From: Rhodococcus zopfii NBRC 100606 = JCM 9919
GTDB lineage: Bacteria > Actinomycetota > Actinomycetes > Mycobacteriales > Mycobacteriaceae
Length of the DNA stretch: 64,000 nt
Direction: 5' to 3'
Assembly (NCBI RefSeq): GCF_001895025.1
Contig: NZ_BCXI01000014.1
Coordinates: forward strand, 62,001-126,000
Shown here: piece after piece, positions 1 through 64,000 of the stretch
How the letters are laid out: every line of letters starts with the position of its first letter
Numbering within the stretch: the first letter of the stretch is position 1
The notes under the pieces: model-generated
What the model was told of the DNA's origin: nothing
The model's database searches: none
What the model saw: only the letters and a program-made list of their open reading frames with translations
Made by a program: the position numbers and the translations under genes

Positions 1-955
1 CGCGTCGGCCCAGTTCCTCGACCGGGTCCCGTTGCGTCGCGGGCAGCGGATGCTCATGGCCGCCCCCGCCTTCCACGGCACCGGCGTCTCCCAGATGGCC
101 ATGGCCCTGGCGCTCGGCCAGACGGTGATCATGCCACGCCGGTTCGATCCCCTCGAGACGCTGCGTCTTGTCGAGGCGGAACGAGCGAACGTGCTGGTCG
201 CGGTGCCCACGATGCTGCAGCGCATCCTCGACCTCGGCCCGGAGAAGATCGCGGAGTTCGACACCTCGAGCTTGAAGATCATCTTCGCCGCCGGGTCGGC
301 CCTGTCCCCCGACCTGTGCCGGCGCACGCGCGAATCGTTCGGCGACGTGCTGCACAACCTGTACGGGTCGACCGAGTGCGCGGTCGCGACGGTCGCAACC
401 CCGGAGGACCTGCGTCGCGCGCCCGGCACGGCCGGCCGGCCACCCGTGTCGTGCCGGGTGGAAATCCTCGACGACACGGGCAACGCCATCACCGAACCCG
501 GGGTCTCCGGGCGCATCTTCGCCGCGAGCGGGTTGAGTTTCGAGGGATACACGGACGGACGCGACAAGGAACGCGTCCGCGGAATGCTCTCGACCGGTGA
601 CGTCGGCCACTGGGACGCCGACGGATACCTGTTCGTCGACGGACGCGACGACGACATGATCGTCTCCGGCGGCGAGAACGTGTATCCGCTGGAGGTGGAG
701 AACCTGCTCGTCGAACGCGACGACGTACTCGATGCGGCGGTCGTCGGGGTCGAGGACGCCGAGTTCGGCGCCCGACTGCGGGCGTTCGTGGTCCCCGCGC
801 CCGAAGCAGCACGCGACGCCGAGGACATCAAGGCGTATGTCAAAGCGAACCTGGCGCGCTACAAGGTGCCACGCGAGGTGATCTTCCTCGACGAACTTCC
901 TCGCAACACGACGGGCAAGCTGCTGCGCCGTGTCCTGGTCGACATGGAGATCTGA
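1..955 (+). CDS. Acyl-CoA synthetase / AMP-dependent ligase, 3' part (5' end outside window)
   Basis: The reading frame is open from base 2 to the stop at 955, so this is the C-terminal part of an ANL-superfamily adenylate-forming enzyme that would activate a carboxylic (probably fatty) acid to its CoA thioester. Visible motifs are the YGSTE adenylate-binding loop, the STGD motif followed by the hinge region DGRDDDMIVSGGENVYP, and the C-terminal catalytic lysine in PRNTTGKLLRR. The P-loop-like core motif lies upstream of the window. The substrate cannot be inferred. It converges on the tRNA gene across a strong hairpin. Confidence 0.88.
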   Translation, partial: ASAQFLDRVPLRRGQRMLMAAPAFHGTGVSQMAMALALGQTVIMPRRFDPLETLRLVEAERANVLVAVPTMLQRILDLGPEKIAEFDTSSLKIIFAAGSALSPDLCRRTRESFGDVLHNLYGSTECAVATVATPEDLRRAPGTAGRPPVSCRVEILDDTGNAITEPGVSGRIFAASGLSFEGYTDGRDKERVRGMLSTGDVGHWDADGYLFVDGRDDDMIVSGGENVYPLEVENLLVERDDVLDAAVVGVEDAEFGARLRAFVVPAPEAARDAEDIKAYVKANLARYKVPREVIFLDELPRNTTGKLLRRVLVDMEI

Positions 956-1000
956 CCCGTCAACCGGTCGTCCGAGATCATACCGGCGCAGGCAAAAGGA

Positions 1001-1032
1001 AAGGCCGGCATCCGAATTCGAATGCCGGCCTT
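1001..1032. terminator. Hairpin terminator between acyl-CoA ligase and tRNA-fMet
   Basis: A perfect 11-bp inverted repeat (AAGGCCGGCAT pairing with ATGCCGGCCTT) encloses a 10-nt loop. It lies just 3' of both the plus-strand ligase gene and the minus-strand tRNA, so it probably terminates both. Confidence 0.75.
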
Positions 1033-1036
1033 CCGG

Positions 1037-1113
1037 TGGTAGCGGGGACAGGATTTGAACCTGCGACCTCTGGGTTATGAGCCCAGCGAGCTACCGAGCT
1101 GCTCCACCCCGCG
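1037..1113 (-). tRNA. Initiator tRNA-fMet (CAT anticodon)
   Basis: Read on the minus strand this folds as a 77-nt tRNA with encoded CCA. The anticodon is CAT, and the anticodon stem holds three consecutive G:C pairs (CTGGG paired with CCCAG), the hallmark of initiator tRNA. Acceptor position 1 is C and position 72 is T, an unpaired first position as expected of bacterial initiators. The T-loop reads GGTTCAAATCC. Terminator 3' and promoter 5' frame the gene. Confidence 0.95.
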
Positions 1114-1124
1114 TTGCAGAAACG

Positions 1125-1154
1125 AAGTTACACGAGCGTTTGAACGGAAAGCAA
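1125..1154 (-). promoter_or_regulatory. Candidate promoter of tRNA-fMet
   Basis: On the minus strand TTGCTT (1154-1149) and TAACTT (1130-1125) are separated by 18 nt, and the predicted start lies a few bases before the tRNA 5' end at 1113. This is a housekeeping-sigma-like arrangement. Inferred from motif and position only. Confidence 0.5.
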
Positions 1155-1269
1155 ATCGCCCGCATCGCAATCCCGGGCGAAGGGAATCTTCATCCGGTCA
1201 AGCCGAATCCCGGTTCCCGTCACCGGGGCCGCGGCGCCCTCCGCCGCGTGGCCGGGGCCACACGGAGGA

Positions 1270-1285
1270 CATGATTCATTTCACA
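1270..1285. promoter_or_regulatory. Weak CRP-like site upstream of rpf
   Basis: CATGA-N6-TCACA matches 8 of 10 defined positions of the CRP consensus TGTGA-N6-TCACA. Rpf genes in mycobacteria are known CRP targets, which makes the match worth noting, but one half-site is poor. Confidence 0.25.
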
Positions 1286-1317
1286 TAACGGGTGGGTAAC
1301 GGAACTGTGGATCTCGC

Positions 1318-2138
<821 letters not shown>

Positions 2139-2150
2139 CCGAACGCGACG

Positions 2151-2180
2151 AAGCCGGGCCCCGCAAGCGGGGCCCGGCTT
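2151..2180. terminator. Strong bidirectional hairpin terminator
   Basis: A near-perfect 30-nt palindrome, AAGCCGGGCCCCGC followed by its complement with almost no loop, sits between the convergent stops of rpf (2138) and the UPF0182 gene (2198). Confidence 0.8.
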
Positions 2181-2197
2181 CGTCGGTGTCGCTACGC

Positions 2198-5188
2198 TCA
2201 GCCGCCGGTTGCCTGGTAGGCATCGACCGCGCGCTGCACCCGTTCCAGAGCCCGACCGTAGGCGGCGAAGTCGCCGCTGCGCTGCGCAGTGCTCAGCTCG
2301 CTCAACGCGGCGTCGAGTTCGGTCACCGCCGCGGCCCGATCCGCCGGCACCGGAGCCGGTGCAGCCGGCTGCGGCTGCGGCTGCGGTGCGGTCCCTTGCG
2401 CCTGTTCGCCGGACGCACCGGAGTCCGCCGGTGCGGTCGGCGCCGATTCGCCGCCCGGTGCGGTGGCCGCATTGCCGACCCCGCCACCGAACACCTGATC
2501 CAGTGCTCCCGCCAGCGTCGGCGCGTAACCGATGCGGACACCGCCACCCTGTCCCGGCTCGCGGTAGCTCACCAGCACCCGCGACAGCTGCGGGAACGTC
2601 GACGTACTGCCACCGGTCGAATTGCGTTCGGTGTACATCGGCTGGACGTACAGGATGCCGCCCTCCGCGATGGGCAGGGTGAGCAGGTTGCCGTAGTGGA
2701 TCCGGTTCGATCTCTCGAGCAGAGTCCGTTCCGACGCCACCCGGGTATCGGAGATCATCGCGTTCTGCGTCTGCTCGGGACCGAACGTCTGCGTGTCGGT
2801 CGGCAACTGCAGGATCGTGAACTTTCCGTAGTCCTGCGGATCGGCGTCCACCGAGATGTACGCCGACAGGAACTGCCGGTTGTATCCGACCATCGCCGAG
2901 CTCAGCCGGAACGACGGCGCAGCCGTCTCCTCGTCACCGACGAGCACGTAGTACGGCGGCTGGTTGGCGTTCGTCTCGACCGTCGGATCCGACGGCACCG
3001 ACCAGAACGCGTTGTTGGTGAAGAACTCCCGCGGGTCGTCCACGTGGTACTTCGCGAGCATCTCGCGCTGCACCTTGAACAGGTCCTCGGGGTACCGGAA
3101 GTGCGAGCGCAACTCGTCGCTGACCTGGTCCTGCGGAGTGACCGCATCCGGGAACACACCCATCCACGCCTTCAGGACCGGATCCTGATCGTCGACCTGG
3201 TACAGGGTGACCGTGCCGTCGTACGCGTCGACAGTCGCCTTCACCGAGTTGCGGATGTAGGAGACTTCCTTCCGGGGCAGCAACCGGCCGGTGTTCTGGT
3301 CGATGCTGTCCTCGACGAGCCCCTCGAGGGAGCTGCGCTGCGCGTACGGGTAGTTGTCGAGCGTGGTGTACGCATCGACGATCCACACCATCCGTCCGTT
3401 CACCGCCGCCGGGTAGGCGTCGCCGTCGGCGGTCAGCCACGGCGCGACCTTGGTGACGCGGTCGCGGGGGTCGCGGTTGAACAGGATCTTCGAATCCTCG
3501 CCGATCGCGCCGGAGAACAGGATGTTGCGCTCGGCGTACTTCGCCGCGAACGCGAGCCGGTTGAACCAGTTGCCGATCGAGACACCACCGGACCCGTCGT
3601 AGGTGTACTTGTCGGTGTCGGTGTCGTATTCACGCGGACCGGAGTCGCCGGCCGCACCCACGATCGCGTAATCCGGATTTGCCTGTGCGATGACCTCACC
3701 GAAGTAGATCCGCGGCTGCTCGACCGGGATCACCTGGCTGTCCGATTTGAGCGAGGCGAGGTCGCTGACCATGTACACCGGGTAGCCGCTGTTGCTGTTG
3801 GCGGCTTCCTCCGCCGATTCGCTGGCGGCCGCATTGACTCGGTTCGCCGGTGCCGCGACCAGACCGTTGCCGTGCGTGTACACGGTGTGGCGGTTGATCC
3901 AGTCGGTCTGGTTGCCGGTCAGGCTCGACGGGGACAGCTCGCGGGCCGCGACGATGTAGTCCTCGACCCTGCCGTCCACGTTGTACCGGTCGATGTCGAG
4001 CGACTGCGGGAACCCGTAGAAGTTCTTGAGCTGCTGCTGCTGCGTGAACGTGCGCGGCAGCACGTTCGGGTCGAGCAGGCGCGTGTTCGCGATGGTCGTC
4101 AGGTCCGCGGGCACATTGCTCGGCGACGCGGTGCCGACCCCCGGGTAGTCCCGGTATTCGACCTTGTCGTCGGTGATGCCGTATGCCTCACGGGTTGCGG
4201 CGATGTTCCGTTCGATGAAGGGGGACTCCTTGTCCGCGGCGTTCGGGCGCACCGAGAACTGCTCGACCACCAACGGGTACACCGCGCCGACGAGGATCGA
4301 CGAGAGCACCAGCAGCGCGGTGGCCAGCGCCGGGATGCGCAGATCCCGCAGCACGATCGCCGCGAAGAAGGCGATCGCGCAGATGACCGCGATGGCCAGC
4401 AGGATGAGCTTCGCCGGCAGCACCGCGTGGATGTCGGTGTAGCCCGGACCGGTGAACGTCGGTTCCTTCCGGCCGCTCCACAGCAGCGTGTACCGGTCGA
4501 GCCAGTACGCGACCGCCTTGAGCGCGACGAACAGACCGGCGAGGACGGCGAGCTGGATCCGCGCGGCGCGGCTGACGTTGCCGCCGCGGCCGGCGAGCCG
4601 GATCCCGCCGAAGATGTAGTGGGTGACCAGGTTCGCGATGAGCGCCAGGATCACCGCCACGAACATCCAGTTCAGCAGGAACCGGTAGAACGGCAGGTCG
4701 AACGCGTAGAACCCGACATCGAGACCGAATTGCGGATCGACGGTGCCGAAGGAGCCGCCGTTGAAGAACATCTGCACGGTCACCCAGCTGGCCTGCGCGA
4801 CCAGGCCCGACAGCAGACCCAGCACGATCGGGATGCCGAGCCCGAACATGCGCATGCGGGTCATCACCGTGGTGCGATACCGAGCGACCGGGTCGCTGGG
4901 ACCGACCGTGGGCACGAACACCGGCCGCGATCGATAGGCCAGCAGCATCGCCAGCCACACGACGGCACCGACGAAGAGCGCGGCCACCAGGAACAGGACG
5001 ATGCGGGTCACCAGCACCTTGACGTACACGTCGCGGTAGTCGACCTCACCGAACCACAGCCAGTTGGTGTACGCGTCGACGAGCCGGGGACCGAGCAACA
5101 ACAAGGCCGCGACCACCAGCGCGAGGATCAGTAGAACCTTGCTACGTCTCGACAGGGTGGGTACCCCTGAGGGGGGCCTCATGCCCAC
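2198..5188 (-). CDS. UPF0182 family large membrane protein (Rv3193c-like)
   Basis: A 996-aa protein of the UPF0182 family. The N-terminal third holds about seven hydrophobic segments (first at about residues 17-40, others to about residue 330). The remaining roughly 600 residues look extracytoplasmic, ending in a low-complexity Pro/Gln/Ala linker and a short helical tail. Start is GTG 5188 or ATG 5182 (GTG-GGC-ATG). Function is unknown. The neighbouring PDZ-Lon protease and PPA1309 genes are conserved companions in mycobacteria. Confidence 0.9.
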   Translation of the reverse strand: MGMRPPSGVPTLSRRSKVLLILALVVAALLLLGPRLVDAYTNWLWFGEVDYRDVYVKVLVTRIVLFLVAALFVGAVVWLAMLLAYRSRPVFVPTVGPSDPVARYRTTVMTRMRMFGLGIPIVLGLLSGLVAQASWVTVQMFFNGGSFGTVDPQFGLDVGFYAFDLPFYRFLLNWMFVAVILALIANLVTHYIFGGIRLAGRGGNVSRAARIQLAVLAGLFVALKAVAYWLDRYTLLWSGRKEPTFTGPGYTDIHAVLPAKLILLAIAVICAIAFFAAIVLRDLRIPALATALLVLSSILVGAVYPLVVEQFSVRPNAADKESPFIERNIAATREAYGITDDKVEYRDYPGVGTASPSNVPADLTTIANTRLLDPNVLPRTFTQQQQLKNFYGFPQSLDIDRYNVDGRVEDYIVAARELSPSSLTGNQTDWINRHTVYTHGNGLVAAPANRVNAAASESAEEAANSNSGYPVYMVSDLASLKSDSQVIPVEQPRIYFGEVIAQANPDYAIVGAAGDSGPREYDTDTDKYTYDGSGGVSIGNWFNRLAFAAKYAERNILFSGAIGEDSKILFNRDPRDRVTKVAPWLTADGDAYPAAVNGRMVWIVDAYTTLDNYPYAQRSSLEGLVEDSIDQNTGRLLPRKEVSYIRNSVKATVDAYDGTVTLYQVDDQDPVLKAWMGVFPDAVTPQDQVSDELRSHFRYPEDLFKVQREMLAKYHVDDPREFFTNNAFWSVPSDPTVETNANQPPYYVLVGDEETAAPSFRLSSAMVGYNRQFLSAYISVDADPQDYGKFTILQLPTDTQTFGPEQTQNAMISDTRVASERTLLERSNRIHYGNLLTLPIAEGGILYVQPMYTERNSTGGSTSTFPQLSRVLVSYREPGQGGGVRIGYAPTLAGALDQVFGGGVGNAATAPGGESAPTAPADSGASGEQAQGTAPQPQPQPAAPAPVPADRAAAVTELDAALSELSTAQRSGDFAAYGRALERVQRAVDAYQATGG

Positions 5189-5363
5189 GTGTCACACTCC
5201 CAATTCTCCGGCGACGCGGATCACGCCGCAGTTGCTCGCCTCCGGCGGCTACCGGTGACCGTTTCGCCCCACTCTACGGAACGATCCGGCCCTGCCGCCG
5301 AACCGCCGAGCCCGGGACCGCCGTCCCGCGCGCCGCGGTTGCTCACGGTGCAAGGATAGGACG

Positions 5364-5966
5364 GTGAGTGAGCATCTTCCCGTCCCGTCCGAAGAAGGCC
5401 TGCGCCGCTGCGTCGGTGAGATCGTCGATTTCGTCGACGCCGACGGCTGGGGCCGTCCGCCGGTGATGTTCGCGCTGGTCCCGACCGTGCTGCTGGCGGC
5501 GGAGGAGCCGTCGCTCGGCGACCAGCTCGACCAGGGCAGCGAGTACACCCCGATCGAACAGGACGCCTTCCCCGACGATGTCGAGGGTGGCAGCCCGGCG
5601 CTCGACGAGTTCCTCGCGACGACCAGCTGGCCACCGTCGGTGGCCGGGTGCGTGCTCGTCCAGGAGATCGTGGTGTTGCCGCCGAGCGCCGAAACGGACC
5701 TCGACGACGCGCTCGTCCCGCGGCTGGCCGACGCGCACGCTGCGGACGAGGCGGCCCGGCACGCGGCGCACAGTCATCCCGAGCGGCGGGACGCGCGCCT
5801 GATCGCGGCGGTGCTGCGCGACGGGCCGTCACAATGCCTGCTGCAGCTGCGTCCCACCGACGACGACGATCCGTTCGCGGGAATCGAACTGCGCACCTAC
5901 GAGAACCTGGCGCCGAATCTGGTCGCCGCGCTGTACGCGACGCTCGAGCCCGGCGACGACGACTGA
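5364..5966 (+). CDS. PPA1309 family conserved protein
   Basis: A 200-aa acidic cytosolic protein without signal or membrane segments, recognised as the actinobacterial PPA1309 family by its N-terminal LRRCVGEIVDFVDADGWGRP and the central SWPPSVAGCVLVQEIVVLPP. The GTG at 5364 is the first in-frame start after the divergent UPF0182 promoter region. The stop lies 10 bp from that of the convergent PDZ-Lon gene. Biochemical role unknown. Confidence 0.75.
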   Translation: MSEHLPVPSEEGLRRCVGEIVDFVDADGWGRPPVMFALVPTVLLAAEEPSLGDQLDQGSEYTPIEQDAFPDDVEGGSPALDEFLATTSWPPSVAGCVLVQEIVVLPPSAETDLDDALVPRLADAHAADEAARHAAHSHPERRDARLIAAVLRDGPSQCLLQLRPTDDDDPFAGIELRTYENLAPNLVAALYATLEPGDDD

Positions 5967-5976
5967 CGCCCGGCCG

Positions 5977-7002
5977 TCAACCGCAGGTGGGTGCGTCGCC
6001 ACCCGCGGTGACGGCCGCGAGAGCGTCGATCGCGCCCGCGAGGGATTCGACGCGGATCAGCTGCAGACCGTCGGGGACGTCGGTGAGCGCCTCGGCGCAA
6101 TTGTCGGCGGGCACCAGGAAGACGGTGGCGCCGTCCTCGACCGCACCCTCGAGCTTGTGGGTGATGCCGCCGATCGGTCCGACTTTGCCGTCCGAATCGA
6201 TGGTGCCGGTGCCCGCGACGGCGAGCCCGCCGTTGAGCGGTCCGGGACTGAGCTTGTCGACGACGGCGAGGCTGAACATGAGGCCGGCCGAGGGTCCGCC
6301 GATGTCGGCGAGGTTGAACGTGACGGTGAAGGGCACCTCGGGCACCTCCTCGGTGGTGATCCCGAGATAGCCCTTGTCCGGGTCACCCGGACGTGACGCG
6401 ACGGTGACCTGCACAGCCTCGTCGACGCCGTCGCGGCGTACCTGCACATCCAGTTCCGTGCCCGGCGCGACCGCACCGACGGCGCGCTGCACGCTGCCGG
6501 CGGTGGTCACCTGTTCGCCCGCGACCGCGACGATCTGATCGCCCTCCCGGAACACTCCGGTGGCCGGTGCATCGTCGCCGACCTGCGCGACCCGTACGGT
6601 CACCGGCATGTCGAGGTGGTGCAGCGCGGCGAGTTCGGCGCTGCGTTCGGACTGCGTGAACATCTCCTGGTCGGCGGCGCGGACGTCGTCCTTGCTGACA
6701 TCCGGCGGGTACACGGTCTCGCGCGGAGCGAGCGCGTACCGGTCGCTGATCCACACCGTCAGAGCCTGCGCGAGCGTCAGCTGGTCGTTGACGCCGACCG
6801 TAGTCATCCGCAGCTGGCCGCTGGTCGCGTCGGGTTCGACGCCGTCGATCTGCACGACGGGCTTGCCGTCGGCCTCGCCGAGCGTGTCGAACGTCGGCCC
6901 CGGACCGAGCGCCACGTACGGAGCCTTCGTATTGGTGGCGATACCCGCCAGGCCCAGGAGGGGGATCAGCACCGCGAGCGGCGTCACGAAGCGTCGATTC
7001 AC
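5977..7002 (-). CDS. Membrane-anchored PDZ and Lon-type (S16) serine protease, Rv3194c-like
   Basis: A 341-aa protein with one N-terminal membrane segment (about residues 7-25), a PDZ domain (about 125-215) and a C-terminal S16 Lon proteolytic domain. The Ser-Lys dyad is visible as the serine of GGPSAGLMF and the lysine of GGITHKLEGA. It has no AAA+ module, so it probably acts on exported or membrane substrates independently of ATP. GTG start at 7002. It diverges from the zinc-metallopeptidase-like gene. Confidence 0.9.
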   Translation of the reverse strand: MNRRFVTPLAVLIPLLGLAGIATNTKAPYVALGPGPTFDTLGEADGKPVVQIDGVEPDATSGQLRMTTVGVNDQLTLAQALTVWISDRYALAPRETVYPPDVSKDDVRAADQEMFTQSERSAELAALHHLDMPVTVRVAQVGDDAPATGVFREGDQIVAVAGEQVTTAGSVQRAVGAVAPGTELDVQVRRDGVDEAVQVTVASRPGDPDKGYLGITTEEVPEVPFTVTFNLADIGGPSAGLMFSLAVVDKLSPGPLNGGLAVAGTGTIDSDGKVGPIGGITHKLEGAVEDGATVFLVPADNCAEALTDVPDGLQLIRVESLAGAIDALAAVTAGGDAPTCG

Positions 7003-7091
7003 CCGGCCCAGGGTAGCGGGCAGCCGATGTTCGCGATCAGCGTGATCACGGATGTCCGATCCCCACGCCGGCGCCTTGTACCGTTGAATAC

Positions 7092-8552
7092 ATGAGCGAC
7101 ACGCCTTTCGGATTCTCGAGCTCCGACGACGACCCGGACCGGAAGAAGGACGACAATTCCGGCACCGGCGGGTCCGGATCGGAGGGCGGCGCGTCCGGCG
7201 GCTTCCCGTTCGGTTTCGGGCTGCCCGGCGGCGCGAACCCGTTCGGCGGCGGCGACGCCGGTGCGAATCCGTTCGGGGCGCAGGGTTTCGACCCGTCGCA
7301 GTTCGGCCAGATGCTCTCCCAGTTCGGTCAGATGCTCAGCGGTATGGGCAGCGCGATGGGCACCGGCGGTTCCGGGCCGGTGAACTACGAGATTGCGATG
7401 AAGCTGGCCCGGCAGCAGGTCGGGTCGTTCACACCCGTCTCCTCCGGAGAAGCCGACGCGGTCCGCGACGCGGCGCATCTCGCCGAACTCTGGCTCGACG
7501 GCGCGACCACGCTCCCCGCGGGCGCGACCCGCACGGTCGCGTGGACGCCGGTCGAGTGGCTCGAGAACACCCTCGACACCTGGAAGCGGCTGTGCGATCC
7601 GGTGGCCGAGCAGGTCAACGGCATGTGGCTGCAGGGTCTGCCGGAGGAGGCCCGCACGATGGCGGGTCCGATGCTGGGCATGTTCGGTCAGATGGGCGGA
7701 CTCGCGTTCGGTTCTCAGCTGGGTCAGGCGCTCGGTCAGTTGTCGAAGGAGGTACTGACCTCCACCGACATCGGTCTGCCGCTCGGTCCGGCCGGGACCG
7801 CGGCGTTGCTGCCCGAGGCGGTGGGCAGGTTCGGGGAGGGTCTCGAACAGCCCGCGCAGGAGGTTCTGGTGTTCCTGGCCGCCCGTGAGGCGGCGCACCA
7901 CCGTCTCTACAGCCACGTGCCGTGGCTGCGGCAGCGGTTGCTCTCGACCGTCGAGGAGTACGCCCGCAATATTCGCATGGACTTCTCCGCCATCGAGGAT
8001 CTCGCGCAGGGCCTGGACCCGTCCGCGCTGACCGACCCGTCGAAGCTCCAGGAGATCCTCCAGCAGGGCGCCCTCGAACCGCAGACCACCCCGGAGCAGA
8101 AGCAGGCTCTCGAACGGCTCGAGACGCTGCTCGCCCTCGTCGAGGGCTGGGTCGAGACCGTGGTGTCGAATGCGCTCGGCGAGCGGCTGCCCGGAGCGTC
8201 GGCGCTGAGCGAGACCCTGCGGCGGCGCCGCGCCTCCGGTGGTCCCGCCGAGCAGACCTTCGCGACGCTGGTCGGCCTCGAACTGCGGCCGCGCAAGCTG
8301 CGGGAAGCCGCGGCGCTGTGGCGCACCCTCACCGAGCAGGCCGGCGCGGAAGCGCGGGACAAGGTGTGGGCCCATCCGGATCTGCTGCCCGATGCGTCCG
8401 ATCTGGACAGCCCGGCCGGGTTCGTCGATCGGATGCTCGGCGGCGACACCGGGGTGTTCGACGATCCGATCGCTCAGCTGCGGGCCGTCGAGGAACGCGA
8501 ACGCGCGGAGAGGGAGAAGGGCGACGGGGTCGATCCCGACGAATCGGCCTAG
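7092..8552 (+). CDS. Zinc-dependent metallopeptidase-like protein (DUF2342 family, Rv3195-like)
   Basis: A 486-aa protein with a Gly/Phe/Asn-rich low-complexity N terminus (repeats of NPFG and QFGQMLS, residues 1-95) and a conserved C-terminal helical domain. The family is annotated as a zinc-dependent metalloprotease or putative hydrolase; the likely metal site is AAREAAHHRLYSHVPWLRQ (about residues 262-280), whose EAAHH replaces the canonical HExxH. ATG 7092. It is followed by the cyclodehydratase-like and UbiB-type genes on the same strand. Activity is not established from sequence. Confidence 0.78.
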   Translation: MSDTPFGFSSSDDDPDRKKDDNSGTGGSGSEGGASGGFPFGFGLPGGANPFGGGDAGANPFGAQGFDPSQFGQMLSQFGQMLSGMGSAMGTGGSGPVNYEIAMKLARQQVGSFTPVSSGEADAVRDAAHLAELWLDGATTLPAGATRTVAWTPVEWLENTLDTWKRLCDPVAEQVNGMWLQGLPEEARTMAGPMLGMFGQMGGLAFGSQLGQALGQLSKEVLTSTDIGLPLGPAGTAALLPEAVGRFGEGLEQPAQEVLVFLAAREAAHHRLYSHVPWLRQRLLSTVEEYARNIRMDFSAIEDLAQGLDPSALTDPSKLQEILQQGALEPQTTPEQKQALERLETLLALVEGWVETVVSNALGERLPGASALSETLRRRRASGGPAEQTFATLVGLELRPRKLREAAALWRTLTEQAGAEARDKVWAHPDLLPDASDLDSPAGFVDRMLGGDTGVFDDPIAQLRAVEERERAEREKGDGVDPDESA

Positions 8553-8646
8553 CACCCTGTTTCCGCAGGCAGCAGCAGATTTCGCCCTGTGGATAACTCG
8601 GTGATCGAGGGCGGCGCCGGACGATGCGGCTGTCAGGCTCGACGTC

Positions 8647-9528
8647 ATGACGTCGACATCTGCGCACACGTCCGGCCCCGCCCTCGACCACTGCCTCGAG
8701 CTGCTGCGCCGCCCGGACGGCACCGTCCAGCTCGGATGGGGACCGGACACCGGTGCTCTGGTGGTTCCACCGGAGGGCATCGATGCGTTCGATCTGCTCA
8801 CCGTGCTGCGGATGCTCGACGGCCGTCACCCGCGTGAGAGGGTCCTCGCCCGCATCACCGAGCGCGGCGTGGATGCCGCCGCGGTCGACGCGATCCTCGA
8901 CGAGCTCGTCTCGTACGGGGCACTGCGGGATCCCGCGCGCACCGGCTCGGACACCACCGTGGAACCGCGAGTGCGTATCCACGGCGACGGACCGCTCGCC
9001 GATGCGATCGCCGCGCACCTGGGGGTGTCCTCGGTGCGGGTGTCCCGGTCCGGTTCGTATCCGCAGACCAGCGATGTCGCGGCGTGGAACGTGCAGTGTG
9101 TGCTCCTCACCGACGATCTGACCCCGGATCCGCACCTCGTCGTGGATCTGATGCGGCACCGGATCCCGCACCTGCCGGTCCGGCTCCGCGACGGTCGCGG
9201 TGTCGTCGGACCGTTCGTCGTGCCCGGCCGGACCAGTTGCCTGCGCTGCGCGGACCTGGCCCGCACCGATCTCGACCCGGCGTGGCCGCACCTCGCAGCC
9301 CAGCTGTGGGGCCGGGTCGGTCGCGCCGACCCCGCCGTCGTCCTGGCGACCGCGGCGGTCGCGGTGGGACAGATCGATGCTGCCGCGACCGGCCGTCCGG
9401 AGAACGCGCCGCTCCTGGTCGACCGCACGCTCGAGGTGGACCTCGACGCACACCGGTTCACGACACGCCGCTGGTTCTGGCATCCACGGTGTACGTGCAC
9501 ACCGGCGACGGGTGCGGGTCGGGCATGA
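8647..9528 (+). CDS. Orphan TOMM-cyclodehydratase-like (E1-like, ThiF-related) protein, Rv3196-like
   Basis: A 293-aa protein. The N-terminal 95 residues look like a winged-helix RiPP-recognition-type module (GIDAFDLLTVLRMLDGRHPRE). The C-terminal half carries GPFVVPGRTSCLRCADLART followed by DPAWP, the block typical of cyclodehydratase partner proteins of azoline-forming peptides. The CxxC at LRC plus a terminal HPRCTCTP pair could bind zinc. No YcaO protein or precursor peptide is nearby, so the job is unknown. Its stop overlaps the kinase start by 4 nt (ATGA), implying translational coupling. Confidence 0.7.
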   Translation: MTSTSAHTSGPALDHCLELLRRPDGTVQLGWGPDTGALVVPPEGIDAFDLLTVLRMLDGRHPRERVLARITERGVDAAAVDAILDELVSYGALRDPARTGSDTTVEPRVRIHGDGPLADAIAAHLGVSSVRVSRSGSYPQTSDVAAWNVQCVLLTDDLTPDPHLVVDLMRHRIPHLPVRLRDGRGVVGPFVVPGRTSCLRCADLARTDLDPAWPHLAAQLWGRVGRADPAVVLATAAVAVGQIDAAATGRPENAPLLVDRTLEVDLDAHRFTTRRWFWHPRCTCTPATGAGRA

Positions 9529-10868
9529 TGGTGGGCGTGGCCGAAATTCCCCGCAAGAGCTCCTCCCGCACCGCCAAACTGGCGAGCATCCCGCTCGGGA
9601 TCGCCGGACGCGCCGCCGTGGGCTTCGGTCGCCGGCTGGCCGGCGGCGACCGCGACGAGATCGACGCCGAGCTGACCGCAAAGGCGGCCGAACAACTGTT
9701 CTCCGTCCTCGGCGAACTCAAGGGCGGCGCCATGAAGTTCGGCCAGGCACTGAGCGTCATGGAGGCGGCCGTCCCGGAGGAGTTCGCCGAACCGTATCGC
9801 GAGGCCCTGACCAAGCTGCAGTCCGAGGCTCCGCCGCTGCCCGCGAAGGCTGTGCACCGGATGCTCGATCAGCAGCTCGGGACAAGGTGGCGTGAGCGTT
9901 TCGCGTCGTTCGACGACGTACCGACGGCGTCGGCGAGCATCGGACAGGTGCACCGGGCGGTGTGGTCCGACGGCCGCGAGGTCGCGGTGAAGGTGCAGTA
10001 CCCGGGTGCCGACGAGGCGTTGCGCGCGGATCTGCGCACCCTGCAACGGTTCGCGGGACTGTTCGCGACGGTCATGCCCGGCACCGACGTGCGTCCGGTC
10101 CTCGACGAATTGTCGGCCCGCACCGAGGAAGAACTCGACTACCGCATCGAGGCGGACAACCAGCGGGCCTTCGCCCGAGCCTTCGATGGCGACCCCCGCT
10201 TCCTGGTGCCGCATGTTGTCGCAAGCGCGCCGAAAGTTGTAGTGACCGAGTGGCTTTCGGCGACACCACTGTCGGCGATCATCCAGAAGGGTACTCGCGA
10301 GCAGCGCAACCGCGCGGGGGCCCTGCTCGCCGAGTTCCATTTCGCCTCCCCCGCCCAGGTCGGGCTGTTGCACAGCGATCCGCATCCGGGGAACTTCATG
10401 CTGCTCGACGACGGACGTCTGGGGATCATCGATTTCGGCGCGACCGCGTCGATGCCCGACGGTCTGCCGGCGGTACTGGGCCGGATGGTGCGCCTGGCGG
10501 TGGACGAGCGGTTCGACGAGCTGACCGAGCTGCTGTACACGAATCGGTTCGTGTTGCCCGGCAAGGAGGTCACGGATCGCGAGATCGCGGACTATCTGCG
10601 GCCGTTCACCGATCCGATCCGCGCCGAGTCGTTCCACTTCACACGGGCATGGCTGCAGAAGGCCGCGGGCACGGCCACCGACTTCTCGAGCCCGCAGTTC
10701 CGCACCGCGCGGACACTGAATCTGCCGCCGGAGTACGTGAGTGTGTTCCGCGTGCTGCTCGGCTCGGTGGGGATCTGCGCGCAGCTCGACGCGTACGCGC
10801 CGTACATGCGGATCCTGTCGGAATGGTTGCCCGGTTTCACCGACGACCGGTCTGAGGCCCTCGAGTGA
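9525..10868 (+). CDS. ABC1/UbiB-family atypical protein kinase-like protein (Rv3197-like)
   Basis: A 447-aa member of the UbiB/ADCK family. The family-specific KxGQ motif is MKFGQALSV, the nucleotide loop is SASIGQVHRAVW, the lysine motif is VAVKVQYPG, the catalytic loop is HSDPHPGNFML and the metal motif is IIDFGAT. UbiB proteins support lipid-quinone biology, but actinobacteria use menaquinone and the real substrate is unknown; the mycobacterial homologue has been linked to intrinsic macrolide resistance next to whiB7. The ATG at 9525 overlaps the upstream stop (ATGA). ATG 9528 is an alternative. Confidence 0.88.
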   Translation: MMVGVAEIPRKSSSRTAKLASIPLGIAGRAAVGFGRRLAGGDRDEIDAELTAKAAEQLFSVLGELKGGAMKFGQALSVMEAAVPEEFAEPYREALTKLQSEAPPLPAKAVHRMLDQQLGTRWRERFASFDDVPTASASIGQVHRAVWSDGREVAVKVQYPGADEALRADLRTLQRFAGLFATVMPGTDVRPVLDELSARTEEELDYRIEADNQRAFARAFDGDPRFLVPHVVASAPKVVVTEWLSATPLSAIIQKGTREQRNRAGALLAEFHFASPAQVGLLHSDPHPGNFMLLDDGRLGIIDFGATASMPDGLPAVLGRMVRLAVDERFDELTELLYTNRFVLPGKEVTDREIADYLRPFTDPIRAESFHFTRAWLQKAAGTATDFSSPQFRTARTLNLPPEYVSVFRVLLGSVGICAQLDAYAPYMRILSEWLPGFTDDRSEALE

Positions 10869-10885
10869 TTCCCTGATCTCGGGGC

Positions 10886-10902
10886 CCCGGACCGGCTCCG
10901 GG
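10886..10902. terminator. Short hairpin between the UbiB-type kinase and whiB7
   Basis: CCCGGA and TCCGGG form a 6-bp stem with a 5-nt loop, followed on the plus strand by TGTTTC. Placement between convergent stops suggests termination, but the stem is short. Confidence 0.35.
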
Positions 10903-10914
10903 TGTTTCACGAAT

Positions 10915-11235
10915 TCACGCGCACACCAGTTGTTTCCGTGGTCGCCCCCGGGGGCGTTTGCGTGCGACGACGGTTCCGCGGTCGAGGATCTCGCCGCCCC
11001 ACACACCCCACGGCTCGGCGCGATCGAGTGCCGCCGCGAGGCAGCGCGTGCGGATGGGACAGTCGGCGCACAGCGCCTTGGCCTGCTCGAGCTCGGCCGG
11101 GGTCTCGGCGAACCACAGGTCGGGGTTGTCCTGTCGGCACGGGAGTTCACGCACACGTGCCGTCCCGGTCCGGTCGATCGCGACGCCGATCTCGGTCACG
11201 GTCGCAGTCGGGGTGGGCACAGTTGCGGTCGGCAC
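10915..11235 (-). CDS. whiB7: WhiB7, Fe-S transcriptional activator of antibiotic resistance
   Basis: A 106-aa Wbl protein. Four cluster cysteines are present (LPC, then CADC, then C five residues on), followed by the G(V/I)WGG turn (GVWGGE) that contacts SigA. A C-terminal AT-hook, RGRPRK, is diagnostic of WhiB7 and binds an AT-rich minor groove just upstream of the -35 of target promoters. The GTG start at 11235 is fixed by an excellent AGAAGGAGG Shine-Dalgarno at 11241-11249. It is expressed from a long regulated leader (11236-11541). Confidence 0.95.
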   Translation of the reverse strand: MPTATVPTPTATVTEIGVAIDRTGTARVRELPCRQDNPDLWFAETPAELEQAKALCADCPIRTRCLAAALDRAEPWGVWGGEILDRGTVVARKRPRGRPRKQLVCA

Positions 11236-11295
11236 AGTGGCCTCCTTCTGGCTGGTTCGGATGATGGGCGCGAACCGGGGGCCGGAAAGAAGAAC

Positions 11296-11325
11296 GGCCA
11301 CGGTCCGCTGGGCGGGTCCGTGGCC
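11296..11325 (-). terminator. Intrinsic terminator (attenuator) in the whiB7 leader
   Basis: On the minus strand GGCCACGG pairs with CCGTGGCC, with an inner CCGC/GCGG stem, followed by GTTCTTCTTT. It lies 16 nt after the uORF stop and about 60 nt before the whiB7 start, so it can abort whiB7 transcription unless uORF translation is disturbed, as known for mycobacterial whiB7. Confidence 0.75.
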
Positions 11326-11341
11326 GAAACGATGGAGCGGG

Positions 11342-11485
11342 TTACCGGGGAATCTCCCGGAACCGGCTTCGGGCCACGGACGAGGCGGCGGCAGCGCGGG
11401 CACGATGCGCCCACGGTGCGGCGGCGATGGGCGCCACGACGCGCGCGGCGGCCAGGTCCGCTGCAGCTGCGTTGAAGCCGATCAT
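11342..11485 (-). CDS. Leader peptide (uORF) of whiB7
   Basis: A 47-codon frame starting MIGFNAAAADLAAARVV with its own GAGGAGG Shine-Dalgarno (11494-11500) and ending just before the attenuator hairpin. It is Ala/Arg-rich. In mycobacteria a whiB7 uORF senses ribosome inhibition and switches the attenuator; position and spacing here fit that role. The peptide sequence itself may not matter. Confidence 0.65.
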   Translation of the reverse strand: MIGFNAAAADLAAARVVAPIAAAPWAHRARAAAASSVARSRFREIPR

Positions 11486-11541
11486 CGTGGCCACCTCCTC
11501 ACGTCGTTCGCGCACGGGCTCTTCCCGTGACAACGTCGTCC

Positions 11542-11580
11542 AGCCTAGGTTCGAGGCCGTCGATCGCACAAGTTATTTTC
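11542..11580 (-). promoter_or_regulatory. whiB7 promoter with AT-rich WhiB7 target element
   Basis: Read on the minus strand the order is GAAAATAAC (11580-11572), TTGTGC (-35, 11571-11566), 18 nt, TAGGCT (-10, 11547-11542). An AT-rich block immediately 5' of the -35 is the signature of WhiB7-SigA dependent promoters, so positive autoregulation is expected. The uORF start lies about 50 nt downstream. Confidence 0.65.
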
Positions 11581-11597
11581 TACCTGCGGTTTTGCGG

Positions 11598-13742
11598 TCA
11601 GATGTCGAGGGTGTCCGCGGTGCGTTCGCCCCGTACGAGCGCGAGCACATCCTCGCCGTACTGCTCGAGCTTCTTCGCGCCGATCCCCGGGATCGCCACC
11701 AGCGATCGGGTGTCGCCCGGCCGCTGCTCGGCGATGGCGACGAGCGTGTTGTCACTGAACACGACGTAGGCCGGAACCTTCTGCTCCTTCGAGCGTTCCC
11801 GCCTCCAGTTCTTCAGCGCCACCAGCAGATCCTCGTCGAGGTTCGACGGGCAGGTCTCGCAGCGGCCCAGCATCGTCGACGTCGATCCCATCAGGGGCTT
11901 GCCGCACACCCGGCACTGCGGCCGCTTCTTCTTCGACGGCGGTGGGATCGCGATTCGCGAAGCCGGTGAGTCCTCGGGGATGAGATCGTGCAGGAACCGG
12001 GAGCGGCGCCGCGACCGGCGACCGCCCTCGCTGCGGGACAGCGCCCACGACAGGTGCAGGTGGACGCGGGCACGGGTCACCCCGACATACAGCAGGCGGC
12101 GTTCTTCCTCGATGCCGGCCTCGTCCGGCGGGGTGTTGCTGTCGCCGGTGACATGGGTGATGGGCAGCGTGCCGTCGGTGAGCCCGACGAGGAACACCGC
12201 GTCCCATTCCAGGCCCTTGGCGGCATGCAGCGAGGCGAGCGTCACGCCCTGCACGGTCGGTGGCTGCCGCGCTTCGGCGCGCGCCGCGAGGTCACGAAGC
12301 AACTCGTCGAGGGTGAGTTCGGGCTGATGTTCGAGCAGTTCCTCGGTGAGCGCCACGAGCGCGGTCAGCGACGCCCAACGTTCCCGCGCCTGCGCACCGG
12401 CCGGTTCGGTGTCGGTGAGCCCGAGCGGCACCAGGACCGCACGAACAAGCGTGACGAGCCCGGCACCGCGACCCGATTCCTCGGGCAGGTCGTCGCGCGC
12501 GTGAACCTGCCGCAGCGCGTTGACGGCCTGCCGCACCTCGTCGCGCTGGAAGAACCCTTCGCCGCCACGCACCTGATACGGGATTCCGGCCTGGGTGAAC
12601 GCCTGCTCGTACGCCTCCGACTGCGCGTTGATCCGGTACAGCACCGCGATCTCGGCGGCGTCGACCCCGTCGCGCAGCAGCTTCGCGATCGCCTTGGCGA
12701 CAGCGGTGGCCTCGGCCGGTTCGTCGTCGTACTCGGCGAAGTGCGGTTCCGGGCCCGGCGGGCGCTGCCCGATCAGTTGCAGACGGGTGCCGGCGATGCG
12801 GCCGCGGGCCGCGCCGATCACCCGGTTGGCGAGGTCGACGACCTGCGGCGTGGACCGGTAGTCCCGTTCGAGGCGCACGATCGTCGCCTCCGGGAAGCGC
12901 CGGGTGAAGTCGAGCAGGTATTTCGGGGTGGCACCGGTGAACGAGTAGATGGTCTGGTTTGCGTCGCCGACGACGGTCAGGTCGTCGCGGTCGCCGAGCC
13001 ACGCGTCGAGGACCCGCTGCTGCAGCGGCGTGACGTCCTGGTATTCGTCCACGACGAAACAGCGATACCGGTCGCGGAACTCCTCGGCGACGGCGCTGTT
13101 CTCCTCGAGCGCGCTGGCGGTGTGCAGCAGGAGATCGTCGAAGTCGAGGTACATCCCCTCGTCGCGCACCTTGAGCTTCTCGTAGATCTCGTAGACGGCC
13201 GCCACCCGGGACGCCTCGGCCGGGGGTTCACGGCGGACCCGCTCGACCGCCGCCGGGTAGTCCTCCGGCGCGATGAGCGAGCCCTTCGCCCATTCGATCT
13301 CCGAGAGCAGGTCGCGCACGGTGTCGGTGTCGGTCGCGAACTTGGCGCGGTGCGCGGCCTGTGACACGACCGCGAACTTGCGGTCGAGCAGCTGCCACGG
13401 GATGTCACCGACGACCTGCGGCCAGAAGTAGCGCAGCTGCCGCAGCGCGGCGGCGTGGAAGGTGCGAGCCTGCACCTGGGCACCCGATCCGCCGACGCCG
13501 AGTTCGCGCAGGCGTGAGCGCATCTCCCCCGCCGCGCGGGCGGTGAACGTCACCGCGAGGACCTGTCCGGCGGAGACGTGACCGGCGGAGACGAGGTGCG
13601 CGATGCGACGGGTGATGGTGCGGGTCTTGCCGGTGCCGGCGCCGGCGAGCACGCACACCGGGCCGCGGGGGGCGAGCACCGCCGCCGCCTGCTGTGGGTC
13701 CAGCCCGTCCACCGCCGCATCCGCTCGCATGGCCTCCATCAT
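11598..13742 (-). CDS. uvrD2: ATP-dependent DNA helicase UvrD2 (SF1, tetracysteine and HRDC)
   Basis: A 714-aa SF1A helicase. Walker A is LAGAGTGKT (lysine about residue 39) and Walker B is VVDEYQD (about residue 230). A zinc-type tetracysteine module (CRVCGKP and CETCPSN, about residues 610-635) precedes a C-terminal HRDC domain (about 640-714). This order is specific to mycobacterial-type UvrD2, an essential 3'-5' helicase of DNA repair. The paired ATG-ATG at 13742/13739 is the assumed start; ATG 13730 is possible because a GGAGG lies just after the first pair. Confidence 0.92.
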
Positions 13743-13853
13743 GGCAGTGCGCCCCGACAGCCCATTGCCGCGACTCCCCCGACGCCTGTGGCGCAGAACA
13801 CATCCGGGACCCCGCCGGGAACAGAACCGCCCCGATGTGGTGTTCTCGCGAAC

Positions 13854-14108
13854 ATGACCACGACCGAAGCCTCCGCCCTCACGATGTACTCGACCACCTG
13901 GTGCGGCTACTGCCGGCGCCTGAAGACGCAGCTCGATGCGAACGGCATCGCGTACACCGAGATCGACATCGAGGCCGACCCGGCCGCCGCGGAGTTCGTC
14001 GGCAGCGTCAACGGCGGCAATCACGTCGTGCCGACCGTGAAGTACGCGGACGGCAGCACCGCGACCAACCCGTCGCTGGTCGAGGTCAAGGCCGCGCTGG
14101 GCCTGTAG
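13854..14108 (+). CDS. mrx1: Mycoredoxin (glutaredoxin-like, mycothiol-dependent)
   Basis: An 84-aa glutaredoxin fold with the active site WCGYCRRL near the N terminus and the cis-proline segment [11 protein letters not shown]. Mycoredoxin-1 reduces mycothiol-mixed disulfides on proteins. The ATG at 13854 gives the standard length; the frame is open upstream but without a Shine-Dalgarno. It is divergent from uvrD2 and convergent with nudC, the mycobacterial order. Confidence 0.9.
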
Positions 14109-14139
14109 GGACTCGCGGCCGCCGGCTCTTTTCACATTC

Positions 14140-14197
14140 GCTCGGTCGCCAGGCATCCGCCAACGCAATTGTCACAGCGGACGACTGGCGGCCGAGC
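14140..14197. repeat. Long imperfect inverted repeat between mrx1 and nudC
   Basis: GCTCGGTCGCCA (14140-14151) pairs with TGGCGGCCGAGC (14186-14197) with one G:T-type mismatch, and an inner TCCGC/GCGGA pair (14156-14160 with 14177-14181) extends it across a symmetric 4-nt internal loop. There is no T-tract, so it need not be a terminator. Role unknown. Confidence 0.45.
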
Positions 14198-14234
14198 GGA
14201 TTCGTGTGCCCGTCGAACTCGCTGCGCAACGCCG

Positions 14235-15134
14235 TCAGGCGTTCGCCCATCCTTCGAGCATGCCGCGCGCGATCGAGATCGACCCGGGCAGCAGCAGCGG
14301 CGCGTCCTCGGACGACGCCCAGTCCCCGATCTCGAGGGCCGCGCGGACCTGGTCGCGGGTGAACCACGCCGCCTCGGCGATCTCACCGTCCTGGAACTCG
14401 AACGGCTGTTCCGGGTCGGCGACCGCGGCGAACCCGAGCATCACCGACCGCGGGAACGGCCACGGCTGGCTGCCCAGGTAGCGGACGTCGCGCACATCGA
14501 GCCCGACCTCCTCGCGGATCTCCCGGACCACGCACGATTCGAGGGATTCGCCGGCCTCGACGAATCCGGCGAGCACCGAGAATCGGCGCTCCGGCCACGT
14601 CGGCTGCCGGGCGAGAAGCACGCGATCACCGTCGTCGTGCACGAGGCAGATGATCGCCGGGTCGGTGCGCGGGAACTCCTCGTGACCGCTGACCGTGCTG
14701 ATGCGCGACCATCCGGACATCGTCGGTTCGCTCGCGGATCCGTCGATCGCGCTGAATCCGGCCTGATCGTGCCAGTTCAGCAACGCCACGGCACTGACCA
14801 TCAGATCGGCCTCGGCACTGTCGAGCTTCTCGCCGAGGCGACGCAGGTCCGCGACCGGTCCGGTCTGCGCCAGCACCCGGACGGCCCACACGTGCCGGCC
14901 CTCGCGCACGCCCAGGAACACCGCGCCGGGCTGAGGTTCGGGGCCGAGTTCGACGGCCTTGCCGAACACGACCGAGTCTCCGTCCACCGGCACCTGTCCT
15001 CGCCGGTCGACGCGCAGCAGCCGAGCCTGCGCCCAGCCTCCACGCAAGGCATCGACATCGGAGCGCAATTCCTCGGCGCGGTCGACGACGGTACGGGAGA
15101 GCAGCGGGGTGCCGGACAGTTCGAAACGGGTCAC
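14235..15134 (-). CDS. nudC: NAD(+)/NADH pyrophosphatase NudC (Nudix hydrolase)
   Basis: A 299-aa protein with the Nudix box GFVEAGESLESCVVREIREE and the NudC-specific SQPWPFPRS that follows it and selects NAD(H). It hydrolyses NADH to NMNH and AMP and can remove NAD caps from RNA. The zinc-ribbon cysteines of E. coli NudC are absent from the middle region (ALLNWHDQAGFSAIDG), as in mycobacterial NudC. The GTG at 15134 is chosen because VTRFELSGTPLLSR matches the family N terminus. Confidence 0.92.
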   Translation of the reverse strand: MTRFELSGTPLLSRTVVDRAEELRSDVDALRGGWAQARLLRVDRRGQVPVDGDSVVFGKAVELGPEPQPGAVFLGVREGRHVWAVRVLAQTGPVADLRRLGEKLDSAEADLMVSAVALLNWHDQAGFSAIDGSASEPTMSGWSRISTVSGHEEFPRTDPAIICLVHDDGDRVLLARQPTWPERRFSVLAGFVEAGESLESCVVREIREEVGLDVRDVRYLGSQPWPFPRSVMLGFAAVADPEQPFEFQDGEIAEAAWFTRDQVRAALEIGDWASSEDAPLLLPGSISIARGMLEGWANA

Positions 15135-15168
15135 GCCCTGCACCTTAACCGTGTGCTTCGACGGTGGA

Positions 15169-16236
15169 TCAGGCCGACACCCTGCGGATGTAGAGGAGTT
15201 TGTCGTTCGCCTCGACCGCGTCGACCTCCGGGGCACCGATGCGCAGCAGACGGCCGTCGCGGACGACACCGAGCACGATGTCGGACAGGTGCCGCGGCGA
15301 TCCGCCGACCTCGCCGGGTTCGACGTCGCGCTCGGCGATCGCGAACCCCGCCTCCGGGGTCAGCAGGTCCTCGATCATCTCCACGACGTTCGGGGTGGTC
15401 GTCGCGATACCGAGCAACCGGCCCGCGGTTTCGGACGAGATGACCACCGAGTCCGCGCCGGACTGACGCAGCAGGTGGGTGTTCTCCGATTCGCGGATCG
15501 CCGCCACGATCTTCGCCTTCGGCGCGATCTCGCGGGCGCTGAGCGTCACCAGCACGGCGGTGTCGTCACGGTTCGCGGCGACGATGACCGCCGACGCGTG
15601 CTGCACACCCGCCAGGCGCAGCACGTCCGACTTCGTCGCCGACCCCTGCACCGTCACCAGACCCTGCCCCGCGGCCGTCTCCAGCACGACCGGGTCCATG
15701 TCCACGACCACGATGTCCGACGGCGCGATGCCGTCGCCGAGCATGGCGTCGACAGCGGTGCGGCCCTTGGTGCCGTAACCGATGACGACGGTGTGATTAC
15801 GCACCTTGCGCCTCCAACGCTGAATCTTGAATGCCTGCCGGGAATTCTCGGTGAGGGCCGACAGGGTGGTACCGACCAGGACGATGAGGAAGAAGATCCG
15901 CAACGGGGTGATCACCAGGACGTTGATCAACCGCGCTTCCGGTGTGAACGGGGTGATGTCGCCGTACCCGGTCGTGGAGAGCGAGACCGTGGCGTAGTAG
16001 ATGCAGTCGAGCAGGGACATTTCGTTGTCCTGCACGTCGCGATACCCGCTGCGGTCGATGTAGACGACGAGAACCGCCACGGTCAGTGCGACAACGGCAT
16101 ATCCGATCCGCCGGGCGATGGCCACGCCGGGACTCTGCTGTTCCTGCGGTACCCGCAGGACGCCGACGAGCGCGAAATCCGGGCGTTCGGTGAGCTGATC
16201 GGAGCGGCTGAACCGCGCGCGCAACCTGCCAGGCAT
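15169..16236 (-). CDS. Potassium channel with RCK (TrkA-N) regulatory domain, Rv3200c-like
   Basis: A 355-aa membrane protein. Two transmembrane helices (about residues 35-55 and 95-120) flank a pore loop with the K+ filter TTGYGD. Then comes a cytoplasmic RCK domain with Rossmann motif VVIGYGTKG (about 140-260) and a C-terminal TrkA-C-like domain. It likely gates K+ flow in response to a nucleotide or ion. ATG 16236 is chosen for its GGTGGAG Shine-Dalgarno eight bases upstream and because it gives the length of the mycobacterial homologue. Confidence 0.9.
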   Translation of the reverse strand: MPGRLRARFSRSDQLTERPDFALVGVLRVPQEQQSPGVAIARRIGYAVVALTVAVLVVYIDRSGYRDVQDNEMSLLDCIYYATVSLSTTGYGDITPFTPEARLINVLVITPLRIFFLIVLVGTTLSALTENSRQAFKIQRWRRKVRNHTVVIGYGTKGRTAVDAMLGDGIAPSDIVVVDMDPVVLETAAGQGLVTVQGSATKSDVLRLAGVQHASAVIVAANRDDTAVLVTLSAREIAPKAKIVAAIRESENTHLLRQSGADSVVISSETAGRLLGIATTTPNVVEMIEDLLTPEAGFAIAERDVEPGEVGGSPRHLSDIVLGVVRDGRLLRIGAPEVDAVEANDKLLYIRRVSA

Positions 16237-16329
16237 TGCGTGGACTCCACCTCTTCGTCGTCGGTTGCCGGCACCGATGGGTGCTGACATCGCGTCGCAG
16301 CCTACGCCCAGACCGCTACCGTGGCGCAC

Positions 16330-16722
16330 ATGTCCACACAACCGACCCGCGCGTCCGCCCTACGGCTTGCCGCGCTGCTGCTCGGCACCGGAACCCTGCA
16401 CTTCGCTCGCCCCGAGCCGTTCGACCGGATCGTGCCCCGGGCGCTGCCCGGCGACGCCCGCGCCTATACCTATGCCTCGGGTGTGGCGGAACTGGCCGTC
16501 GGTACCGCACTGGCCTTTCCGCGGACGCGGCGGCTCGGAGGTGCGCTCGCCGCAGCGTTGTTCGTCGCGGTGTTCCCCGCCAACATCCAGATGACCGTGT
16601 CGTGGCTGCGCAGCGCTCGCATCTCGCCCGCCGCGAAGGTGATCGCGGTCGTGCGCCTTCCGTTGCAGATTCCGCTCGTCACCGAGGCCGTGAAGGTGTG
16701 GCGGAGCTCACCCCGCCGCTGA
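16330..16722 (+). CDS. DoxX-like small membrane protein
   Basis: A 130-aa hydrophobic protein with about four membrane segments and the DoxX-like features GTLHFARPEPFDRIVPRALP and FPANIQMTVSWLR. DoxX-family proteins are poorly defined; some take part in membrane redox complexes. ATG 16330 is preferred over GTG 16321. This is the first gene of a short stretch not present at this place in the mycobacterial order as I remember it. Confidence 0.72.
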   Translation: MSTQPTRASALRLAALLLGTGTLHFARPEPFDRIVPRALPGDARAYTYASGVAELAVGTALAFPRTRRLGGALAAALFVAVFPANIQMTVSWLRSARISPAAKVIAVVRLPLQIPLVTEAVKVWRSSPRR

Positions 16723-16736
16723 TCCGGTTCAGCGGC
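16715..16736. terminator. Hairpin at the convergent DoxX/ABC permease ends
   Basis: An 8-bp stem (GCCGCTGA with TCAGCGGC) and 6-nt loop overlap the DoxX stop codon. There is no U-tract, so termination is only suggested by position. Confidence 0.35.
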
Positions 16737-16745
16737 CGTTACCCC

Positions 16746-17603
16746 TCAGACACGGGGCCGGCGGTAGGCGGCGCGGGCCCACAGCCAGCCGACGAATGTC
16801 AGGCCCACGCACCACGCGACGGCGATCCAGCCGGTCGAGGCCTCCGGCCCGCTGCCCTCGAGAAGCCCACGGACGGTTTCGATGATCGGCGTGAACGGCT
16901 GGAATTCGGCGAACACGCGCACCGCGGTGGGCATCGTCTCGACGGGCACGAATCCGCTGCCCAGGAACGGCAGAAGCAGCAGGATCATCGGGGTGTTCGA
17001 CGCCGATTCGACACTGCGCGCGGCCACACCCATCGCGACGGACAGCGAAGTCAGCATGAGTGCGACCAGAGTCAGGAAGCCCACCAGCGCAAGCCATTCG
17101 GTCGCGTCCGCACCGGGCCTGAAGCCGAGGAGGGCGGCCACGCCGAGGACGGCCGCGATGGCCAGCAGGGTTTGCACGACGGCGGCGGCCACGTGCCCAC
17201 CGAGCACCGACAGGGACGCGACGGGCATGGTGCGCAGCCGGGTGACGATGCCACCGGTCATGTCCATCGCGACACCGATCGACGTCGACTGCGCGACGGC
17301 CGTCGCGGTCATGACGAGCATGGTGGGCGTGAGGTAGTCGAGGTAGGCCGCGCGACCGCCTGCTCCCGGCGAAACACCCTCAGCGACACCGGCGCCGAAT
17401 GCGCCGCCGAACACGTACACGAACAACAGCAGCAGGACGACCGGCATGCCGACGACCGTCAGGGTCAGCGACGGGTAGCGGATCATCCGCACCAGGCTGC
17501 GCTTGGTCATCGTCACCAGGTCGCGGGCGGCGCGGGAGGGTCCGGGCGGCCCCGCCGGAACGAGCGCGGGAGCGCATGCGGTGGTTGCGTCGGCGGCGGT
17601 CAT
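16746..17603 (-). CDS. ABC-2 type exporter permease (DrrB-like)
   Basis: A 285-aa membrane protein with six predicted helices and the ABC-2 pattern of drug or lipid exporters (DrrB type): a cytoplasmic N terminus ending DLVTMTKRSLVRMIRYP, then the first helix. The ATG at 17603 shares one base with the stop of the ATPase gene (TGATG), so the two are translationally coupled; GTG 17606 is an alternative. It would pair with the upstream ATPase to export an unknown, probably hydrophobic, compound. Confidence 0.88.
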   Translation of the reverse strand: MTAADATTACAPALVPAGPPGPSRAARDLVTMTKRSLVRMIRYPSLTLTVVGMPVVLLLLFVYVFGGAFGAGVAEGVSPGAGGRAAYLDYLTPTMLVMTATAVAQSTSIGVAMDMTGGIVTRLRTMPVASLSVLGGHVAAAVVQTLLAIAAVLGVAALLGFRPGADATEWLALVGFLTLVALMLTSLSVAMGVAARSVESASNTPMILLLLPFLGSGFVPVETMPTAVRVFAEFQPFTPIIETVRGLLEGSGPEASTGWIAVAWCVGLTFVGWLWARAAYRRPRV

Positions 17604-18361
17604 CACGCCACCTCCTTCGTGTCGATCGGAGCGGTCAGTGCGAGGAAGACGTCGTCGAGTGAACCGGCGTCGTGGGCGGCCTTGAGCCCGGCCGGAGTGT
17701 CGTGGGCGACCAACCGGCCTCCGTGCAGGACGGCGACGCGGTCGGCGAGATGGTCTGCCTCATCGAGGTACTGGGTGGTCAGCAGCACGCTTGCGCCGCC
17801 GTCGACCAGGGTGCGCACCTGGTCCCACAGGTCGCGGCGAGCGCGCGGATCCAGGCCGGTGGTGGGTTCGTCGAGGAACACCACTCGCGGGTTGCCGACG
17901 AGGGTCATGGCCAGGTCGAGCTTGCGTTGCATGCCGCCGGACAACTGCTGTGCCTGTCTGCGAGCGGCGTCGGCGAGCCCGAACCGGTCGAGCAGACCCG
18001 CGATGCGGCTCCGACTTTCGGACCGGGGCAGGTGAAACAGGTCGGCCATGAGCCGCAGATTCTCGGCGGCGGTCAGCAGCGGATCCACGGCGGAGAGCTG
18101 ACCGGTCACACCGATCAGCCGTCGCACGATGTCCGGTTCGCGGGCGACGTCGTGGCCCAGGACCCGCGCGGTGCCGCCGTCTGCGGACAGCAGGGTGGAC
18201 AGGATCGAGACGACCGTCGTCTTGCCGGCCCCGTTGGGGCCGAGCAGCGCCGTGACGGTGCCGGCCGGCACCGTCAGGTCGATGCCGTCGAGCACGGTCT
18301 GGTCGCCGTACTGTTTGCGGAGCCCGACGATCTCGATCGCCGGGACGGACGTTGCGGACAT
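17603..18361 (-). CDS. ABC transporter ATPase (daunorubicin-resistance DrrA-like)
   Basis: A 252-aa nucleotide-binding subunit with Walker A GPNGAGKTT, signature LSGGMQRKLDLA, Walker B VVFLDEPTTGLD and an H-loop region TTQYLDEAD. The C-terminal extension after the D-loop region is of DrrA type. It starts at ATG 18361 and lies 48 bp after the EXLDI gene, which together with the coupled permease makes a three-gene operon. Confidence 0.9.
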   Translation of the reverse strand: MSATSVPAIEIVGLRKQYGDQTVLDGIDLTVPAGTVTALLGPNGAGKTTVVSILSTLLSADGGTARVLGHDVAREPDIVRRLIGVTGQLSAVDPLLTAAENLRLMADLFHLPRSESRSRIAGLLDRFGLADAARRQAQQLSGGMQRKLDLAMTLVGNPRVVFLDEPTTGLDPRARRDLWDQVRTLVDGGASVLLTTQYLDEADHLADRVAVLHGGRLVAHDTPAGLKAAHDAGSLDDVFLALTAPIDTKEVA

Positions 18362-18409
18362 GAACGCTCCTTACGGTGATACCGGGTGCCCCCGGCAACA
18401 CCGGGGGCG

Positions 18410-18928
18410 TCAGATGTCGAGGTCCTCGACCTCGGGTTCGGTGGCATTGACCTCCACCAGGGCGGCCAGCTCGGCGGGGACCTCCGCCCGCAGATCCTCG
18501 AAGGTGTCGAAGACCTCGAGGATCGCGGCCGCGGGGGTTTCGCCCCACTGCTGGTCGGTGGCGAAATGCTTGCGCCAGCCGGTCAGCTGGCCGTCCTTGC
18601 CCGCGGTGTGCACGAAGCCCTTCGGCCGGGAGACATGGACGGCGAGTTTGCCGGCGCGGGTGCGGTACGCGCGGTAGCGCTCGACGCCGGTGGCGGTGGA
18701 TCGGTTCCAGTCCGCCAGCAACACTCCCTGGAACCGCTGCAGTTTCCCCGCCCCGACCCCGACTCGAACGGTGATCTCCTCGAATCCCTCCAGGAGTCCT
18801 TCCTCGACCTCGACGAGGCGATGCAGGGCTTTGGAGATGGCCGCGGACAGGTTGCCCCCGGCGAGTTCCTGCGCGCGCTGGAACACCGGCAGGTCTGCAT
18901 CGGAGACATAGATCGTCTTGTTCGGCAT
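18410..18928 (-). CDS. EXLDI family protein, ribbon-helix-helix-like N terminus
   Basis: A 172-aa protein ending EVEDLDI, which matches the C-terminal E-x-L-D-I signature of the EXLDI family. The N terminus, KTIYVSDADLPVFQRAQEL followed by SAAISKALHRLV, reads like a ribbon-helix-helix DNA-binding module; the middle (about residues 55-150) is family-specific. The family is often seen beside ABC exporters, and this gene leads such an operon. A palindromic operator sits just upstream of its start, so an autoregulator role is plausible. ATG 18928 is chosen because the RHH-like strand begins at once. Confidence 0.72.
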   Translation of the reverse strand: MPNKTIYVSDADLPVFQRAQELAGGNLSAAISKALHRLVEVEEGLLEGFEEITVRVGVGAGKLQRFQGVLLADWNRSTATGVERYRAYRTRAGKLAVHVSRPKGFVHTAGKDGQLTGWRKHFATDQQWGETPAAAILEVFDTFEDLRAEVPAELAALVEVNATEPEVEDLDI

Positions 18929-18951
18929 GCGGCCATCGTAGCCATGGCACG

Positions 18952-18980
18952 AGTATACGTATATGTCTACGTATAGCAAT
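18952..18980 (-). promoter_or_regulatory. Promoter with palindromic operator of the EXLDI-ABC operon
   Basis: TATACGTATA (18954-18963, perfect palindrome) and TACGTATA (18968-18975) are spaced by TGTC. On the minus strand they fill the spacer between TTGCTA (18980-18975) and TATACT (18957-18952), a 16/17-nt spaced promoter about 24 nt before the start codon. Such short AT-rich tandem sites suit ribbon-helix-helix repressors. The rest of 18976-19128 shows nothing definite. Confidence 0.55.
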
Positions 18981-19128
18981 AGCTGTTGCTCGGGCGTCGA
19001 CGCGCACGCCGCCGCCGACACAGGGGGTCCCGGCCTGCGCCGGTACAGCGCAGCAGCAGAGGGCTACCGCGATCGGCGGTCACGCCACGATCGTCAAGCG
19101 GTGTTGTTATGAAAGATGCTGTGGTGCT

Positions 19129-22100
19129 TCAATTTTCTGGATGCTGGACCGGTTCGCGGACCGCACCGCCCGAACGGATCAGCTGCTCGAGTTCCGCGGC
19201 ACCCGGCAGGTCGACCGGGGCGACGGTGCGACCCGTGCGCACGTAGTGGAACGCGGCCCGCACCCGGTCGAGGGGCAGCTCGGCGGGACGGCCGGTGTGC
19301 CGCGCGGTCCGGGCGGCCATCAGCTGCGCCCACGCGAGCCGGTAGGCGGCGAGCTGCATCGCCACCGACTGCAGTTTCTCGTCGGTCGGTTCGGCGCCGG
19401 TCTTCCAGTCGATGACGGTCCATCCCCCGTCCGGATCCTCGAACACCGCGTCGATGCGGCCGCGGATCACGGTGCCGCCGAGAGATGTCTCGAATGGCAC
19501 CTCCACCTCGACCGGGCTGCGCTGCGCCCACGGCGACCGCAGGAACGCCTCCTGCAGCCGGTCGAAATCGGTTTCGTCGCCGCCCTCGTCGTCGGCGCCG
19601 GGCAGTTCGTCGAGATCCAGCAGCCGCGTCGCGCCGTACCGGCGCTCGAGCCACGCGTGGAAGGCGGTGCCGCGGCGCGCCAGCGGGTTCGGCCGGAACG
19701 GCAGCGGCCGGCGCAGCCGCGCGGCGAGGGCGTCCGGATCGGTGGCGAGGTCGACGAGCTGACTCACCGACATCTGCGCGGGCAGCATCACCTCGGCGCC
19801 GTGTTCGGCGCGGCGTTCGCGTTCGGCGAGCAACGCGTCGACGTCGGCGGCCCATTCGTCGGGGTCGTCCTCGATGCTCGCCGGGGGCTCCGGTTCGGGT
19901 TCGTCCAGCGCCGTGAGCACCAGGGCCGCGCCGCGTTCGACGTCGGCGCGGCGCACACCGAGCGGGTCGCGCGGCCACGGCGCCGTGCGGGGCGTCGCCA
20001 TCAGCGGGTTGTCGGTGCCGGCTTCCGGTGCGGGCGCCCAGATCTCGATCACACCGAGGTCCGGCTGCGCCTCGACGAGGTCGTGCAGTTCGGCCAGGAA
20101 CGGCGACGGGCCCTTCGGTTCGCTACCCGATTCGGCCCAGTGGTGGCCCGACACGAGCAGGGCCCGTTCGGTGCGGGTCAGCGCGACGTAGAACAGGCGG
20201 CGGTCCTCGTCGAGCTTCCGCTGCTTGAGCGCGTCCTTGTGCGCGGAGATGGTGTTTTCGAGGACCTTGCGGTCGTAGACGTCGTCGAGGTCGAGCTGCG
20301 GCACCCCGTCGGTCGCGGTGCCGTCCGCCGAGACGTCGGCGCGGTCGCCGCGCAACTGTGGCGGCAGTTCCGCGACCGCACCGAGCCACGTCGCCGCGGC
20401 CGTCGACGACGGGAACACCCCGGCGCTGACGTGCGGCACGGCCACAACCTCCCATTCGAGGCCCTTGGCCGAGTGCACGGTGAGCACCTGCACACAGTTC
20501 GGATCGACCTCCACCTCGCCGGGGGCGAGGCCCTGTTCGATCTGTTCGGCGGCGGCGAGATAGGCGAGCAGCCCGGTGAGTGTGGCGGTGCCGCGCCCGG
20601 CGTATCCGGCGACGACGTCGGCGAACGCGTCGAGGTGTTCGCGGCCGGTGCTGCCGCCGCGGGCGTCGACGCGCGCCTGCGCCTCGATGCCGATGCCGAG
20701 GACCCGTTCGACCTCGGCGACGAGCTCGGTCAGCGGCTGCCCGAGCCGCTCGCGCAACGACGCCAGTTCCTTCGCGAGCGCGGTGATGCGGGCGTACCCG
20801 AATTCCGAATAGTGTTGCGGCGAACCGGGATCGGAGATCGCATCGGCGAGGCCCGCCTGTTCGGCCTGTTCACCGGGAAGTGCGGCGTCGAGCGCGTCGT
20901 CGAGGGCCGCGGTGTCGGCGACCGCCCCGGTCACCGCGTACCGGCCCCCGATCGCCAGCTCCCGGGCCCGCCGCCACAGCGCCGTCAGGTCGGCAGCGCC
21001 GAGCTGCCAGCGGGCGCCGGTCAGCACCCGCACCGCGGAGCTGCCGGCCATCGGGTCCGCCGCCAGCCGAAGCATCGCGATGACGTCGGCGACCTCCGGA
21101 GTGTGCAGCAGGCCGCCGAGCCCGACGACCTCGACGGGCAACCCCCGCGCCCGCAGCGCCTCCGCGATCGGGGCGGCGTCGGCGTTGCGGCGCACCAGCA
21201 CCGCGGCGGTCGGCGGCTTGTCGCGACCGTCCGCGGCGTATTCGGCGGCGATCCGGTCGGCGACCCAGTCGCGTTCGGCCTCGATGTCGGGATGCAGCGC
21301 CAGCCGCACGTCGCCCGGGTCGGCACCCGGTCGCGGACGGAGGGTGCTGACCTCGACCCCCCCGTACCGCAGCGGTTCGGTCGCGTGGTTGGCCAGGGCC
21401 AGCGCCTCCGGCGGGTTGCGCCAGCTGGTGAGCAGCTCGAGGACCGGTGTGGGCCGCCCGCGCACCGGGAAGTCGGTGGTGAACCGCGGCAGGTTGGCCG
21501 CGGACGCGCCGCGCCAGCCGTAGATGGACTGCATGGGGTCGCCCACCGCGGTCACGGCGAGGTCCGGGTCCTGACCACCCCCGAACAACGACGACAACAG
21601 GATCCGCTGGGCGTGGCCGGTGTCCTGGTACTCGTCGAGCAACACCACCCGGAAACGTTCTCGCTCGGTGCGGCCCACCTCGGGGTGGTCCTGGGCGACC
21701 CGCGCCGCCAGCGACATCTGACTGCCGAAATCGAGCGCGCCCTCGCGCCGCAGCGTCTCCGCGAGCCGCTGCACCAGCGGCAGCAACGCAATCCGATTCT
21801 GCTGGGTGCCGAGGTAGCCGAGCAGGGCTTTCGACGGCCCGCCCCGCTGACCCGGCCCGGCGGGCAACGTGTGGATCAGCTTGTCGAGTTCGGTGTGGGC
21901 CTCACGCAGATCCTCGGGTTCGACGAGGTGCTCGGCGAGCTGACCGGACAGCGCGAGAACGGCCTCGGTGACCGAGGCCGGGTTGCTGTCGGTCTCGAGC
22001 TCGCCGTCCCACGCGCTGACCACCCGGTGCGCGATCTGCCACAGCTCGGTTTCCGACAGGAGAGTCGCCGACGGTTCGATCGGCAGCAGCAGCCCGTGCT

Positions 22101-22509
22101 CGCCGAGCAGGCGCCCCGCGTACGCGTGGTAGGTGCTCACCTCCGGCTCGCTACCGAGAATCCGGCTGCGCAGTTCACCACCGGGGTCCAGGTCGCGCAC
22201 CAGCCGCGAGCCGGCGAGTTTCGCGAGCCGCGTGCGGATGCGGGTCGTCAGCTGTTGGGCCGCCTTGCGGGTGAACGTCAGGCCCAGTACCTGTTCCGGG
22301 TCGACGAATCCGTTGGCGACCAGCCACACCACACGCGCAGCCATCGTTTCGGTCTTGCCGGCACCGGCCCCCGCAACAACGAGGGTCGGCCCGCGGTGCG
22401 CTTCGATAACCGCGACCTGCTCGTCGGTGGGCGGGAACTTCTGCCCCACCGCGGCAGCGAGTTCGACCGCCCCGACGCTGCGACGACGAAGGACCCGAGG
22501 CGTGCTCAT
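19129..22509 (-). CDS. adnB: AdnB subunit of the AdnAB helicase-nuclease
   Basis: A 1126-aa UvrD-like motor with a C-terminal RecB-family nuclease. Walker A is VAGAGAGKTETM (lysine residue 52) and Walker B is VVLLDEYQDTG (about 290). The nuclease motif VIDWKTG lies near residue 1036 with the upstream GRIDAVFED aspartate. AdnAB resects double-strand breaks in place of RecBCD/AddAB in mycolic-acid actinomycetes; AdnB is the leading motor. ATG 22509 overlaps the adnA stop by 4 nt (ATGA), so the subunits are co-translated. Confidence 0.94.
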   Translation of the reverse strand: MSTPRVLRRRSVGAVELAAAVGQKFPPTDEQVAVIEAHRGPTLVVAGAGAGKTETMAARVVWLVANGFVDPEQVLGLTFTRKAAQQLTTRIRTRLAKLAGSRLVRDLDPGGELRSRILGSEPEVSTYHAYAGRLLGEHGLLLPIEPSATLLSETELWQIAHRVVSAWDGELETDSNPASVTEAVLALSGQLAEHLVEPEDLREAHTELDKLIHTLPAGPGQRGGPSKALLGYLGTQQNRIALLPLVQRLAETLRREGALDFGSQMSLAARVAQDHPEVGRTERERFRVVLLDEYQDTGHAQRILLSSLFGGGQDPDLAVTAVGDPMQSIYGWRGASAANLPRFTTDFPVRGRPTPVLELLTSWRNPPEALALANHATEPLRYGGVEVSTLRPRPGADPGDVRLALHPDIEAERDWVADRIAAEYAADGRDKPPTAAVLVRRNADAAPIAEALRARGLPVEVVGLGGLLHTPEVADVIAMLRLAADPMAGSSAVRVLTGARWQLGAADLTALWRRARELAIGGRYAVTGAVADTAALDDALDAALPGEQAEQAGLADAISDPGSPQHYSEFGYARITALAKELASLRERLGQPLTELVAEVERVLGIGIEAQARVDARGGSTGREHLDAFADVVAGYAGRGTATLTGLLAYLAAAEQIEQGLAPGEVEVDPNCVQVLTVHSAKGLEWEVVAVPHVSAGVFPSSTAAATWLGAVAELPPQLRGDRADVSADGTATDGVPQLDLDDVYDRKVLENTISAHKDALKQRKLDEDRRLFYVALTRTERALLVSGHHWAESGSEPKGPSPFLAELHDLVEAQPDLGVIEIWAPAPEAGTDNPLMATPRTAPWPRDPLGVRRADVERGAALVLTALDEPEPEPPASIEDDPDEWAADVDALLAERERRAEHGAEVMLPAQMSVSQLVDLATDPDALAARLRRPLPFRPNPLARRGTAFHAWLERRYGATRLLDLDELPGADDEGGDETDFDRLQEAFLRSPWAQRSPVEVEVPFETSLGGTVIRGRIDAVFEDPDGGWTVIDWKTGAEPTDEKLQSVAMQLAAYRLAWAQLMAARTARHTGRPAELPLDRVRAAFHYVRTGRTVAPVDLPGAAELEQLIRSGGAVREPVQHPEN

Positions 22510-25500
22510 CCGCCGGTCACCTGCCTGCCGTCGTCGTGCGCGGGGCAGCTCGACATCACCGGGCAGTGCCGGCATCCGTCGTTGACCTGCGCGAGGAACT
22601 GCGGTCCGCGGGTGGCCGCCGCGGCCTCGTGGATCACCGTGCGCCAGTGCGCGAGTCCCTCCGCGTCCAGGGGCGGCTGCGTCCGCTGGGCGGCGCCGTC
22701 CTTGTTGTGCGGTTTGGCCACGAACACCAGACGTGCCCCGCCGGGTTCGGTCGCCGGTTCCCCGTCGATCGCCCCGGTCGCCGCCGCGACCTGGTAGGCG
22801 GCGAGCTGCGCGTGGTCGCGCGCGGCATCCTTGGTGACCGGGTTCTTCGCGGTCTTGACGTCGACGACGACGGGCCGCCCGTCCGCGTCGCGTTCGAGGC
22901 GGTCGATGCGGCCACGCAGCTTCACCCGCGGCAGGCCATCGGCCGGCGGCTCGAGGATGCCGTCTACGGCGACCTCGACACCGACCTCGGTCAGCTCGCC
23001 GCGCGAGCCGCGCAGCCACGTCGTGAACGTCTCGAGCATCGTGCGGGTCCGCTCCAGCTCGCGGCGCGCGTACCATTGCGAACCGAGATCGACCGAGTCC
23101 CAGGCACGTTCGAGGGCCCGGTCCACCTGGTCGGGCGGGATCCGTCCGGCGAGCGCCTGCACCAGGGTGTGCACGAGCGTTCCCGCGACCGCGTGGCTGT
23201 TCTCGCCGTCGGTGCCACCGTGTCGTTCGAACATCCACCGCAGCGGACAGGTCGTGAGCTGCTCGATCGTGGACGGCGACAGCGGCACCGCCTCGGTTTC
23301 GGCATCCCACAGCGGCCGGTCGGTACTGGGGTCGGCGGTGCCGTACCAACGGTCCGGGTGCGCGCCGCGCACCCCCGCCCGCGCGAGCCGGGCCAGTTGC
23401 GCCGCGGCCCGTCGTTGCCGTTCCGGCTCGTACGCGGCGACCACCGGATCGCACACCACGCTGCGCAGTTCGGCGACGAGCGCCGGCAACGCGAGCACCC
23501 GGATCCGGGCCTCGTCGGGCAGACCGTCGGGCTCGAGCGTCTCGTCGCCCTCGGTGTCGGTGTCGTCTCTGCCGAGCAGTTCGTCGACGAACCGCGATCG
23601 CACGAGGTCCGTGTCCGCGGTGGTCGCGTCGACGGCGGTGACGAGCAGCTCGCGGCGGGCGCGGCTGCACGCAACGAGGAACAGCCGGCGCTCGTCGGCG
23701 AGCAGCGGCGCGGTCCGCGACAGCCGGGTGATGCCGTCGGCTCCCCCGTCGACCCCGGAGACCGCGTCGAGGAGCGCTTCGATGCCGAGCAGGGTGCCGC
23801 GGGCGCGCAGGCTCGGCCACAGACCTTCCTGGACTCCGGCGACCGCGACGACGTCCCATTGGCGGCCGACCGCCGAGTGCGCGCTGACGACCGTGACCGC
23901 TTCGGATTCGGCGGTGGCGCGGTTGCGGACCGTGCCCGGGATCTCCTGTTCGCTGAGGTAGTCGACGAATCCGGCGATGTGGGCGCGCGGCAGCCGGTCG
24001 ACGTAGTCGGCGGCGGCGTCGAACAGCGCGACGATCCCGTCGAGATCACGATCGGCCTGCGCCCCGGCCGGGCCACCACGCGCGGACGCCGCCGCCCAAC
24101 GGCGTTCCAGACCGGTGGCCTGCCACGCCTCCCAGAGCACGTCCTCGACGCCTCCACCGCGGTTCATCGCGGCGCGGGCCTTGCCGAGCACCGCGAGCGC
24201 GCCCTTCAACGGCGCCGCCTCGACGTCGGTGAGCCCGCGCACCAGGTGCGCGGTGGTCTCGGCGTCCTCCCCGTCGACGAGCAGCGCGCGCAGCAGTTCC
24301 GCGGAGTCGCGGTCTCCCCCGGCAGCGACCTCGACGCGCCGCAGGCCCCGGCGCAGTCGCCGCAGCGTCACCGGTTCGGCACCACCGACGGGACCGGACA
24401 GCAACGCCAGGGCTTCCTCACCGCCGAACCGCCGCCCCGAGAGCGCACGCAGCACCAGCAGCAGGCCGGCGACGCTGTGCTGACGCGCCAGCGGCAGTTC
24501 GGAGGCCGCGGTGGTCATGGGGACGCCCGCGGCGAGCAGGGCACGGCGCAGCGGCGCGAGGACCCGCGGCACCGAGCGCACCACAATGGCCATGCGCGAC
24601 CAGGGCACCTCGTCGATCAGGTGTGCGCGGCGCAGGGTGTCGGCGATCAGTGCCGCCTCCTTGGCCGGCGTCGGCAACACCCGCACCCGCACCCGACCGG
24701 GCTCGGGGTCGTCCGCGACGGCCGCGGCCCCGCGATGCGGCGGCAGACCCGGCAACCGCCGTGCGATGGAGTCGGTGACGGCCGCGACATCGGTACCTGC
24801 ACGATGGTTGGTGCCGAGCACGATGCGCCGCTCCGGATCGGTCTCGGCGAGCCCGGTGAGGAACCCGGGGTCCGCGCCGCGGAAGGCGAACACCATCTGG
24901 TCGGGGTCGCCCGTGACCGTTGCGGTGCGGGTGCCGACACCGATCGCGCGGATGAGCTGCGCGGACTGCGGATCGAGGTGCTGGGCGTCGTCGACGAGCA
25001 GGTGCCGGATGCGGCTGCGTTCGGACGCGAGCAGATCCGGGTCCGTGGCGAACGCGGCGAGCGCGGCACCGACGAGTTCGGCGGCATCGAGGGCCGGTGC
25101 CGTGGCCTCGGGGGCTTCGAGACCGACCGCGCCACGCAGCAGCATCACCTGCTCGTAGCGGACCGCGAACAGGCCCGCCGCGACCCATTCGGGCCGGTCG
25201 CGTTCCTCCCCCAGCGCGACGAGGTCCTCCGGCCCGAGACCGCGTTCGTTGGCACGCAGCATCAGGTCGCGTAGCTCGACCGCGAACCCCGTCATCCCCA
25301 GCGCCGGTCGCAGGCGCTCGGGCCACATGTCGGCGCCGTCGTCGATATCGCCGCGCAGCAGCTCGCGCAGCACCGCGTCCTGCTCGGCGCCGGTGATCAG
25401 CCGCGGCGGCGGATTGCCGTGTGCCGACGCCTGCAGCCGCAGCACCGCGAACGCATACGAATGCACCGTGCGGACCAGGGGCTCGCGGGTGGCGCGGGCA

Positions 25501-25835
25501 CCGGTGCCGGCACCTTCGCGCAGCAGGCCGGCGGTGATCTCCTCACGCACCGCGGTCGCGGCGCGGCGCGAATGAGTGAGTATCAGGACCGATTCCGGTT
25601 CGGCTCCGGCCGCGATCCGCGAGACGGCCAGGTCGACGAGCAGCGATGTCTTGCCGGTTCCGGGGCCGCCGAGGATCTGCCAGGGCCGCCAGCGCGGCAA
25701 CGGCGGGGCGTCCGCAAACACCCGCCGCACGTCGTCGGGCCACTCGCGCCGGGGAGGAGCCGTGTCCGGTCGCTGCACCAGCCGCGCGGCCGGACGGCGG
25801 GTCCGGTCGAGTGTGCGGAGGTCGGCGACGGTCAT
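22506..25835 (-). CDS. adnA: AdnA subunit of the AdnAB helicase-nuclease
   Basis: A 1109-aa partner of AdnB. It has Walker A GGPGTGKTS (lysine residue 62), a Walker B variant LLVDDAQHLD (about 283), and a RecB-type nuclease motif VVVDVKTAKN (about 992). An Fe-S cysteine set is present: one cysteine in TTCPLRWMF (about 862) and three in CRHCPVMSSCP close to the C terminus, the arrangement of AddB/AdnA-type nucleases. It acts in double-strand break end resection. ATG at 25835. Confidence 0.94.
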   Translation of the reverse strand: MTVADLRTLDRTRRPAARLVQRPDTAPPRREWPDDVRRVFADAPPLPRWRPWQILGGPGTGKTSLLVDLAVSRIAAGAEPESVLILTHSRRAATAVREEITAGLLREGAGTGARATREPLVRTVHSYAFAVLRLQASAHGNPPPRLITGAEQDAVLRELLRGDIDDGADMWPERLRPALGMTGFAVELRDLMLRANERGLGPEDLVALGEERDRPEWVAAGLFAVRYEQVMLLRGAVGLEAPEATAPALDAAELVGAALAAFATDPDLLASERSRIRHLLVDDAQHLDPQSAQLIRAIGVGTRTATVTGDPDQMVFAFRGADPGFLTGLAETDPERRIVLGTNHRAGTDVAAVTDSIARRLPGLPPHRGAAAVADDPEPGRVRVRVLPTPAKEAALIADTLRRAHLIDEVPWSRMAIVVRSVPRVLAPLRRALLAAGVPMTTAASELPLARQHSVAGLLLVLRALSGRRFGGEEALALLSGPVGGAEPVTLRRLRRGLRRVEVAAGGDRDSAELLRALLVDGEDAETTAHLVRGLTDVEAAPLKGALAVLGKARAAMNRGGGVEDVLWEAWQATGLERRWAAASARGGPAGAQADRDLDGIVALFDAAADYVDRLPRAHIAGFVDYLSEQEIPGTVRNRATAESEAVTVVSAHSAVGRQWDVVAVAGVQEGLWPSLRARGTLLGIEALLDAVSGVDGGADGITRLSRTAPLLADERRLFLVACSRARRELLVTAVDATTADTDLVRSRFVDELLGRDDTDTEGDETLEPDGLPDEARIRVLALPALVAELRSVVCDPVVAAYEPERQRRAAAQLARLARAGVRGAHPDRWYGTADPSTDRPLWDAETEAVPLSPSTIEQLTTCPLRWMFERHGGTDGENSHAVAGTLVHTLVQALAGRIPPDQVDRALERAWDSVDLGSQWYARRELERTRTMLETFTTWLRGSRGELTEVGVEVAVDGILEPPADGLPRVKLRGRIDRLERDADGRPVVVDVKTAKNPVTKDAARDHAQLAAYQVAAATGAIDGEPATEPGGARLVFVAKPHNKDGAAQRTQPPLDAEGLAHWRTVIHEAAAATRGPQFLAQVNDGCRHCPVMSSCPAHDDGRQVTGG

Positions 25836-25936
25836 GCCGATATCCCATCAGAAGGGTCCGACACGGCACCGACCCGGACGAGCCCGGCACGATTCGCGGG
25901 CGGCGCGACCGCGCGCGAACTGCGATAGTGATCGGC

Positions 25937-26725
25937 GTGAACACGCCACCGCCGCCGCTGCACACCCACCTGTTCGGACCGGCCGACGGCCCGCAGATCC
26001 TGGCCCTGCACGGTCTGACCGGCCACGGCCGCCGGTGGGAACACCTCGCCTCCAGGCACCTCCCGGACACCCGGTTCGTCGCGCCCGACCTGCGTGGGCA
26101 CGGCCGGTCGCCGTGGGCACCGCCGTGGAATTTCGAGACGCACGTGCAGGACCTGTTCGGGGTGCTCGACGCCCACACCACCGGGCCGGTGCTCGTGGTC
26201 GGGCATTCGTTCGGTGGCGCTCTCGCGGTGCACCTCGCGGCCACCGCCCCCGACCGGGTACGCGGGCTGCTGCTGCTGGACCCGGCGATCGGACTGCCGC
26301 CCGACCGCATGCAGGAGATCGCGGATCTCACGGTCCGGTATCCCGACTACACCGATGCCGCGGAGGCTCGCTCCGACAAGGTGCACGGCGCGTGGGGCGA
26401 GGTCGCGGAGGAACTGCTCGACGCCGAGATAGCGGAGCATCTGATCGAACTGGAGACCGGCCGGGTGAACTGGCGTCTGTTCGTGCCGGCGCTGGTGACG
26501 TCCTGGAGCGAACTCGCCCGCGACTTCGTGCTGCCGCCCGTGGACCTTCCGACCACCGTCGTGCGGGCAGCGAAGGTACAGCCGCCGTACGTCACCGACG
26601 AGTTCCGCGCGGCGCTCGCCGAGCGACTGGGCACGAATCTGACCGAACTGGAGATGGACTGCGACCACATGATCGACCAGGCGCGGCCCGAGGAGACCGC
26701 GGCTCTGATCCGCGGAATGCTGTAG
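25937..26725 (+). CDS. lipV: Alpha/beta hydrolase, LipV-like lipase/esterase
   Basis: A 262-aa alpha/beta hydrolase. The nucleophile elbow is GHSFGGALA, the oxyanion segment is LHGLTGHGRRW, and the catalytic histidine is in CDHMIDQ near the C terminus. It matches the mycobacterial LipV pattern, including PDLRGHGRSPWAPPW and WSELARDFVLPPV. GTG 25937 is used; GTG 25928 is in frame three codons earlier. The stop abuts the start of the ATL gene with no gap. Confidence 0.82.
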   Translation: MNTPPPPLHTHLFGPADGPQILALHGLTGHGRRWEHLASRHLPDTRFVAPDLRGHGRSPWAPPWNFETHVQDLFGVLDAHTTGPVLVVGHSFGGALAVHLAATAPDRVRGLLLLDPAIGLPPDRMQEIADLTVRYPDYTDAAEARSDKVHGAWGEVAEELLDAEIAEHLIELETGRVNWRLFVPALVTSWSELARDFVLPPVDLPTTVVRAAKVQPPYVTDEFRAALAERLGTNLTELEMDCDHMIDQARPEETAALIRGML

Positions 26726-27022
26726 ATGGCCGCGACCACCGACGCACAGATCGAACGCGTCCGCGAATTGGTCGCGTCGATCCCCGCCGGCCGGGTAGCG
26801 ACCTACGGCGACATCGCCGACGCCGCCGGCCTGTCGAGTCCGCGCACCGTCGGGTGGATCATGCGCACCGACAGCGCGGACCTTCCGTGGCATCGGGTCC
26901 TGCCGGCGTCCGGTAAGCCCGCCGCGCATCTGGCTCGCCGCCAGCTTGCCCGGCTCGCGCTCGAAGGCACCCCGATCCGCGGTGACCGTGTCGACCTCGC
27001 GGCGGCGCGGCACCGATTCTGA
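26726..27022 (+). CDS. Alkyltransferase-like protein (ATL), MGMT family with Trp at the active site
   Basis: A 98-aa protein equal to the DNA-binding domain of O6-alkylguanine-DNA alkyltransferases (GRVATYGDIADAAG, SSPRTVGWIMR). The alkyl-acceptor motif PCHR is PWHR, so it cannot accept alkyl groups. ATL proteins bind O6-alkylguanine and hand the lesion to nucleotide excision repair. ATG 26726 directly follows the lipV stop, suggesting a two-gene operon as in mycobacteria. Confidence 0.9.
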   Translation: MAATTDAQIERVRELVASIPAGRVATYGDIADAAGLSSPRTVGWIMRTDSADLPWHRVLPASGKPAAHLARRQLARLALEGTPIRGDRVDLAAARHRF

Positions 27023-27028
27023 ATTCGT

Positions 27029-27706
27029 TCACCGTTCCAGGTCCCGGCTCTGCGCGCGGCGGCGCAGGAACCGGCGGACGACGAGGACACCGACCGCGAC
27101 CACGACCACGGCGATCACGATGCGCTGGAATCCCGATGCGTACGGCTCGATCCGTGTCCAGTTCTGTCCCAGGTGGTAACCGGCCAGCACGAACACCGTG
27201 TTCCAGATCAGGCTTCCGCCTGCGGTGAGGATCGCGAACCGCCACAGCGGCATCCGGGTGACCCCGGCGGGAATCGAGACGAGGCTGCGGAACAGCGGAA
27301 TCATGCGGCCGAGGAACACCGACTTGCCGCCGTGCCGGTGAAACCAGGCCGCCGTCCGGTCGAGATCGGCGACGTCGACCAGTGGCATCCGGTCCACGAT
27401 CCGCCGGATCCGCTCCTCCCCGACCGCCCGCCCCAACCCATAGAGGCCGAGCGCGCCGAGCAGCGAACCGAGGGTCGTCCAGAACAGCGCCGATACCAGC
27501 GTGAAGCTGCCCAGGCCGGCCGCGAATCCCGCGAGCGGCAGGATCACCTCGCTGGGCAACGGGGGGAAGAAGTTCTCGAGCGCGATCGCCAGGCCGGCAC
27601 CGAGTCCGCCGAGCCGATCCATCAGTGACAGCGCCCACCCCGCGAGCCCCTCGGTGGGGACGTTCGTTCCGGGCGGGACGGCGGCGATGCTGATGGGGCT
27701 CACCAC
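27029..27706 (-). CDS. DedA family (SNARE-associated) membrane protein
   Basis: A 225-aa DedA/VTT-domain protein with about five hydrophobic segments and the family motif ENFFPPLPSEVILPLAGF followed by the conserved GxxxG-rich loop. The signature arginine segment GRMIPLFRSLVSIPAGV is present. DedA proteins act in membrane lipid handling (some are undecaprenyl-phosphate flippases). GTG-GTG at 27706/27703; a GGTGG precedes the second. It begins the accessory island. Confidence 0.87.
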   Translation of the reverse strand: MVSPISIAAVPPGTNVPTEGLAGWALSLMDRLGGLGAGLAIALENFFPPLPSEVILPLAGFAAGLGSFTLVSALFWTTLGSLLGALGLYGLGRAVGEERIRRIVDRMPLVDVADLDRTAAWFHRHGGKSVFLGRMIPLFRSLVSIPAGVTRMPLWRFAILTAGGSLIWNTVFVLAGYHLGQNWTRIEPYASGFQRIVIAVVVVAVGVLVVRRFLRRRAQSRDLER

Positions 27707-27729
27707 TCCACCCTAGGCAGGCAGGCCGG

Positions 27730-28653
27730 TCAGTCCGGTTCGGCGGCCAGTTGCCGCAGCAGGTCCCGGGTGCGGCGCAACGACGCGCGCGGATCGTCTC
27801 CGACCGGGAACGGCGCCGCCCATACGTCGGTCACGCCGGCGGCCACCAGCGACCGCAACTGTGCCCGCACCGCGTTCTCGTCCCCGACGATCGCGACATC
27901 GGCCGGTTCGGATGCTCCTCCTGCGTCGAGAACGCGGCGGTAGGCGGGCACCGCGGCGTACGACGTCGCCGTTGCCGCGCACGCGATCCGGGCCTGCTTC
28001 ACATCGTCGTGGACCGCGACCGGAAGCCCGGCGACGACGCGCGGCACGGGCCGACCCGCGCGCTGCGCCGCGGCGTGCAGAGCGGGCACGATCCGGGTCT
28101 CGATGACCGACGCCGACGCCATCCACAGGATCGTGCCGTCGGCGTGGCTGCCCGCGACACGCAGCATGCGCGGCGACATCGCGGAAAGCAATACGGGCAC
28201 CGGATGCGTGACCTCGGTCATGCGTCCGACGCTGCGCGTCGTCCACTCGGTGCCGCGCACGTCCACGTCGTCACCACGGAGCAATGCCGTGACGATGCTC
28301 ACGTATTCCTCGGTGTTCGTCCCCGGCCGGTCGTACGACAGACCGTAGACGTCGCGGATCGACGATTCGTGCGACGGGCCGAGCCCGAGGGTGAAGCCGG
28401 GTCGTCCCATCGCCTCGGCGACCGCGGCCGCGCGGTTGGCCTGCAGCAACGGGTGGCACGGGTAGGTCTGCAACACCGCCGTGCCCAGCTCGATCGAGGA
28501 CGTGGCCCTACCCGCGACGGCCAGCGCAGCCAGCGGGTCGCCGAGCACACCACTCGCGAACCACAGCGATGCAAAGCCGTCCGCTTCCGCCTGCTGCACC
28601 TGCCGGACCACCTTGTCGGCCGATGCGGCACCACCGGTCAATCCGATTCGCAT
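27730..28653 (-). CDS. LLM-class F420-dependent oxidoreductase (TIGR03564-like)
   Basis: A 307-aa luciferase-like TIM-barrel protein. It begins MRIGLTGGAAS and shows the family blocks LWFASGVLGDPLAAL, IELGTAVLQTYPCHPLLQAN and RPGFTLGLGPSH. Members use deazaflavin F420 or FMN for hydride transfer; the substrate is unknown. ATG 28653 is chosen for the GGAAGGAG Shine-Dalgarno six bases upstream. It sits next to DedA with a gap of only 23 bp. Confidence 0.85.
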   Translation of the reverse strand: MRIGLTGGAASADKVVRQVQQAEADGFASLWFASGVLGDPLAALAVAGRATSSIELGTAVLQTYPCHPLLQANRAAAVAEAMGRPGFTLGLGPSHESSIRDVYGLSYDRPGTNTEEYVSIVTALLRGDDVDVRGTEWTTRSVGRMTEVTHPVPVLLSAMSPRMLRVAGSHADGTILWMASASVIETRIVPALHAAAQRAGRPVPRVVAGLPVAVHDDVKQARIACAATATSYAAVPAYRRVLDAGGASEPADVAIVGDENAVRAQLRSLVAAGVTDVWAAPFPVGDDPRASLRRTRDLLRQLAAEPD

Positions 28654-28852
28654 GAGGCTCCTTCCGGTCGCCGGGCAGTGCCCGGTCTCCTTCGACGGAT
28701 ACACGACTTCGGCCTAGAATGGAAACGCTGCTCTCTTCACCGAATACGTGATATCTCAATTGTTAGAATAATGTTTCATACCGAGACGACCGATCGACAC
28801 CTCTCGTGGTCCGCTCCACGGCGGTCGGGCGCGGTACGGCAGCATGGTCGTC
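28654..28852. other. AT-rich divergent intergenic region
   Basis: The bases from about 28740 to 28785 are much richer in A+T than the surroundings (runs such as ATATCTCAATTGTTAGAAT) and separate two divergent genes, so they probably hold promoters for the LLM oxidoreductase and the MobA-MoeA gene. I cannot fix -35/-10 pairs. Confidence 0.35.
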
Positions 28853-30598
28853 ATGACCACGCTGAGCGGTTCCGAAGCCGTCGTCGTCGCGGGTGGGAGA
28901 GCAACCCGGATGGGTGGCGTCGACAAACCGGCTCTGGTCGTACAGGGCCGGCGCATGCTCGACAGCGCCCTCGCCGCGGTCTCCGCGTGCCGGCGTGTCA
29001 CCGTCGTCGGCCCGCACCGCGACGACCTCGACCCCGCCATCGGCCAGGTACAGGAGACGCCCGTGGGCGCAGGGCCGGTGGCCGCCCTCTCGGCCGCCCC
29101 CATCCCCGCCGACGCCCCGGTCCTGACTCTCGCGTCGGACCTGCCGTTCGTCACCGCCGACACGCTCGTCGCACTGATGGACGCGCTGCACGAGGACCCG
29201 GACGCGGAGGCCGCGTTCGCGGTCGACACGGACGGCCGCCTCCAGTTCCTGCTCGCCGCCTGGCGGGGCGCAGCTCTGACCGCGCGCCTGGACTCGCTCG
29301 CCGGAGCGGTCGCGAACCAGCCGATGAAGGCGCTGCTGCCCGATCGGTACGTGACGGTCCCCGTGTCCGGCACCACGGACTGCGACACTCCCGAGGATCT
29401 CCACCGAGCCCGCTCCGGCCACACCGGGGTAGTCGCCGCCGACCCCTCCGATGCCCGCGAGATGCTCCGAAAGTCCTTGCAGCCGTTGCCCGTCAGGAGG
29501 ATTCAGGTTCGCGCAGCCCTCGGCGCGACCCTCGCGGCGCCGCTGGTCGCAGCGGAGGCCCTGCCGCCCGTCGCGGTGTCCGCGATGGATGGTTACGCGG
29601 TGGCGGGCGACGGACCGTGGACGCTGCGCAGCGAGATCCGCCGCGCCGGTTCGGACCACGGATTCGCCCTCGCCGACGGTGACGCCGCGCGCATCGCGAC
29701 CGGTGCGCATCTGCCGTCCGGCGCGACCGCGGTCGTGCGCGACGAATACGTCGACATCGGCGAGGGCGGTGCCCTCCGCCGTCGTCCCGATGTCCCGGTG
29801 CGTGACGACGCCCGCCGCCGCGGGGAAGACTGGCTGCCCGGATTCGTTCTCGCTCAGGCAGGTACGGGAATCGATCCGGCGGTGGTGTCGGCGGCGCTGA
29901 GCGGCGAGGTCACCGACGTCGAAGCGCGCGGACCGGTGCGGGTGCACATTGTCGTCAGCGGCGACGAGATCCGGCGCGACGGTCCGCTGCGCGAGGGCCA
30001 GACCCGCGACTCGCTCGGGCCCGTGCTCGGGCAGTTCGTGCGGTGGTGCGGCGCCGACGCGGTGAGCGAGGCGCACCTGCGCGACACCGAGGACGGGTTC
30101 GACCGGCTGCTACAGGAAACCACGGACGTGGACGCGGTCGTCGTCGTCGGCGCGACCGGCCGTGGCGCCGCGGACCAGCTGCGCGGTGCGCTGGCCCGCA
30201 CCGGAGCACACATCGCCGTCGAACGTGTCCGGTGCAAGCCGGGCGGCTCCCAGGTCGCGGCGGTACTGCCGGACGGCCGGGCCGTGCTGGGGTTGCCGGG
30301 GAACCCGGTGGCGGCGGTCGCGACGCTGCTGGTCATGTTGCCCGCGGTGATCGACGGCCGCACCTGCCGGACCCCACGCGTGCCGTGGACCGCACCGCTG
30401 GCGAACGCCTCCGACGTCGTCGGCGAGGTCACACGCCTGCTGCCCGCGCGGCAGCTTCCCGACGGGTCGTGGCTGTGCGACAACGCGATCCGCACATCCC
30501 ATCTGGCCGGACTGATCGGACGGCAGGCGGTCGCGCTGGTTCCGCCGGGCGCGGCCGACGGCGATCTCGTCGAGATGGTGCCGCTGCCCCGGATCTGA
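28853..30598 (+). CDS. MobA-MoeA fusion: molybdenum cofactor guanylyl/adenylyl transferase and Mo insertase
   Basis: A 581-aa fusion. Residues 1 to about 195 are a MobA-like nucleotidyltransferase (VVVAGGRATRMGGVDKPAL, SDLPFVT); about 205 to 581 are MoeA (SAMDGYAVAGD about 242, the GATGRG MPT-binding motif, LPGNPVAA about 482). MoeA inserts molybdate into adenylated molybdopterin and MobA attaches GMP. A fused enzyme suggests channelled cofactor maturation, for instance for a nitrate reductase encoded elsewhere. ATG 28844 is a possible earlier start; neither has a clear Shine-Dalgarno. Confidence 0.88.
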   Translation: MTTLSGSEAVVVAGGRATRMGGVDKPALVVQGRRMLDSALAAVSACRRVTVVGPHRDDLDPAIGQVQETPVGAGPVAALSAAPIPADAPVLTLASDLPFVTADTLVALMDALHEDPDAEAAFAVDTDGRLQFLLAAWRGAALTARLDSLAGAVANQPMKALLPDRYVTVPVSGTTDCDTPEDLHRARSGHTGVVAADPSDAREMLRKSLQPLPVRRIQVRAALGATLAAPLVAAEALPPVAVSAMDGYAVAGDGPWTLRSEIRRAGSDHGFALADGDAARIATGAHLPSGATAVVRDEYVDIGEGGALRRRPDVPVRDDARRRGEDWLPGFVLAQAGTGIDPAVVSAALSGEVTDVEARGPVRVHIVVSGDEIRRDGPLREGQTRDSLGPVLGQFVRWCGADAVSEAHLRDTEDGFDRLLQETTDVDAVVVVGATGRGAADQLRGALARTGAHIAVERVRCKPGGSQVAAVLPDGRAVLGLPGNPVAAVATLLVMLPAVIDGRTCRTPRVPWTAPLANASDVVGEVTRLLPARQLPDGSWLCDNAIRTSHLAGLIGRQAVALVPPGAADGDLVEMVPLPRI

Positions 30599-30732
30599 CT
30601 GCGCGAGCCAAGCACAGTCCCGGCCATCCGGGTCCGACGCGGGCCCGACCCGATCGCGGTTGCCGTGGTCGACGCAGCACCGCAGACTTCACGCGAAGGG
30701 TGATTCGTCCGCAACAGAAAATGGGGGAAGCA

Positions 30733-31701
30733 ATGGTTCCTGCGGCCGATGACGCAACCATGCTCTTGACCGGCGCGACCTCGGGCATGGGGTTGCTGAT
30801 GGCGCGCCTGTTGACCACCACGCCCGGCTGGACCGTGATCGCCACGGCGCGTTCGCAGACCCGCGCCGACGAGCTACGGGCACTTCTCGGTGATCCCGGC
30901 AACTTCCGCTACGTGGTGTGCGACCAAGGAAGCATCGCCGGCACCCGGGAAGCCGGCGAACGGATCGTCGAGCTGCTCGCAGACCCCGCCATCGCGCCCC
31001 TTCGCGGCATCGTCCTCAACGCGGGAATCCAAACAGGCTCCACTGCAACGGAAACCACCGACGGATTCGAAGTGACCTTCGGCACCAACCTGATCGGCCC
31101 CCACCTGCTGGTGGGCACCATCAGCCGCTCCCTCACCGCGCCGGTACGCGTGATCGCCGTGGGGTCCGGCACCCACTACGGCAAGTTCCGCCGTTCCTAC
31201 GGGATGGTTCCGGCACCGGTCTGGGAAGCTCCCGAGACACTGGCCCGGCCGCGCGAGGGTGACGGCATCCGCGCCTACTCGACGAGCAAGCTCGGAACGC
31301 TGTACTGGGTGCACGAACTCGCCCGGCGCGCTCCTCGAGGCATCGACGCGTTCTGCTTCGATCCGGGGATGATGCCGGGAACAGGTTTGGCCCGAGACAG
31401 AAGCGCTTTCGAGCGGTTCGGCTGGAAGTACGTGCTGCCCGCGATGAACGTCCTGGCCGGCGTCTCCACCCCCGAGCGTTCCGGGACGCACTTGGCCGCT
31501 CTGGCCACCGGTACGGCACCGATCCCGGAAGCAGATCTGCGGGGGAACTACGTCGAGATCGATCGTCTGGTCCCCTCGTCCGACGAGTCCTACGATGAGG
31601 ACCGCGAGCGCGAACTCTTCGAGTTCCTCAACACTGCAACGGGTCTGGGATCAGAGCAGGTCGCCGACTGGTGGCCGGAGGCGGCCCGCCGAACAAGGTG
31701 A
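30733..31701 (+). CDS. Short-chain dehydrogenase/reductase (SDR), classical/extended type
   Basis: A 322-aa NAD(P)-dependent SDR. The cofactor loop is TGATSGMG, the core segment is LNAGIQTGS, and the catalytic pair is in YSTSKLGTL after an upstream serine in VGSGTHYG. The C-terminal 100 residues resemble light-dependent-reductase-like SDRs. The substrate is unknown. ATG 30733 is chosen because GGGGGA lies four bases upstream; ATG 30721 is in frame. It has no clear partner among the flanking genes. Confidence 0.82.
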   Translation: MVPAADDATMLLTGATSGMGLLMARLLTTTPGWTVIATARSQTRADELRALLGDPGNFRYVVCDQGSIAGTREAGERIVELLADPAIAPLRGIVLNAGIQTGSTATETTDGFEVTFGTNLIGPHLLVGTISRSLTAPVRVIAVGSGTHYGKFRRSYGMVPAPVWEAPETLARPREGDGIRAYSTSKLGTLYWVHELARRAPRGIDAFCFDPGMMPGTGLARDRSAFERFGWKYVLPAMNVLAGVSTPERSGTHLAALATGTAPIPEADLRGNYVEIDRLVPSSDESYDEDRERELFEFLNTATGLGSEQVADWWPEAARRTR

Positions 31702-31779
31702 TCGATCGGTGTGCACCCTCGGCGGCTCTGAGCACAGCGACTCCGAGCGCCAGAAGTCCACACCGGCCGCGGGCCCGAA

Positions 31780-32469
31780 TCAGCGAGCGAGGACCAGCCG
31801 CGCGCCCACACAGTAGCGCTGCACGACCAGATCGACGATCGAATCGGTCACTCCCAGCGGCGCGGAGACCCCGTCGGCTCCCGCGTCGGCGAGCCGGGAG
31901 TGGAACAGGCCGGGCGCGAGCAGGTACGAGGCGATGAACACCCGGCGCGCCCCCTGCGCGCGCAAGGTGCCGACAACCTCGGGGACCCGGGGCGAGCCGG
32001 TCGCGACATATGCGATGCGCACGGTGGTGCGTACCAGCGAGGACAGCATGCGGGAGGCACCACGCACGTCGCGGAGGGCACGCGGATCGGACGAGCCGGC
32101 GGCGGCGAGGACCACCGCGTCCCCGGGGCGCCATCCGGCGGCCTCGAGCCGCTGCACGAGAACCCGGGCGAGGATCGGGTCGGGTCCGAGGGCGCGGGTC
32201 ACCGCCACCGCGGTGTGCCCGCTGGCCGCGACTTCCTGCGGGACGTCGCCGTGCACGTGGTAGCCGGACGCAAGGAAAGCCGGCACCAACACGGTCGGGC
32301 GGGACGAGTCGCGCAGGACCTCCGCCGGGGACGGTCCGAGCACGTCGACGAAGGCGACCCGCGTGGGGCCGACCTTCTCCGACACGGCATCCGCGAGCGA
32401 GGCGATCATGTCGACACCGCGCGGATTGCGGGTGCCGTGGGCGACGAGCAGCAACTGTGGCCGGGTCAT
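31780..32469 (-). CDS. Sirohydrochlorin chelatase (CbiX/SirB-like)
   Basis: A 229-aa class II chelatase. The N-terminal domain opens LLLVAHGTRNPRG with the metal-binding histidine, and FLASGYHVHGDVP carries the second. A second, weaker CbiX half follows (APGLFHSRL), so this is the two-repeat form. Being last in an operon with siroheme-dependent NirB, it most likely inserts iron into sirohydrochlorin to make siroheme. ATG 32469 shares one base with the upstream stop (TGATG). Confidence 0.87.
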   Translation of the reverse strand: MTRPQLLLVAHGTRNPRGVDMIASLADAVSEKVGPTRVAFVDVLGPSPAEVLRDSSRPTVLVPAFLASGYHVHGDVPQEVAASGHTAVAVTRALGPDPILARVLVQRLEAAGWRPGDAVVLAAAGSSDPRALRDVRGASRMLSSLVRTTVRIAYVATGSPRVPEVVGTLRAQGARRVFIASYLLAPGLFHSRLADAGADGVSAPLGVTDSIVDLVVQRYCVGARLVLAR

Positions 32470-33605
32470 CAGTGCACATCCTCCGGGTCGACGGCGAGGC
32501 GGTAGCCCCGCTTGACGACGGTCTGCACGATCGCAGGCGCGCCGAGCGACGACCGCAGTCGTGCCACGGCGGTCTCGACCGCGTGGGTATCTCCCCCACC
32601 GCCGGGCAGCGCGGTGAGCAGTTCCGCACGCGCGACGACCCGTCCGGGGCGGGATGCGAGCGTGCGGAGCAGGGCCATTCCTGCCGGGGCGAGGCAACGT
32701 TTCTCCTCGTCGACGATGACGCAGCGCCCGCGCATGCCCAGGACGTGCCCGCCGGCTTCGATGCGGACCGCGCGGCGGGGCAGTTCCTCGGCGAGGTGGC
32801 GGGCCAGGGCACCGAGCCGCGCCCGGGCCGGCATGGTGACCGGTACCTCGAGGTCGACGAGCGGCGCTGCCGTGACCGGGCCGACGCACACCGCGGTGAC
32901 GCCGCTGCGCAGCGCCCGCAGCATCAGCTCGAGCATCCCGGTCTGTTTGGCCCGCATCAGCAGCGACGCGACCGCCGGTGCGCTGGTGAAGCTGACCGCG
33001 TCGATCCCGTAATCGGCGATCTGCTCGATGAGCCGATCCAGCGCGGTCGGGTCCTCGGGCGGCGTCCAGCGGTAGACGGGGACGGCGACGACCTCGGCGC
33101 CGGCGGCGCGCAGTTCCTCGCACAGGTCGGCGCCGGGCTCCCATTCGGTGCGCTCGCCGTGCAACTGCACCGCGATGCGCAGCCCCGCAACACCTTCCGC
33201 GAGCAGGTGTGCGAGGACCTCGGCCGACGATTCGGACGCGGGGGACCATTCCTCCCGTAGTTCCGCGGCCCGGATCGCCCCGGTCACCTTCGGGCCGCGG
33301 GCCAGGATTCGGCTCCCGCCGAGGGCGCCGGTCAGCTCCTCGGACAGGCCCCAGCCCTCGGCTGCCCCGATCCACCCGCGGAACCCGATCGCCGTGGTGG
33401 CGACCGTGATGTCCGGCGGATTCGCAATGACGTCGCGGGTGACGCGCTCGAGTTCGGTGTCGTCGGCGAGCGGGATGATGCGGATCGCCGGTGCGCGCAC
33501 GACCTCCGCGCCCCGGCGGGTGAGCAACGTCGTGAACTCGTCCGCGCGACGGGACGCGGTCACCCCGATGGTGAATCCCCGCAACGGCTCGGTGCCGTCG
33601 CTCAC
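32469..33605 (-). CDS. Uroporphyrinogen-III synthase (HemD) fused to an OmpR-type winged helix
   Basis: A 378-aa fusion. Residues about 10-260 form a bilobed HemD-like domain (FTIGVTASRRADEFTTLL, AVSFTSAPAVASLL, TAVCVGPVTAAPL). Residues about 290-370 form a winged-helix DNA-binding domain of response-regulator type (RPGRVVARAELLTAL, HAVETAVARLRSSLG, TVVKRGYRL). It could make uroporphyrinogen III for siroheme, regulate the operon, or both; similar fusions lie beside nir genes in mycobacteria. GTG 33605 overlaps the nirD stop by 4 nt. Confidence 0.88.
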   Translation of the reverse strand: MSDGTEPLRGFTIGVTASRRADEFTTLLTRRGAEVVRAPAIRIIPLADDTELERVTRDVIANPPDITVATTAIGFRGWIGAAEGWGLSEELTGALGGSRILARGPKVTGAIRAAELREEWSPASESSAEVLAHLLAEGVAGLRIAVQLHGERTEWEPGADLCEELRAAGAEVVAVPVYRWTPPEDPTALDRLIEQIADYGIDAVSFTSAPAVASLLMRAKQTGMLELMLRALRSGVTAVCVGPVTAAPLVDLEVPVTMPARARLGALARHLAEELPRRAVRIEAGGHVLGMRGRCVIVDEEKRCLAPAGMALLRTLASRPGRVVARAELLTALPGGGGDTHAVETAVARLRSSLGAPAIVQTVVKRGYRLAVDPEDVH

Positions 33606-34018
33606 GAAAGCTCGCCGTCGCTCGGCGTCCGGTTGCTGTGGATCTGCACCACGCCGGCCCACACACGCACGTCGTAGACGGGCAGCGATACGGCAGGGTC
33701 GTCGAGGCACCGACCGTCGTCGAGCGAGAACACCTGCTTGAGCAGCGGGGATGCGACGGTCGGCTCGCCGGAGCGGTCGCCGACGAGTCCACGTGACATC
33801 ACCGCGGCATGCCCGAACGGATCGATGTTGCCGACGGCACGCAGCGTGCCGTCGTCGAGCAGGAACAGGGCAACCTGCTCGCCCCCGCGCAGCAGCACCG
33901 CGACACCGCAGCCGGGTACCAGCCGGCTGAGCGGGCATGCCGACGTCCATTCCAATCGCCCGTCGAACACGCTCTCGCGCGTCGATCCCCCTGCACCGTG
34001 CATCTCGATGACGGTCAT
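33602..34018 (-). CDS. nirD: Nitrite reductase (NAD(P)H) small subunit NirD
   Basis: A 138-aa Rieske-fold NirD protein (LFLLDDGTLRAVGNIDPFG, VASPLLKQVFSLDDGRCLDD, SLPVYDVRVWAGVVQI). It lacks the Rieske cysteines and histidines, as expected of NirD, and acts as accessory subunit of NirB in nitrite assimilation. ATG 34018 is supported by a GGGAGGA Shine-Dalgarno five bases upstream. It lies 56 bp after nirB. Confidence 0.93.
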   Translation of the reverse strand: MTVIEMHGAGGSTRESVFDGRLEWTSACPLSRLVPGCGVAVLLRGGEQVALFLLDDGTLRAVGNIDPFGHAAVMSRGLVGDRSGEPTVASPLLKQVFSLDDGRCLDDPAVSLPVYDVRVWAGVVQIHSNRTPSDGELS

Positions 34019-34074
34019 CGGTCCTCCCTCGAAAAGTACTGGTGTAATCATCCGGGTCCGGTGTTTCGGGCCGG

Positions 34075-36588
34075 TTACCCGGAGATTCCCGGACGGTAAG
34101 CGGGCATCCCGACCAGGACGGGCACCTTCCGCTTGCCGGAGTCGTCGAACTGCACGGTCGGGTCGATTTCGTCGGGTGCGTTGACGAACGAGACGAACCG
34201 GGCAAGTTTCTCCGGGTCCTCGAGCACGCCTGCCCACTCGTCCCGGTAGCCCTCGACGTGCTTGGCCATCGATGCTTCGAGTTCGGCGGCGATGCCGAGG
34301 CTGTCCTCGCACACGACCTCACGGAGGTGGTCGAGACCGCCGTCCATCGCGTCGAGCCACGGCGCGGTGCGCTGCAGCCGGTCGGCGGTGCGGATGTAGA
34401 ACATCAGGAACCGGTCGATGTACTTGACGAGGGTTTCGTCGTCGAGGCCACCGGCGAGCAGTTGCGCGTGCTTCGGGGACTGGCCGCCGTTGCCGCACAC
34501 GTAGAGGTTCCAGCCGCTCTCGGTGGCGATGACGCCGACGTCCTTGCCGCGGGCCTCCGCGCATTCGCGGGCGCACCCGGAGACACCGAACTTGATCTTG
34601 TGGGGCGAGCGCAGGCCACGGTAACGCATCTCCAGGTCGACGGCCATGCCGACGGAGTCCTGCACGCCGTACCGGCACCACGTCGAACCGACGCAACTCT
34701 TCACGGTCCGCAGCGATTTGCCGTAGGCCTGACCCGACTCCATGCCGGCGTCGACGAGGCGCTTCCAGATCAGCGGCAGCTGCTCGACGCGCGCACCGAA
34801 CATGTCGATCCGCTGACCGCCGGTCATCTTCACGTACAGGCCGAAGTCGCGGGCCACCTCACCGATCACGATGAGCTGCTCGGGCGTGCATTCACCGCCG
34901 GGCATCCGCGGCACCACCGAGTAGGTGCCGTTCTTCTGGATGTTCGCCAGGAAGTGGTCGTTGGTGTCCTGCAGACCGGCCTGCTGCCGGTGCAGGATGT
35001 GATCCGAGTCGGTGGAAGCCAGGATCGAGGCGACCACCGGCTTGCAGATGTCACAGCCGGATCCCTTGCCGTACTTCGCAATCAACGCGGAGAAGGTGCG
35101 GGTGCCGGTGGCCCGGACGATCTCGAACAGCTCGGCGCGGGACTGCTCGAAGTGCTCGCACAGCGCCTTGCTGAGCACCACCCCGGAGGACGCGAGCAGC
35201 TGCTTGACCGTCGGCAGACAGCCACCGCAGGTGGTGCCGGCGTTCGTGCACGCCTTGACCTGCGCGATGTCGCAGGCGCCCTCGGCGATCGCACCGCAGA
35301 TCGCTCCCTTGGTGACGCCGTTGCACGAGCACACCTCGGCGTCGTCCGGCAGCGTCCCCGCGCCCGGCTTCTCCCCGGCCGGGGAGATGAGCGCCGCCGG
35401 GTCACCGGGCAGCTCCCGCCCGACGAGCGGGCGCAGCGACCCGTACGCGGAGGCGTCGCCGACGAGGATGCCGCCGAGCAGGATCTTCGCGTCGTCGGAG
35501 ACGACGAGCTTGGCGTAGGTGCCCTTCGCCGCGTCGGACAGCACCACCTCGAGCGCACCGGGGGTGGTTGCGTGGGCGTCGCCGAAGCTGGCGACGTCGA
35601 CGCCGAGCAGCTTGAGCTTGGTGGACAGGTCGGCGCCGGGGAACTCGGCGTCGCCGCCGAGCAGGCGGTCCGCGACGACCTCGGCGGTGCTGTAACCGGG
35701 AGCGACGAGGCCGTAGCAGGTGCCTTCGACGGCCGCGCACTCGCCGACCGCGTACACGGCCTCGTCGGTGACGCTGCGGCATCGGAGATCGGTGAGGATG
35801 CCGCCGCGCGCGCCGACCGCGAGCCCGGTGTCACGGGCGATCCCGTCCTGCGGGCGCACACCGGCCGAGAACACCAGCACCGCGGCGTCGAGGACCGAGC
35901 CGTCGGACAGCTCGACCCGCAGCCCCGCGGGGCCCTCGGTGATCGCGGAGGTCCCGACCCCGGTGTGTACGGTCAGACCGAGATCGGTCACGAGGCGGGC
36001 CAGCACGTTTCCACCACCCTCGTCGACCTGCAGCGGCATCAGCCGCGGCGCGAACTCGACGACATGCGGCGTCATCCCCATCAACTGCAGGGCGTTGGCC
36101 GCCTCGAGGCCGAGGAGGCCACCGCCGACGACGACGCCCACGGCACCGGGTCCGGCGGCGTCGGCGGCGGCACGGATTCCGTCGAGGTCGCCGAGGGTGC
36201 GGTAGACGAACGTGCCGGGCAGGTCCTTGCCGGGGATCGGCGGGACGAACGGATACGACCCGGTGGCCAGGACCAGCGCGTCGTAGCCGATCGTCGCACC
36301 GCTGTCGGTGGTGACGGTGCGTGCGTCGCGGTCGACCGCCGCGGCGCGCGTCCCCAGCTTCAGGTCGACGAGGGCGTCGCCGTCGTAGGTGTTGCCGGCG
36401 AGCGCAAGTTCCTTCGCATCCCACGAGCCGACGTACGAGGACAATCCGACGCGGTCGTAGGCGGGCTGCGTCTCTTCGCTCAGGACCGTCACCGACCACG
36501 TGTCGTGCTCGTCGCGGGCACGCAGCGCTTCAACGAAGCGGTGCCCGACCATTCCGTGTCCGACGACGACAACGTTCTTGCGGCTCAT
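34075..36588 (-). CDS. nirB: Assimilatory nitrite reductase large subunit NirB
   Basis: An 837-aa enzyme reducing nitrite to ammonium with NAD(P)H. Domains: FAD/NAD(P) pyridine-nucleotide oxidoreductase (about 1-320), BFD-type [2Fe-2S] domain (cysteines about 419, 421, 454, 457; SCNGVTKG and CGGCL), then a sulfite/nitrite reductase half with the siroheme-[4Fe-4S] ligands CVGSTWC (about 632) and SGCARECAEA (about 673). All four siroheme-site cysteines are present. ATG 36588. The operon also supplies siroheme synthesis steps. Confidence 0.96.
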   Translation of the reverse strand: MSRKNVVVVGHGMVGHRFVEALRARDEHDTWSVTVLSEETQPAYDRVGLSSYVGSWDAKELALAGNTYDGDALVDLKLGTRAAAVDRDARTVTTDSGATIGYDALVLATGSYPFVPPIPGKDLPGTFVYRTLGDLDGIRAAADAAGPGAVGVVVGGGLLGLEAANALQLMGMTPHVVEFAPRLMPLQVDEGGGNVLARLVTDLGLTVHTGVGTSAITEGPAGLRVELSDGSVLDAAVLVFSAGVRPQDGIARDTGLAVGARGGILTDLRCRSVTDEAVYAVGECAAVEGTCYGLVAPGYSTAEVVADRLLGGDAEFPGADLSTKLKLLGVDVASFGDAHATTPGALEVVLSDAAKGTYAKLVVSDDAKILLGGILVGDASAYGSLRPLVGRELPGDPAALISPAGEKPGAGTLPDDAEVCSCNGVTKGAICGAIAEGACDIAQVKACTNAGTTCGGCLPTVKQLLASSGVVLSKALCEHFEQSRAELFEIVRATGTRTFSALIAKYGKGSGCDICKPVVASILASTDSDHILHRQQAGLQDTNDHFLANIQKNGTYSVVPRMPGGECTPEQLIVIGEVARDFGLYVKMTGGQRIDMFGARVEQLPLIWKRLVDAGMESGQAYGKSLRTVKSCVGSTWCRYGVQDSVGMAVDLEMRYRGLRSPHKIKFGVSGCARECAEARGKDVGVIATESGWNLYVCGNGGQSPKHAQLLAGGLDDETLVKYIDRFLMFYIRTADRLQRTAPWLDAMDGGLDHLREVVCEDSLGIAAELEASMAKHVEGYRDEWAGVLEDPEKLARFVSFVNAPDEIDPTVQFDDSGKRKVPVLVGMPAYRPGISG

Positions 36589-36637
36589 GGGATTTCGCTT
36601 TCTCTCGTGCAGGGTGGATCAGTGCCGGGATGCGGCG

Positions 36638-38098
36638 TCAGACGACGGGGACCGTCGGACGGTCCACTTCGGCGGTCTCCGTGACGGTCGCCGCACGGGG
36701 AGTGCGCAGGAACACCAGCCAGGTGACGGCGATGCACACCAGGTAGAAGCCGCCGAAGACCCAGAAGGCCATGGTCGCGGACTTCGCCGCGCCGGCGTAG
36801 GAGGCGCGGAGCACCAGGTTGATGCCGACCCCGCCGAGTCCGCCGATGGCGCCGGCGAATCCGATGAGCGCGCCGGACATGGTGCGCGACCACGCTGCCT
36901 TGGCGGCCCGGTCCAGGTGCTCGAGGCTCTGCGCCTTCGCCTCGAAGATCGACGGGATCATCTTGTACACCGAGCCGTTGCCGAGACCGGACAGCAGGAA
37001 CAGTGCGATGAACCCGAGGACGTAGGCGATCATGATGCCGCCATTGGGCGCACCGGCCGTGGCGTCGTCGAGGACACCGGCCACGATCAGGACACCCGCC
37101 GCCATCGTCATCGCCGCGAACGTGACCATCGTGATGCGGCCGCCGCCGATGCGGTCGGCGAGTTTGCCGCCGAACGGACGGGAGATCGAGCCGAGCAGCG
37201 GACCGATGAACGCGATCTGTGCGGCGTGCAGCGCCGCCTGCGCGGGGGTGTCGCCACCGGCGAGGAAGTTGATCTGCAGCACCTGGCCGAACGCGAAGCT
37301 GAAGCCGATGAACGAACCGAACGTGCCGATGTACAGGAAGGACACGACCCACGAGTCGCGGAACTTCAGTGCGGCGCCCATCGCCCGCAGGTCCGCCTTC
37401 TGACCGCCGAGGTTGTCCATGAACAGGGCCGCACCGACAGCCGCGACACCGCACAGCACCAGGTAGATCGCGCACACGATCCACGGCTCGGTGTTACCGA
37501 CGGTGGCGATGACGAACAGGCCGATGAGCTGGATGACCGGGACACCGATGTTGCCGCCGCCGGCGTTGAGGCCGAGCGCCCAGCCCTTGAGCCGCTGCGG
37601 GTAGAACGCGTTGATATTGGTCATGGAGGAGGCGAAGTTGCCGCCGCCGACACCAGCGATCGCGGCGACCAGCAGGAACGTGGTGTACGAGTGGCCCGGC
37701 TCGAGCATCAGGTAGAGCGTCGCCACAAGCGGCACGAACAGCACCACCGCACTGAAGATCGTCCAGTTGCGGCCGCCGAAACGCGCCGTCGCGACGGTGT
37801 AGGGAATGCGCAGAATCGAACCGACCAGGGTCGGCACGGCGACCAGAAAGAACTTGCCGGCGGCGTCGATGCCGTAGACGTCGGTGGGCATGAACAGCAC
37901 CATGACCGACCAGATGGACCACACCGAGAATCCGACGTGCTCGGCGATGACGGACCAGATCAGGTTCCGCTTCGCGATGTCCTTGTTCCCGGACTCCCAC
38001 GCCTCGACATCCTCGGCGTCCCAGTGCTCGATGTTGTGCTTGCGTGCGAATTTCGCTCGCAGCGTTTCGTTTTCGATTGCCACAGCCACCCCGCCCAC
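36638..38098 (-). CDS. narK: Nitrate/nitrite MFS transporter (NarK/NasA type)
   Basis: A 486-aa major facilitator with about 12 helices. The NNP signatures are GVGGGNFASSMTNINAF in helix 5 and GLGGVGINLVL in helix 11, with conserved arginines for nitrate binding (in FRIPYT-type context SILRIPYTVA and RPFGGKLADR). It should import nitrate or nitrite for the downstream nirBD. The N terminus contains several GTG codons; 38098 is the longest and GTG 38089 or 38083 are possible starts. First gene of the operon. Confidence 0.9.
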   Translation of the reverse strand: MGGVAVAIENETLRAKFARKHNIEHWDAEDVEAWESGNKDIAKRNLIWSVIAEHVGFSVWSIWSVMVLFMPTDVYGIDAAGKFFLVAVPTLVGSILRIPYTVATARFGGRNWTIFSAVVLFVPLVATLYLMLEPGHSYTTFLLVAAIAGVGGGNFASSMTNINAFYPQRLKGWALGLNAGGGNIGVPVIQLIGLFVIATVGNTEPWIVCAIYLVLCGVAAVGAALFMDNLGGQKADLRAMGAALKFRDSWVVSFLYIGTFGSFIGFSFAFGQVLQINFLAGGDTPAQAALHAAQIAFIGPLLGSISRPFGGKLADRIGGGRITMVTFAAMTMAAGVLIVAGVLDDATAGAPNGGIMIAYVLGFIALFLLSGLGNGSVYKMIPSIFEAKAQSLEHLDRAAKAAWSRTMSGALIGFAGAIGGLGGVGINLVLRASYAGAAKSATMAFWVFGGFYLVCIAVTWLVFLRTPRAATVTETAEVDRPTVPVV

Positions 38099-38215
38099 CT
38101 CTCTCGGATTCGTGTCGAACCCAAGGTAGGAAGTGGGTGTTGCCGCGGTGCTGCCCGCGGTGACCTCCGCGTCAAGAGTTTCTCACGCACGCGCAGGCTG
38201 CCCTGTGAGGGTGGC

Positions 38216-39070
38216 CTACAGCAGGAGCCGGACCAGATCGGAGGTGTGCGCCAGGCCGGGGAACGCCTCTTCCGTCGAACGCGGATGCAGCGCGTGCACG
38301 GCCAGCCGGAACATCACCGCACGCAACAACATCTGCGGCCACTCGGGCAGATCGTCCCAGCGGCCGATCAGCGCGTCGTCGGCGCCACCCCACGACAGCG
38401 CGTCGACGGCGGCGACGGCCGCCGCCCACGACGCGGGTCGCCAGTACGGCGTGATGTCGGTCAGCCCGGGCGCGGCCCGGCCTGCGAACAGGACCGTCCC
38501 GAACAGGTCGCCGTGCACGAGCTGGTCCGGCAGGTGCACGGGTTTACGGAAGGTTGCGAGCTGGTTGATGAGATCGAGGCTTTTGCGTCCGTCCGGTGTG
38601 GTGGTCTCGGGAGCTCCGGCCGCCCGTGCCGAACGCAACGGCACGGTCTCCCATGCTGCGCGGTCGGCGGCGACGAACACGTCGACATCTGCCCACGGCG
38701 CGACCGGAGGCTGCATGAGGAACCGGGGACGTTCGAGTTGCGCGGTCGCGGCGTGCAGGCGCAGCGACAGCGACACCACCTCGTCGTGGCGGGGTTCGGA
38801 GGCGCCGACGATGTAGGTGTCGGCACGCCATCCGGACACGACGTACCGGCCGTCGGTGGAGCGGACCGGCCTGGCCAGGCGCAGCCCGTCGACGCTGAGC
38901 GTCTCGCGGACCTTCGCCGACCACGCCGCACGCGCGTGATCGGCGACCGGAGAGAGCACAACGTCACCACATCGCCAGCCGCCGTCCCAGTCCGAGCCGA
39001 GCGGTACCGGTTCGGCATCGCGAAGACCGAACGTGGAGCGCACGTGCTGCGGGGGTTCGAGTGGGCTCAC
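38216..39070 (-). CDS. TIGR02569-type conserved protein, Rv3205c-like (phosphotransferase-like fold)
   Basis: A 284-aa actinobacterial protein recognised by its N terminus (PPQHVRSTFGLRDAEPVPLG) and by QLVHGDLFGTVLFAG, which resembles the HGDLxxxN catalytic loop of aminoglycoside phosphotransferase-like kinases but with threonine in place of the asparagine. The degenerate loop leaves kinase activity doubtful. GTG 39070 is used; GTG 39079 is three codons earlier. It keeps its mycobacterial position next to moeZ. Confidence 0.75.
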   Translation of the reverse strand: MSPLEPPQHVRSTFGLRDAEPVPLGSDWDGGWRCGDVVLSPVADHARAAWSAKVRETLSVDGLRLARPVRSTDGRYVVSGWRADTYIVGASEPRHDEVVSLSLRLHAATAQLERPRFLMQPPVAPWADVDVFVAADRAAWETVPLRSARAAGAPETTTPDGRKSLDLINQLATFRKPVHLPDQLVHGDLFGTVLFAGRAAPGLTDITPYWRPASWAAAVAAVDALSWGGADDALIGRWDDLPEWPQMLLRAVMFRLAVHALHPRSTEEAFPGLAHTSDLVRLLL

Positions 39071-39201
39071 GACGCTCACCGTACCGTCGTGCGCTGTGCG
39101 ATCGGGGAAGGCACTCCGTTGTCGAGGCTCACAGGATCCGGTGAACCCGCACGGTCCGGACGGTGTCCCCGCCGCGCCGCAGCCCCGATACCACTGCGGT
39201 G

Positions 39202-40377
39202 TCAGTACAGCGGCAGCGACGGATCGACCTGCTGCGCCCACGCGACGACGCCGCCCTGCAGGTGGGTCGCGTCCGCGAATCCGGCGCGTTTGAGTGCGGC
39301 GAGCACCTCCGCGGACCGGATGCCGGTCTTGCAGTACGCAACGATCGGAACGTTCTGTGGAAGTTCCGCGAGCGCCGAGCCGGACAGGATGCGGTCCTTG
39401 GGAATCAGGCGGGCGCCGTCGATGTGCACAATGTCCCACTCGACGGGTTCACGGACGTCGACGAGCGCGATCTCGCGGCCGGAGTCGAGCATCGCGCGCA
39501 ATTCCGTTGCGGTGATTGTGGATTCGGCGGCAGCGGTCATGCCCTCGTCGGACACCACTCCACAGAACTCGTCGTAGTCGACGAGTTCGGTGACCGGGAC
39601 GCGGCCCGGATCGCGGCGCAGCGTGACGGTCCGGAACGTCATCGAGAGGGCGTTGTAGATCATCAGCCGGCCCAGCAGGGTGTCGCCGATGCCGGTGATG
39701 AGCTTGATGGCCTCGGTCGCCATGATGCAGCCGACGGTGCCGGGCAGCACTCCGAGGACCCCGCCCTCGGCGCAGGAGGGCACCATGCCGGGCGGCGGCG
39801 CCTCCGGATACAGGTCGCGGTAGTTCAGGCCCATCCCGTCGGGCGCGTCCTCCCAGAACACCGACACCTGGCCTTCGAAACGGAAGATCGATCCCCAGAC
39901 GTAGGGCTTGCCTGCGAGGATCGCGGCGTCGTTGACGAGATAGCGGGTCGCGAAGTTGTCGGTGCCGTCGACGATGAGGTCGTATCCGCGGAACAGGTCG
40001 ACGGCGTTGGTCGTGTCCAGCCGCACCGGGTGCAGGCGCACGTCGACGGTGTCGTTGATGCCCGCGATGGTCTCGCGGGCGCTCTCCCCCTTCGACCGGC
40101 CGACGTCGGCCTGGCCGTGGATGATCTGGCGCTGCAGATTGGAGCTGTCGACCTCGTCGAACTCGACGATGCCGATCGTGCCGACCCCGGCCGCGGCGAG
40201 ATACAGCAGCGCCGGGGAGCCGAGTCCGCCCGCGCCGATGAACAGCACCTTCGCGTTCCGGAGCCGTTTCTGCCCGGTGACCCCCACGTCCGGAATGATC
40301 AGGTGCCGGCTGTACCGGGCCACGTCTTCCCGGGTCAGTTCGGCGGCGGGTTCCACCAGCGGTGGCAATGCGGTCAC
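39202..40377 (-). CDS. moeZ: Adenylyltransferase/sulfurtransferase MoeZ (ThiF domain plus rhodanese)
   Basis: A 391-aa protein. The ThiF/MoeB domain has the nucleotide motif GAGGLGSPALL and the adenylation arginine segment NLQRQIIHG. A conserved cysteine lies in PSCAEGGVLG. The C-terminal rhodanese domain carries the sulfur-relay cysteine in VAYCKTGIRS (about residue 348). MoeZ activates and thiocarboxylates small sulfur carriers for molybdopterin, thiamine or cysteine synthesis. GTG start at 40377. Confidence 0.92.
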   Translation of the reverse strand: MTALPPLVEPAAELTREDVARYSRHLIIPDVGVTGQKRLRNAKVLFIGAGGLGSPALLYLAAAGVGTIGIVEFDEVDSSNLQRQIIHGQADVGRSKGESARETIAGINDTVDVRLHPVRLDTTNAVDLFRGYDLIVDGTDNFATRYLVNDAAILAGKPYVWGSIFRFEGQVSVFWEDAPDGMGLNYRDLYPEAPPPGMVPSCAEGGVLGVLPGTVGCIMATEAIKLITGIGDTLLGRLMIYNALSMTFRTVTLRRDPGRVPVTELVDYDEFCGVVSDEGMTAAAESTITATELRAMLDSGREIALVDVREPVEWDIVHIDGARLIPKDRILSGSALAELPQNVPIVAYCKTGIRSAEVLAALKRAGFADATHLQGGVVAWAQQVDPSLPLY

Positions 40378-40459
40378 GACAAGCTCCTCGGCACACTCGA
40401 CGGCACAGGGAACATTAGTCCCCTGGGCGTGCGGCCCGTCGCCTCCGGCGATGCCGGGA

Positions 40460-41473
40460 TCACCCGCGCGGGAACGGCCACGGGTTGAAGCGGCAGATCA
40501 GCCCGTCTGCGGGTACGACTCCCCCGGGGTCGACGCGCGCGATGTCGTCGTTGGCGACCCCGAACGTCTGCTGCATCATGATCGGCGCGAGACCACCCTG
40601 ACTCCGGCACGGTTCGTGCCCGGCGAAACCGAGGGCGTGACCGACCTCGTGGTTGATCTGGTACTGCCGGTACGAGCCGATGTCGCCCTGGAAGGCGACG
40701 GCCCCGCGCACCCACCGGGCCTCGTTGAGCAGCACCCGTTCGATGCCGGGGTTGAAACACGATCCCTCGAGCGGAATGTCGAAACCGCAGTACCGCCGGA
40801 TACTCATCTGCGAGGTGAGCGAGATCCGGAAGTCGGGTTCGCCGCCGTCGACGCGCCGGAACGCGAAGTCGGGGCTGTTCGTCCAGCTCTTCGGGTTCGC
40901 GAGGGTCTCGTCGACCATCCGGGCGAATGCGGCTTCGCCGCCGTAGCCGGTCGCGTCCACCCCGTCCTCCACCTCGACGGTGTAGGTGTACACCTTCTTC
41001 GTGCCGGCGCCGACCTGTTCGGTGCTGCCGGGCACCAGGTGCCAGGTGCCGGCACCGGCCACGGTGAACGGCCCGCCGTCGGGAAGTTCGCCCGGGCCGG
41101 TACCGGCCGGGAACAATCCGTCCGGCGTGGGCACCGCGGCCGCGGGCACGTCGGGCGCGACGGCGGAGTCACCGGACTGCGCCGGTGCCGCGCGCACCGC
41201 GTCCCACATGACGAAGGCGGTGACGGCGACGAGAACCGGGATGGCATAGGCCCGCCACCCGTAGGTCGAGACGAAGCGACCCACCCTCGACTGCTTGCGT
41301 ACGGCGCGCTCCGGCCGGGGGCGCCGGGCCGGCCGATCCTCCCCTCCGACGGGGTCCCACTGTGCGCGCAGCGGCTGGTGCGACGCCCGGCGCGGTTCCC
41401 CGGATGCCCGGTGCGGTGTCTGCGGAGTGCCGGCTGCGGGGCCTGTCGCTCGTGATCCTCCTCGGTCGGTCAC
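40460..41473 (-). CDS. Membrane-anchored DUF3152 protein with metzincin-like zinc motif (Rv3207c-like)
   Basis: A 337-aa protein. A basic, Pro-rich cytoplasmic tail (about 1-70) and one membrane helix (about 73-92) precede an extracytoplasmic DUF3152 domain. The domain contains HEVGHALGFAGHE, which fits the HExxHxxGxxH zinc signature of metzincin-type metallopeptidases, and three or four nearby cysteines (RYCGFD, SCFNPG, EPCRSQ, LICRFN) that may form disulfides. A secreted-side peptidase role is likely but unproven. ATG 41473. Confidence 0.85.
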   Translation of the reverse strand: MTDRGGSRATGPAAGTPQTPHRASGEPRRASHQPLRAQWDPVGGEDRPARRPRPERAVRKQSRVGRFVSTYGWRAYAIPVLVAVTAFVMWDAVRAAPAQSGDSAVAPDVPAAAVPTPDGLFPAGTGPGELPDGGPFTVAGAGTWHLVPGSTEQVGAGTKKVYTYTVEVEDGVDATGYGGEAAFARMVDETLANPKSWTNSPDFAFRRVDGGEPDFRISLTSQMSIRRYCGFDIPLEGSCFNPGIERVLLNEARWVRGAVAFQGDIGSYRQYQINHEVGHALGFAGHEPCRSQGGLAPIMMQQTFGVANDDIARVDPGGVVPADGLICRFNPWPFPRG

Positions 41474-41588
41474 GGCTGCCAGGATGTCACATCGCGCAAA
41501 TTCGTCGGTGGCGTCGCTCCTGGGGACGTGCGACGCGGGGATACTCGTCGGTAGGGCGGTACACCTCCGCGAAGTGCGCTGCCTGTAA

Positions 41589-42347
<759 letters not shown>

Positions 42348-42399
42348 GTCCACCGACAGCACCGTTCAAGGTCACGGGCAGCACCGAGACCGGATACGA

Positions 42400-42431
42400 C
42401 GAAGGGCCGGGGCGAATGCCCCGGCCCTTCG
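42400..42431. terminator. Bidirectional terminator between tetR and DUF3107
   Basis: A perfect 14-bp stem, CGAAGGGCCGGGGC with its complement, closes a GAAT tetraloop between convergent stops at 42347 and 42447. Confidence 0.8.
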
Positions 42432-42446
42432 GTCGTCCCGCCCGGA

Positions 42447-42677
42447 TCAGCCGGCCGCGAACCCGACCTTACGTATGTCGGCGGGGCCGATCTCCACGTA
42501 CGTGATGCGCGTCGCCTGGACGAGGAGCTTGCGGCCCTTCTCGTCGACGAGGGCGAGCACGCCGTCCGTGCCACCGGCCAGGGCAGTCGTCACCAGCGCC
42601 TCGACCTCGTCGGGCGTCTGGTCACTGACCACGGTGAGTTCGCGCGGGCTGTCCGCGACACCGATCTTGACCTCCAC
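42447..42677 (-). CDS. DUF3107 small conserved protein (TB9.4-like)
   Basis: A 76-aa protein beginning MEVKIGVADSPRELTV, the DUF3107 family known as TB9.4 in M. tuberculosis. It contains TYVEIGPADIRKVGF near the C terminus. Small alpha/beta fold, cytosolic, function unknown. GTG at 42677 follows GGAGG closely. It is 45 bp downstream of the ferritin-like gene and likely co-transcribed with it. Confidence 0.85.
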   Translation of the reverse strand: MEVKIGVADSPRELTVVSDQTPDEVEALVTTALAGGTDGVLALVDEKGRKLLVQATRITYVEIGPADIRKVGFAAG

Positions 42678-42722
42678 GGTGGACCTCCGAAATCTCAGGG
42701 CTCTACAGCTGTCTCCGTCAGG

Positions 42723-43427
42723 TTAGTGCAGTCCGAGCACTGCCATCCGTTTGGCGTGCTCGACCTGCATGCGATCGAACAGCGCGGCGATGTTCGTCAG
42801 GTCGCCGGTCGCGGTGATGACGAGGTCGGCGAGGTCTTCCTGCTGCGCCATCACGTACTGCGCCTGGGTGATCGCCTCACCGAGCAGTCTGCGTCCCCAC
42901 AGCATCAGCCGGTCCTTCTCGAGGCTGCTCTTCTCGACCGCGGTGCGCACCTCGTGGACCACGAACTCCGAGTGCCCGGTCTCGGCGAGGACCTCGCGCA
43001 CCACCGACGCGACCTCCGGGGCGAGCGTGCCGGCGATCTCGCAGTAGAAATCGGCGGCGATTCCGTCGCCCACGTGCGCCTTGACCAGCGATTCGAGCCA
43101 TGTCGAGGGGGTGGTGCACGCGTGGTAGGCGTCGAGGGACCGGCGGAACGGTTCCATTGCCGCGTAGATCTCGACGCCCCGGGCCTCGAGTGCCGCATGC
43201 AGAGTCTCGAAGTGGCTCATCTCGGCGGCAGCCATGCTCGCCAGCGCGACCCGACCGCGCAGGGTCGGGGACAGTTTCGCGTCCTCGGCGAGGCGGTAGA
43301 ACGCGGAGATCTCGCCGTAGGCGAGGACCGCGAACAACTCCGCGACGCCCGGGTGATCGGCCGGAACCGGTGCCTGCGCGAAGGCTGGTTCGGATGCTGC
43401 TGCGGACGGCGACGTTTCGGCTCCCAT
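42723..43427 (-). CDS. Ferritin-like fold protein (Rv3210c-like, MiaE-related)
   Basis: A 234-aa helical protein. The metal-ligand pattern of ferritin-like diiron proteins is visible in AVLAYGEISAFYRLAEDA, AEMSHFETLHAAL and ETGHSEFVVHEVR. It is often annotated as a ferritin-like or tRNA-(ms2io6A) hydroxylase-like protein; the tRNA hydroxylase role is only inferred from fold. ATG 43427. It diverges from rhlE. Confidence 0.78.
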   Translation of the reverse strand: MGAETSPSAAASEPAFAQAPVPADHPGVAELFAVLAYGEISAFYRLAEDAKLSPTLRGRVALASMAAAEMSHFETLHAALEARGVEIYAAMEPFRRSLDAYHACTTPSTWLESLVKAHVGDGIAADFYCEIAGTLAPEVASVVREVLAETGHSEFVVHEVRTAVEKSSLEKDRLMLWGRRLLGEAITQAQYVMAQQEDLADLVITATGDLTNIAALFDRMQVEHAKRMAVLGLH

Positions 43428-43471
43428 GACGACAAAGCGTAGTACCGCAGGGTCCTGTTCGCCGGAGCCGG

Positions 43472-43477
43472 TACAAT
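43472..43477 (+). promoter_or_regulatory. Possible -10 element of rhlE
   Basis: TACAAT stands out in otherwise GC-rich DNA about 155 bases before the helicase gene and would give a long 5' leader, which is common for RNA helicase genes. No convincing -35 is seen. The leader to 43631 shows no other clear element. Confidence 0.35.
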
Positions 43478-43631
43478 GGGCCTGGAAGGCTGTGCTTCGA
43501 GCTGTCGAACACGGCCCGCAGTCTTCAACGATGATGTGCGCGCACCCGACGCCGATCGCGCTCGCGCCTCGCCGAGCTCACCGCGATGCTCGCGCTGAGG
43601 CGCTGATCCGGTCGCCTTCTCCACCTCGTGC

Positions 43632-45266
43632 GTGCGTGCCGAGACCAGGAAGGCCAGACCCCTGAGCAAGATCACTGTCGACCACGAAGACGACGCCACC
43701 GAAACCACCGTTTCCGCACAGCTCGATTCCACCCACCTCGCTCCCACCTTCGGCGAGCTGGGTGTGCGCGACGAAATCGTCCGTGCCCTCGCCGAGCACG
43801 GCATCGAACGCACCTTCGCCATCCAGGAGCTCACGCTCCCGCTCGCCCTCGCCGGCGACGACCTCATCGGCCAGGCCCGCACCGGCATGGGCAAGACCTT
43901 CGGCTTCGGCGTGCCGCTGCTGCATCGCGTCACCACCGCGGGATCCGGAACCACCGCCCTCGACGGCACCCCTCGCGCCCTGGTGATCGTCCCGACCCGC
44001 GAGCTGTGCATCCAGGTCACCGGCGACCTGGAGAACGCGTCGAAGTACCTGCCCGGCAGCGGCAAGAAGGGCCTCGAGGTCCTCGCGATCTACGGCGGCC
44101 GCCCGTACGAGCAGCAGATCGACCAGCTGCAGAAGGGCGTCGACGTCGTCGTCGGCACCCCCGGCCGCCTGCTCGACCTGGCGAACCAGGGTCACCTGAT
44201 CCTCGGCAAGATCGGCGTGCTCGTCATGGACGAGGCCGACGAGATGCTCGACCTCGGCTTCCTTCCGGACATCGAGCGCATCCTGAACATGGTCCCCGAC
44301 CGGCGTCAGACGATGCTGTTCTCGGCGACCATGCCGGGACCGATCATCACCCTCGCCCGCACGTTCCTGACGCAGCCGACGCACATCCGGGCCGAGGAGC
44401 CCGAGTCGTCGGCGGTGCACGAACGCACCAACCAGCTCGTGTACCGGGCGCACGCCCTCGACAAGGCCGAGCTCGTCGCCCGCGTGCTGCAGGCCGAGGG
44501 CCGCGGCGCCACCATGATCTTCACCCGCACCAAGCGCACCGCCCAGAAGGTCGCCGACGACCTCGTCGAACGCGGCTTCGCGTGCGGCGCCGTCCACGGC
44601 GACCTCGGCCAGATCGCCCGCGAGAAGGCCCTCGACAAGTTCCGCAGCGGCAAGATCGACGTACTCGTCGCCACCGACGTCGCCGCGCGTGGCATCGACA
44701 TCGACGACGTCACCCACGTCATCAACTACCAGTGCCCCGAGGACGAGAAGACCTACGTGCACCGCATCGGCCGCACCGGTCGCGCAGGACGCACGGGCAT
44801 CGCGATCACGCTCGTCGACTGGGACGACCTGCCGCGCTGGGAGCTCATCGACAAGGCACTGGGCCTGGACATGGCAGAGCCGGTCGAAACGTACTCGAGC
44901 TCGCCGCACCTGTTCGAGGAGCTGAACATCCCCGAGGGCGCGACCGGAACGGTCCGCAAGGCCCGCGCGGAGGGCACCGGCGACGCGGCCGACGGCGAAG
45001 CACGCCGCGAACGTCCGAAGCGCACCAGCACCCGGGTGCGTCGCCGCACCCGCGGCGGCCGGTCCGTCACCGCGGACGCCGGCACCCCGGACACTGCAGC
45101 TCAGGACACTGCGGCCCCGGGCACGGATGCCACCCCGGCCGACAGCGCCGGCGCGGACGGCGACGCCGCCCCTGCCCGGCGCCGCCGCCGGCGGCGTCGT
45201 GGAGGCTCGTCCTCCAACGCCACCGCAGCCACGCAGGACACGGTCTCGGCCTCGGCCGCCCAGTAG
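43632..45266 (+). CDS. rhlE: DEAD-box RNA helicase RhlE-like
   Basis: A DEAD-box helicase of up to 544 aa. Motifs in order: Q-motif region TFGELGVRDEIV with IQELTLPLAL, motif I ARTGMGKT, motif II DEAD in VMDEADEML (about 199), motif III SAT, motif VI HRIGRTGRAG (about 378). A long basic low-complexity tail (arginine-rich, about 450-544) should bind RNA. GTG 43632 is the only canonical start, but AGGAAGG at 43646-43652 better serves a CTG at 43662 (LSKITVDHED). The basic tail and cold/ribosome functions are typical of RhlE. Confidence 0.92.
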   Translation: MRAETRKARPLSKITVDHEDDATETTVSAQLDSTHLAPTFGELGVRDEIVRALAEHGIERTFAIQELTLPLALAGDDLIGQARTGMGKTFGFGVPLLHRVTTAGSGTTALDGTPRALVIVPTRELCIQVTGDLENASKYLPGSGKKGLEVLAIYGGRPYEQQIDQLQKGVDVVVGTPGRLLDLANQGHLILGKIGVLVMDEADEMLDLGFLPDIERILNMVPDRRQTMLFSATMPGPIITLARTFLTQPTHIRAEEPESSAVHERTNQLVYRAHALDKAELVARVLQAEGRGATMIFTRTKRTAQKVADDLVERGFACGAVHGDLGQIAREKALDKFRSGKIDVLVATDVAARGIDIDDVTHVINYQCPEDEKTYVHRIGRTGRAGRTGIAITLVDWDDLPRWELIDKALGLDMAEPVETYSSSPHLFEELNIPEGATGTVRKARAEGTGDAADGEARRERPKRTSTRVRRRTRGGRSVTADAGTPDTAAQDTAAPGTDATPADSAGADGDAAPARRRRRRRRGGSSSNATAATQDTVSASAAQ

Positions 45267-45272
45267 CCGCGC

Positions 45273-46490
45273 GTGCTCGCTCCCGAGCGCCGCACGCGCG
45301 CCGACCTGATCGTCGCAGCCGCACTCGCCGTCGCCATCGTGGTGGCGGCGGGTGTGGTCTGGCTGCGATCCGACGCGCGCGGCACCACATCGATCACGTG
45401 GGACGGGCCCGTCGCCGTCCCGGCGGCGGCGACCACGGTTCCGGCGACCCTCACCGAGGTGTGGCGTGCCGCCAGTGCCGCCACCACGCGACCGCTCGCG
45501 GTGGGTGGGACCGTCGCGACCGCAGACGCCGGCAGCGTCGTCGGGCGAGATCTGGAAACCGGTGCCCGGCACTGGAGCTACCAGCGGAACATGCCGCTGT
45601 GCGCGGCGGCATCCGCGTGGCAGACGATCGTCGCCGTCTACCGGGACCGGCGCGGATGCGGCCAGGTCACGCAGCTCACCGCGGCCGACGGGGCTCGCGG
45701 TGCCCAGCGCACCAGCGACGCCGACGATGCGATCGTGCTCGTCGACGCCGGCACCCACCTGATCTCCGCTGGCGACACCCGTCTCGAGATGTGGCGCTCG
45801 GACCTCGTCCGCACCGTCGAATACGGACGCGTCGATGCGGCCGTCAACCCCAACGCGCAGCCACGGACCGGGTGCACACTGCTGTCCGCCGGCGCGAGCG
45901 CCACCCGGCTCGCCGTCGTCGAGCGATGCCGGGGCGAGGCCGCCGACCGGCTGACACTTCTCGACCCCGTGCCCGACGACAATCAGAAACCCGAGGAGTT
46001 CGCGTCCTCTGTGCTCGCCGAGTCGGCAGCCGACACGATGGGTACGCGCGTCGTCGCCGTCGCAGGCGATCGCACCGCCCTGTACCTGCCGCCCGGCGAC
46101 GGGACCGGACCGCGGATCCAGGTCTTCGGGGAGGCAGGGCAGGCGACCGCCGAGTACCCGCTCCCCCATCCGGCCACCGACGCCGCGACCGTCCCGGCGA
46201 AGTCCAGGGACGGGATCGTGACGTGGTGGACCGGAACGGACACCGTCGCTCTCGGATCGGCGGATCTGGCGCCGCGCTGGACGGTGCCGGACACCATCGG
46301 CTGGGGCGATGCGATGGCCGGTGCCCTGCTGCTGCCCGTCGACGACGCCCTCGCGGTCGTCGACCCGGCGACCGGCACGGTGCAGGGCCGCATTCCCGTC
46401 GATCGTGACGAGACCGGCCCGGTCGCCGTGACGGTCGCGGGCAGCACCGTCCTCGAACAGCGCGGCGACGAGGTCGTCGCGCTGCGTTGA
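45273..46490 (+). CDS. Membrane-anchored beta-propeller-like protein (Rv3212-like)
   Basis: A 405-aa protein with one N-terminal signal-anchor helix (about residues 12-33) and an extracytoplasmic domain of repeated short beta motifs of PQQ/WD-like character (VVGRDLETGARHWSYQRN, WTVPDTIGWGD, VVDPATGTVQGRIPVD). Such folds are binding platforms; no catalytic residues are evident. Start GTG 45273, only 6 bp after rhlE, the same pairing as in mycobacteria. Confidence 0.78.
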   Translation: MLAPERRTRADLIVAAALAVAIVVAAGVVWLRSDARGTTSITWDGPVAVPAAATTVPATLTEVWRAASAATTRPLAVGGTVATADAGSVVGRDLETGARHWSYQRNMPLCAAASAWQTIVAVYRDRRGCGQVTQLTAADGARGAQRTSDADDAIVLVDAGTHLISAGDTRLEMWRSDLVRTVEYGRVDAAVNPNAQPRTGCTLLSAGASATRLAVVERCRGEAADRLTLLDPVPDDNQKPEEFASSVLAESAADTMGTRVVAVAGDRTALYLPPGDGTGPRIQVFGEAGQATAEYPLPHPATDAATVPAKSRDGIVTWWTGTDTVALGSADLAPRWTVPDTIGWGDAMAGALLLPVDDALAVVDPATGTVQGRIPVDRDETGPVAVTVAGSTVLEQRGDEVVALR

Positions 46491-46529
46491 GACCGTCACG
46501 CCGAGGCGCGGCCGCGCGGGTCCGAACCG

Positions 46530-47315
46530 CTACTGTGCGAGCGTCACCAGGTCCTTACCCGCCCAATACCCGAGCAGGTTCTTCGCGAGCTCCCGATAAG
46601 CCTCCGCGCCCTTGTTCTTGCGGCCGGCGAGCACGGTGGCGCCGGACGCCGACGCCTCCGCGAACCGCACGGTCCGCGGAATCGGCGGCGACAGCACCGG
46701 CAGGTCGTATCGATCCGCGACGTCGGCGAGCACGTCCCGGCTGTGCGTGGTGCGCGCGTCGTACAGGGTCGGCAGCGCACCGAGCAGTTCCAGATCGGGG
46801 TTGGTGACCTGCTTGACCTCCGACACCGTGCGCAGCAACTGGCCGACGCCACGGTGAGCGAGGGTCTCGCACTGCAGCGGCACGAGCACCGCCTCGGCGG
46901 CGGTCAGCCCATTGAGGGTCAGCACGCCGAGCGACGGCGGGCAATCGATGATCACGACGTCGAAGTTCGCGAGCAACGGCGCCAGCGCCCGCTTCAGCGC
47001 GAATTCACGCCCCGGGCGCATGAGCAGCAGCGCCTCGGCGCCCGCGAGATCGATCGTCGCGGGCAACAGGCTCACCCCCTCGTCCGTGTCGAGCAGAGCC
47101 TCCTTCGCTTCCGCGTCCCCGACAAGCACGTCGTGCACCGACCGTTCCAGCCGGTCCGGGTTGTGCCCGAGAGAGAATGTCAGACACCCCTGAGGGTCGA
47201 GGTCGACGACGAGTACCCGCTGCCCCACCCCTGCCAGTGCCGCCCCCAGCGACGCAACGGTGGTCGTCTTCGCGACGCCACCCTTCTGATTTGCCACCGC
47301 AAGTACCTTTGTCAC
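46530..47315 (-). CDS. ParA/Soj-family ATPase (Rv3213c-like)
   Basis: A 261-aa MinD/ParA ATPase. The deviant Walker A is NQKGGVAKTTT (signature lysine 11 and P-loop lysine 16), the A' motif is VVDLDPQGCLTFSL and Walker B is VIIDCPPSLG. No parB follows, so it is not the chromosomal partition pair and may position another cargo. GTG 47315 is chosen because it places the P loop at the N terminus. It diverges from the GNAT gene. Confidence 0.9.
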   Translation of the reverse strand: MTKVLAVANQKGGVAKTTTVASLGAALAGVGQRVLVVDLDPQGCLTFSLGHNPDRLERSVHDVLVGDAEAKEALLDTDEGVSLLPATIDLAGAEALLLMRPGREFALKRALAPLLANFDVVIIDCPPSLGVLTLNGLTAAEAVLVPLQCETLAHRGVGQLLRTVSEVKQVTNPDLELLGALPTLYDARTTHSRDVLADVADRYDLPVLSPPIPRTVRFAEASASGATVLAGRKNKGAEAYRELAKNLLGYWAGKDLVTLAQ

Positions 47316-47398
47316 GCGTCGATCCTCGCGCACTTCGTGCCCGCACGCGACAATTGACGACACTTCGCGAACCCGCGAACCGCAAACTCCCCGAAAGG

Positions 47399-47893
47399 AT
47401 GCAGCCGATCGTGATCCGCCGCGCCCGCCCCGACGACGTCGACGCCGTCACCGGCCTGATCTACGGCCTCGCCGAGTACGAGAAGGCACCGGACGAGTGC
47501 ACCGTGGTGCCCGAGCAGATCCACACCGCCCTGTTCGGACCGAACCCGGCGGCATTTGCGCACGTCGCCGAGACCGGCGAAGGGGAGGTCGTCGGACTGG
47601 CACTGTGGTTCCTGAACTTCTCCACCTGGGACGGCGTGCACGGGATCTACCTCGAAGACCTGTTCGTGAGTCCCGAGCACCGCGGGCACGGATACGGACG
47701 CGCGCTACTGGCGGCGCTGGCCGCCGAATGCGTCGACCACGGCTACAGCCGGCTGAGCTGGTCGGTGCTGGACTGGAACACGCCGTCCATCGGGTTCTAC
47801 CGTGCGCTCGGGGCGGTCCCCCAGGACGAATGGACCACGTTCCGGCTCACCGGCGACGCCCTGACGGCGCTGGGCACGGAGGGCGGCAACTAG
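47399..47893 (+). CDS. GNAT-family N-acetyltransferase
   Basis: A 164-aa GNAT protein of the diamine/thialysine acetyltransferase type. Acetyl-CoA binding motif A is EDLFVSPEHRGHGYGRALL and motif B is SWSVLDWNTPSIGFYRALGA. The N terminus IRRARPDDVDAVTGLIYGLAEYE is typical of this subgroup. ATG 47399 overlaps the AGGA; GTG 47411 is an alternative with normal spacing. Substrate probably a small amine. Confidence 0.85.
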   Translation: MQPIVIRRARPDDVDAVTGLIYGLAEYEKAPDECTVVPEQIHTALFGPNPAAFAHVAETGEGEVVGLALWFLNFSTWDGVHGIYLEDLFVSPEHRGHGYGRALLAALAAECVDHGYSRLSWSVLDWNTPSIGFYRALGAVPQDEWTTFRLTGDALTALGTEGGN

Positions 47894-47896
47894 CCG

Positions 47897-48340
47897 TCAG
47901 TGGTCGTGCGGGTCTGCCTCGGGTTCGGCATCCGGTGCGTAGTCCTCGGCAAGCCAGGTCGTCGTCTGCGGCGCGAACAGCAGCACCAGAGCGGGCAGGA
48001 CGATCACCGAGAGCACGATGCCCAGCACCACCTGGTGGGAATCGGTCAGCAGCGACCATGCCACCGGCAACAACAGCAACTGCGCGACGACGGCGACGGC
48101 CCGGCCCCAGCGCTTGCCGCGCAGCAACGCGATCCCGGCGGCGAGCACCCCGCCGAACAGGATGCCCAGCCACAACGCCAGGCCGTATCCGTTGGTGACG
48201 CTCTGGTCGTGGGTACCGGACAGGGCTCGCACGACCGAGTACACCGCGAACCCGATCGCAACGGCACCCTCGAGGACGACAAGGGAACCTGCGACGCGCA
48301 CGGTCGGCGGAACAATGCTGCGGTGGGACTCGATGGGCAC
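47897..48340 (-). CDS. Small integral membrane protein (Rv3217c-like)
   Basis: A 147-aa protein with four hydrophobic helices (about residues 15-37, 50-72, 80-97 and 102-125) and an acidic, His-containing tail (AEPEADPHDH). GTG 48340 is chosen because it starts just before the first helix region. No enzymatic motif; function unknown. Its stop is 3 bp from that of the GNAT gene. Confidence 0.72.
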   Translation of the reverse strand: MPIESHRSIVPPTVRVAGSLVVLEGAVAIGFAVYSVVRALSGTHDQSVTNGYGLALWLGILFGGVLAAGIALLRGKRWGRAVAVVAQLLLLPVAWSLLTDSHQVVLGIVLSVIVLPALVLLFAPQTTTWLAEDYAPDAEPEADPHDH

Positions 48341-48387
48341 CCGGCCAGCGTAGTGGACCCGATCGTGACCACTTAGGCTGATGCTCC

Positions 48388-49326
48388 GTGCGCGCACTGC
48401 TGATCGTGAATCCTCACGCGACGACGACCACTCCCGCAGGTCGGGACCGGCTCGCGCACGCGCTCGGCCGCAGCGTCGCCCTCACCGTCGCGCACACCAC
48501 ACATCGCGGTCACGCGGCAGAGCTGGCCCGTTCCGCGCACGCCGACGGCATGGACGTGATCGTCGCGCACGGCGGCGACGGCACCGTCAACGAGATCGTC
48601 AACGGACTGCTGGGGTCTCCGACCGATCCGGCCGATCCGACCCTGCCGCTGCTGGCGGTCGTGCCGGGCGGTTCCGCGAACGTGTTCGCGCGGTCGCTGG
48701 GGATGTCCGCGGATCCGATGGAGGCGACCGAACAACTTCTCGGGCTGCTCTCCGAGCGCACGCATCGCCGGATCGGACTCGGTCACTGCGCGAACCGATG
48801 GTTCGTGTTCAACGCGGGACTCGGGCTGGACGCACAGGTCTGCGAGGCGATCGACCTCAGCCGGGCCGAGGGGAAGAAGGTCACGACGGCCCGGTACGTG
48901 CGGCACGCGATCGCACAGTTCTTCGCGTCCAGGCGCGCCGAACCCGCCCTCACGGTCGAGATGCCGGGCCGCGAGCCGGTGTCCGGGATCTACTACGCAT
49001 TCGTGTCGAATTCGAGCCCGTGGACGTTCCTGGACACGCGCCCGGTCCACACCAATCCGGGCACCTCGTTCGAGACGGGCCTGGGTGTATTCGCGATGCG
49101 CACGATGGCCGTGCTGCCGAGCCTCCGCGTCATCGGGCAGTTCCTTGCGCGGCACGGTAATCCTCGGTCGAAGCATCTCGTGCGCGCCGACGATGTGGAA
49201 CGGGTCCGAGTGGTCGCGTCGCGGCCGATCGGTCTCCAGGTCGACGGCGACTACCTGGGCCTTCACACCGATGTCGAGTTCGTGTCGGTGCCCGCAATAC
49301 TCGATGTGGTGGCCCCCGCGCGATGA
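48388..49326 (+). CDS. Diacylglycerol kinase-family lipid kinase (Rv3218-like)
   Basis: A 312-aa protein of the DAGK catalytic family. The N-terminal phosphate-binding blocks are LLIVNPHATTTT and VIVAHGGDGTVNEIVNGLLG, with VVPGGSANVFARSLG forming the substrate-side loop. Members phosphorylate diacylglycerol, sphingosine-like or related lipids. GTG 48388. It precedes whiB1 on the same strand, as in mycobacteria. Confidence 0.88.
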   Translation: MRALLIVNPHATTTTPAGRDRLAHALGRSVALTVAHTTHRGHAAELARSAHADGMDVIVAHGGDGTVNEIVNGLLGSPTDPADPTLPLLAVVPGGSANVFARSLGMSADPMEATEQLLGLLSERTHRRIGLGHCANRWFVFNAGLGLDAQVCEAIDLSRAEGKKVTTARYVRHAIAQFFASRRAEPALTVEMPGREPVSGIYYAFVSNSSPWTFLDTRPVHTNPGTSFETGLGVFAMRTMAVLPSLRVIGQFLARHGNPRSKHLVRADDVERVRVVASRPIGLQVDGDYLGLHTDVEFVSVPAILDVVAPAR

Positions 49327-49344
49327 ATTCCGCCGCTGGAATTA

Positions 49345-49360
49345 TGTGAATTCGGTTACA
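49345..49360. promoter_or_regulatory. CRP-family binding site 1 upstream of whiB1
   Basis: TGTGA-N6-TTACA matches nine of ten defined positions of TGTGA-N6-TCACA. Mycobacterial whiB1 is a known target of the cAMP receptor protein. A TTAGAT at 49386-49391 could be a -10 about 33 bp downstream. Confidence 0.6.
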
Positions 49361-49465
49361 TTCGCGCTGTCAAGAGAGTAAAAAGTTAGATCGACAACAT
49401 GCCTGAACACCGGCGGCGTGAGCTTCCCCACGGTCGGGGCGAATTCTATTGACTTCACGCTCGTT

Positions 49466-49481
49466 CGTGAAAGCATTCACA
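49466..49481. promoter_or_regulatory. CRP-family binding site 2 upstream of whiB1
   Basis: CGTGA-N6-TCACA also matches nine of ten positions. It overlaps the region just after a TTGACT (49449-49454), so binding here could block that promoter. The two sites are 121 bp apart. Confidence 0.6.
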
Positions 49482-49574
49482 AGTAACCGCGCGGAAACAC
49501 TCGTCGGACGCGCGCATGAACTTGCAGAGACCATCACCCCGGTGCGGAGAGCACCTTCGAAGGAGAGTAGAAGC

Positions 49575-49829
49575 ATGGACTGGCGCCACAAGGCAATCTG
49601 TCGCGACGAGGATCCGGAGCTGTTCTTCCCCGTGGGAAACAGTGGCCCGGCCATCGCGCAGATCGCTGATGCCAAGCTCGTGTGCAACCGCTGCCCGGTC
49701 GTCGCCGACTGCCTGACCTGGGCCCTCGAGTCCGGCCAGGACGCAGGCGTCTGGGGTGGCATGAGCGAGGACGAACGTCGCGCGCTCAAGCGTCGCAACG
49801 CCCGCACCCGCGCACGCACCGCCGTCTAG
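49575..49829 (+). CDS. whiB1: WhiB1, NO-responsive Fe-S transcription factor
   Basis: An 84-aa Wbl protein starting MDWRHKAICRDEDPELFF, exactly the WhiB1 length. The four cluster cysteines are C9 (AIC), CNRC and the later ADC; GVWGG follows and the C terminus is basic (RRALKRRNARTRAR). The [4Fe-4S] cluster reacts with nitric oxide and the protein binds SigA; WhiB1 is essential in mycobacteria. ATG 49575 has a GGAGAG Shine-Dalgarno. The 248-base upstream gap carries two CRP-like sites. Confidence 0.96.
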   Translation: MDWRHKAICRDEDPELFFPVGNSGPAIAQIADAKLVCNRCPVVADCLTWALESGQDAGVWGGMSEDERRALKRRNARTRARTAV

Positions 49830-49887
49830 ACGGAACACGGACGCAACCCTGCATCGCTGCGGGGCAGTCGTCGCAGGGCAAGAGGAC

Positions 49888-49918
49888 AGCCCGGCACCAT
49901 TTCGGGTGCCGGGCTTTT
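49888..49918 (+). terminator. Intrinsic terminator of whiB1
   Basis: An 11-bp stem (AGCCCGGCACC with GGTGCCGGGCT) is followed by TTTTGT, a classic rho-independent terminator, and ends 34 bp from the convergent pdtaS stop. Confidence 0.9.
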
Positions 49919-49951
49919 GTCTGTCCGTAGCAGGCCGGGCGCAGGACCCGG

Positions 49952-51430
49952 TCAGGTCACCGGCACCCGGCCGAGCGGCAACCGCAGATGCGCGTCGGTG
50001 CCGCCCGACCCCCCTCGCTCGAGCCGGAGTGACCCTCCGAGCTCCGCAGCGACCAGGGTCCGGACGATCTGCAGCCCGAGCCGATCCGCCTCCTCCAGCA
50101 CGAAACCGTCCGGCAGACCCTTGCCGTCGTCGTTGACGACCACGTCGAGCCAGCGCGCCGAACGGTCCGCCCGCAACGTCACGGTTCCGTGCACGCCCGG
50201 ATCGAAGGCGTGCTCGACGGCGTTCTGCACGAGCTCGGTGAGGACCATGACCAGCGGTGTCGCCCGGTCCGCAGGAAAGACGCCGAGGCTGCCCTCACGC
50301 CGCACCCGGATCTGGCTGCCCACCGTCGCGACGTCGATGACGATCGGGATCAACCGGTCGACGACGTCGTCCAGGTCGACCTCCTCGTCCACCGACATCG
50401 ACAGCGCCTCGTGCACCAGCGCGATCGACGTGACACGCCGCACCGCCTCGCCCAGCGCCTGCTGGGCCTCCGCATTTCCGGTGCGCCGCGCCTGCAACCG
50501 CAGCAGCGCCGCGACCGTCTGCAGGTTGTTCTTCACGCGGTGATGGATCTCGCGGATCGTCGCGTCCTTGCTCAGCAACGCGCGATCGCGGCGTTTGACC
50601 TCGGTGACGTCGCGGATCACGACAGCCGCGCCCTCGAGCCGACCGCCGGGTGCCAGCACCAGCGCCCGCAGCAGCACCGTCGCACCGCGCGCCTCGATTT
50701 CCATGCGCTGACCGATTCGCCCCTCCACCGCACCGCTCAGATAGTCGGAGACGTCGCGGCTCTCGAACGGGTCGGTGACCAGCGCGCGCGTCGTCGCGAT
50801 CAGGTCCTGACCGACCAGATCTGAGTTGAGCCCCATGCGGTGGTATGCGGACAGAGCGTTGGGGCTCGCGTACACCACACGCCCCTCGCGGTCGAGGCGG
50901 ATGAACCCGTCGCCGGCGCGCGGACTCGACTTGGTGTCCGATCGGGACTCCGGCGTCGGGAAGGTGCCCTCACAGATCATCCGGTACAGCGCGTCGGCGC
51001 ATTCGAGATAGGCAGTTTCGAGCGCGCTCGTCGAGCGCCGGGATGCCCGTGCGGCATCACGGCTGAGCACCGCGATGACCCGACCGTCCCAGCGCACCGG
51101 CACGGCCTGACGGCGCATCGGAATCGGGTCGGCCGGGTCCACGTCCGCGACGACGATCTTGCCGCTCTCGAAGGCCTTCGGAACGTACGGATGCTCGTCC
51201 TCGGAGACGACCGTCCCGACGGAATCCTCGGGCAGCACGGTCGAGGCCGTGGTGGGCCGGCACTGGGCCACGCAGACGATCCCGCCCGGTTCGGCGTTGA
51301 CCCACAACAGCACGTCCGCGAACGACAGGTCTGCGAGCAACTGCCACTCCGCGACGACGCGTTGCAGATGGTCCACTGCCCCGCCGGGCAGGTCGGTGTA
51401 CTCGGCGAGCAGGGCGCTGAGGGTGGACAC
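49952..51430 (-). CDS. pdtaS: Sensor histidine kinase PdtaS
   Basis: A 492-aa cytosolic kinase with an N-terminal GAF-like domain (about 1-140), a PAS domain (about 175-280), a HisKA_2 dimerisation domain whose phosphoacceptor histidine is in IHHRVKNNLQTV (about residue 296), and an HATPase domain (ELVQNAVEHAF, VVNDDGKGLPDG). It phosphorylates the ANTAR response regulator PdtaR, encoded elsewhere, controlling antitermination. GTG 51430. The order next to the biotinyl protein matches mycobacteria. Confidence 0.92.
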   Translation of the reverse strand: MSTLSALLAEYTDLPGGAVDHLQRVVAEWQLLADLSFADVLLWVNAEPGGIVCVAQCRPTTASTVLPEDSVGTVVSEDEHPYVPKAFESGKIVVADVDPADPIPMRRQAVPVRWDGRVIAVLSRDAARASRRSTSALETAYLECADALYRMICEGTFPTPESRSDTKSSPRAGDGFIRLDREGRVVYASPNALSAYHRMGLNSDLVGQDLIATTRALVTDPFESRDVSDYLSGAVEGRIGQRMEIEARGATVLLRALVLAPGGRLEGAAVVIRDVTEVKRRDRALLSKDATIREIHHRVKNNLQTVAALLRLQARRTGNAEAQQALGEAVRRVTSIALVHEALSMSVDEEVDLDDVVDRLIPIVIDVATVGSQIRVRREGSLGVFPADRATPLVMVLTELVQNAVEHAFDPGVHGTVTLRADRSARWLDVVVNDDGKGLPDGFVLEEADRLGLQIVRTLVAAELGGSLRLERGGSGGTDAHLRLPLGRVPVT

Positions 51431-51444
51431 CGGTCTCTCGCCGC

Positions 51445-51660
51445 TCAGGAGATGACGGCGATGAGGTCGCCCGCCTGGATGACATCGCCCACGGCGACGT
51501 CGAGCGCGGTGACCGTCCCGGCGGTCTCGGCGATGACGGGAATCTCCATCTTCATCGACTCGAGGACGACGAGGGTGTCGCCGACGTCGACGACGTCCCC
51601 CTTGTTCACCACCACTTCGAAAACGGTGGACACCATCTCCGCGCGTACGTCTTCAGCCAT
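51445..51660 (-). CDS. Biotinyl-lysine (BCCP-like) domain protein, TB7.3-like
   Basis: A 71-aa stand-alone biotinyl domain; the biotinylated lysine is in VLESMKMEIPV. It is the homologue of mycobacterial TB7.3 (Rv3221c). No carboxylase subunit is adjacent, so the partner is unknown. ATG 51660 gives the complete hammerhead fold. It diverges from the bL37 gene across 95 bp. Confidence 0.9.
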   Translation of the reverse strand: MAEDVRAEMVSTVFEVVVNKGDVVDVGDTLVVLESMKMEIPVIAETAGTVTALDVAVGDVIQAGDLIAVIS

Positions 51661-51755
51661 CGAAACCCCAATCCGTGGACGTGACGGCGGACCTGCCGAC
51701 AGGACCACCCAACCACACGTGAAACACTGTAATGAACGAGAAAGGAGTCCAGACC

Positions 51756-51830
51756 ATGGGTAAGCGAGGCCGCAAGAAGCGCAGCCGCAAGGGTAACGCC
51801 GCCAACCACGGTAAGCGTCCCAACGCCTGA
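51756..51830 (+). CDS. 50S ribosomal protein bL37 (24 residues)
   Basis: A 24-codon frame reading MGKRGRKKRSRKGNAANHGK and then RPNA before the stop. Eleven of 24 residues are Lys or Arg, and the sequence matches the tiny actinobacterial large-subunit protein bL37 known from mycobacterial ribosome structures. AAAGGAG at 51741-51747 is an ideal Shine-Dalgarno, TGTAAT (51728-51733) is a probable -10, and a strong terminator follows, so it is an independent transcription unit. Confidence 0.85.
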   Translation: MGKRGRKKRSRKGNAANHGKRPNA

Positions 51831-51846
51831 GGCGTGCGCAAAGACG

Positions 51847-51884
51847 TCGAGGGGCCGGAAAGCACACGCTTTCCGGCCCCTCGA
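51847..51884. terminator. Bidirectional terminator between bL37 and rshA
   Basis: A 17-bp stem (TCGAGGGGCCGGAAAGC with its complement) closes an ACAC loop between the convergent ends of bL37 (51830) and rshA (51904). Confidence 0.85.
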
Positions 51885-51903
51885 TCGGTATTCGGCCGGT
51901 CGA

Positions 51904-52185
51904 TCAGCCTTCGGTCTCGGTCCGGGTCACCACGACGGTCCGGCGGATCTCGACCATCAGGCGTTCCCGCAGCCCTTCGGGGGCGTGCTCGCCGCCGCAC
52001 TTACGGCTGAGCAGCGATTTGATCTTCTCCTCGATGCCGTACGCCTCGAGGCATGCGCCGCATTCGTGAAGGTGGCGTTGCAGCCGCGCGCGGGATGTGT
52101 CGTCGCACTCGGAGTCGAGCAGCAGGTACACGTCCGCAATCACCGCGGAGCAGTCGATCTGTTCGAATTCGGTCGGCTCGCTCAC
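51904..52185 (-). CDS. rshA: Redox-sensing zinc anti-sigma factor RshA
   Basis: A 93-aa anti-sigma factor of the ZAS family. The zinc/redox switch HxxxCxxC is [10 protein letters not shown], with further cysteines at IDC, SEC and RKCG. Oxidation releases zinc and frees SigH. GTG 52185 overlaps the sigH stop by 4 nt (GTGA) with GGGAG upstream, so the pair is co-translated and stoichiometric. Confidence 0.92.
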
Positions 52186-52826
52186 CGGACTACTCCCTTC
52201 TCGTTCACCGTGTCCGCATCCGTTGCGGTCGCGACGGCGGCGTCCACCGCGCCGCTCCGGTTGAATCCCCGTTCCCGCGCGACGTCGGCGAGAAGACCCC
52301 GCAACTGCTTGCGTCCGCGGTGCAGACGCGACATCACCGTGCCGATGGGCGTGCCCATGATCTCGGCGATCTCCTTGTAGGGGAATCCCTCGACGTCGGC
52401 GTAGTACACCGCCATCCGGAATTCCTCGGGAAGTTCCTGCAACGCGTGTTTGATCGCGTCGTCCGGCAGCGAGTCGAGGGCCTCGACCTCGGCCGATCTC
52501 AGGCCGGTAGAGGTGTGCTCGGCGGTCGCGGCGAGCTGCCAGTCGGTGATCTCGTCCGTCGGATACTGCGCCGGCTGGCGCTGCTTCTTGCGGTACGAGT
52601 TGATGTAGGTGTTCGTCAGGATGCGGTACAACCACGCCTTGAGGTTGGTGCCTTCCTTGAACGACGCGAACGCCGAGAACGCCTTGATGAACGTCTCCTG
52701 GACCAGATCCTCCGCGTCCGCCGGGTTGCGGGTCATCCGCACAGCCGCGCCGTAGAGCTGGTCGAGCATCGGCAGCGCGTCGCGCTCGAACCGCTCGGCC
52801 AGTTCCGCACCTGACTCTTCGACCAC
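52182..52826 (-). CDS. sigH: ECF sigma factor SigH (oxidative and heat stress)
   Basis: A 214-aa ECF sigma factor. Region 2 is [15 protein letters not shown] with the promoter-melting helix [19 protein letters not shown]; region 4 is [20 protein letters not shown] and [18 protein letters not shown]. It directs thioredoxin, mycothiol and proteostasis genes. GTG 52826 is chosen because GAAGGGA lies six bases upstream and the length equals that of mycobacterial SigH; the frame is open further upstream. It has its own SigH-type promoter. Confidence 0.94.
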
Positions 52827-52959
52827 ACCGATCCCTTCACTTGCCGTATCCGTGAAGGCTACCGGCCGAGGTGGGCACAGCACAGGCACGCGGTACTCCG
52901 ATCGGTGTTCGTCGACCCGGTTTCGTCCACCCCGGCGGGGGCGGCCATTTCGGATCAAC

Positions 52960-52982
52960 AACGCATCCGGGCGAGTTGTTCC
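52960..52982 (-). promoter_or_regulatory. SigH-type autoregulatory promoter
   Basis: On the minus strand GGAAC (52982-52978), 14 nt, CGTT (52963-52960) fits the SigH/SigR consensus GGAAC/T-N-CGTT. It lies about 130 bases before the sigH start, giving the usual positive autoregulation. Confidence 0.65.
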
Positions 52983-53013
52983 CCCCGCTCGCCGCTTTCC
53001 TAGAGTGTCCGGC

Positions 53014-53511
53014 ATGGCCTCGACCTCGACCCCCGCGACGAAGCTCCTGACCCGGGAGAAGGTGTCGCACCGGGTCCATGAATACGATCACGACGCCCGC
53101 GCCGCGTCGTACGGCACCGAGGCGGTCGACGTGCTCGGTGCGCGGCTCGGTGTCGAGGCGGGGCAGATCTTCAAGACGCTGGTGGTGAAGCTGTCCGACG
53201 GCAAACTCGCGGTCGCGGTGATCCCTGTGCCCGCGAAACTCTCGCTCAAGGCCGTCGCGGGTGCACTGGGCGGCGGCAAGTCGGTGATGGCCGACCGGGC
53301 CGACGCCGAACGCGCCACCGGCTACGTGCTCGGCGGGATCTCCCCGCTCGGCCAGCGAAGCCGGTTGCGCACGGTCGTCGACGCATCCGCGCAGGACTGG
53401 GGGCAGGTGCTGTGCAGCGCGGGCCGCCGCGGATTGGAGATCGAACTGGCACCCGCCGATCTGATCCGGCTGACCGGCGCGGTCGTCGCCCCGATCACCG
53501 CCGGTCAGTAG
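53014..53511 (+). CDS. ybaK: Cys-tRNA(Pro)/Cys-tRNA(Cys) deacylase YbaK/EbsC
   Basis: A 165-aa YbaK-fold trans-editing protein. The catalytic lysine is in IFKTLVVKL, and the substrate loop [17 protein letters not shown] is characteristic of YbaK rather than ProX. It removes cysteine mischarged onto tRNA-Pro. ATG 53014. It diverges from sigH, so the 52827-53013 region probably serves both genes. Confidence 0.9.
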
Positions 53512-53565
53512 TCCACACCCGCCTACAGCCTTCGCCGACACCTCACCGGGCGGGATCTGTGACCC

Positions 53566-53619
53566 TTGACACCCCCACGGAGTGAATATACGTTCATACG
53601 CAGTGAAGGAGCATTCACT
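53566..53619 (+). promoter_or_regulatory. Promoter with two tandem palindromic operators of the alicyclic-acid operon
   Basis: TTGACA at 53566-53571 is a consensus -35. Site 2 at 53602-53619 is a perfect AGTGAA-N6-TTCACT inverted repeat; site 1 at 53581-53598 is AGTGAA-N6-TTCATA, matching in four to five arm positions. Their centres are 21 bp apart (two helical turns), and site 1 covers the expected -10. A TetR dimer pair is the likely binder, possibly the regulator at 58355. Confidence 0.62.
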
Positions 53620-53673
53620 CGATCTGAGCGAAGTCTCACACCTTCCGGTATCCGAGCCGACGAGGAGTCACCC

Positions 53674-54468
53674 ATGTCCGGATTCGAAGACATCACCTAC
53701 GAAATCGAAGACCGCGCCGCGATCATCACGATCAACCGCCCCGAGCGCTACAACGCCTTCCGCGGCAAGACCGTCGAAGAACTCATCAAGGCCTTCCGTC
53801 ACGCCTGGGCCGACAGCCGCGTCTCCGCCGTGATCCTCACCGGCGCGGGCGAGAAGGCGTTCTGCACGGGTGGCGACGTCAAGCAGCGCGCCGAGACCAG
53901 CGACTACGGCCCCACCGAATCCGGCATGTTCGAGATCGGCTACCTGCACAAGGTGATTCGTGACATCCCCAAGCCCGTCATCGCGGCGGTCAACGGCATC
54001 GCGGTCGGCGGCGGCCACGTCCTGCACGTGCTGTGCGATCTGACCATCGCCGCCGAGACCGCCAAGTTCGGGCAGGCCGGACCGCGCGTCGGTTCGTTCG
54101 ACGCCGGGTTCGGTTCCGCGTTCCTCGCCCGTGTCGTCGGCGAGAAGCGCGCCCGCGAGATCTGGTACCTGTGCCGCCAGTACGACGCTGCCACCGCCGA
54201 ACGCTGGGGTCTGGTGAATTGGGTTGTGCCGCAGGACAGACTGCTCGACGAAGCCAAGTCCGTCGCCGCCGAGATCGCCGAGAAGAGCCCCACTGCGATC
54301 AAGTTCCTCAAGCAGTCCTTCAACGCCGACACCGACCATCAGGCCGGGCTGAGCAACCTCGCGATGTCCGCCCTCGACCTGTTCGGCAAGTCCGAGGAGG
54401 GCCTGGAAGGCGCGCAGGCATTCGCAGAGAAGCGGCCCGCCGAGTTCGGCAAGTTCGTCAAGGCCTGA
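53674..54468 (+). CDS. badI: 2-ketocyclohexanecarboxyl-CoA hydrolase-like crotonase (BadI-like)
   Basis: A 264-aa crotonase-fold enzyme. Segments NAFRGKTVEELIKAF, AFCTGGDVKQR, VGGGHVLHVLCDLTI and VVGEKRAREIWYLCRQY resemble BadI, which opens the ring of 2-ketocyclohexanecarboxyl-CoA to pimelyl-CoA, more than generic enoyl-CoA hydratases or MenB. ATG 53674 follows GAGGAG. It is first in a five-gene cluster with a BadH-like dehydrogenase next, which supports the assignment. Substrate not proven. Confidence 0.8.
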   Translation: MSGFEDITYEIEDRAAIITINRPERYNAFRGKTVEELIKAFRHAWADSRVSAVILTGAGEKAFCTGGDVKQRAETSDYGPTESGMFEIGYLHKVIRDIPKPVIAAVNGIAVGGGHVLHVLCDLTIAAETAKFGQAGPRVGSFDAGFGSAFLARVVGEKRAREIWYLCRQYDAATAERWGLVNWVVPQDRLLDEAKSVAAEIAEKSPTAIKFLKQSFNADTDHQAGLSNLAMSALDLFGKSEEGLEGAQAFAEKRPAEFGKFVKA

Positions 54469-54503
54469 CCACTCCCGACCGAACCCGAAAGAGCATCGAC
54501 ACC

Positions 54504-55238
54504 ATGAGCACCACCATCGCACTGGTCACCGGCGCCGGCTCCGGCATCGGAAAGGCCATCGCCCTCGCCTTCGCCGCACAGGGCGACCGCGTCGTCGCCG
54601 CCGACCTCGACCTCGTCGCCGCGGAGACCACCGCCAAGGAATTTCCGGATCTCATCACGGCACTCCCCGTGGACGTCGCCGACCGCAACCGGGTCGACGT
54701 ACTGCGCGACCGCACGGTCGCCGAGGTCGGTGTCCCGAACATCGTCGTCAACGCGGCCGGCTGGGACCGGACCGATCAATTCCTCAATGCGACAACAGAA
54801 TTCGCCGAGAAGGTCGTCGCCATCAACTATCTCGGCCCGGTGCACGTCTGCAGTGCCTTCCTGCCCGGCATGATCGAGGCCGGCAACGGGGGCCGCGTGA
54901 TCAACCTCGCGTCGGACGCGGGACGCGTCGGCAGTTCGGGCGAGTCCATCTACGCCGGGGCGAAGGGCGGCGTCATCGCCCTCACCAAGTCGCTGGCCCG
55001 TGAGATGGCCCGCTACGGCATCTCCGTCAACTGCGTCTGCCCCGGCCCGACCGACACCCCGCTGTTCCAGGCCCAGGACGAGAGGCTCAAGGCCGCACTG
55101 ATCAAGGCGATTCCGTTCCGCCGGCTCGCCCGACCCGACGAGGTCGCGGCGCCCGTGCTGTTCTTCGCCTCGGAGTCCGCGTCGTTCATCACCGGCCAGG
55201 TGATCAGCGTCAGCGGCGGTCTCACGATGGCCGGCTGA
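54504..55238 (+). CDS. badH: 2-hydroxycyclohexanecarboxyl-CoA dehydrogenase-like SDR (BadH-like)
   Basis: A 244-aa classical SDR. NAD-binding TGAGSGIGKA, core VNAAGWDRTDQF, catalytic serine in LASDAGRVGSSGE and YAGAK catalytic pair. The blocks INYLGPVHVCSAFLPGMIE and VNCVCPGPTDTPLF resemble BadH, which oxidises 2-hydroxycyclohexanecarboxyl-CoA to the 2-keto compound used by BadI. ATG 54504 is 35 bp after badI. Confidence 0.82.
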   Translation: MSTTIALVTGAGSGIGKAIALAFAAQGDRVVAADLDLVAAETTAKEFPDLITALPVDVADRNRVDVLRDRTVAEVGVPNIVVNAAGWDRTDQFLNATTEFAEKVVAINYLGPVHVCSAFLPGMIEAGNGGRVINLASDAGRVGSSGESIYAGAKGGVIALTKSLAREMARYGISVNCVCPGPTDTPLFQAQDERLKAALIKAIPFRRLARPDEVAAPVLFFASESASFITGQVISVSGGLTMAG

Positions 55239-55262
55239 GCCGGAATCCGGAAGGACGGACAC

Positions 55263-56933
55263 ATGACCGCGTCGTACAACGCCCGGGCTTACCGCGAGTA
55301 CTTCGAGAACGATTTCACGTATCTCAACGGCTTCCGGCGCAACATCGGACGTTTCGGGAACCGGGTTGCCGTGAGCGATCCGGACAGCGGACGGCAGTGG
55401 ACCTACGCCCAGCTCGGGGAACGGGTCGACCGCATCGCCACCGGCCTCGCGGATGCCGGGGTACGCGCCGGGGACGTCGTCGCCTACCAGTTGTTCAACG
55501 GTGTCGAATTCGCCGAGCTCTATCTCGCCACTCAGGCCGTTGGCGCGGTCGGCTCCCCGGTCAACTTTCGCCTCGCCGCCGGTGAGACGGCGTTCGTCCT
55601 GGACAAGAGCGCGCCGACGGTCTTCGTCTACGACACCGAACTCACCGACACGGTCCGTGAGGCGTTGCGGCTCGCGCTGCACACCCCGGCGGTGATCGTG
55701 GCCGTCGGCGACGGTGAACCGGTCGACGTCGCCGGCGCCACGGTGATCCGGTATCGACATCTGGCCGCCGATCGCATCACCCTGCCGCCGCTGCACCGCA
55801 CAGTGTGGGACGAGACCACCCGCCTCTACACCTCCGGCACCACCGGCATGCCGAAAGGCGTGCCGCTCAACAGCATGATCGAGGTCTTCAGCGCGCACGA
55901 CGTGATCATGCACTTCCCGCTGAGCCCCGAGGACCGGACCTTGAACATGACGCCGTGGTTCCACCGCGGCGGCCTGTACTCCGGCGGCCCGAACCCGACG
56001 TTCTACGTCGGCGGTGAGGTCGTGCCACTGCGAACGTTCGACGCGGACCGGGTACTCGACCTCGTCGCCGAGCGTCGGCTGACGTTCCTCATCGGTGCCC
56101 CCACCAACCTCGCGATGCTCGCCGCCGCGCAGGAGGCACGCCCGCGCGACCTGTCCAGCCTGCGCGGCATCGTGACCATGGGTGCCCCGCTCGAACGGGA
56201 AGCGGCGCTGCACTACCAGCAGGTGCTCAATCCGCGGATCTTCAACGGCTACGGCAGCACCGAGGGCTTCTGGAACACCTTCCTGCGGCCGGGGGATCTG
56301 CCGGATCGGGCGGGCAGCGCCGGCCGCGCCTGCACCGACGACGACGTCCGCGTGGTCCACGTGTACGAGGACCGGCTCGCCCATCCGGACGACGTGGTCG
56401 CCAAGGACGGCTCGGACGTGGGCGAAGTCATCATCCGCTCACCCAAGTGCGCCAATGCGTACTTCGACTCCCCCGATCAGGAGAAGGCGAAGTTCCAGCA
56501 GGGCTGGCTGCACATCGGCGACCTCGCGACCTGGGACGCCGACGAATTCGTCACCATCGTCGGGCGCAAGGACGACATGCTCGTCTGCGGCGGCGAGAAC
56601 GTGCACCCGGTGCAGGTCGAAGAGGCGCTCAATGCCCATCCACAGGTGCAGGATTCCCTCGTGGTCGGCGTTCCGCACGACACCTGGGGACGCATCGTCG
56701 TCGCCTATATCGTCCCCGAGGGTTCCACGCCGACGGTCGACGACCTCGACACGCACTGCCGTTCCCATCCGATGCTGTCCTCGTTCAAACGGCCCCGGGC
56801 CTACCGTTTCGTCGAGTCGTTGCCGGTCAGCGCGACGGGCAAGAAGCTTCACTACAGGGCCACCGACGCCGCCGCCGCCGAGTTCGCGGCCGGCCGGTTC
56901 ACCGCCCCGACCGTTTCGAGAATCTCCCAGTGA
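55263..56933 (+). CDS. aliA: Acyl-CoA ligase, probably cyclohexanecarboxylate-CoA ligase (AliA-like)
   Basis: A 556-aa ANL-family ligase. The P-loop-like core is YTSGTTGMPKGVPLN, the adenylate loop is FNGYGSTEGFW, the hinge motif is GRKDDMLVCGGENVHP and the catalytic lysine is in SATGKKLHY near the C terminus. Position between BadH-like and AliB-like genes suggests activation of cyclohexanecarboxylate or a similar alicyclic acid. ATG 55263 follows a GGA-rich stretch. General fatty-acid ligase activity cannot be excluded. Confidence 0.8.
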   Translation: MTASYNARAYREYFENDFTYLNGFRRNIGRFGNRVAVSDPDSGRQWTYAQLGERVDRIATGLADAGVRAGDVVAYQLFNGVEFAELYLATQAVGAVGSPVNFRLAAGETAFVLDKSAPTVFVYDTELTDTVREALRLALHTPAVIVAVGDGEPVDVAGATVIRYRHLAADRITLPPLHRTVWDETTRLYTSGTTGMPKGVPLNSMIEVFSAHDVIMHFPLSPEDRTLNMTPWFHRGGLYSGGPNPTFYVGGEVVPLRTFDADRVLDLVAERRLTFLIGAPTNLAMLAAAQEARPRDLSSLRGIVTMGAPLEREAALHYQQVLNPRIFNGYGSTEGFWNTFLRPGDLPDRAGSAGRACTDDDVRVVHVYEDRLAHPDDVVAKDGSDVGEVIIRSPKCANAYFDSPDQEKAKFQQGWLHIGDLATWDADEFVTIVGRKDDMLVCGGENVHPVQVEEALNAHPQVQDSLVVGVPHDTWGRIVVAYIVPEGSTPTVDDLDTHCRSHPMLSSFKRPRAYRFVESLPVSATGKKLHYRATDAAAAEFAAGRFTAPTVSRISQ

Positions 56934-56965
56934 GCACCGCCGTGACAGGCACAGGACGGACAACC

Positions 56966-58114
56966 ATGAACACACGACTGGAATACGACTCCGAACACCG
57001 GCAGTTCCGTGAGGTGGCACGCGGCTTCGTCCGGAACACGATCACGCCCGTGCACGAGGACTGGGAGCGGGCCTCGTGCCTGGACCGGTCCCTGTTCACC
57101 GAAGCAGGCAAGCTCGGCCTGCTCGGGTTCTCCGTCGACGAGAAGTTCGGCGGTCCCGGCGTCGACGACTTCCGCTACAACGCGATCCTGATCGAGGAGG
57201 TCAACCGCGCCGGCAACGCCGCCGCGGGGATCGCGTTCTCCCTGCAGAACGACGTGGTCCTGCCGTACCTCACGGACATGACCGACGACGAACAGAAGGC
57301 CCGCTGGCTGCCCGGTGTCGTGACCGGTGAGACGGTGCTGGGCATTGCGATGACCGAGCCCGGCACCGGCAGCGACCTCACCGGCATCCGCACCACCGCC
57401 GTCCGCGACGGCGACCACTACGTGGTCGACGGTGCCAAGACATTCATCTCCAACGGGCAGAACGGGGATCTGTTCGTCGTTGCGACCCGCACCTCCGACG
57501 ACCCGCACAAGGGGCTTACCCTGCTGGTCGTCGAGGCCGGCACCCCCGGATTCTCCCGCGGACGCAATCTCGAGAAGATCGGCCTGCACGCCCAGGACAC
57601 CAGCGAGCTGACCTTCACCGGGATGCGGGTGCCGGTCGCGAACCGGCTCGGCGACGAGGGTCGCGGTTTCTACCAGCTCGTGCACAACCTGCCGCAGGAG
57701 CGGTTGTCGCTGTCGATCGGCGCGGTCGCCGCCGCGGAGGGCGTGTTCGCGCAGACCCTCGACTACGTCAAGGAGCGGACGGCGTTCGGCAAGCCGGTGT
57801 CGGGTTTCCAGAACACCCAGTTCGTGCTCGCGGAACTGGCGACCGAACTGGATCTGGCCCGCACCTTCCTCGACGACTGCATCGCCGAGCACGTCGCCGG
57901 CGAGCTGTCGGCGGCCCGCGCCGCGCGGCTCAAATGGTGGACGACCGAACTGCAGGTGCGCGTGGCGGACCGCTGCCTGCAGTTGCACGGCGGCTACGGC
58001 TACATGCGCGAATACGCGGTGTCCCGCGCGTTCGTCGACGCCCGCATCCAGACGATCTACGGCGGCACCACCGAGATCATGAAGACGATCGTCGCCAAGG
58101 ACCTGGGCATCTGA
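56966..58114 (+). CDS. aliB: Acyl-CoA dehydrogenase, probably cyclohexanecarboxyl-CoA dehydrogenase (AliB-like)
   Basis: A 382-aa flavoprotein. The C-terminal segment is IYGGTTEIMK, with glycine where short/medium-chain enzymes carry the catalytic glutamate; instead the glutamate of NLPQERL (about residue 245) fits the base position of long-chain and isovaleryl types. FAD/substrate blocks include AMTEPGTGSDL and LHGGYGYMREYAV. In the alicyclic pathway it would introduce the 1,2 double bond. ATG 56966, 32 bp after the ligase. Confidence 0.82.
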   Translation: MNTRLEYDSEHRQFREVARGFVRNTITPVHEDWERASCLDRSLFTEAGKLGLLGFSVDEKFGGPGVDDFRYNAILIEEVNRAGNAAAGIAFSLQNDVVLPYLTDMTDDEQKARWLPGVVTGETVLGIAMTEPGTGSDLTGIRTTAVRDGDHYVVDGAKTFISNGQNGDLFVVATRTSDDPHKGLTLLVVEAGTPGFSRGRNLEKIGLHAQDTSELTFTGMRVPVANRLGDEGRGFYQLVHNLPQERLSLSIGAVAAAEGVFAQTLDYVKERTAFGKPVSGFQNTQFVLAELATELDLARTFLDDCIAEHVAGELSAARAARLKWWTTELQVRVADRCLQLHGGYGYMREYAVSRAFVDARIQTIYGGTTEIMKTIVAKDLGI

Positions 58115-58174
58115 GGCACCGGAGCGAATTTCGTTCCGGCACAACATGCTCCACTACCCAAACCTGGAGGAGCC

Positions 58175-58295
58175 ATGAGCGTCGGCGTCGGACGAGAAGA
58201 CCACGACGGCATCATCACCCTCGACCGTCCCGCCGCGAACGCGACCGGCGAGACGGGCCCGCCTGCTCGAGCGGTTCCTGACTGCCGCGCGATGA
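58175..58295 (+). pseudogene. Deletion remnant of an enoyl-CoA hydratase gene (probable badK)
   Basis: Behind a perfect GGAGGAG (58166-58172) the frame begins MSVGVGREDHDGIITLDRPA and ANA, the start of a crotonase, then degenerates and stops at 58324. From about 58247 another frame reads ARRARLLERFLTAAR and stops at 58295, which looks like a crotonase C terminus. Hence about 220 codons are missing. In the alicyclic pathway the gene after aliB is the hydratase badK, the one activity absent here. The C-terminal identification is less sure than the N-terminal. Confidence 0.6.
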
Positions 58296-58354
58296 CCGGG
58301 CACATCCGGCGATCGGTACTGTGAATCCACCCATCGGCGACGAGGAGCACCACC

Positions 58355-59023
58355 ATGACCACCCGACACGACGCGCTGACCGTCGACGAGGCCGTGCGCG
58401 CCGTGCGCACCCACTCGCGGCGCAAGCAGGTGCTCGAGGCCGCGGTGCGCCTGATGGAGCAGACCGGATTCCACCAGATGTCGATGCAGGCCCTCGCCGA
58501 CGAGGCGGGCGTCAGCGTCGGCCTGATCTACAAGTACTTCGGCGGTAAGGAAGACGTCCTGCTCGCGACCGTCACCGCGATCCTCGACGCGTTCCGCGAC
58601 CAGCTGGAACCGGCGATGGACGCCGCCGGCGAGGATCCGGTGGAGCGGCTGGCCGCGGGCATGCGGCGCTACCTCGAGGTCGTCGACGACAACCTCGACG
58701 CGGTGGTCCTCACCTACCGGGAGAGCCGCACGCTCGACAAGACCGGGCGCGAACGCATCAAGGAACTGGAGGTCGCGACCTCGGCGCCGCTGCGCGCCAC
58801 GCTCGAGACCGGCATCGCCTCCGGGGAGTTCAGCCCGGTCGACGTCGACCTCATCGTCTTCGACTTCATGCTCCTCGCCCACGGGTGGGCATTGAAACAC
58901 TGGCATTTCGGCCCGCTGTACACGCTCGACGAATACACCACCCGGCAGATCCGGTTCGTGCTGAATTCGATCATTCCCGCCGACCGCCGCGAGAAGTACC
59001 CGGATCTGCTACGGCAGTCGTGA
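58355..59023 (+). CDS. TetR-family regulator, likely of the alicyclic-acid operon
   Basis: A 222-aa TetR regulator. The helix-turn-helix is TGFHQMSMQALADEAGVSVG followed by LIYKYFGGKEDVLL, and the C-terminal domain resembles acyl-CoA-responsive TetR_C-type regulators. ATG 58355 follows GAGGAG. It is the last gene of the catabolic cluster in the same direction and is the natural candidate for binding the paired AGTGAA/TTCACT operators 4.7 kb upstream. Confidence 0.88.
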   Translation: MTTRHDALTVDEAVRAVRTHSRRKQVLEAAVRLMEQTGFHQMSMQALADEAGVSVGLIYKYFGGKEDVLLATVTAILDAFRDQLEPAMDAAGEDPVERLAAGMRRYLEVVDDNLDAVVLTYRESRTLDKTGRERIKELEVATSAPLRATLETGIASGEFSPVDVDLIVFDFMLLAHGWALKHWHFGPLYTLDEYTTRQIRFVLNSIIPADRREKYPDLLRQS

Positions 59024-59047
59024 CAGCACCGATTCCCGGTACGGCGG

Positions 59048-59806
59048 CTACAGCAGCGCCATCTGTTCGCCGCTGCCGTCGTCGGGGACGAGCAGTTCGG
59101 GGCCGTTGTTGCGAACGCTGTTGACCTTCGGGGACACCCGGCGGACGGCGATCGACGAGACCGCATCGAGGCTCGGGCGGATCAGGTCGGGGTGGCCGAG
59201 GCTGTCCGGATCGAGCCAGGCGTCCCACCGCTCCGGCGGGAGGATCAGCGGCATCCGCTCGTGGACGTTGCGCAGCTGCGCGACCGAATCCGCCGTGAGG
59301 ATCGTGGTACTGACCAGCGGCGCCGCATCCGGGTTCTTCGGGTCGCGCCACACCGCCCACAATCCGGCCATGCAGATCCGCGACCCGTCCTCCGGGGACA
59401 TGTAGTACGGCACCTTCGCGATCTTGCCGTCCGGTGTCGGTTCGACCTGCCACTCGTACCAGCCGTCCATCGGCACCAGGCAGCGCTGGTAACGCAGTGA
59501 CTGCGCGAACGACGGCTTCGTCGCCACCGACTCCGAGCGGGCGTTGAACAGCGGCGAGCTCTTGCCGACCTCCTTCGCGAACGGCGGTACCAGACCCCAC
59601 CGCATGCGCCGGATCCGCCGCGTCACCGGATCGTCCGGATTCTCCCGGTCGTGCCGGGCGACGACAGCGAACACCTGCGTCGTCGGGGCGACATTGAAGT
59701 TGGCAGCACCGGCGTTGCCATCCGCTCCCCCGCCCGTCTCGTCGAGCGCGTCGAGTTCCGCCGCGAGAGTCGCCGGGTCCGCAGTCGTCGCATACCTGCC
59801 GCACAT
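59048..59806 (-). CDS. SRAP-domain abasic-site-processing protein (HMCES/YedK family)
   Basis: A 252-aa SOS-response-associated peptidase-family protein. It begins MCGRY, whose cysteine 2 becomes the catalytic nucleophile after Met removal. Other conserved sites are [26 protein letters not shown] and [12 protein letters not shown] proteins form a thiazolidine crosslink with abasic sites in single-stranded DNA. ATG 59806 is fixed by the MCGRY motif. It diverges from aroA. Confidence 0.94.
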
Positions 59807-59900
59807 ACGTCGAGTGTGGCAGCCGGCTCCGACGGCCGGATTCCCCGCGTCGGCCGCGCCGGGTGCACACCGGGGTCCGGCGATGGGAGAAGATGGTCCG

Positions 59901-61169
59901 GTGAGCCTGTGGAGAGCCCCCCGAGCCGATTCCCCCGTCGACGCGACCGTGACGGTGCCCGGATCCAAGTCGATCACCAACCGCGCGCTGATCCTCGCCG
60001 CCGTCGCCGACGGCCCCTCGACGATCGCCGGGGCGCTGCGCAGCCGTGACACGGACCTGATGATCGGCGCCCTGCGCGCACTGGGCACGACGATCACCGA
60101 ACGCGACGGGGGCACGACTCTCGACGTCGTCCCCGGCGACCTGCGCGGCGGCGAGGTCGCGTGCGGGCTCGCCGGCACCGTCATGCGGTTCGTGCCGCCG
60201 CTCGCGTCGCTCGCCGACGGGGACGTGTTCTTCGACGGCGACGAGCAGGCCAAGACCCGGCCGATGGGCACCGTCCTGGATGCCCTGCGTTCCCTCGGTG
60301 CCGACGTCGACGGCGAGGGCCTGCCGTTCACGGTGCACGGCGCCGGCGGGCTGCGCGGCGGCACCGTCACCATCGACGCGTCCGGATCGTCGCAATTCGT
60401 CAGCGGCCTGCTGCTGTCGGCTGCCCGCTACGACGAGGGCGTCACCATCCACCACGACGGCAAGCCGGTACCCTCGATGCCGCACATCGAGATGACCGTC
60501 GAGATGCTGCGTGCCGCCGGCGTCGAGGTCGACACCGCCGACGCGAACACGTGGCGCGTGGCGCCGGGGACGATCCGGGCGATCGACGTCGACGTCGAAC
60601 CGGACCTGTCGAACGCGACCCCGTTCCTCGCCGCCGCAGCCGTCACCGGCGGCACGGTGTCGGTGCCGATGTGGCCGAAGTCGACGACGCAGGCCGGCGA
60701 CGCGATCCGCGGCATTCTCGAGCGGATGGGCGCGACCGTCACCTGGTCGGAGGGCACCCTGACGGTGCGCGGCCCCGAGCGGCTCACCGGCATCGACATC
60801 GATCTGCGCGACGTCGGCGAGCTCGCCCCGACCGTCGCGGCCCTCGCCGCGCTCGCGACCACCCCGTCGCAGCTTCGCGGCATCGCGCACCTGCGCGGCC
60901 ACGAAACCGATCGGCTCGCGGCGCTGGTGACCGAGATCACCCGGCTCGGCGGTTCGGCGATCGAAACCGACGACGGGCTGCGCATCGAACCGGCCGGCCT
61001 GCACGGCGGACAGTGGCAGTCCTACGCCGATCACCGCATGGCCACCGCCGGGGCGATCATCGGTCTCGTCATCGACGACGTCGACGTCCACGACATCGGC
61101 ACGACCGCCAAGACGCTGCCCGGTTTCGAGTCGCTGTGGGCGGCGATGCTGACAGGAACGCGCTCCTGA
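59901..61169 (+). CDS. aroA: 3-phosphoshikimate 1-carboxyvinyltransferase (EPSP synthase)
   Basis: A 422-aa EPSP synthase of the shikimate pathway. The substrate-binding blocks are [18 protein letters not shown] at the N terminus, [13 protein letters not shown], and near the C terminus [11 protein letters not shown] and [15 protein letters not shown] 59901 is preceded by a GGGAGAAG stretch. Its stop codon overlaps the proposed CTG start of rsgA, which suggests coupling, as in the mycobacterial aroA-Rv3228 pair. Confidence 0.95.
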
Positions 61170-62158
61170 GCCGGCGGCGCCAGTACGACGAGTCCGATGT
61201 CCGGGTCCGCCCGGGCAAGGGCTCGCGGCCGCGCACCAAGGACCGCCCCGCCCACCTCGACGCCGTCGACGGCATGGTCGTCTCGGTGGACCGCGGTCGC
61301 TGGGGTGTGGTGCTCGGCGCCGACCCGCACCGTCCGATCGTCGCGATGCGCGCCCGCGAACTCGGACGCACCCCGATCGTGGTCGGTGATCGCGTCGGGG
61401 TCGTCGGCGACCTGTCGGGCCGTCCGGACACGCTCGCGCGGATCGTGCGGGTCCACGACCGCGAAACGGTGCTGCGGCGCACCGCCGACGACACGGACCC
61501 GTTCGAGCGGATCGTTGTCGCGAACGCGCAGCTGCTGCTCATCGTCGTCGCTCTCGCCGATCCGCCGCCGCGAACGGGTCTGGTCGAACGCGCCCTAGTC
61601 GCGGCATACGCCGGCGGCCTGTCGCCGGTGCTGTGCCTGACAAAGTCCGATCTCGCCGACCCCGACGAGTTCACGGCGCAGTTCACCGATCTGGATCTGC
61701 CGGTGATGCTGGTCGGCCGAGACGACGATCTCACCGAACTCACCGAACTCATCACCGATTCGGTGACGGCGTTGATCGGACATTCCGGCGTCGGCAAGTC
61801 GACGCTGGTCAACCGGCTGGTACCGGACGCGGACCGCGCGACCGGCGAGGTCTCCGGCGTCGGGAAGGGCCGGCACACCTCGACCCAGTCGGTTGCTCTG
61901 CCGTTGCCCGGCGGCGGCTGGGTCGTCGACACTCCCGGCATCCGCTCGTTCGGGCTCGCACATATCTCCGCGGAGGACGTGGTCGCCGCGTTCTCCGACC
62001 TGTCCGCGGCCGTCGAGGACTGTCCGCGTGGATGCACCCATCTCGGTCCACCGGCCGACCCCGAGTGCGCGCTCGACGGCCTGGACGGAAAGTCACAGCG
62101 CCGCGCGCATGCGGTCCGGGGACTGCTCGCAGCGCTCACAGAGCACGAAGCCTGGTGA
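61166..62158 (+). CDS. rsgA: Ribosome small-subunit-dependent GTPase RsgA
   Basis: A 330-aa circularly permuted GTPase. An OB-fold is N-terminal; the GTPase motifs appear in permuted order, with TKSD (G4) first, then the P loop [14 protein letters not shown] and [10 protein letters not shown] (G3). The C-terminal zinc motif is DCPRGCTH with a downstream CALD. It matures the 30S subunit. No ATG/GTG/TTG lies before the conserved [23 protein letters not shown] 61166 overlaps the aroA stop (CTGA) with AGGA eight bases upstream and is taken as the start. Confidence 0.9.
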
Positions 62159-62162
62159 ACAA

Positions 62163-62198
62163 GAGCGGCCCCGACTCCCTAGGGAGTCGGGGCCGCTC
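62163..62198. terminator. Bidirectional terminator, perfect 18-bp palindrome
   Basis: Eighteen bases starting GAGCGGCCCCGACTCCCT are followed directly by their exact complement with no spacer, between the convergent stops of rsgA (62158) and the desaturase (62217). Confidence 0.82.
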
Positions 62199-62216
62199 GG
62201 CACGATCCTCGCTCGT

Positions 62217-63452
62217 TCAGCGCATGCCGAGGACGCGGCGGACGAATCCGCGCTTGCGGCTCTTCTCGATCGCGGTGGCCAGACCGACGCGGCGGCCGGT
62301 GAGCGGATCGACCGCGGCCTCGCCGCCGAAGCCGCGCTCGGAGGCGGTCTCGGGAGCGGCGTCACGGGTGTCGGTGAGGTACTTGTCGGGCAGCGACAGC
62401 TTCGCGATGGTGCGCCACGACTTCCAGTACTGCACCGCGAACGGACCCGTGGTGTACGGCAGGTCGTACTTCTCGCACAGCGCCTTCACCCTGAGCGAGA
62501 TCTCGTGGTAGCGGTTCGACGGCAGATCCGGGAAGATGTGGTGCTCGATCTGGTAGCTGAGGTTGCCGGTCATGAAGTCCATGACGCGGCCGCCGGAGAT
62601 GTTGGCGGAACCGAGCATCTGCCGCAGATACCATTCGGCGTGCGTCTCGTTCTCGACGTCGGCCTTCGTGAACTTCTCGGCACCGTCCGGGAAGTGCCCG
62701 CAGAAGATGACGGCGTTGGTCCAGAGGTTGCGCACGAAGTTCGCGGTGGCGTTCGCGGTCAGCGTCGACTTCCACGCCTTGCCGGTCAGTGCCGGGTGCA
62801 CGACGTAGTCCTTGAGCGTCTGCTTGCCGATCTTGGCGAGGACCTCGCTGCCGAGTTCCTTGGTGCGCTCGCGATCGTCGCGGCCCTGGATGACCTTGCC
62901 GAGCTCGAGCAGCTGGATCGCGATTCCGTACTGGAACAGCGACGCAAGGATCGCGTTGTAGGCGATGTTGCCGAGGTAGAACGGCTTCCAGCGCTGGTCG
63001 CGGGTCACGCGCAGCAGCCCGTATCCCACGTCGTCGTCCATGCCGAGGATGTTCGTGTACTTGTGGTGCAGGTAGTTGTGGGTCTGTTTCCAGTGCGCCG
63101 ACGGATCGGCGTTGTCCCATTCCCAGTTCGCCGAGTGCACCTCGGGGTCGTTCATCCAGTCCCACTGCCCGTGCATGACGTTGTGCCCGAGCTCCATGTT
63201 CTCGATGATCTTCGACAGCGAGAGCATGCCGGTGCCCAGCAGCCACAGCGAGCGCTTGCGCGAACCGAAGAGCACTGCGCGCCCACCGATTTCGAGTCCA
63301 CGCTGCAGGCGGATCGTGTTGCGGACGTAGCGGGCGTCCCGCTCGCCGCGCGCATCCTCGATGTCGCGACGGATGGCGTCGAGTTCGTGGCCGATGGCCT
63401 CGACGTCGGCCTCCGTCAGGTGCGCGTACTCCTTGATGTCCGAAATGGCCAT
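62217..63452 (-). CDS. desA3: Acyl-CoA/linoleoyl-CoA-type fatty acid desaturase (DesA3-like)
   Basis: A 411-aa membrane desaturase with three histidine boxes binding the diiron centre: ELGHNVMHGQWDWM, HNYLHHKYTN and QIEHHIFPDLPSN. Two hydrophobic pairs flank them. DesA3 of M. tuberculosis makes oleate (delta-9) with an oxidoreductase partner, not in this window. ATG 63452. A repeat-rich operator lies just upstream. Confidence 0.9.
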   Translation of the reverse strand: MAISDIKEYAHLTEADVEAIGHELDAIRRDIEDARGERDARYVRNTIRLQRGLEIGGRAVLFGSRKRSLWLLGTGMLSLSKIIENMELGHNVMHGQWDWMNDPEVHSANWEWDNADPSAHWKQTHNYLHHKYTNILGMDDDVGYGLLRVTRDQRWKPFYLGNIAYNAILASLFQYGIAIQLLELGKVIQGRDDRERTKELGSEVLAKIGKQTLKDYVVHPALTGKAWKSTLTANATANFVRNLWTNAVIFCGHFPDGAEKFTKADVENETHAEWYLRQMLGSANISGGRVMDFMTGNLSYQIEHHIFPDLPSNRYHEISLRVKALCEKYDLPYTTGPFAVQYWKSWRTIAKLSLPDKYLTDTRDAAPETASERGFGGEAAVDPLTGRRVGLATAIEKSRKRGFVRRVLGMR

Positions 63453-63460
63453 GCGGCTAC

Positions 63461-63493
63461 CCTACCGTAGGTTACGGCTCCGTAGGTTAGCGG
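63461..63493 (-). promoter_or_regulatory. Probable repressor operator upstream of the desaturase
   Basis: CCTACCGTAGG (63461-63471) is an 11-bp palindrome; CCGTAGGTTACGG (63465-63477) is a 13-bp palindrome and CCGTAGGTTAGCGG (63480-63493) an imperfect second copy 15 bp away. The array is 9 to 41 bases before the start codon, where a TetR-type repressor would block transcription. Confidence 0.5.
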
Positions 63494-63526
63494 AATCCGT
63501 ACTGTGGGGCGAATCACAAATCAAGA

Positions 63527-64000
63527 TCATTTCTTGCGGCGCGCAACGAATTTCGCCTCCGCGTGGGCGCGTAGGGCCGTGAGCAGACCCCGGCGCCGAC
63601 CGGTCACCGGATCGACCGAGGGCGCCGTCGCCCCGAGGACGCCCGCCGGCGAGAACTTGCGCTCGGAGGAGGTCTCCGGCGCATCGTCCGAGGTGGCCCA
63701 CAGGAATCGGTCCGGCACCGCGAGCTTGTGGATCGTGCGCAGCGCGAGCAGATACTGCCTGCCGAGCGAACCCGTCGTGTACGGCAGGTCGTACTTGGCA
63801 CACAGCGCCCGCACCCGAGCGGCGATCTCCGGATACCGGTTGCTCGGCAGATCGGGGAACAGGTGATGCTCGATCTGGTAGCTCAGGTTCCCGGTCATGA
63901 AACCCATGACCGGGCCGCCGGAGATGTTCGCGCTGCCGAGCAGCTGCCGCAGATACCACTGCGCGTGCGTCTCGTTCTCGAACTGGTCGACGGTGAACTT
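63527..64000 (-). CDS. Second DesA3-like fatty acid desaturase, 3' part (5' end outside window)
   Basis: The frame is open to the window edge at 64000 and ends at 63527. It encodes the last 157 residues of a paralogue of the neighbouring desaturase: FENETHAQWYLRQLLGSANI and the third histidine box QIEHHLFPDLPSNRYPEI are shared, then the sequences diverge toward the C terminus. Tandem duplication is evident. The first two histidine boxes lie beyond the window. Confidence 0.88.
   Translation of the reverse strand, partial: KFTVDQFENETHAQWYLRQLLGSANISGGPVMGFMTGNLSYQIEHHLFPDLPSNRYPEIAARVRALCAKYDLPYTTGSLGRQYLLALRTIHKLAVPDRFLWATSDDAPETSSERKFSPAGVLGATAPSVDPVTGRRRGLLTALRAHAEAKFVARRKK

Follow-up and report, generated by a model that had tools for sequence, protein, structure and literature searches.

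A class-wide actinomycete locus encoding a predicted E1-like peptide-clamp protein, a zincin-like protein and, in most lineages, an orthologue of the macrolide-binding ATPase MABP-1

What does a cyclodehydratase-like protein do where no YcaO gene accompanies it? The question is raised by three consecutive genes in a 64,000-nt stretch of Rhodococcus zopfii DNA (the window), which an initial annotation had described as a possible peptide- or lipid-modifying system of mycolic-acid bacteria. Examination of coordinates, frames and motifs found the locus as described, with a Zincin_2-family, a cyclodehydratase-like and an ABC1/UbiB-type gene. A search of the open PMC literature found nothing on what the middle protein, or the locus taken as a whole, does; in the accessible portions of PMC11895460 and PMC10159623 the term present is Rv3196A, not Rv3196. 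The genes of the locus and its surroundings are:

5977..7002, minus strand: divergent PDZ/Lon-type protease gene (PF13180 and PF05362), context
7092..8552, plus strand: Zincin_2/TIGR03624 protein, 486 aa, probably a pseudo-peptidase (PF10103, TIGR03624, match to 3cmn)
8647..9528, plus strand: E1-like peptide-clamp protein, 293 aa, TIGR03882-like (family models, predicted fold, profile comparison)
9525..10868, plus strand: ABC1/UbiB-family protein, MABP-1 orthologue, 447 aa (NF050082, phmmer)
10915..11403, minus strand: WhiB-family gene in the whiB7 position (PF02467, 60.2 bits; the true start may fall within this frame), context
11598..14168, minus strand: UvrD-like helicase gene in the uvrD2 position (open reading frame), context

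The middle protein does carry the sequence block on which its description as an orphan cyclodehydratase-like protein was based: GPFVVPGRTSCLRC starts at residue 188, and DPAWP is also present. Its TIGR03882 score of 36.7 bits falls just short of the curated cut-off (36.9), and none of the Pfam families reached its own cut-off; among 52 aligned relatives, 50 matched TIGR03882 at E 0.001 or better. An AlphaFold2 model (pLDDT 80.5, pTM 0.64) was compared with known structures using Foldseek, and the best matches were TruD (4e-13), LynD and MccB (1e-10). The model also aligned with chain 2 of the McbBCD complex 6gri, which we take to be McbB, at TM 0.51/0.54. VIA gave Z 17 against MccB, and the family profile matched PaaA best (1.8e-16), then MccB (1.4e-14). 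The predicted fold is thus that of a peptide clamp followed by an E1-like domain, in agreement with the N-terminal recognition module that had been suspected. The parts of the protein are:

8671..8931, plus strand: N-terminal clamp/RRE-like domain, about residues 9-95 (model, whole-protein alignments)
8944..9513, plus strand: E1/ThiF-like domain, about residues 100-289 (VIA match to MoeB 1jw9)
9238..9249, plus strand: CxxC, C198 and C201, first half of a putative zinc site (conservation)
9490..9498, plus strand: CxC, C282 and C284, second half of the putative zinc site (conservation)

In the model the clamp region consists of strands (19-39) and helices (47-90). The VIA alignments to MccB and TruD begin at residue 8-9, and that of the family profile to PaaA begins at PaaA residue 5. 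Residues 100-286 superpose on MoeB 1jw9 with Z 16.2 and rmsd 2.7. All 52 aligned family members keep the CxxC and 48 of them the CxC; these cysteines point to a putative zinc site.

The nucleotide site of E1 enzymes contains a catalytic Asn and Arg. The segment carrying this motif is absent from the window protein in the alignment and missing or incomplete in 7 of the 52 relatives. Among the 45 rows that retain it, the Asn position is Asp in 44 and Glu in one, the Arg position is Pro in 38 and Arg in one, and the N..R pattern occurs in none. The glycine loop G.G..G, which reads GDGPLA in the window protein, is kept in 33 of the 52, and Pfam ThiF is matched by 40 at E ≤0.01, so the longer forms of the protein may bind a nucleotide.

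The zincin-like protein also looks non-catalytic, as does its E1-like neighbour. It scored 441.9 bits with PF10103 and 411.6 with TIGR03624, and its predicted core matched PDB 3cmn (Foldseek E 5e-9, TM 0.80 by target length). Two features within it are of interest:

7092..7373, plus strand: N-terminal tail, residues 1-94, beginning MSDTPFGF, predicted disordered
7884..7901, plus strand: REAAHH, a degenerate HEXXH at residues 265-270, with the first His replaced by Arg

The first HEXXH position is Arg in 92 of 95 relatives and Val in one, the pattern being missing from two; this set, like the sets of 88 and 99 used below, includes 23 or 24 loci from one order, many of them close Rhodococcus. 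At the place aligned to REAAHH, 3cmn reads LHEMTH, and a paralogue in the genome of the window keeps LHEVTH. The odd EAAHH site reported initially was confirmed, but metallopeptidase activity is unsupported because the HEXXH site is degenerate, and the protein is probably a pseudo-peptidase. A wholly inert protein is nevertheless disfavoured, since the M. abscessus Rv3195 orthologue, listed as a putative hydrolase, was captured by a beta-lactone activity probe, according to the accessible part of PMC12101465.

The tail itself is conserved. In the monomer model residues 1-90 form a block of pLDDT 29-39, and the PFGF start motif was found in 60 of 71 anchored tails against 0.88 expected after shuffling, with 24 further loci left out because they offered no usable anchor. 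Several lineages keep the clamp protein but lack the PFGF tail. Docking of the tail on the zincin's own core is unsupported because the monomer model leaves residues 1-94 disordered. A tie between PFGF and MABP-1 was also considered. A loose pattern (63/77 with MABP-1 versus 7/21 without) counted one broken zincin twice and was superseded; a stricter count within a small subset of the anchored tails, in which kinship was ignored, gave 33/39 with MABP-1 in the stretch versus 4/9 without and was not relied on.

The third frame can begin at the ATG of an ATGA overlap, giving 447 aa. Its product scored 188 bits with ABC1 (PF03109) and 643.9 bits with the MABP-1 model NF050082, below the exception cut-off of 800, which 5 of 158 class genomes passed. 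In phmmer it matched 7cy2 (E 1.5e-172) and 5yjz (E 5.6e-171). Sequence match and conserved position together make the gene orthologous to MABP-1 (Rv3197), a macrolide-binding ATPase described in the literature. This identity was missed initially, as were the whiB7-like and uvrD2-like genes that follow and a small upstream gene, DUF5679, present in other actinomycetes.

The locus is not specific to mycolic-acid bacteria, as had been proposed, but class-wide. The E1-like protein was matched in 134 of 158 genomes sampled across the class, nine of them weakly; 125 had a listed place, the other nine having weaker E-values, and for one of these nine (3.6e-4) the fetched stretch held no such gene. 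Six of ten stretches fetched from non-matching genomes hold the gene too. The profile is also matched by six single-contig genomes of 1.3-1.4 Mb with 99-100% completeness, in two of which the locus was seen. In the phylum sample, a wider profile matched 231 of 296 genomes, and among the listed matches every strong, near-full-length one fell within the class of the window; matches outside were weak (best 1e-11) and mostly over the generic E1 region. We read these weak matches as ordinary ThiF/MoeB relatives, not as members of the family beyond the class. A narrower profile matched 36 of 396 genomes, of which two, both at E 4e-4, lie outside the class.

MABP-1 orthologues, called at >370 bits, had listed places in 121 genomes. 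In 92 of 108 placed genomes the E1-like gene directly precedes the orthologue, both being on one strand, and the order noted for mycobacteria was confirmed. The genes are thus not routinely apart; the exceptions include one family (f8) in which five genomes encode the E1-like protein but lack a MABP-1 orthologue and another (f7) in which three genomes carry the two genes on different contigs. Overall, 17 of the 125 placed genomes have the E1-like protein without an orthologue, and MABP-1 is therefore not an obligatory partner. The translational coupling noted at first, an ATGA overlap of the E1-like and ABC1/UbiB genes, is real at 9525-9528 in the window but was rejected as a general trait: it occurs in 3 of 25 Mycobacteriales loci (the source genome and two more), the other 22 having gaps of 16-95 nt with start codons picked by script.

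We give about an even chance to the reading that the middle gene encodes a core, ATP-independent scaffold that holds peptides or proteins and acts together with the zincin-like protein, joined in most lineages by MABP-1. The probable role of the E1-like protein is to hold peptides or proteins, not to take part in antibiotic synthesis, and on this reading it has a core function in actinomycetes outside any RiPP pathway. With its clamp and a non-adenylating E1-like domain, it could keep hold of a short peptide or the terminus of a protein without using ATP, and might grip a terminal peptide of a neighbour's product. The most likely candidate ligand would be the conserved PFGF tail of the zincin; alternatively, where present, it would be DUF5679. 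The scaffold would then present the gripped partner to the MABP-1 ATPase, whose UbiB-type ATP cycle may serve to move a hydrophobic ligand or to shield it; the binding of macrolides would then be a by-product of the pocket. The more specific proposal, that the clamp on a pseudo-E1 is a core-cell adaptor that recognises the PFGF tail or DUF5679 and hands its partner to MABP-1, is offered tentatively and is rather unlikely to hold in full. It counts against the scaffold reading that no ORF in the fetched stretches fuses two of the families.

Alternatively, the locus could be an antibiotic- or translation-stress module linked to whiB7, with the E1-like and zincin-like proteins as helpers of MABP-1 in macrolide tolerance. 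Of 60 stretches with a WhiB gene, 59 have it in convergent orientation; its AT-hook match is weak, and we take it to be whiB7 from this match and its position. Deletion of the MABP-1 gene in BCG reduced growth under erythromycin (PMC6208485), and MSMEG_1954 is reported, in the accessible part of PMC8696161, to behave alike. MABP-1 contacts erythromycin by hydrogen bonds from K72, E196, D286 and R410 (PMC6208485). All 99 orthologue rows keep these four residues, together with S139, K157, R200, E204, E210, W244 and D304. However, K72 and D286, in the KxGQ-like and HxD motifs, are presumably core UbiB positions, so their conservation need not reflect selection by macrolides. The residue E65, also sensitive to mutation, is Glu in 85 of the 99 rows, M203, A309 and I407 vary, and the window protein has E, T and S in place of M203, Q242 and I407 of Rv3197. 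The E1-like protein, moreover, occurs in genomes lacking a MABP-1 orthologue. A paper on the M. abscessus WhiB7 regulon names the whiB7 uORF from the locus, but MABP, MAB_3506 and MAB_3507 were not matched in its accessible part (PMC10727445), these MAB numbers not being tied to MABP-1. We regard a stress module as possible but unlikely.

We also considered a peptide-modifying system that works without YcaO and takes DUF5679 or the zincin tail as its substrate. The clamp fold is of RiPP type, E1-like RiPP enzymes bearing a clamp exist in MccB and PaaA (accessible part of PMC12250964), and the glycine loop persists in most relatives. DUF5679 is a zinc-ribbon-like protein; of 77 genomes in which both genes were placed, 64 have its gene on the same strand and no more than 3 kb upstream, and NRILGKA stands close to the end of the protein in 52 of the 63 stretches containing it; no paper naming DUF5679 was found in the open PMC literature. 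Against such a system, the N..R pattern occurs in none of the 45 rows with the segment, and none of the 11 genomes sampled from the window's family has DUF5679. Where it occurs it is highly conserved and matched weakly by zinc-ribbon models, unlike a variable core peptide. In the window only 94 nt separate the zincin and E1-like genes, which leaves no room for a precursor gene, nor is there room on the other side. No small conserved ORF of the kind suggested as a search target was found next to the E1-like gene in the window. A modifying system seems improbable.

The genes could also be unrelated housekeeping genes held together merely by a stable stretch of chromosome. Gene order is conserved throughout the neighbourhood, for the opposite-strand WhiB, UvrD-like and PDZ/Lon genes as much as for the trio, although 'absent' includes 'not covered' where a fetched stretch ends at a contig end, as many do. 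Of 59 stretches with the PDZ/Lon gene, 57 have it upstream in divergent orientation, and the UvrD-like gene, presumably uvrD2 as judged by eye, is convergent in 70 of 71 stretches with a match. Since opposite-strand neighbours are equally conserved, order alone proves no cooperation. In addition, 8 of 108 genomes, some of them fragmented drafts, have the E1-like gene on a different contig or strand from the MABP-1 gene. The spacing argues otherwise: the projected stop-to-start distance from the E1-like to the MABP-1 gene has a median of 62 nt and is ≤150 nt in 80 of 88 stretches, and same-strand spacing stays mostly <150 nt despite insertions elsewhere in the locus and with the aligned E1-like proteins sharing 24-66% identity. 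Chance company of this kind is, in our judgement, quite improbable.

The absence of a nearby YcaO or precursor gene, observed initially, extends to the whole genome: no YcaO was found in that of the window by a search that was positive in 5 of 14 control genomes. YcaO is present in 39 of the 158 class genomes, 34 of which match the E1-like protein, so that 100 of 134 matching genomes (92 of 125 placed) are YcaO-free; inspection by eye of the 33 placed genomes with both found no YcaO that shares a contig with the E1-like gene at a distance of 100 kb or less. A decayed or hidden TOMM cluster, suggested by the TIGR03882 likeness of most relatives, is accordingly rejected as scarcely credible, given the conserved cysteines, the fixed class-wide place and the genome without YcaO, and the initial annotation was right to set it aside.

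On the scaffold reading, the locus bears on two problems. Crystal structures of MABP-1 exist, yet its mechanism is not settled; its E1-like operon neighbour, which is not transmembrane, is a concrete and testable partner candidate and, if the reading is true, an unrecognised partner of a macrolide-binding protein. Secondly, the model name 'TOMM precursor leader peptide-binding protein' may tag a core actinomycete gene as RiPP machinery, and with nearly all relatives matching TIGR03882 this may mislead genome mining.

Compared with known systems, the window protein shares its clamp, E1-like domain and TIGR03882 likeness with the E1-like scaffolds of TOMM synthesis (McbB, the N-terminal part of TruD/LynD and TclI-type ocin-ThiF-like proteins), which hold the leader peptide according to the accessible part of PMC10634744. 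It differs from them in having no YcaO partner or adjacent precursor, in its class-wide occurrence and in its operon with MABP-1 and a degenerate zincin. The two-domain make-up is also common to the E1-like RiPP adenylating enzymes MccB and PaaA, whereas in the window's family the Asn/Arg motif is replaced (45 rows) or its segment is missing or incomplete (7). The window zincin has the fold of Zincin_2/TIGR03624 proteins and 3cmn but carries Arg for the first HEXXH His. Finally, the third gene keeps the ATP-site residues and erythromycin hydrogen-bonding contacts of MABP-1 (Rv3197) and MSMEG_1954; it departs from Rv3197 at the three substituted positions, and its macrolide binding is a prediction.

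The frames, lengths, motifs and ATGA overlap that the initial annotation gave for three adjacent genes were all recovered in the window:

7092-8552, zincin-like protein (Zincin_2/TIGR03624)
8647-9528, E1-like protein, 293 aa
9525-10868, orthologue of the macrolide-binding ATPase MABP-1 (Rv3197; ABC1/UbiB)

In domain searches the first gene was assigned firmly (Zincin_2, 441.9 bits), as was the third (ABC1, and 643.9 bits to the MABP-1 model NF050082); the E1-like assignment was marginal (TIGR03882, 36.7 bits versus a cut-off of 36.9). The closest solved structures of the third protein were 7cy2, which we take to be MSMEG_1954, and 5yjz. The latter is one of four structure codes given for MABP-1 (PMC6208485). 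The window's genome also has a second ABC1-family gene (G000:C15:185188-186066, fetched as L075), distant from MABP-1 (123.9 bits).

The order described earlier for mycobacteria was kept in the named Mycobacteriales loci (L002-L025). The E1-like gene was followed by the MABP-1 orthologue in 24/24, and the zincin gene lay upstream in 23/24, the exception (L005) being a stretch that starts at the E1-like gene. The supposed restriction to mycolic-acid bacteria did not hold, as the neighbourhood is class-wide. Of 158 genomes sampled from the class, 134 matched the E1-like profile, all 158 matched TIGR03624 with paralogues counted in, and 153 matched the MABP-1 model at a loose threshold, 5 of them above its cut-off. 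Six of ten stretches fetched from genomes missed by the profile search also bore an E1-like gene. Among genomes with listed places, and taking MABP-1 as >370 bits, both genes occurred in 108. They were adjacent on the same strand in 92, 0.7-2.8 kb apart on one strand in 8, and on another contig or strand in 8, so the routine separation that the initial annotation had named as evidence against its proposal was not found. The E1-like protein occurred without MABP-1 in 17 genomes and MABP-1 without it in 13; in a Propioniciclava locus (L026) the zincin and E1-like genes are present, but MABP-1 is not beside them.

Using 87 fetched stretches bearing the E1-like gene (L057 onward), we found the zincin gene 5′ of it and in the same orientation in 68 of the 71 stretches holding a zincin, and MABP-1 downstream in 64 of 65 holding MABP-1. 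Convergent WhiB (59/60) and UvrD-like (70/71) neighbours were equally regular where present. Since order is conserved across the whole neighbourhood, order alone makes a weaker case for cooperation. The profile also matched six single-contig genomes of 1.3-1.4 Mb that are 99-100% complete, and the locus was visible in two stretches fetched from them (L130, L131); its presence in such small complete genomes speaks for a core function.

Some local rearrangements were seen. The E1-like gene is inverted in L119, as are the zincin and DUF5679 genes in L125 and L133. Two frames, identified by eye, separate zincin from the E1-like gene in one genome of the window's family (L067:6327-8454): one is transporter-like and lies on the opposite strand, the other resembles a TetR regulator. 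In another stretch from that family a gap of ∼450 nt precedes the MABP-1 orthologue (L070:7890-8337, one genome). By its number, the small M. tuberculosis gene Rv3196A presumably lies in this E1-like/MABP-1 gap. One report places its product in culture filtrates (PMC10159623).

DUF5679 (PF18930) was found in 98 of the 158 genomes and in none of the 11 sampled from the window's family; in many other families it lies just upstream of the E1-like gene. Where both were placed, it was on the same strand within 3 kb in 64 of 77 genomes, with a median projected gap of 164 nt (55 stretches). The protein is about 50-80 aa long, conserved and zinc-ribbon-like, and NRILGKA stands close to its end in 52 of 63 stretches. 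Examples, among others similar, are:

L026:7369-7596, DUF5679
L058:10937-11203, DUF5679
L060:7682-7840, DUF5679

Our search of open PMC papers found none that names DUF5679. The protein may be a ligand, or it may simply lie next door.

YcaO, initially noted as absent nearby, was missing from the window's entire genome and from 100 of the 134 E1-like-matching genomes (92 of 125 when only those with a listed place are counted), and a TOMM system was therefore rejected for the locus. The locus is old, core and non-RiPP, which bears out the earlier suggestion that it is not a decayed RiPP cluster. One sampled genome has a second E1-like match (G023:C1:4900239-4900739) that is immediately followed by a YcaO match (4901274), each having an open frame of 859 aa; this is likely a genuine TOMM protein, separate from the locus copy at 5748766.

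The zincin core matches structure 3cmn. Its HEXXH position reads REAAH, compared with HEMTH in 3cmn and HEVTH in the genome's second Zincin_2 protein. Among 95 relatives the first place is Arg in 92 and Val in 1, with the pattern missing from 2, and the fifth is His in 72. Judged by these residues, the window-type zincin is degenerate, like the E1-like protein. However, the M. abscessus counterpart of the M. tuberculosis zincin (Rv3195), an orthologue, was caught by a beta-lactone probe in a study that names it a putative hydrolase (PMC12101465), and this calls for caution. The 94-residue tail is predicted to be disordered. A start motif, [MVL]x(1-6)[PGN]FGF, occurred in 60 of 71 anchored tails versus 0.88 expected after shuffling, a count that leaves out 24 further loci without a usable anchor, several visibly lacking it. 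This MSDxPFGF-type start (window 7092-7115 and related zincin starts) is widely conserved in the class, the rest of the tail being variable.

MABP-1 has ATPase activity, binds erythromycin and shows a BCG deletion phenotype (PMC6208485). A later paper describes kinase activity as not identified and cooperating transmembrane proteins as still sought (PMC8696161). In Rv3197 numbering, mapped as window position plus one, K72, S139, K157, E196, R200, E204, E210, W244, D286, D304 and R410 were invariant in 99/99 orthologue rows and E65 was kept in 85/99; M203, Q242, A309 and I407 were variable. K72 lies in a KxGQ-like motif and D286 in an HxD motif, so the macrolide pocket would be built partly on residues that are likely conserved for another reason. 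PMC5656591 lists MSMEG_1954 with a 1.7-fold decrease when pafBC is deleted, a possible tie to DNA-damage control.

The E1-like protein of the window has lost the segment carrying the E1 Asn and Arg positions. Among the 45 of 52 aligned relatives that retain it, 44 have Asp and one has Glu at the Asn-aligned position; at the Arg-aligned position 38 have Pro and a single one has Arg, and all 45 lack N..R. Conserved cysteines persist (CxxC in 52/52, CxC in 48/52). Such a protein can hold a peptide and should not adenylate it. Counting against a purely peptide-holding view, G.G..G is conserved in 33/52 relatives and Pfam ThiF is matched by 40/52, so the longer forms could possibly bind nucleotide. 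Beyond the predicted fold, the lost motifs and the gene order, which the data show, we infer partner, ligand and role: the E1-like protein most likely holds the end of a peptide or protein without using ATP, and in most lineages would do so in the service of MABP-1. Side by side in the locus lie this probable pseudo-E1 with its peptide clamp, the zincin as a probable pseudo-peptidase, and the UbiB-type ATPase.

The structure prediction suggested in the initial annotation (AlphaFold2, 22 sequences, pLDDT 80.5, pTM 0.64) gave the expected fold for the E1-like protein. Foldseek ranked TruD, LynD, MccB, the McbBCD complex and PaaA highest for the model, followed by MoeB and ThiF. A profile of the 52 relatives matched PaaA (1.8e-16, covering the clamp and the E1 start) and MccB (1.4e-14). 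By VIA, the model aligned with MoeB over residues 100-286 (Z 16.2, rmsd 2.7) and with MccB across both domains (Z 17.3, rmsd 11.6), the latter rmsd indicating that its predicted domain arrangement differs from that of MccB.
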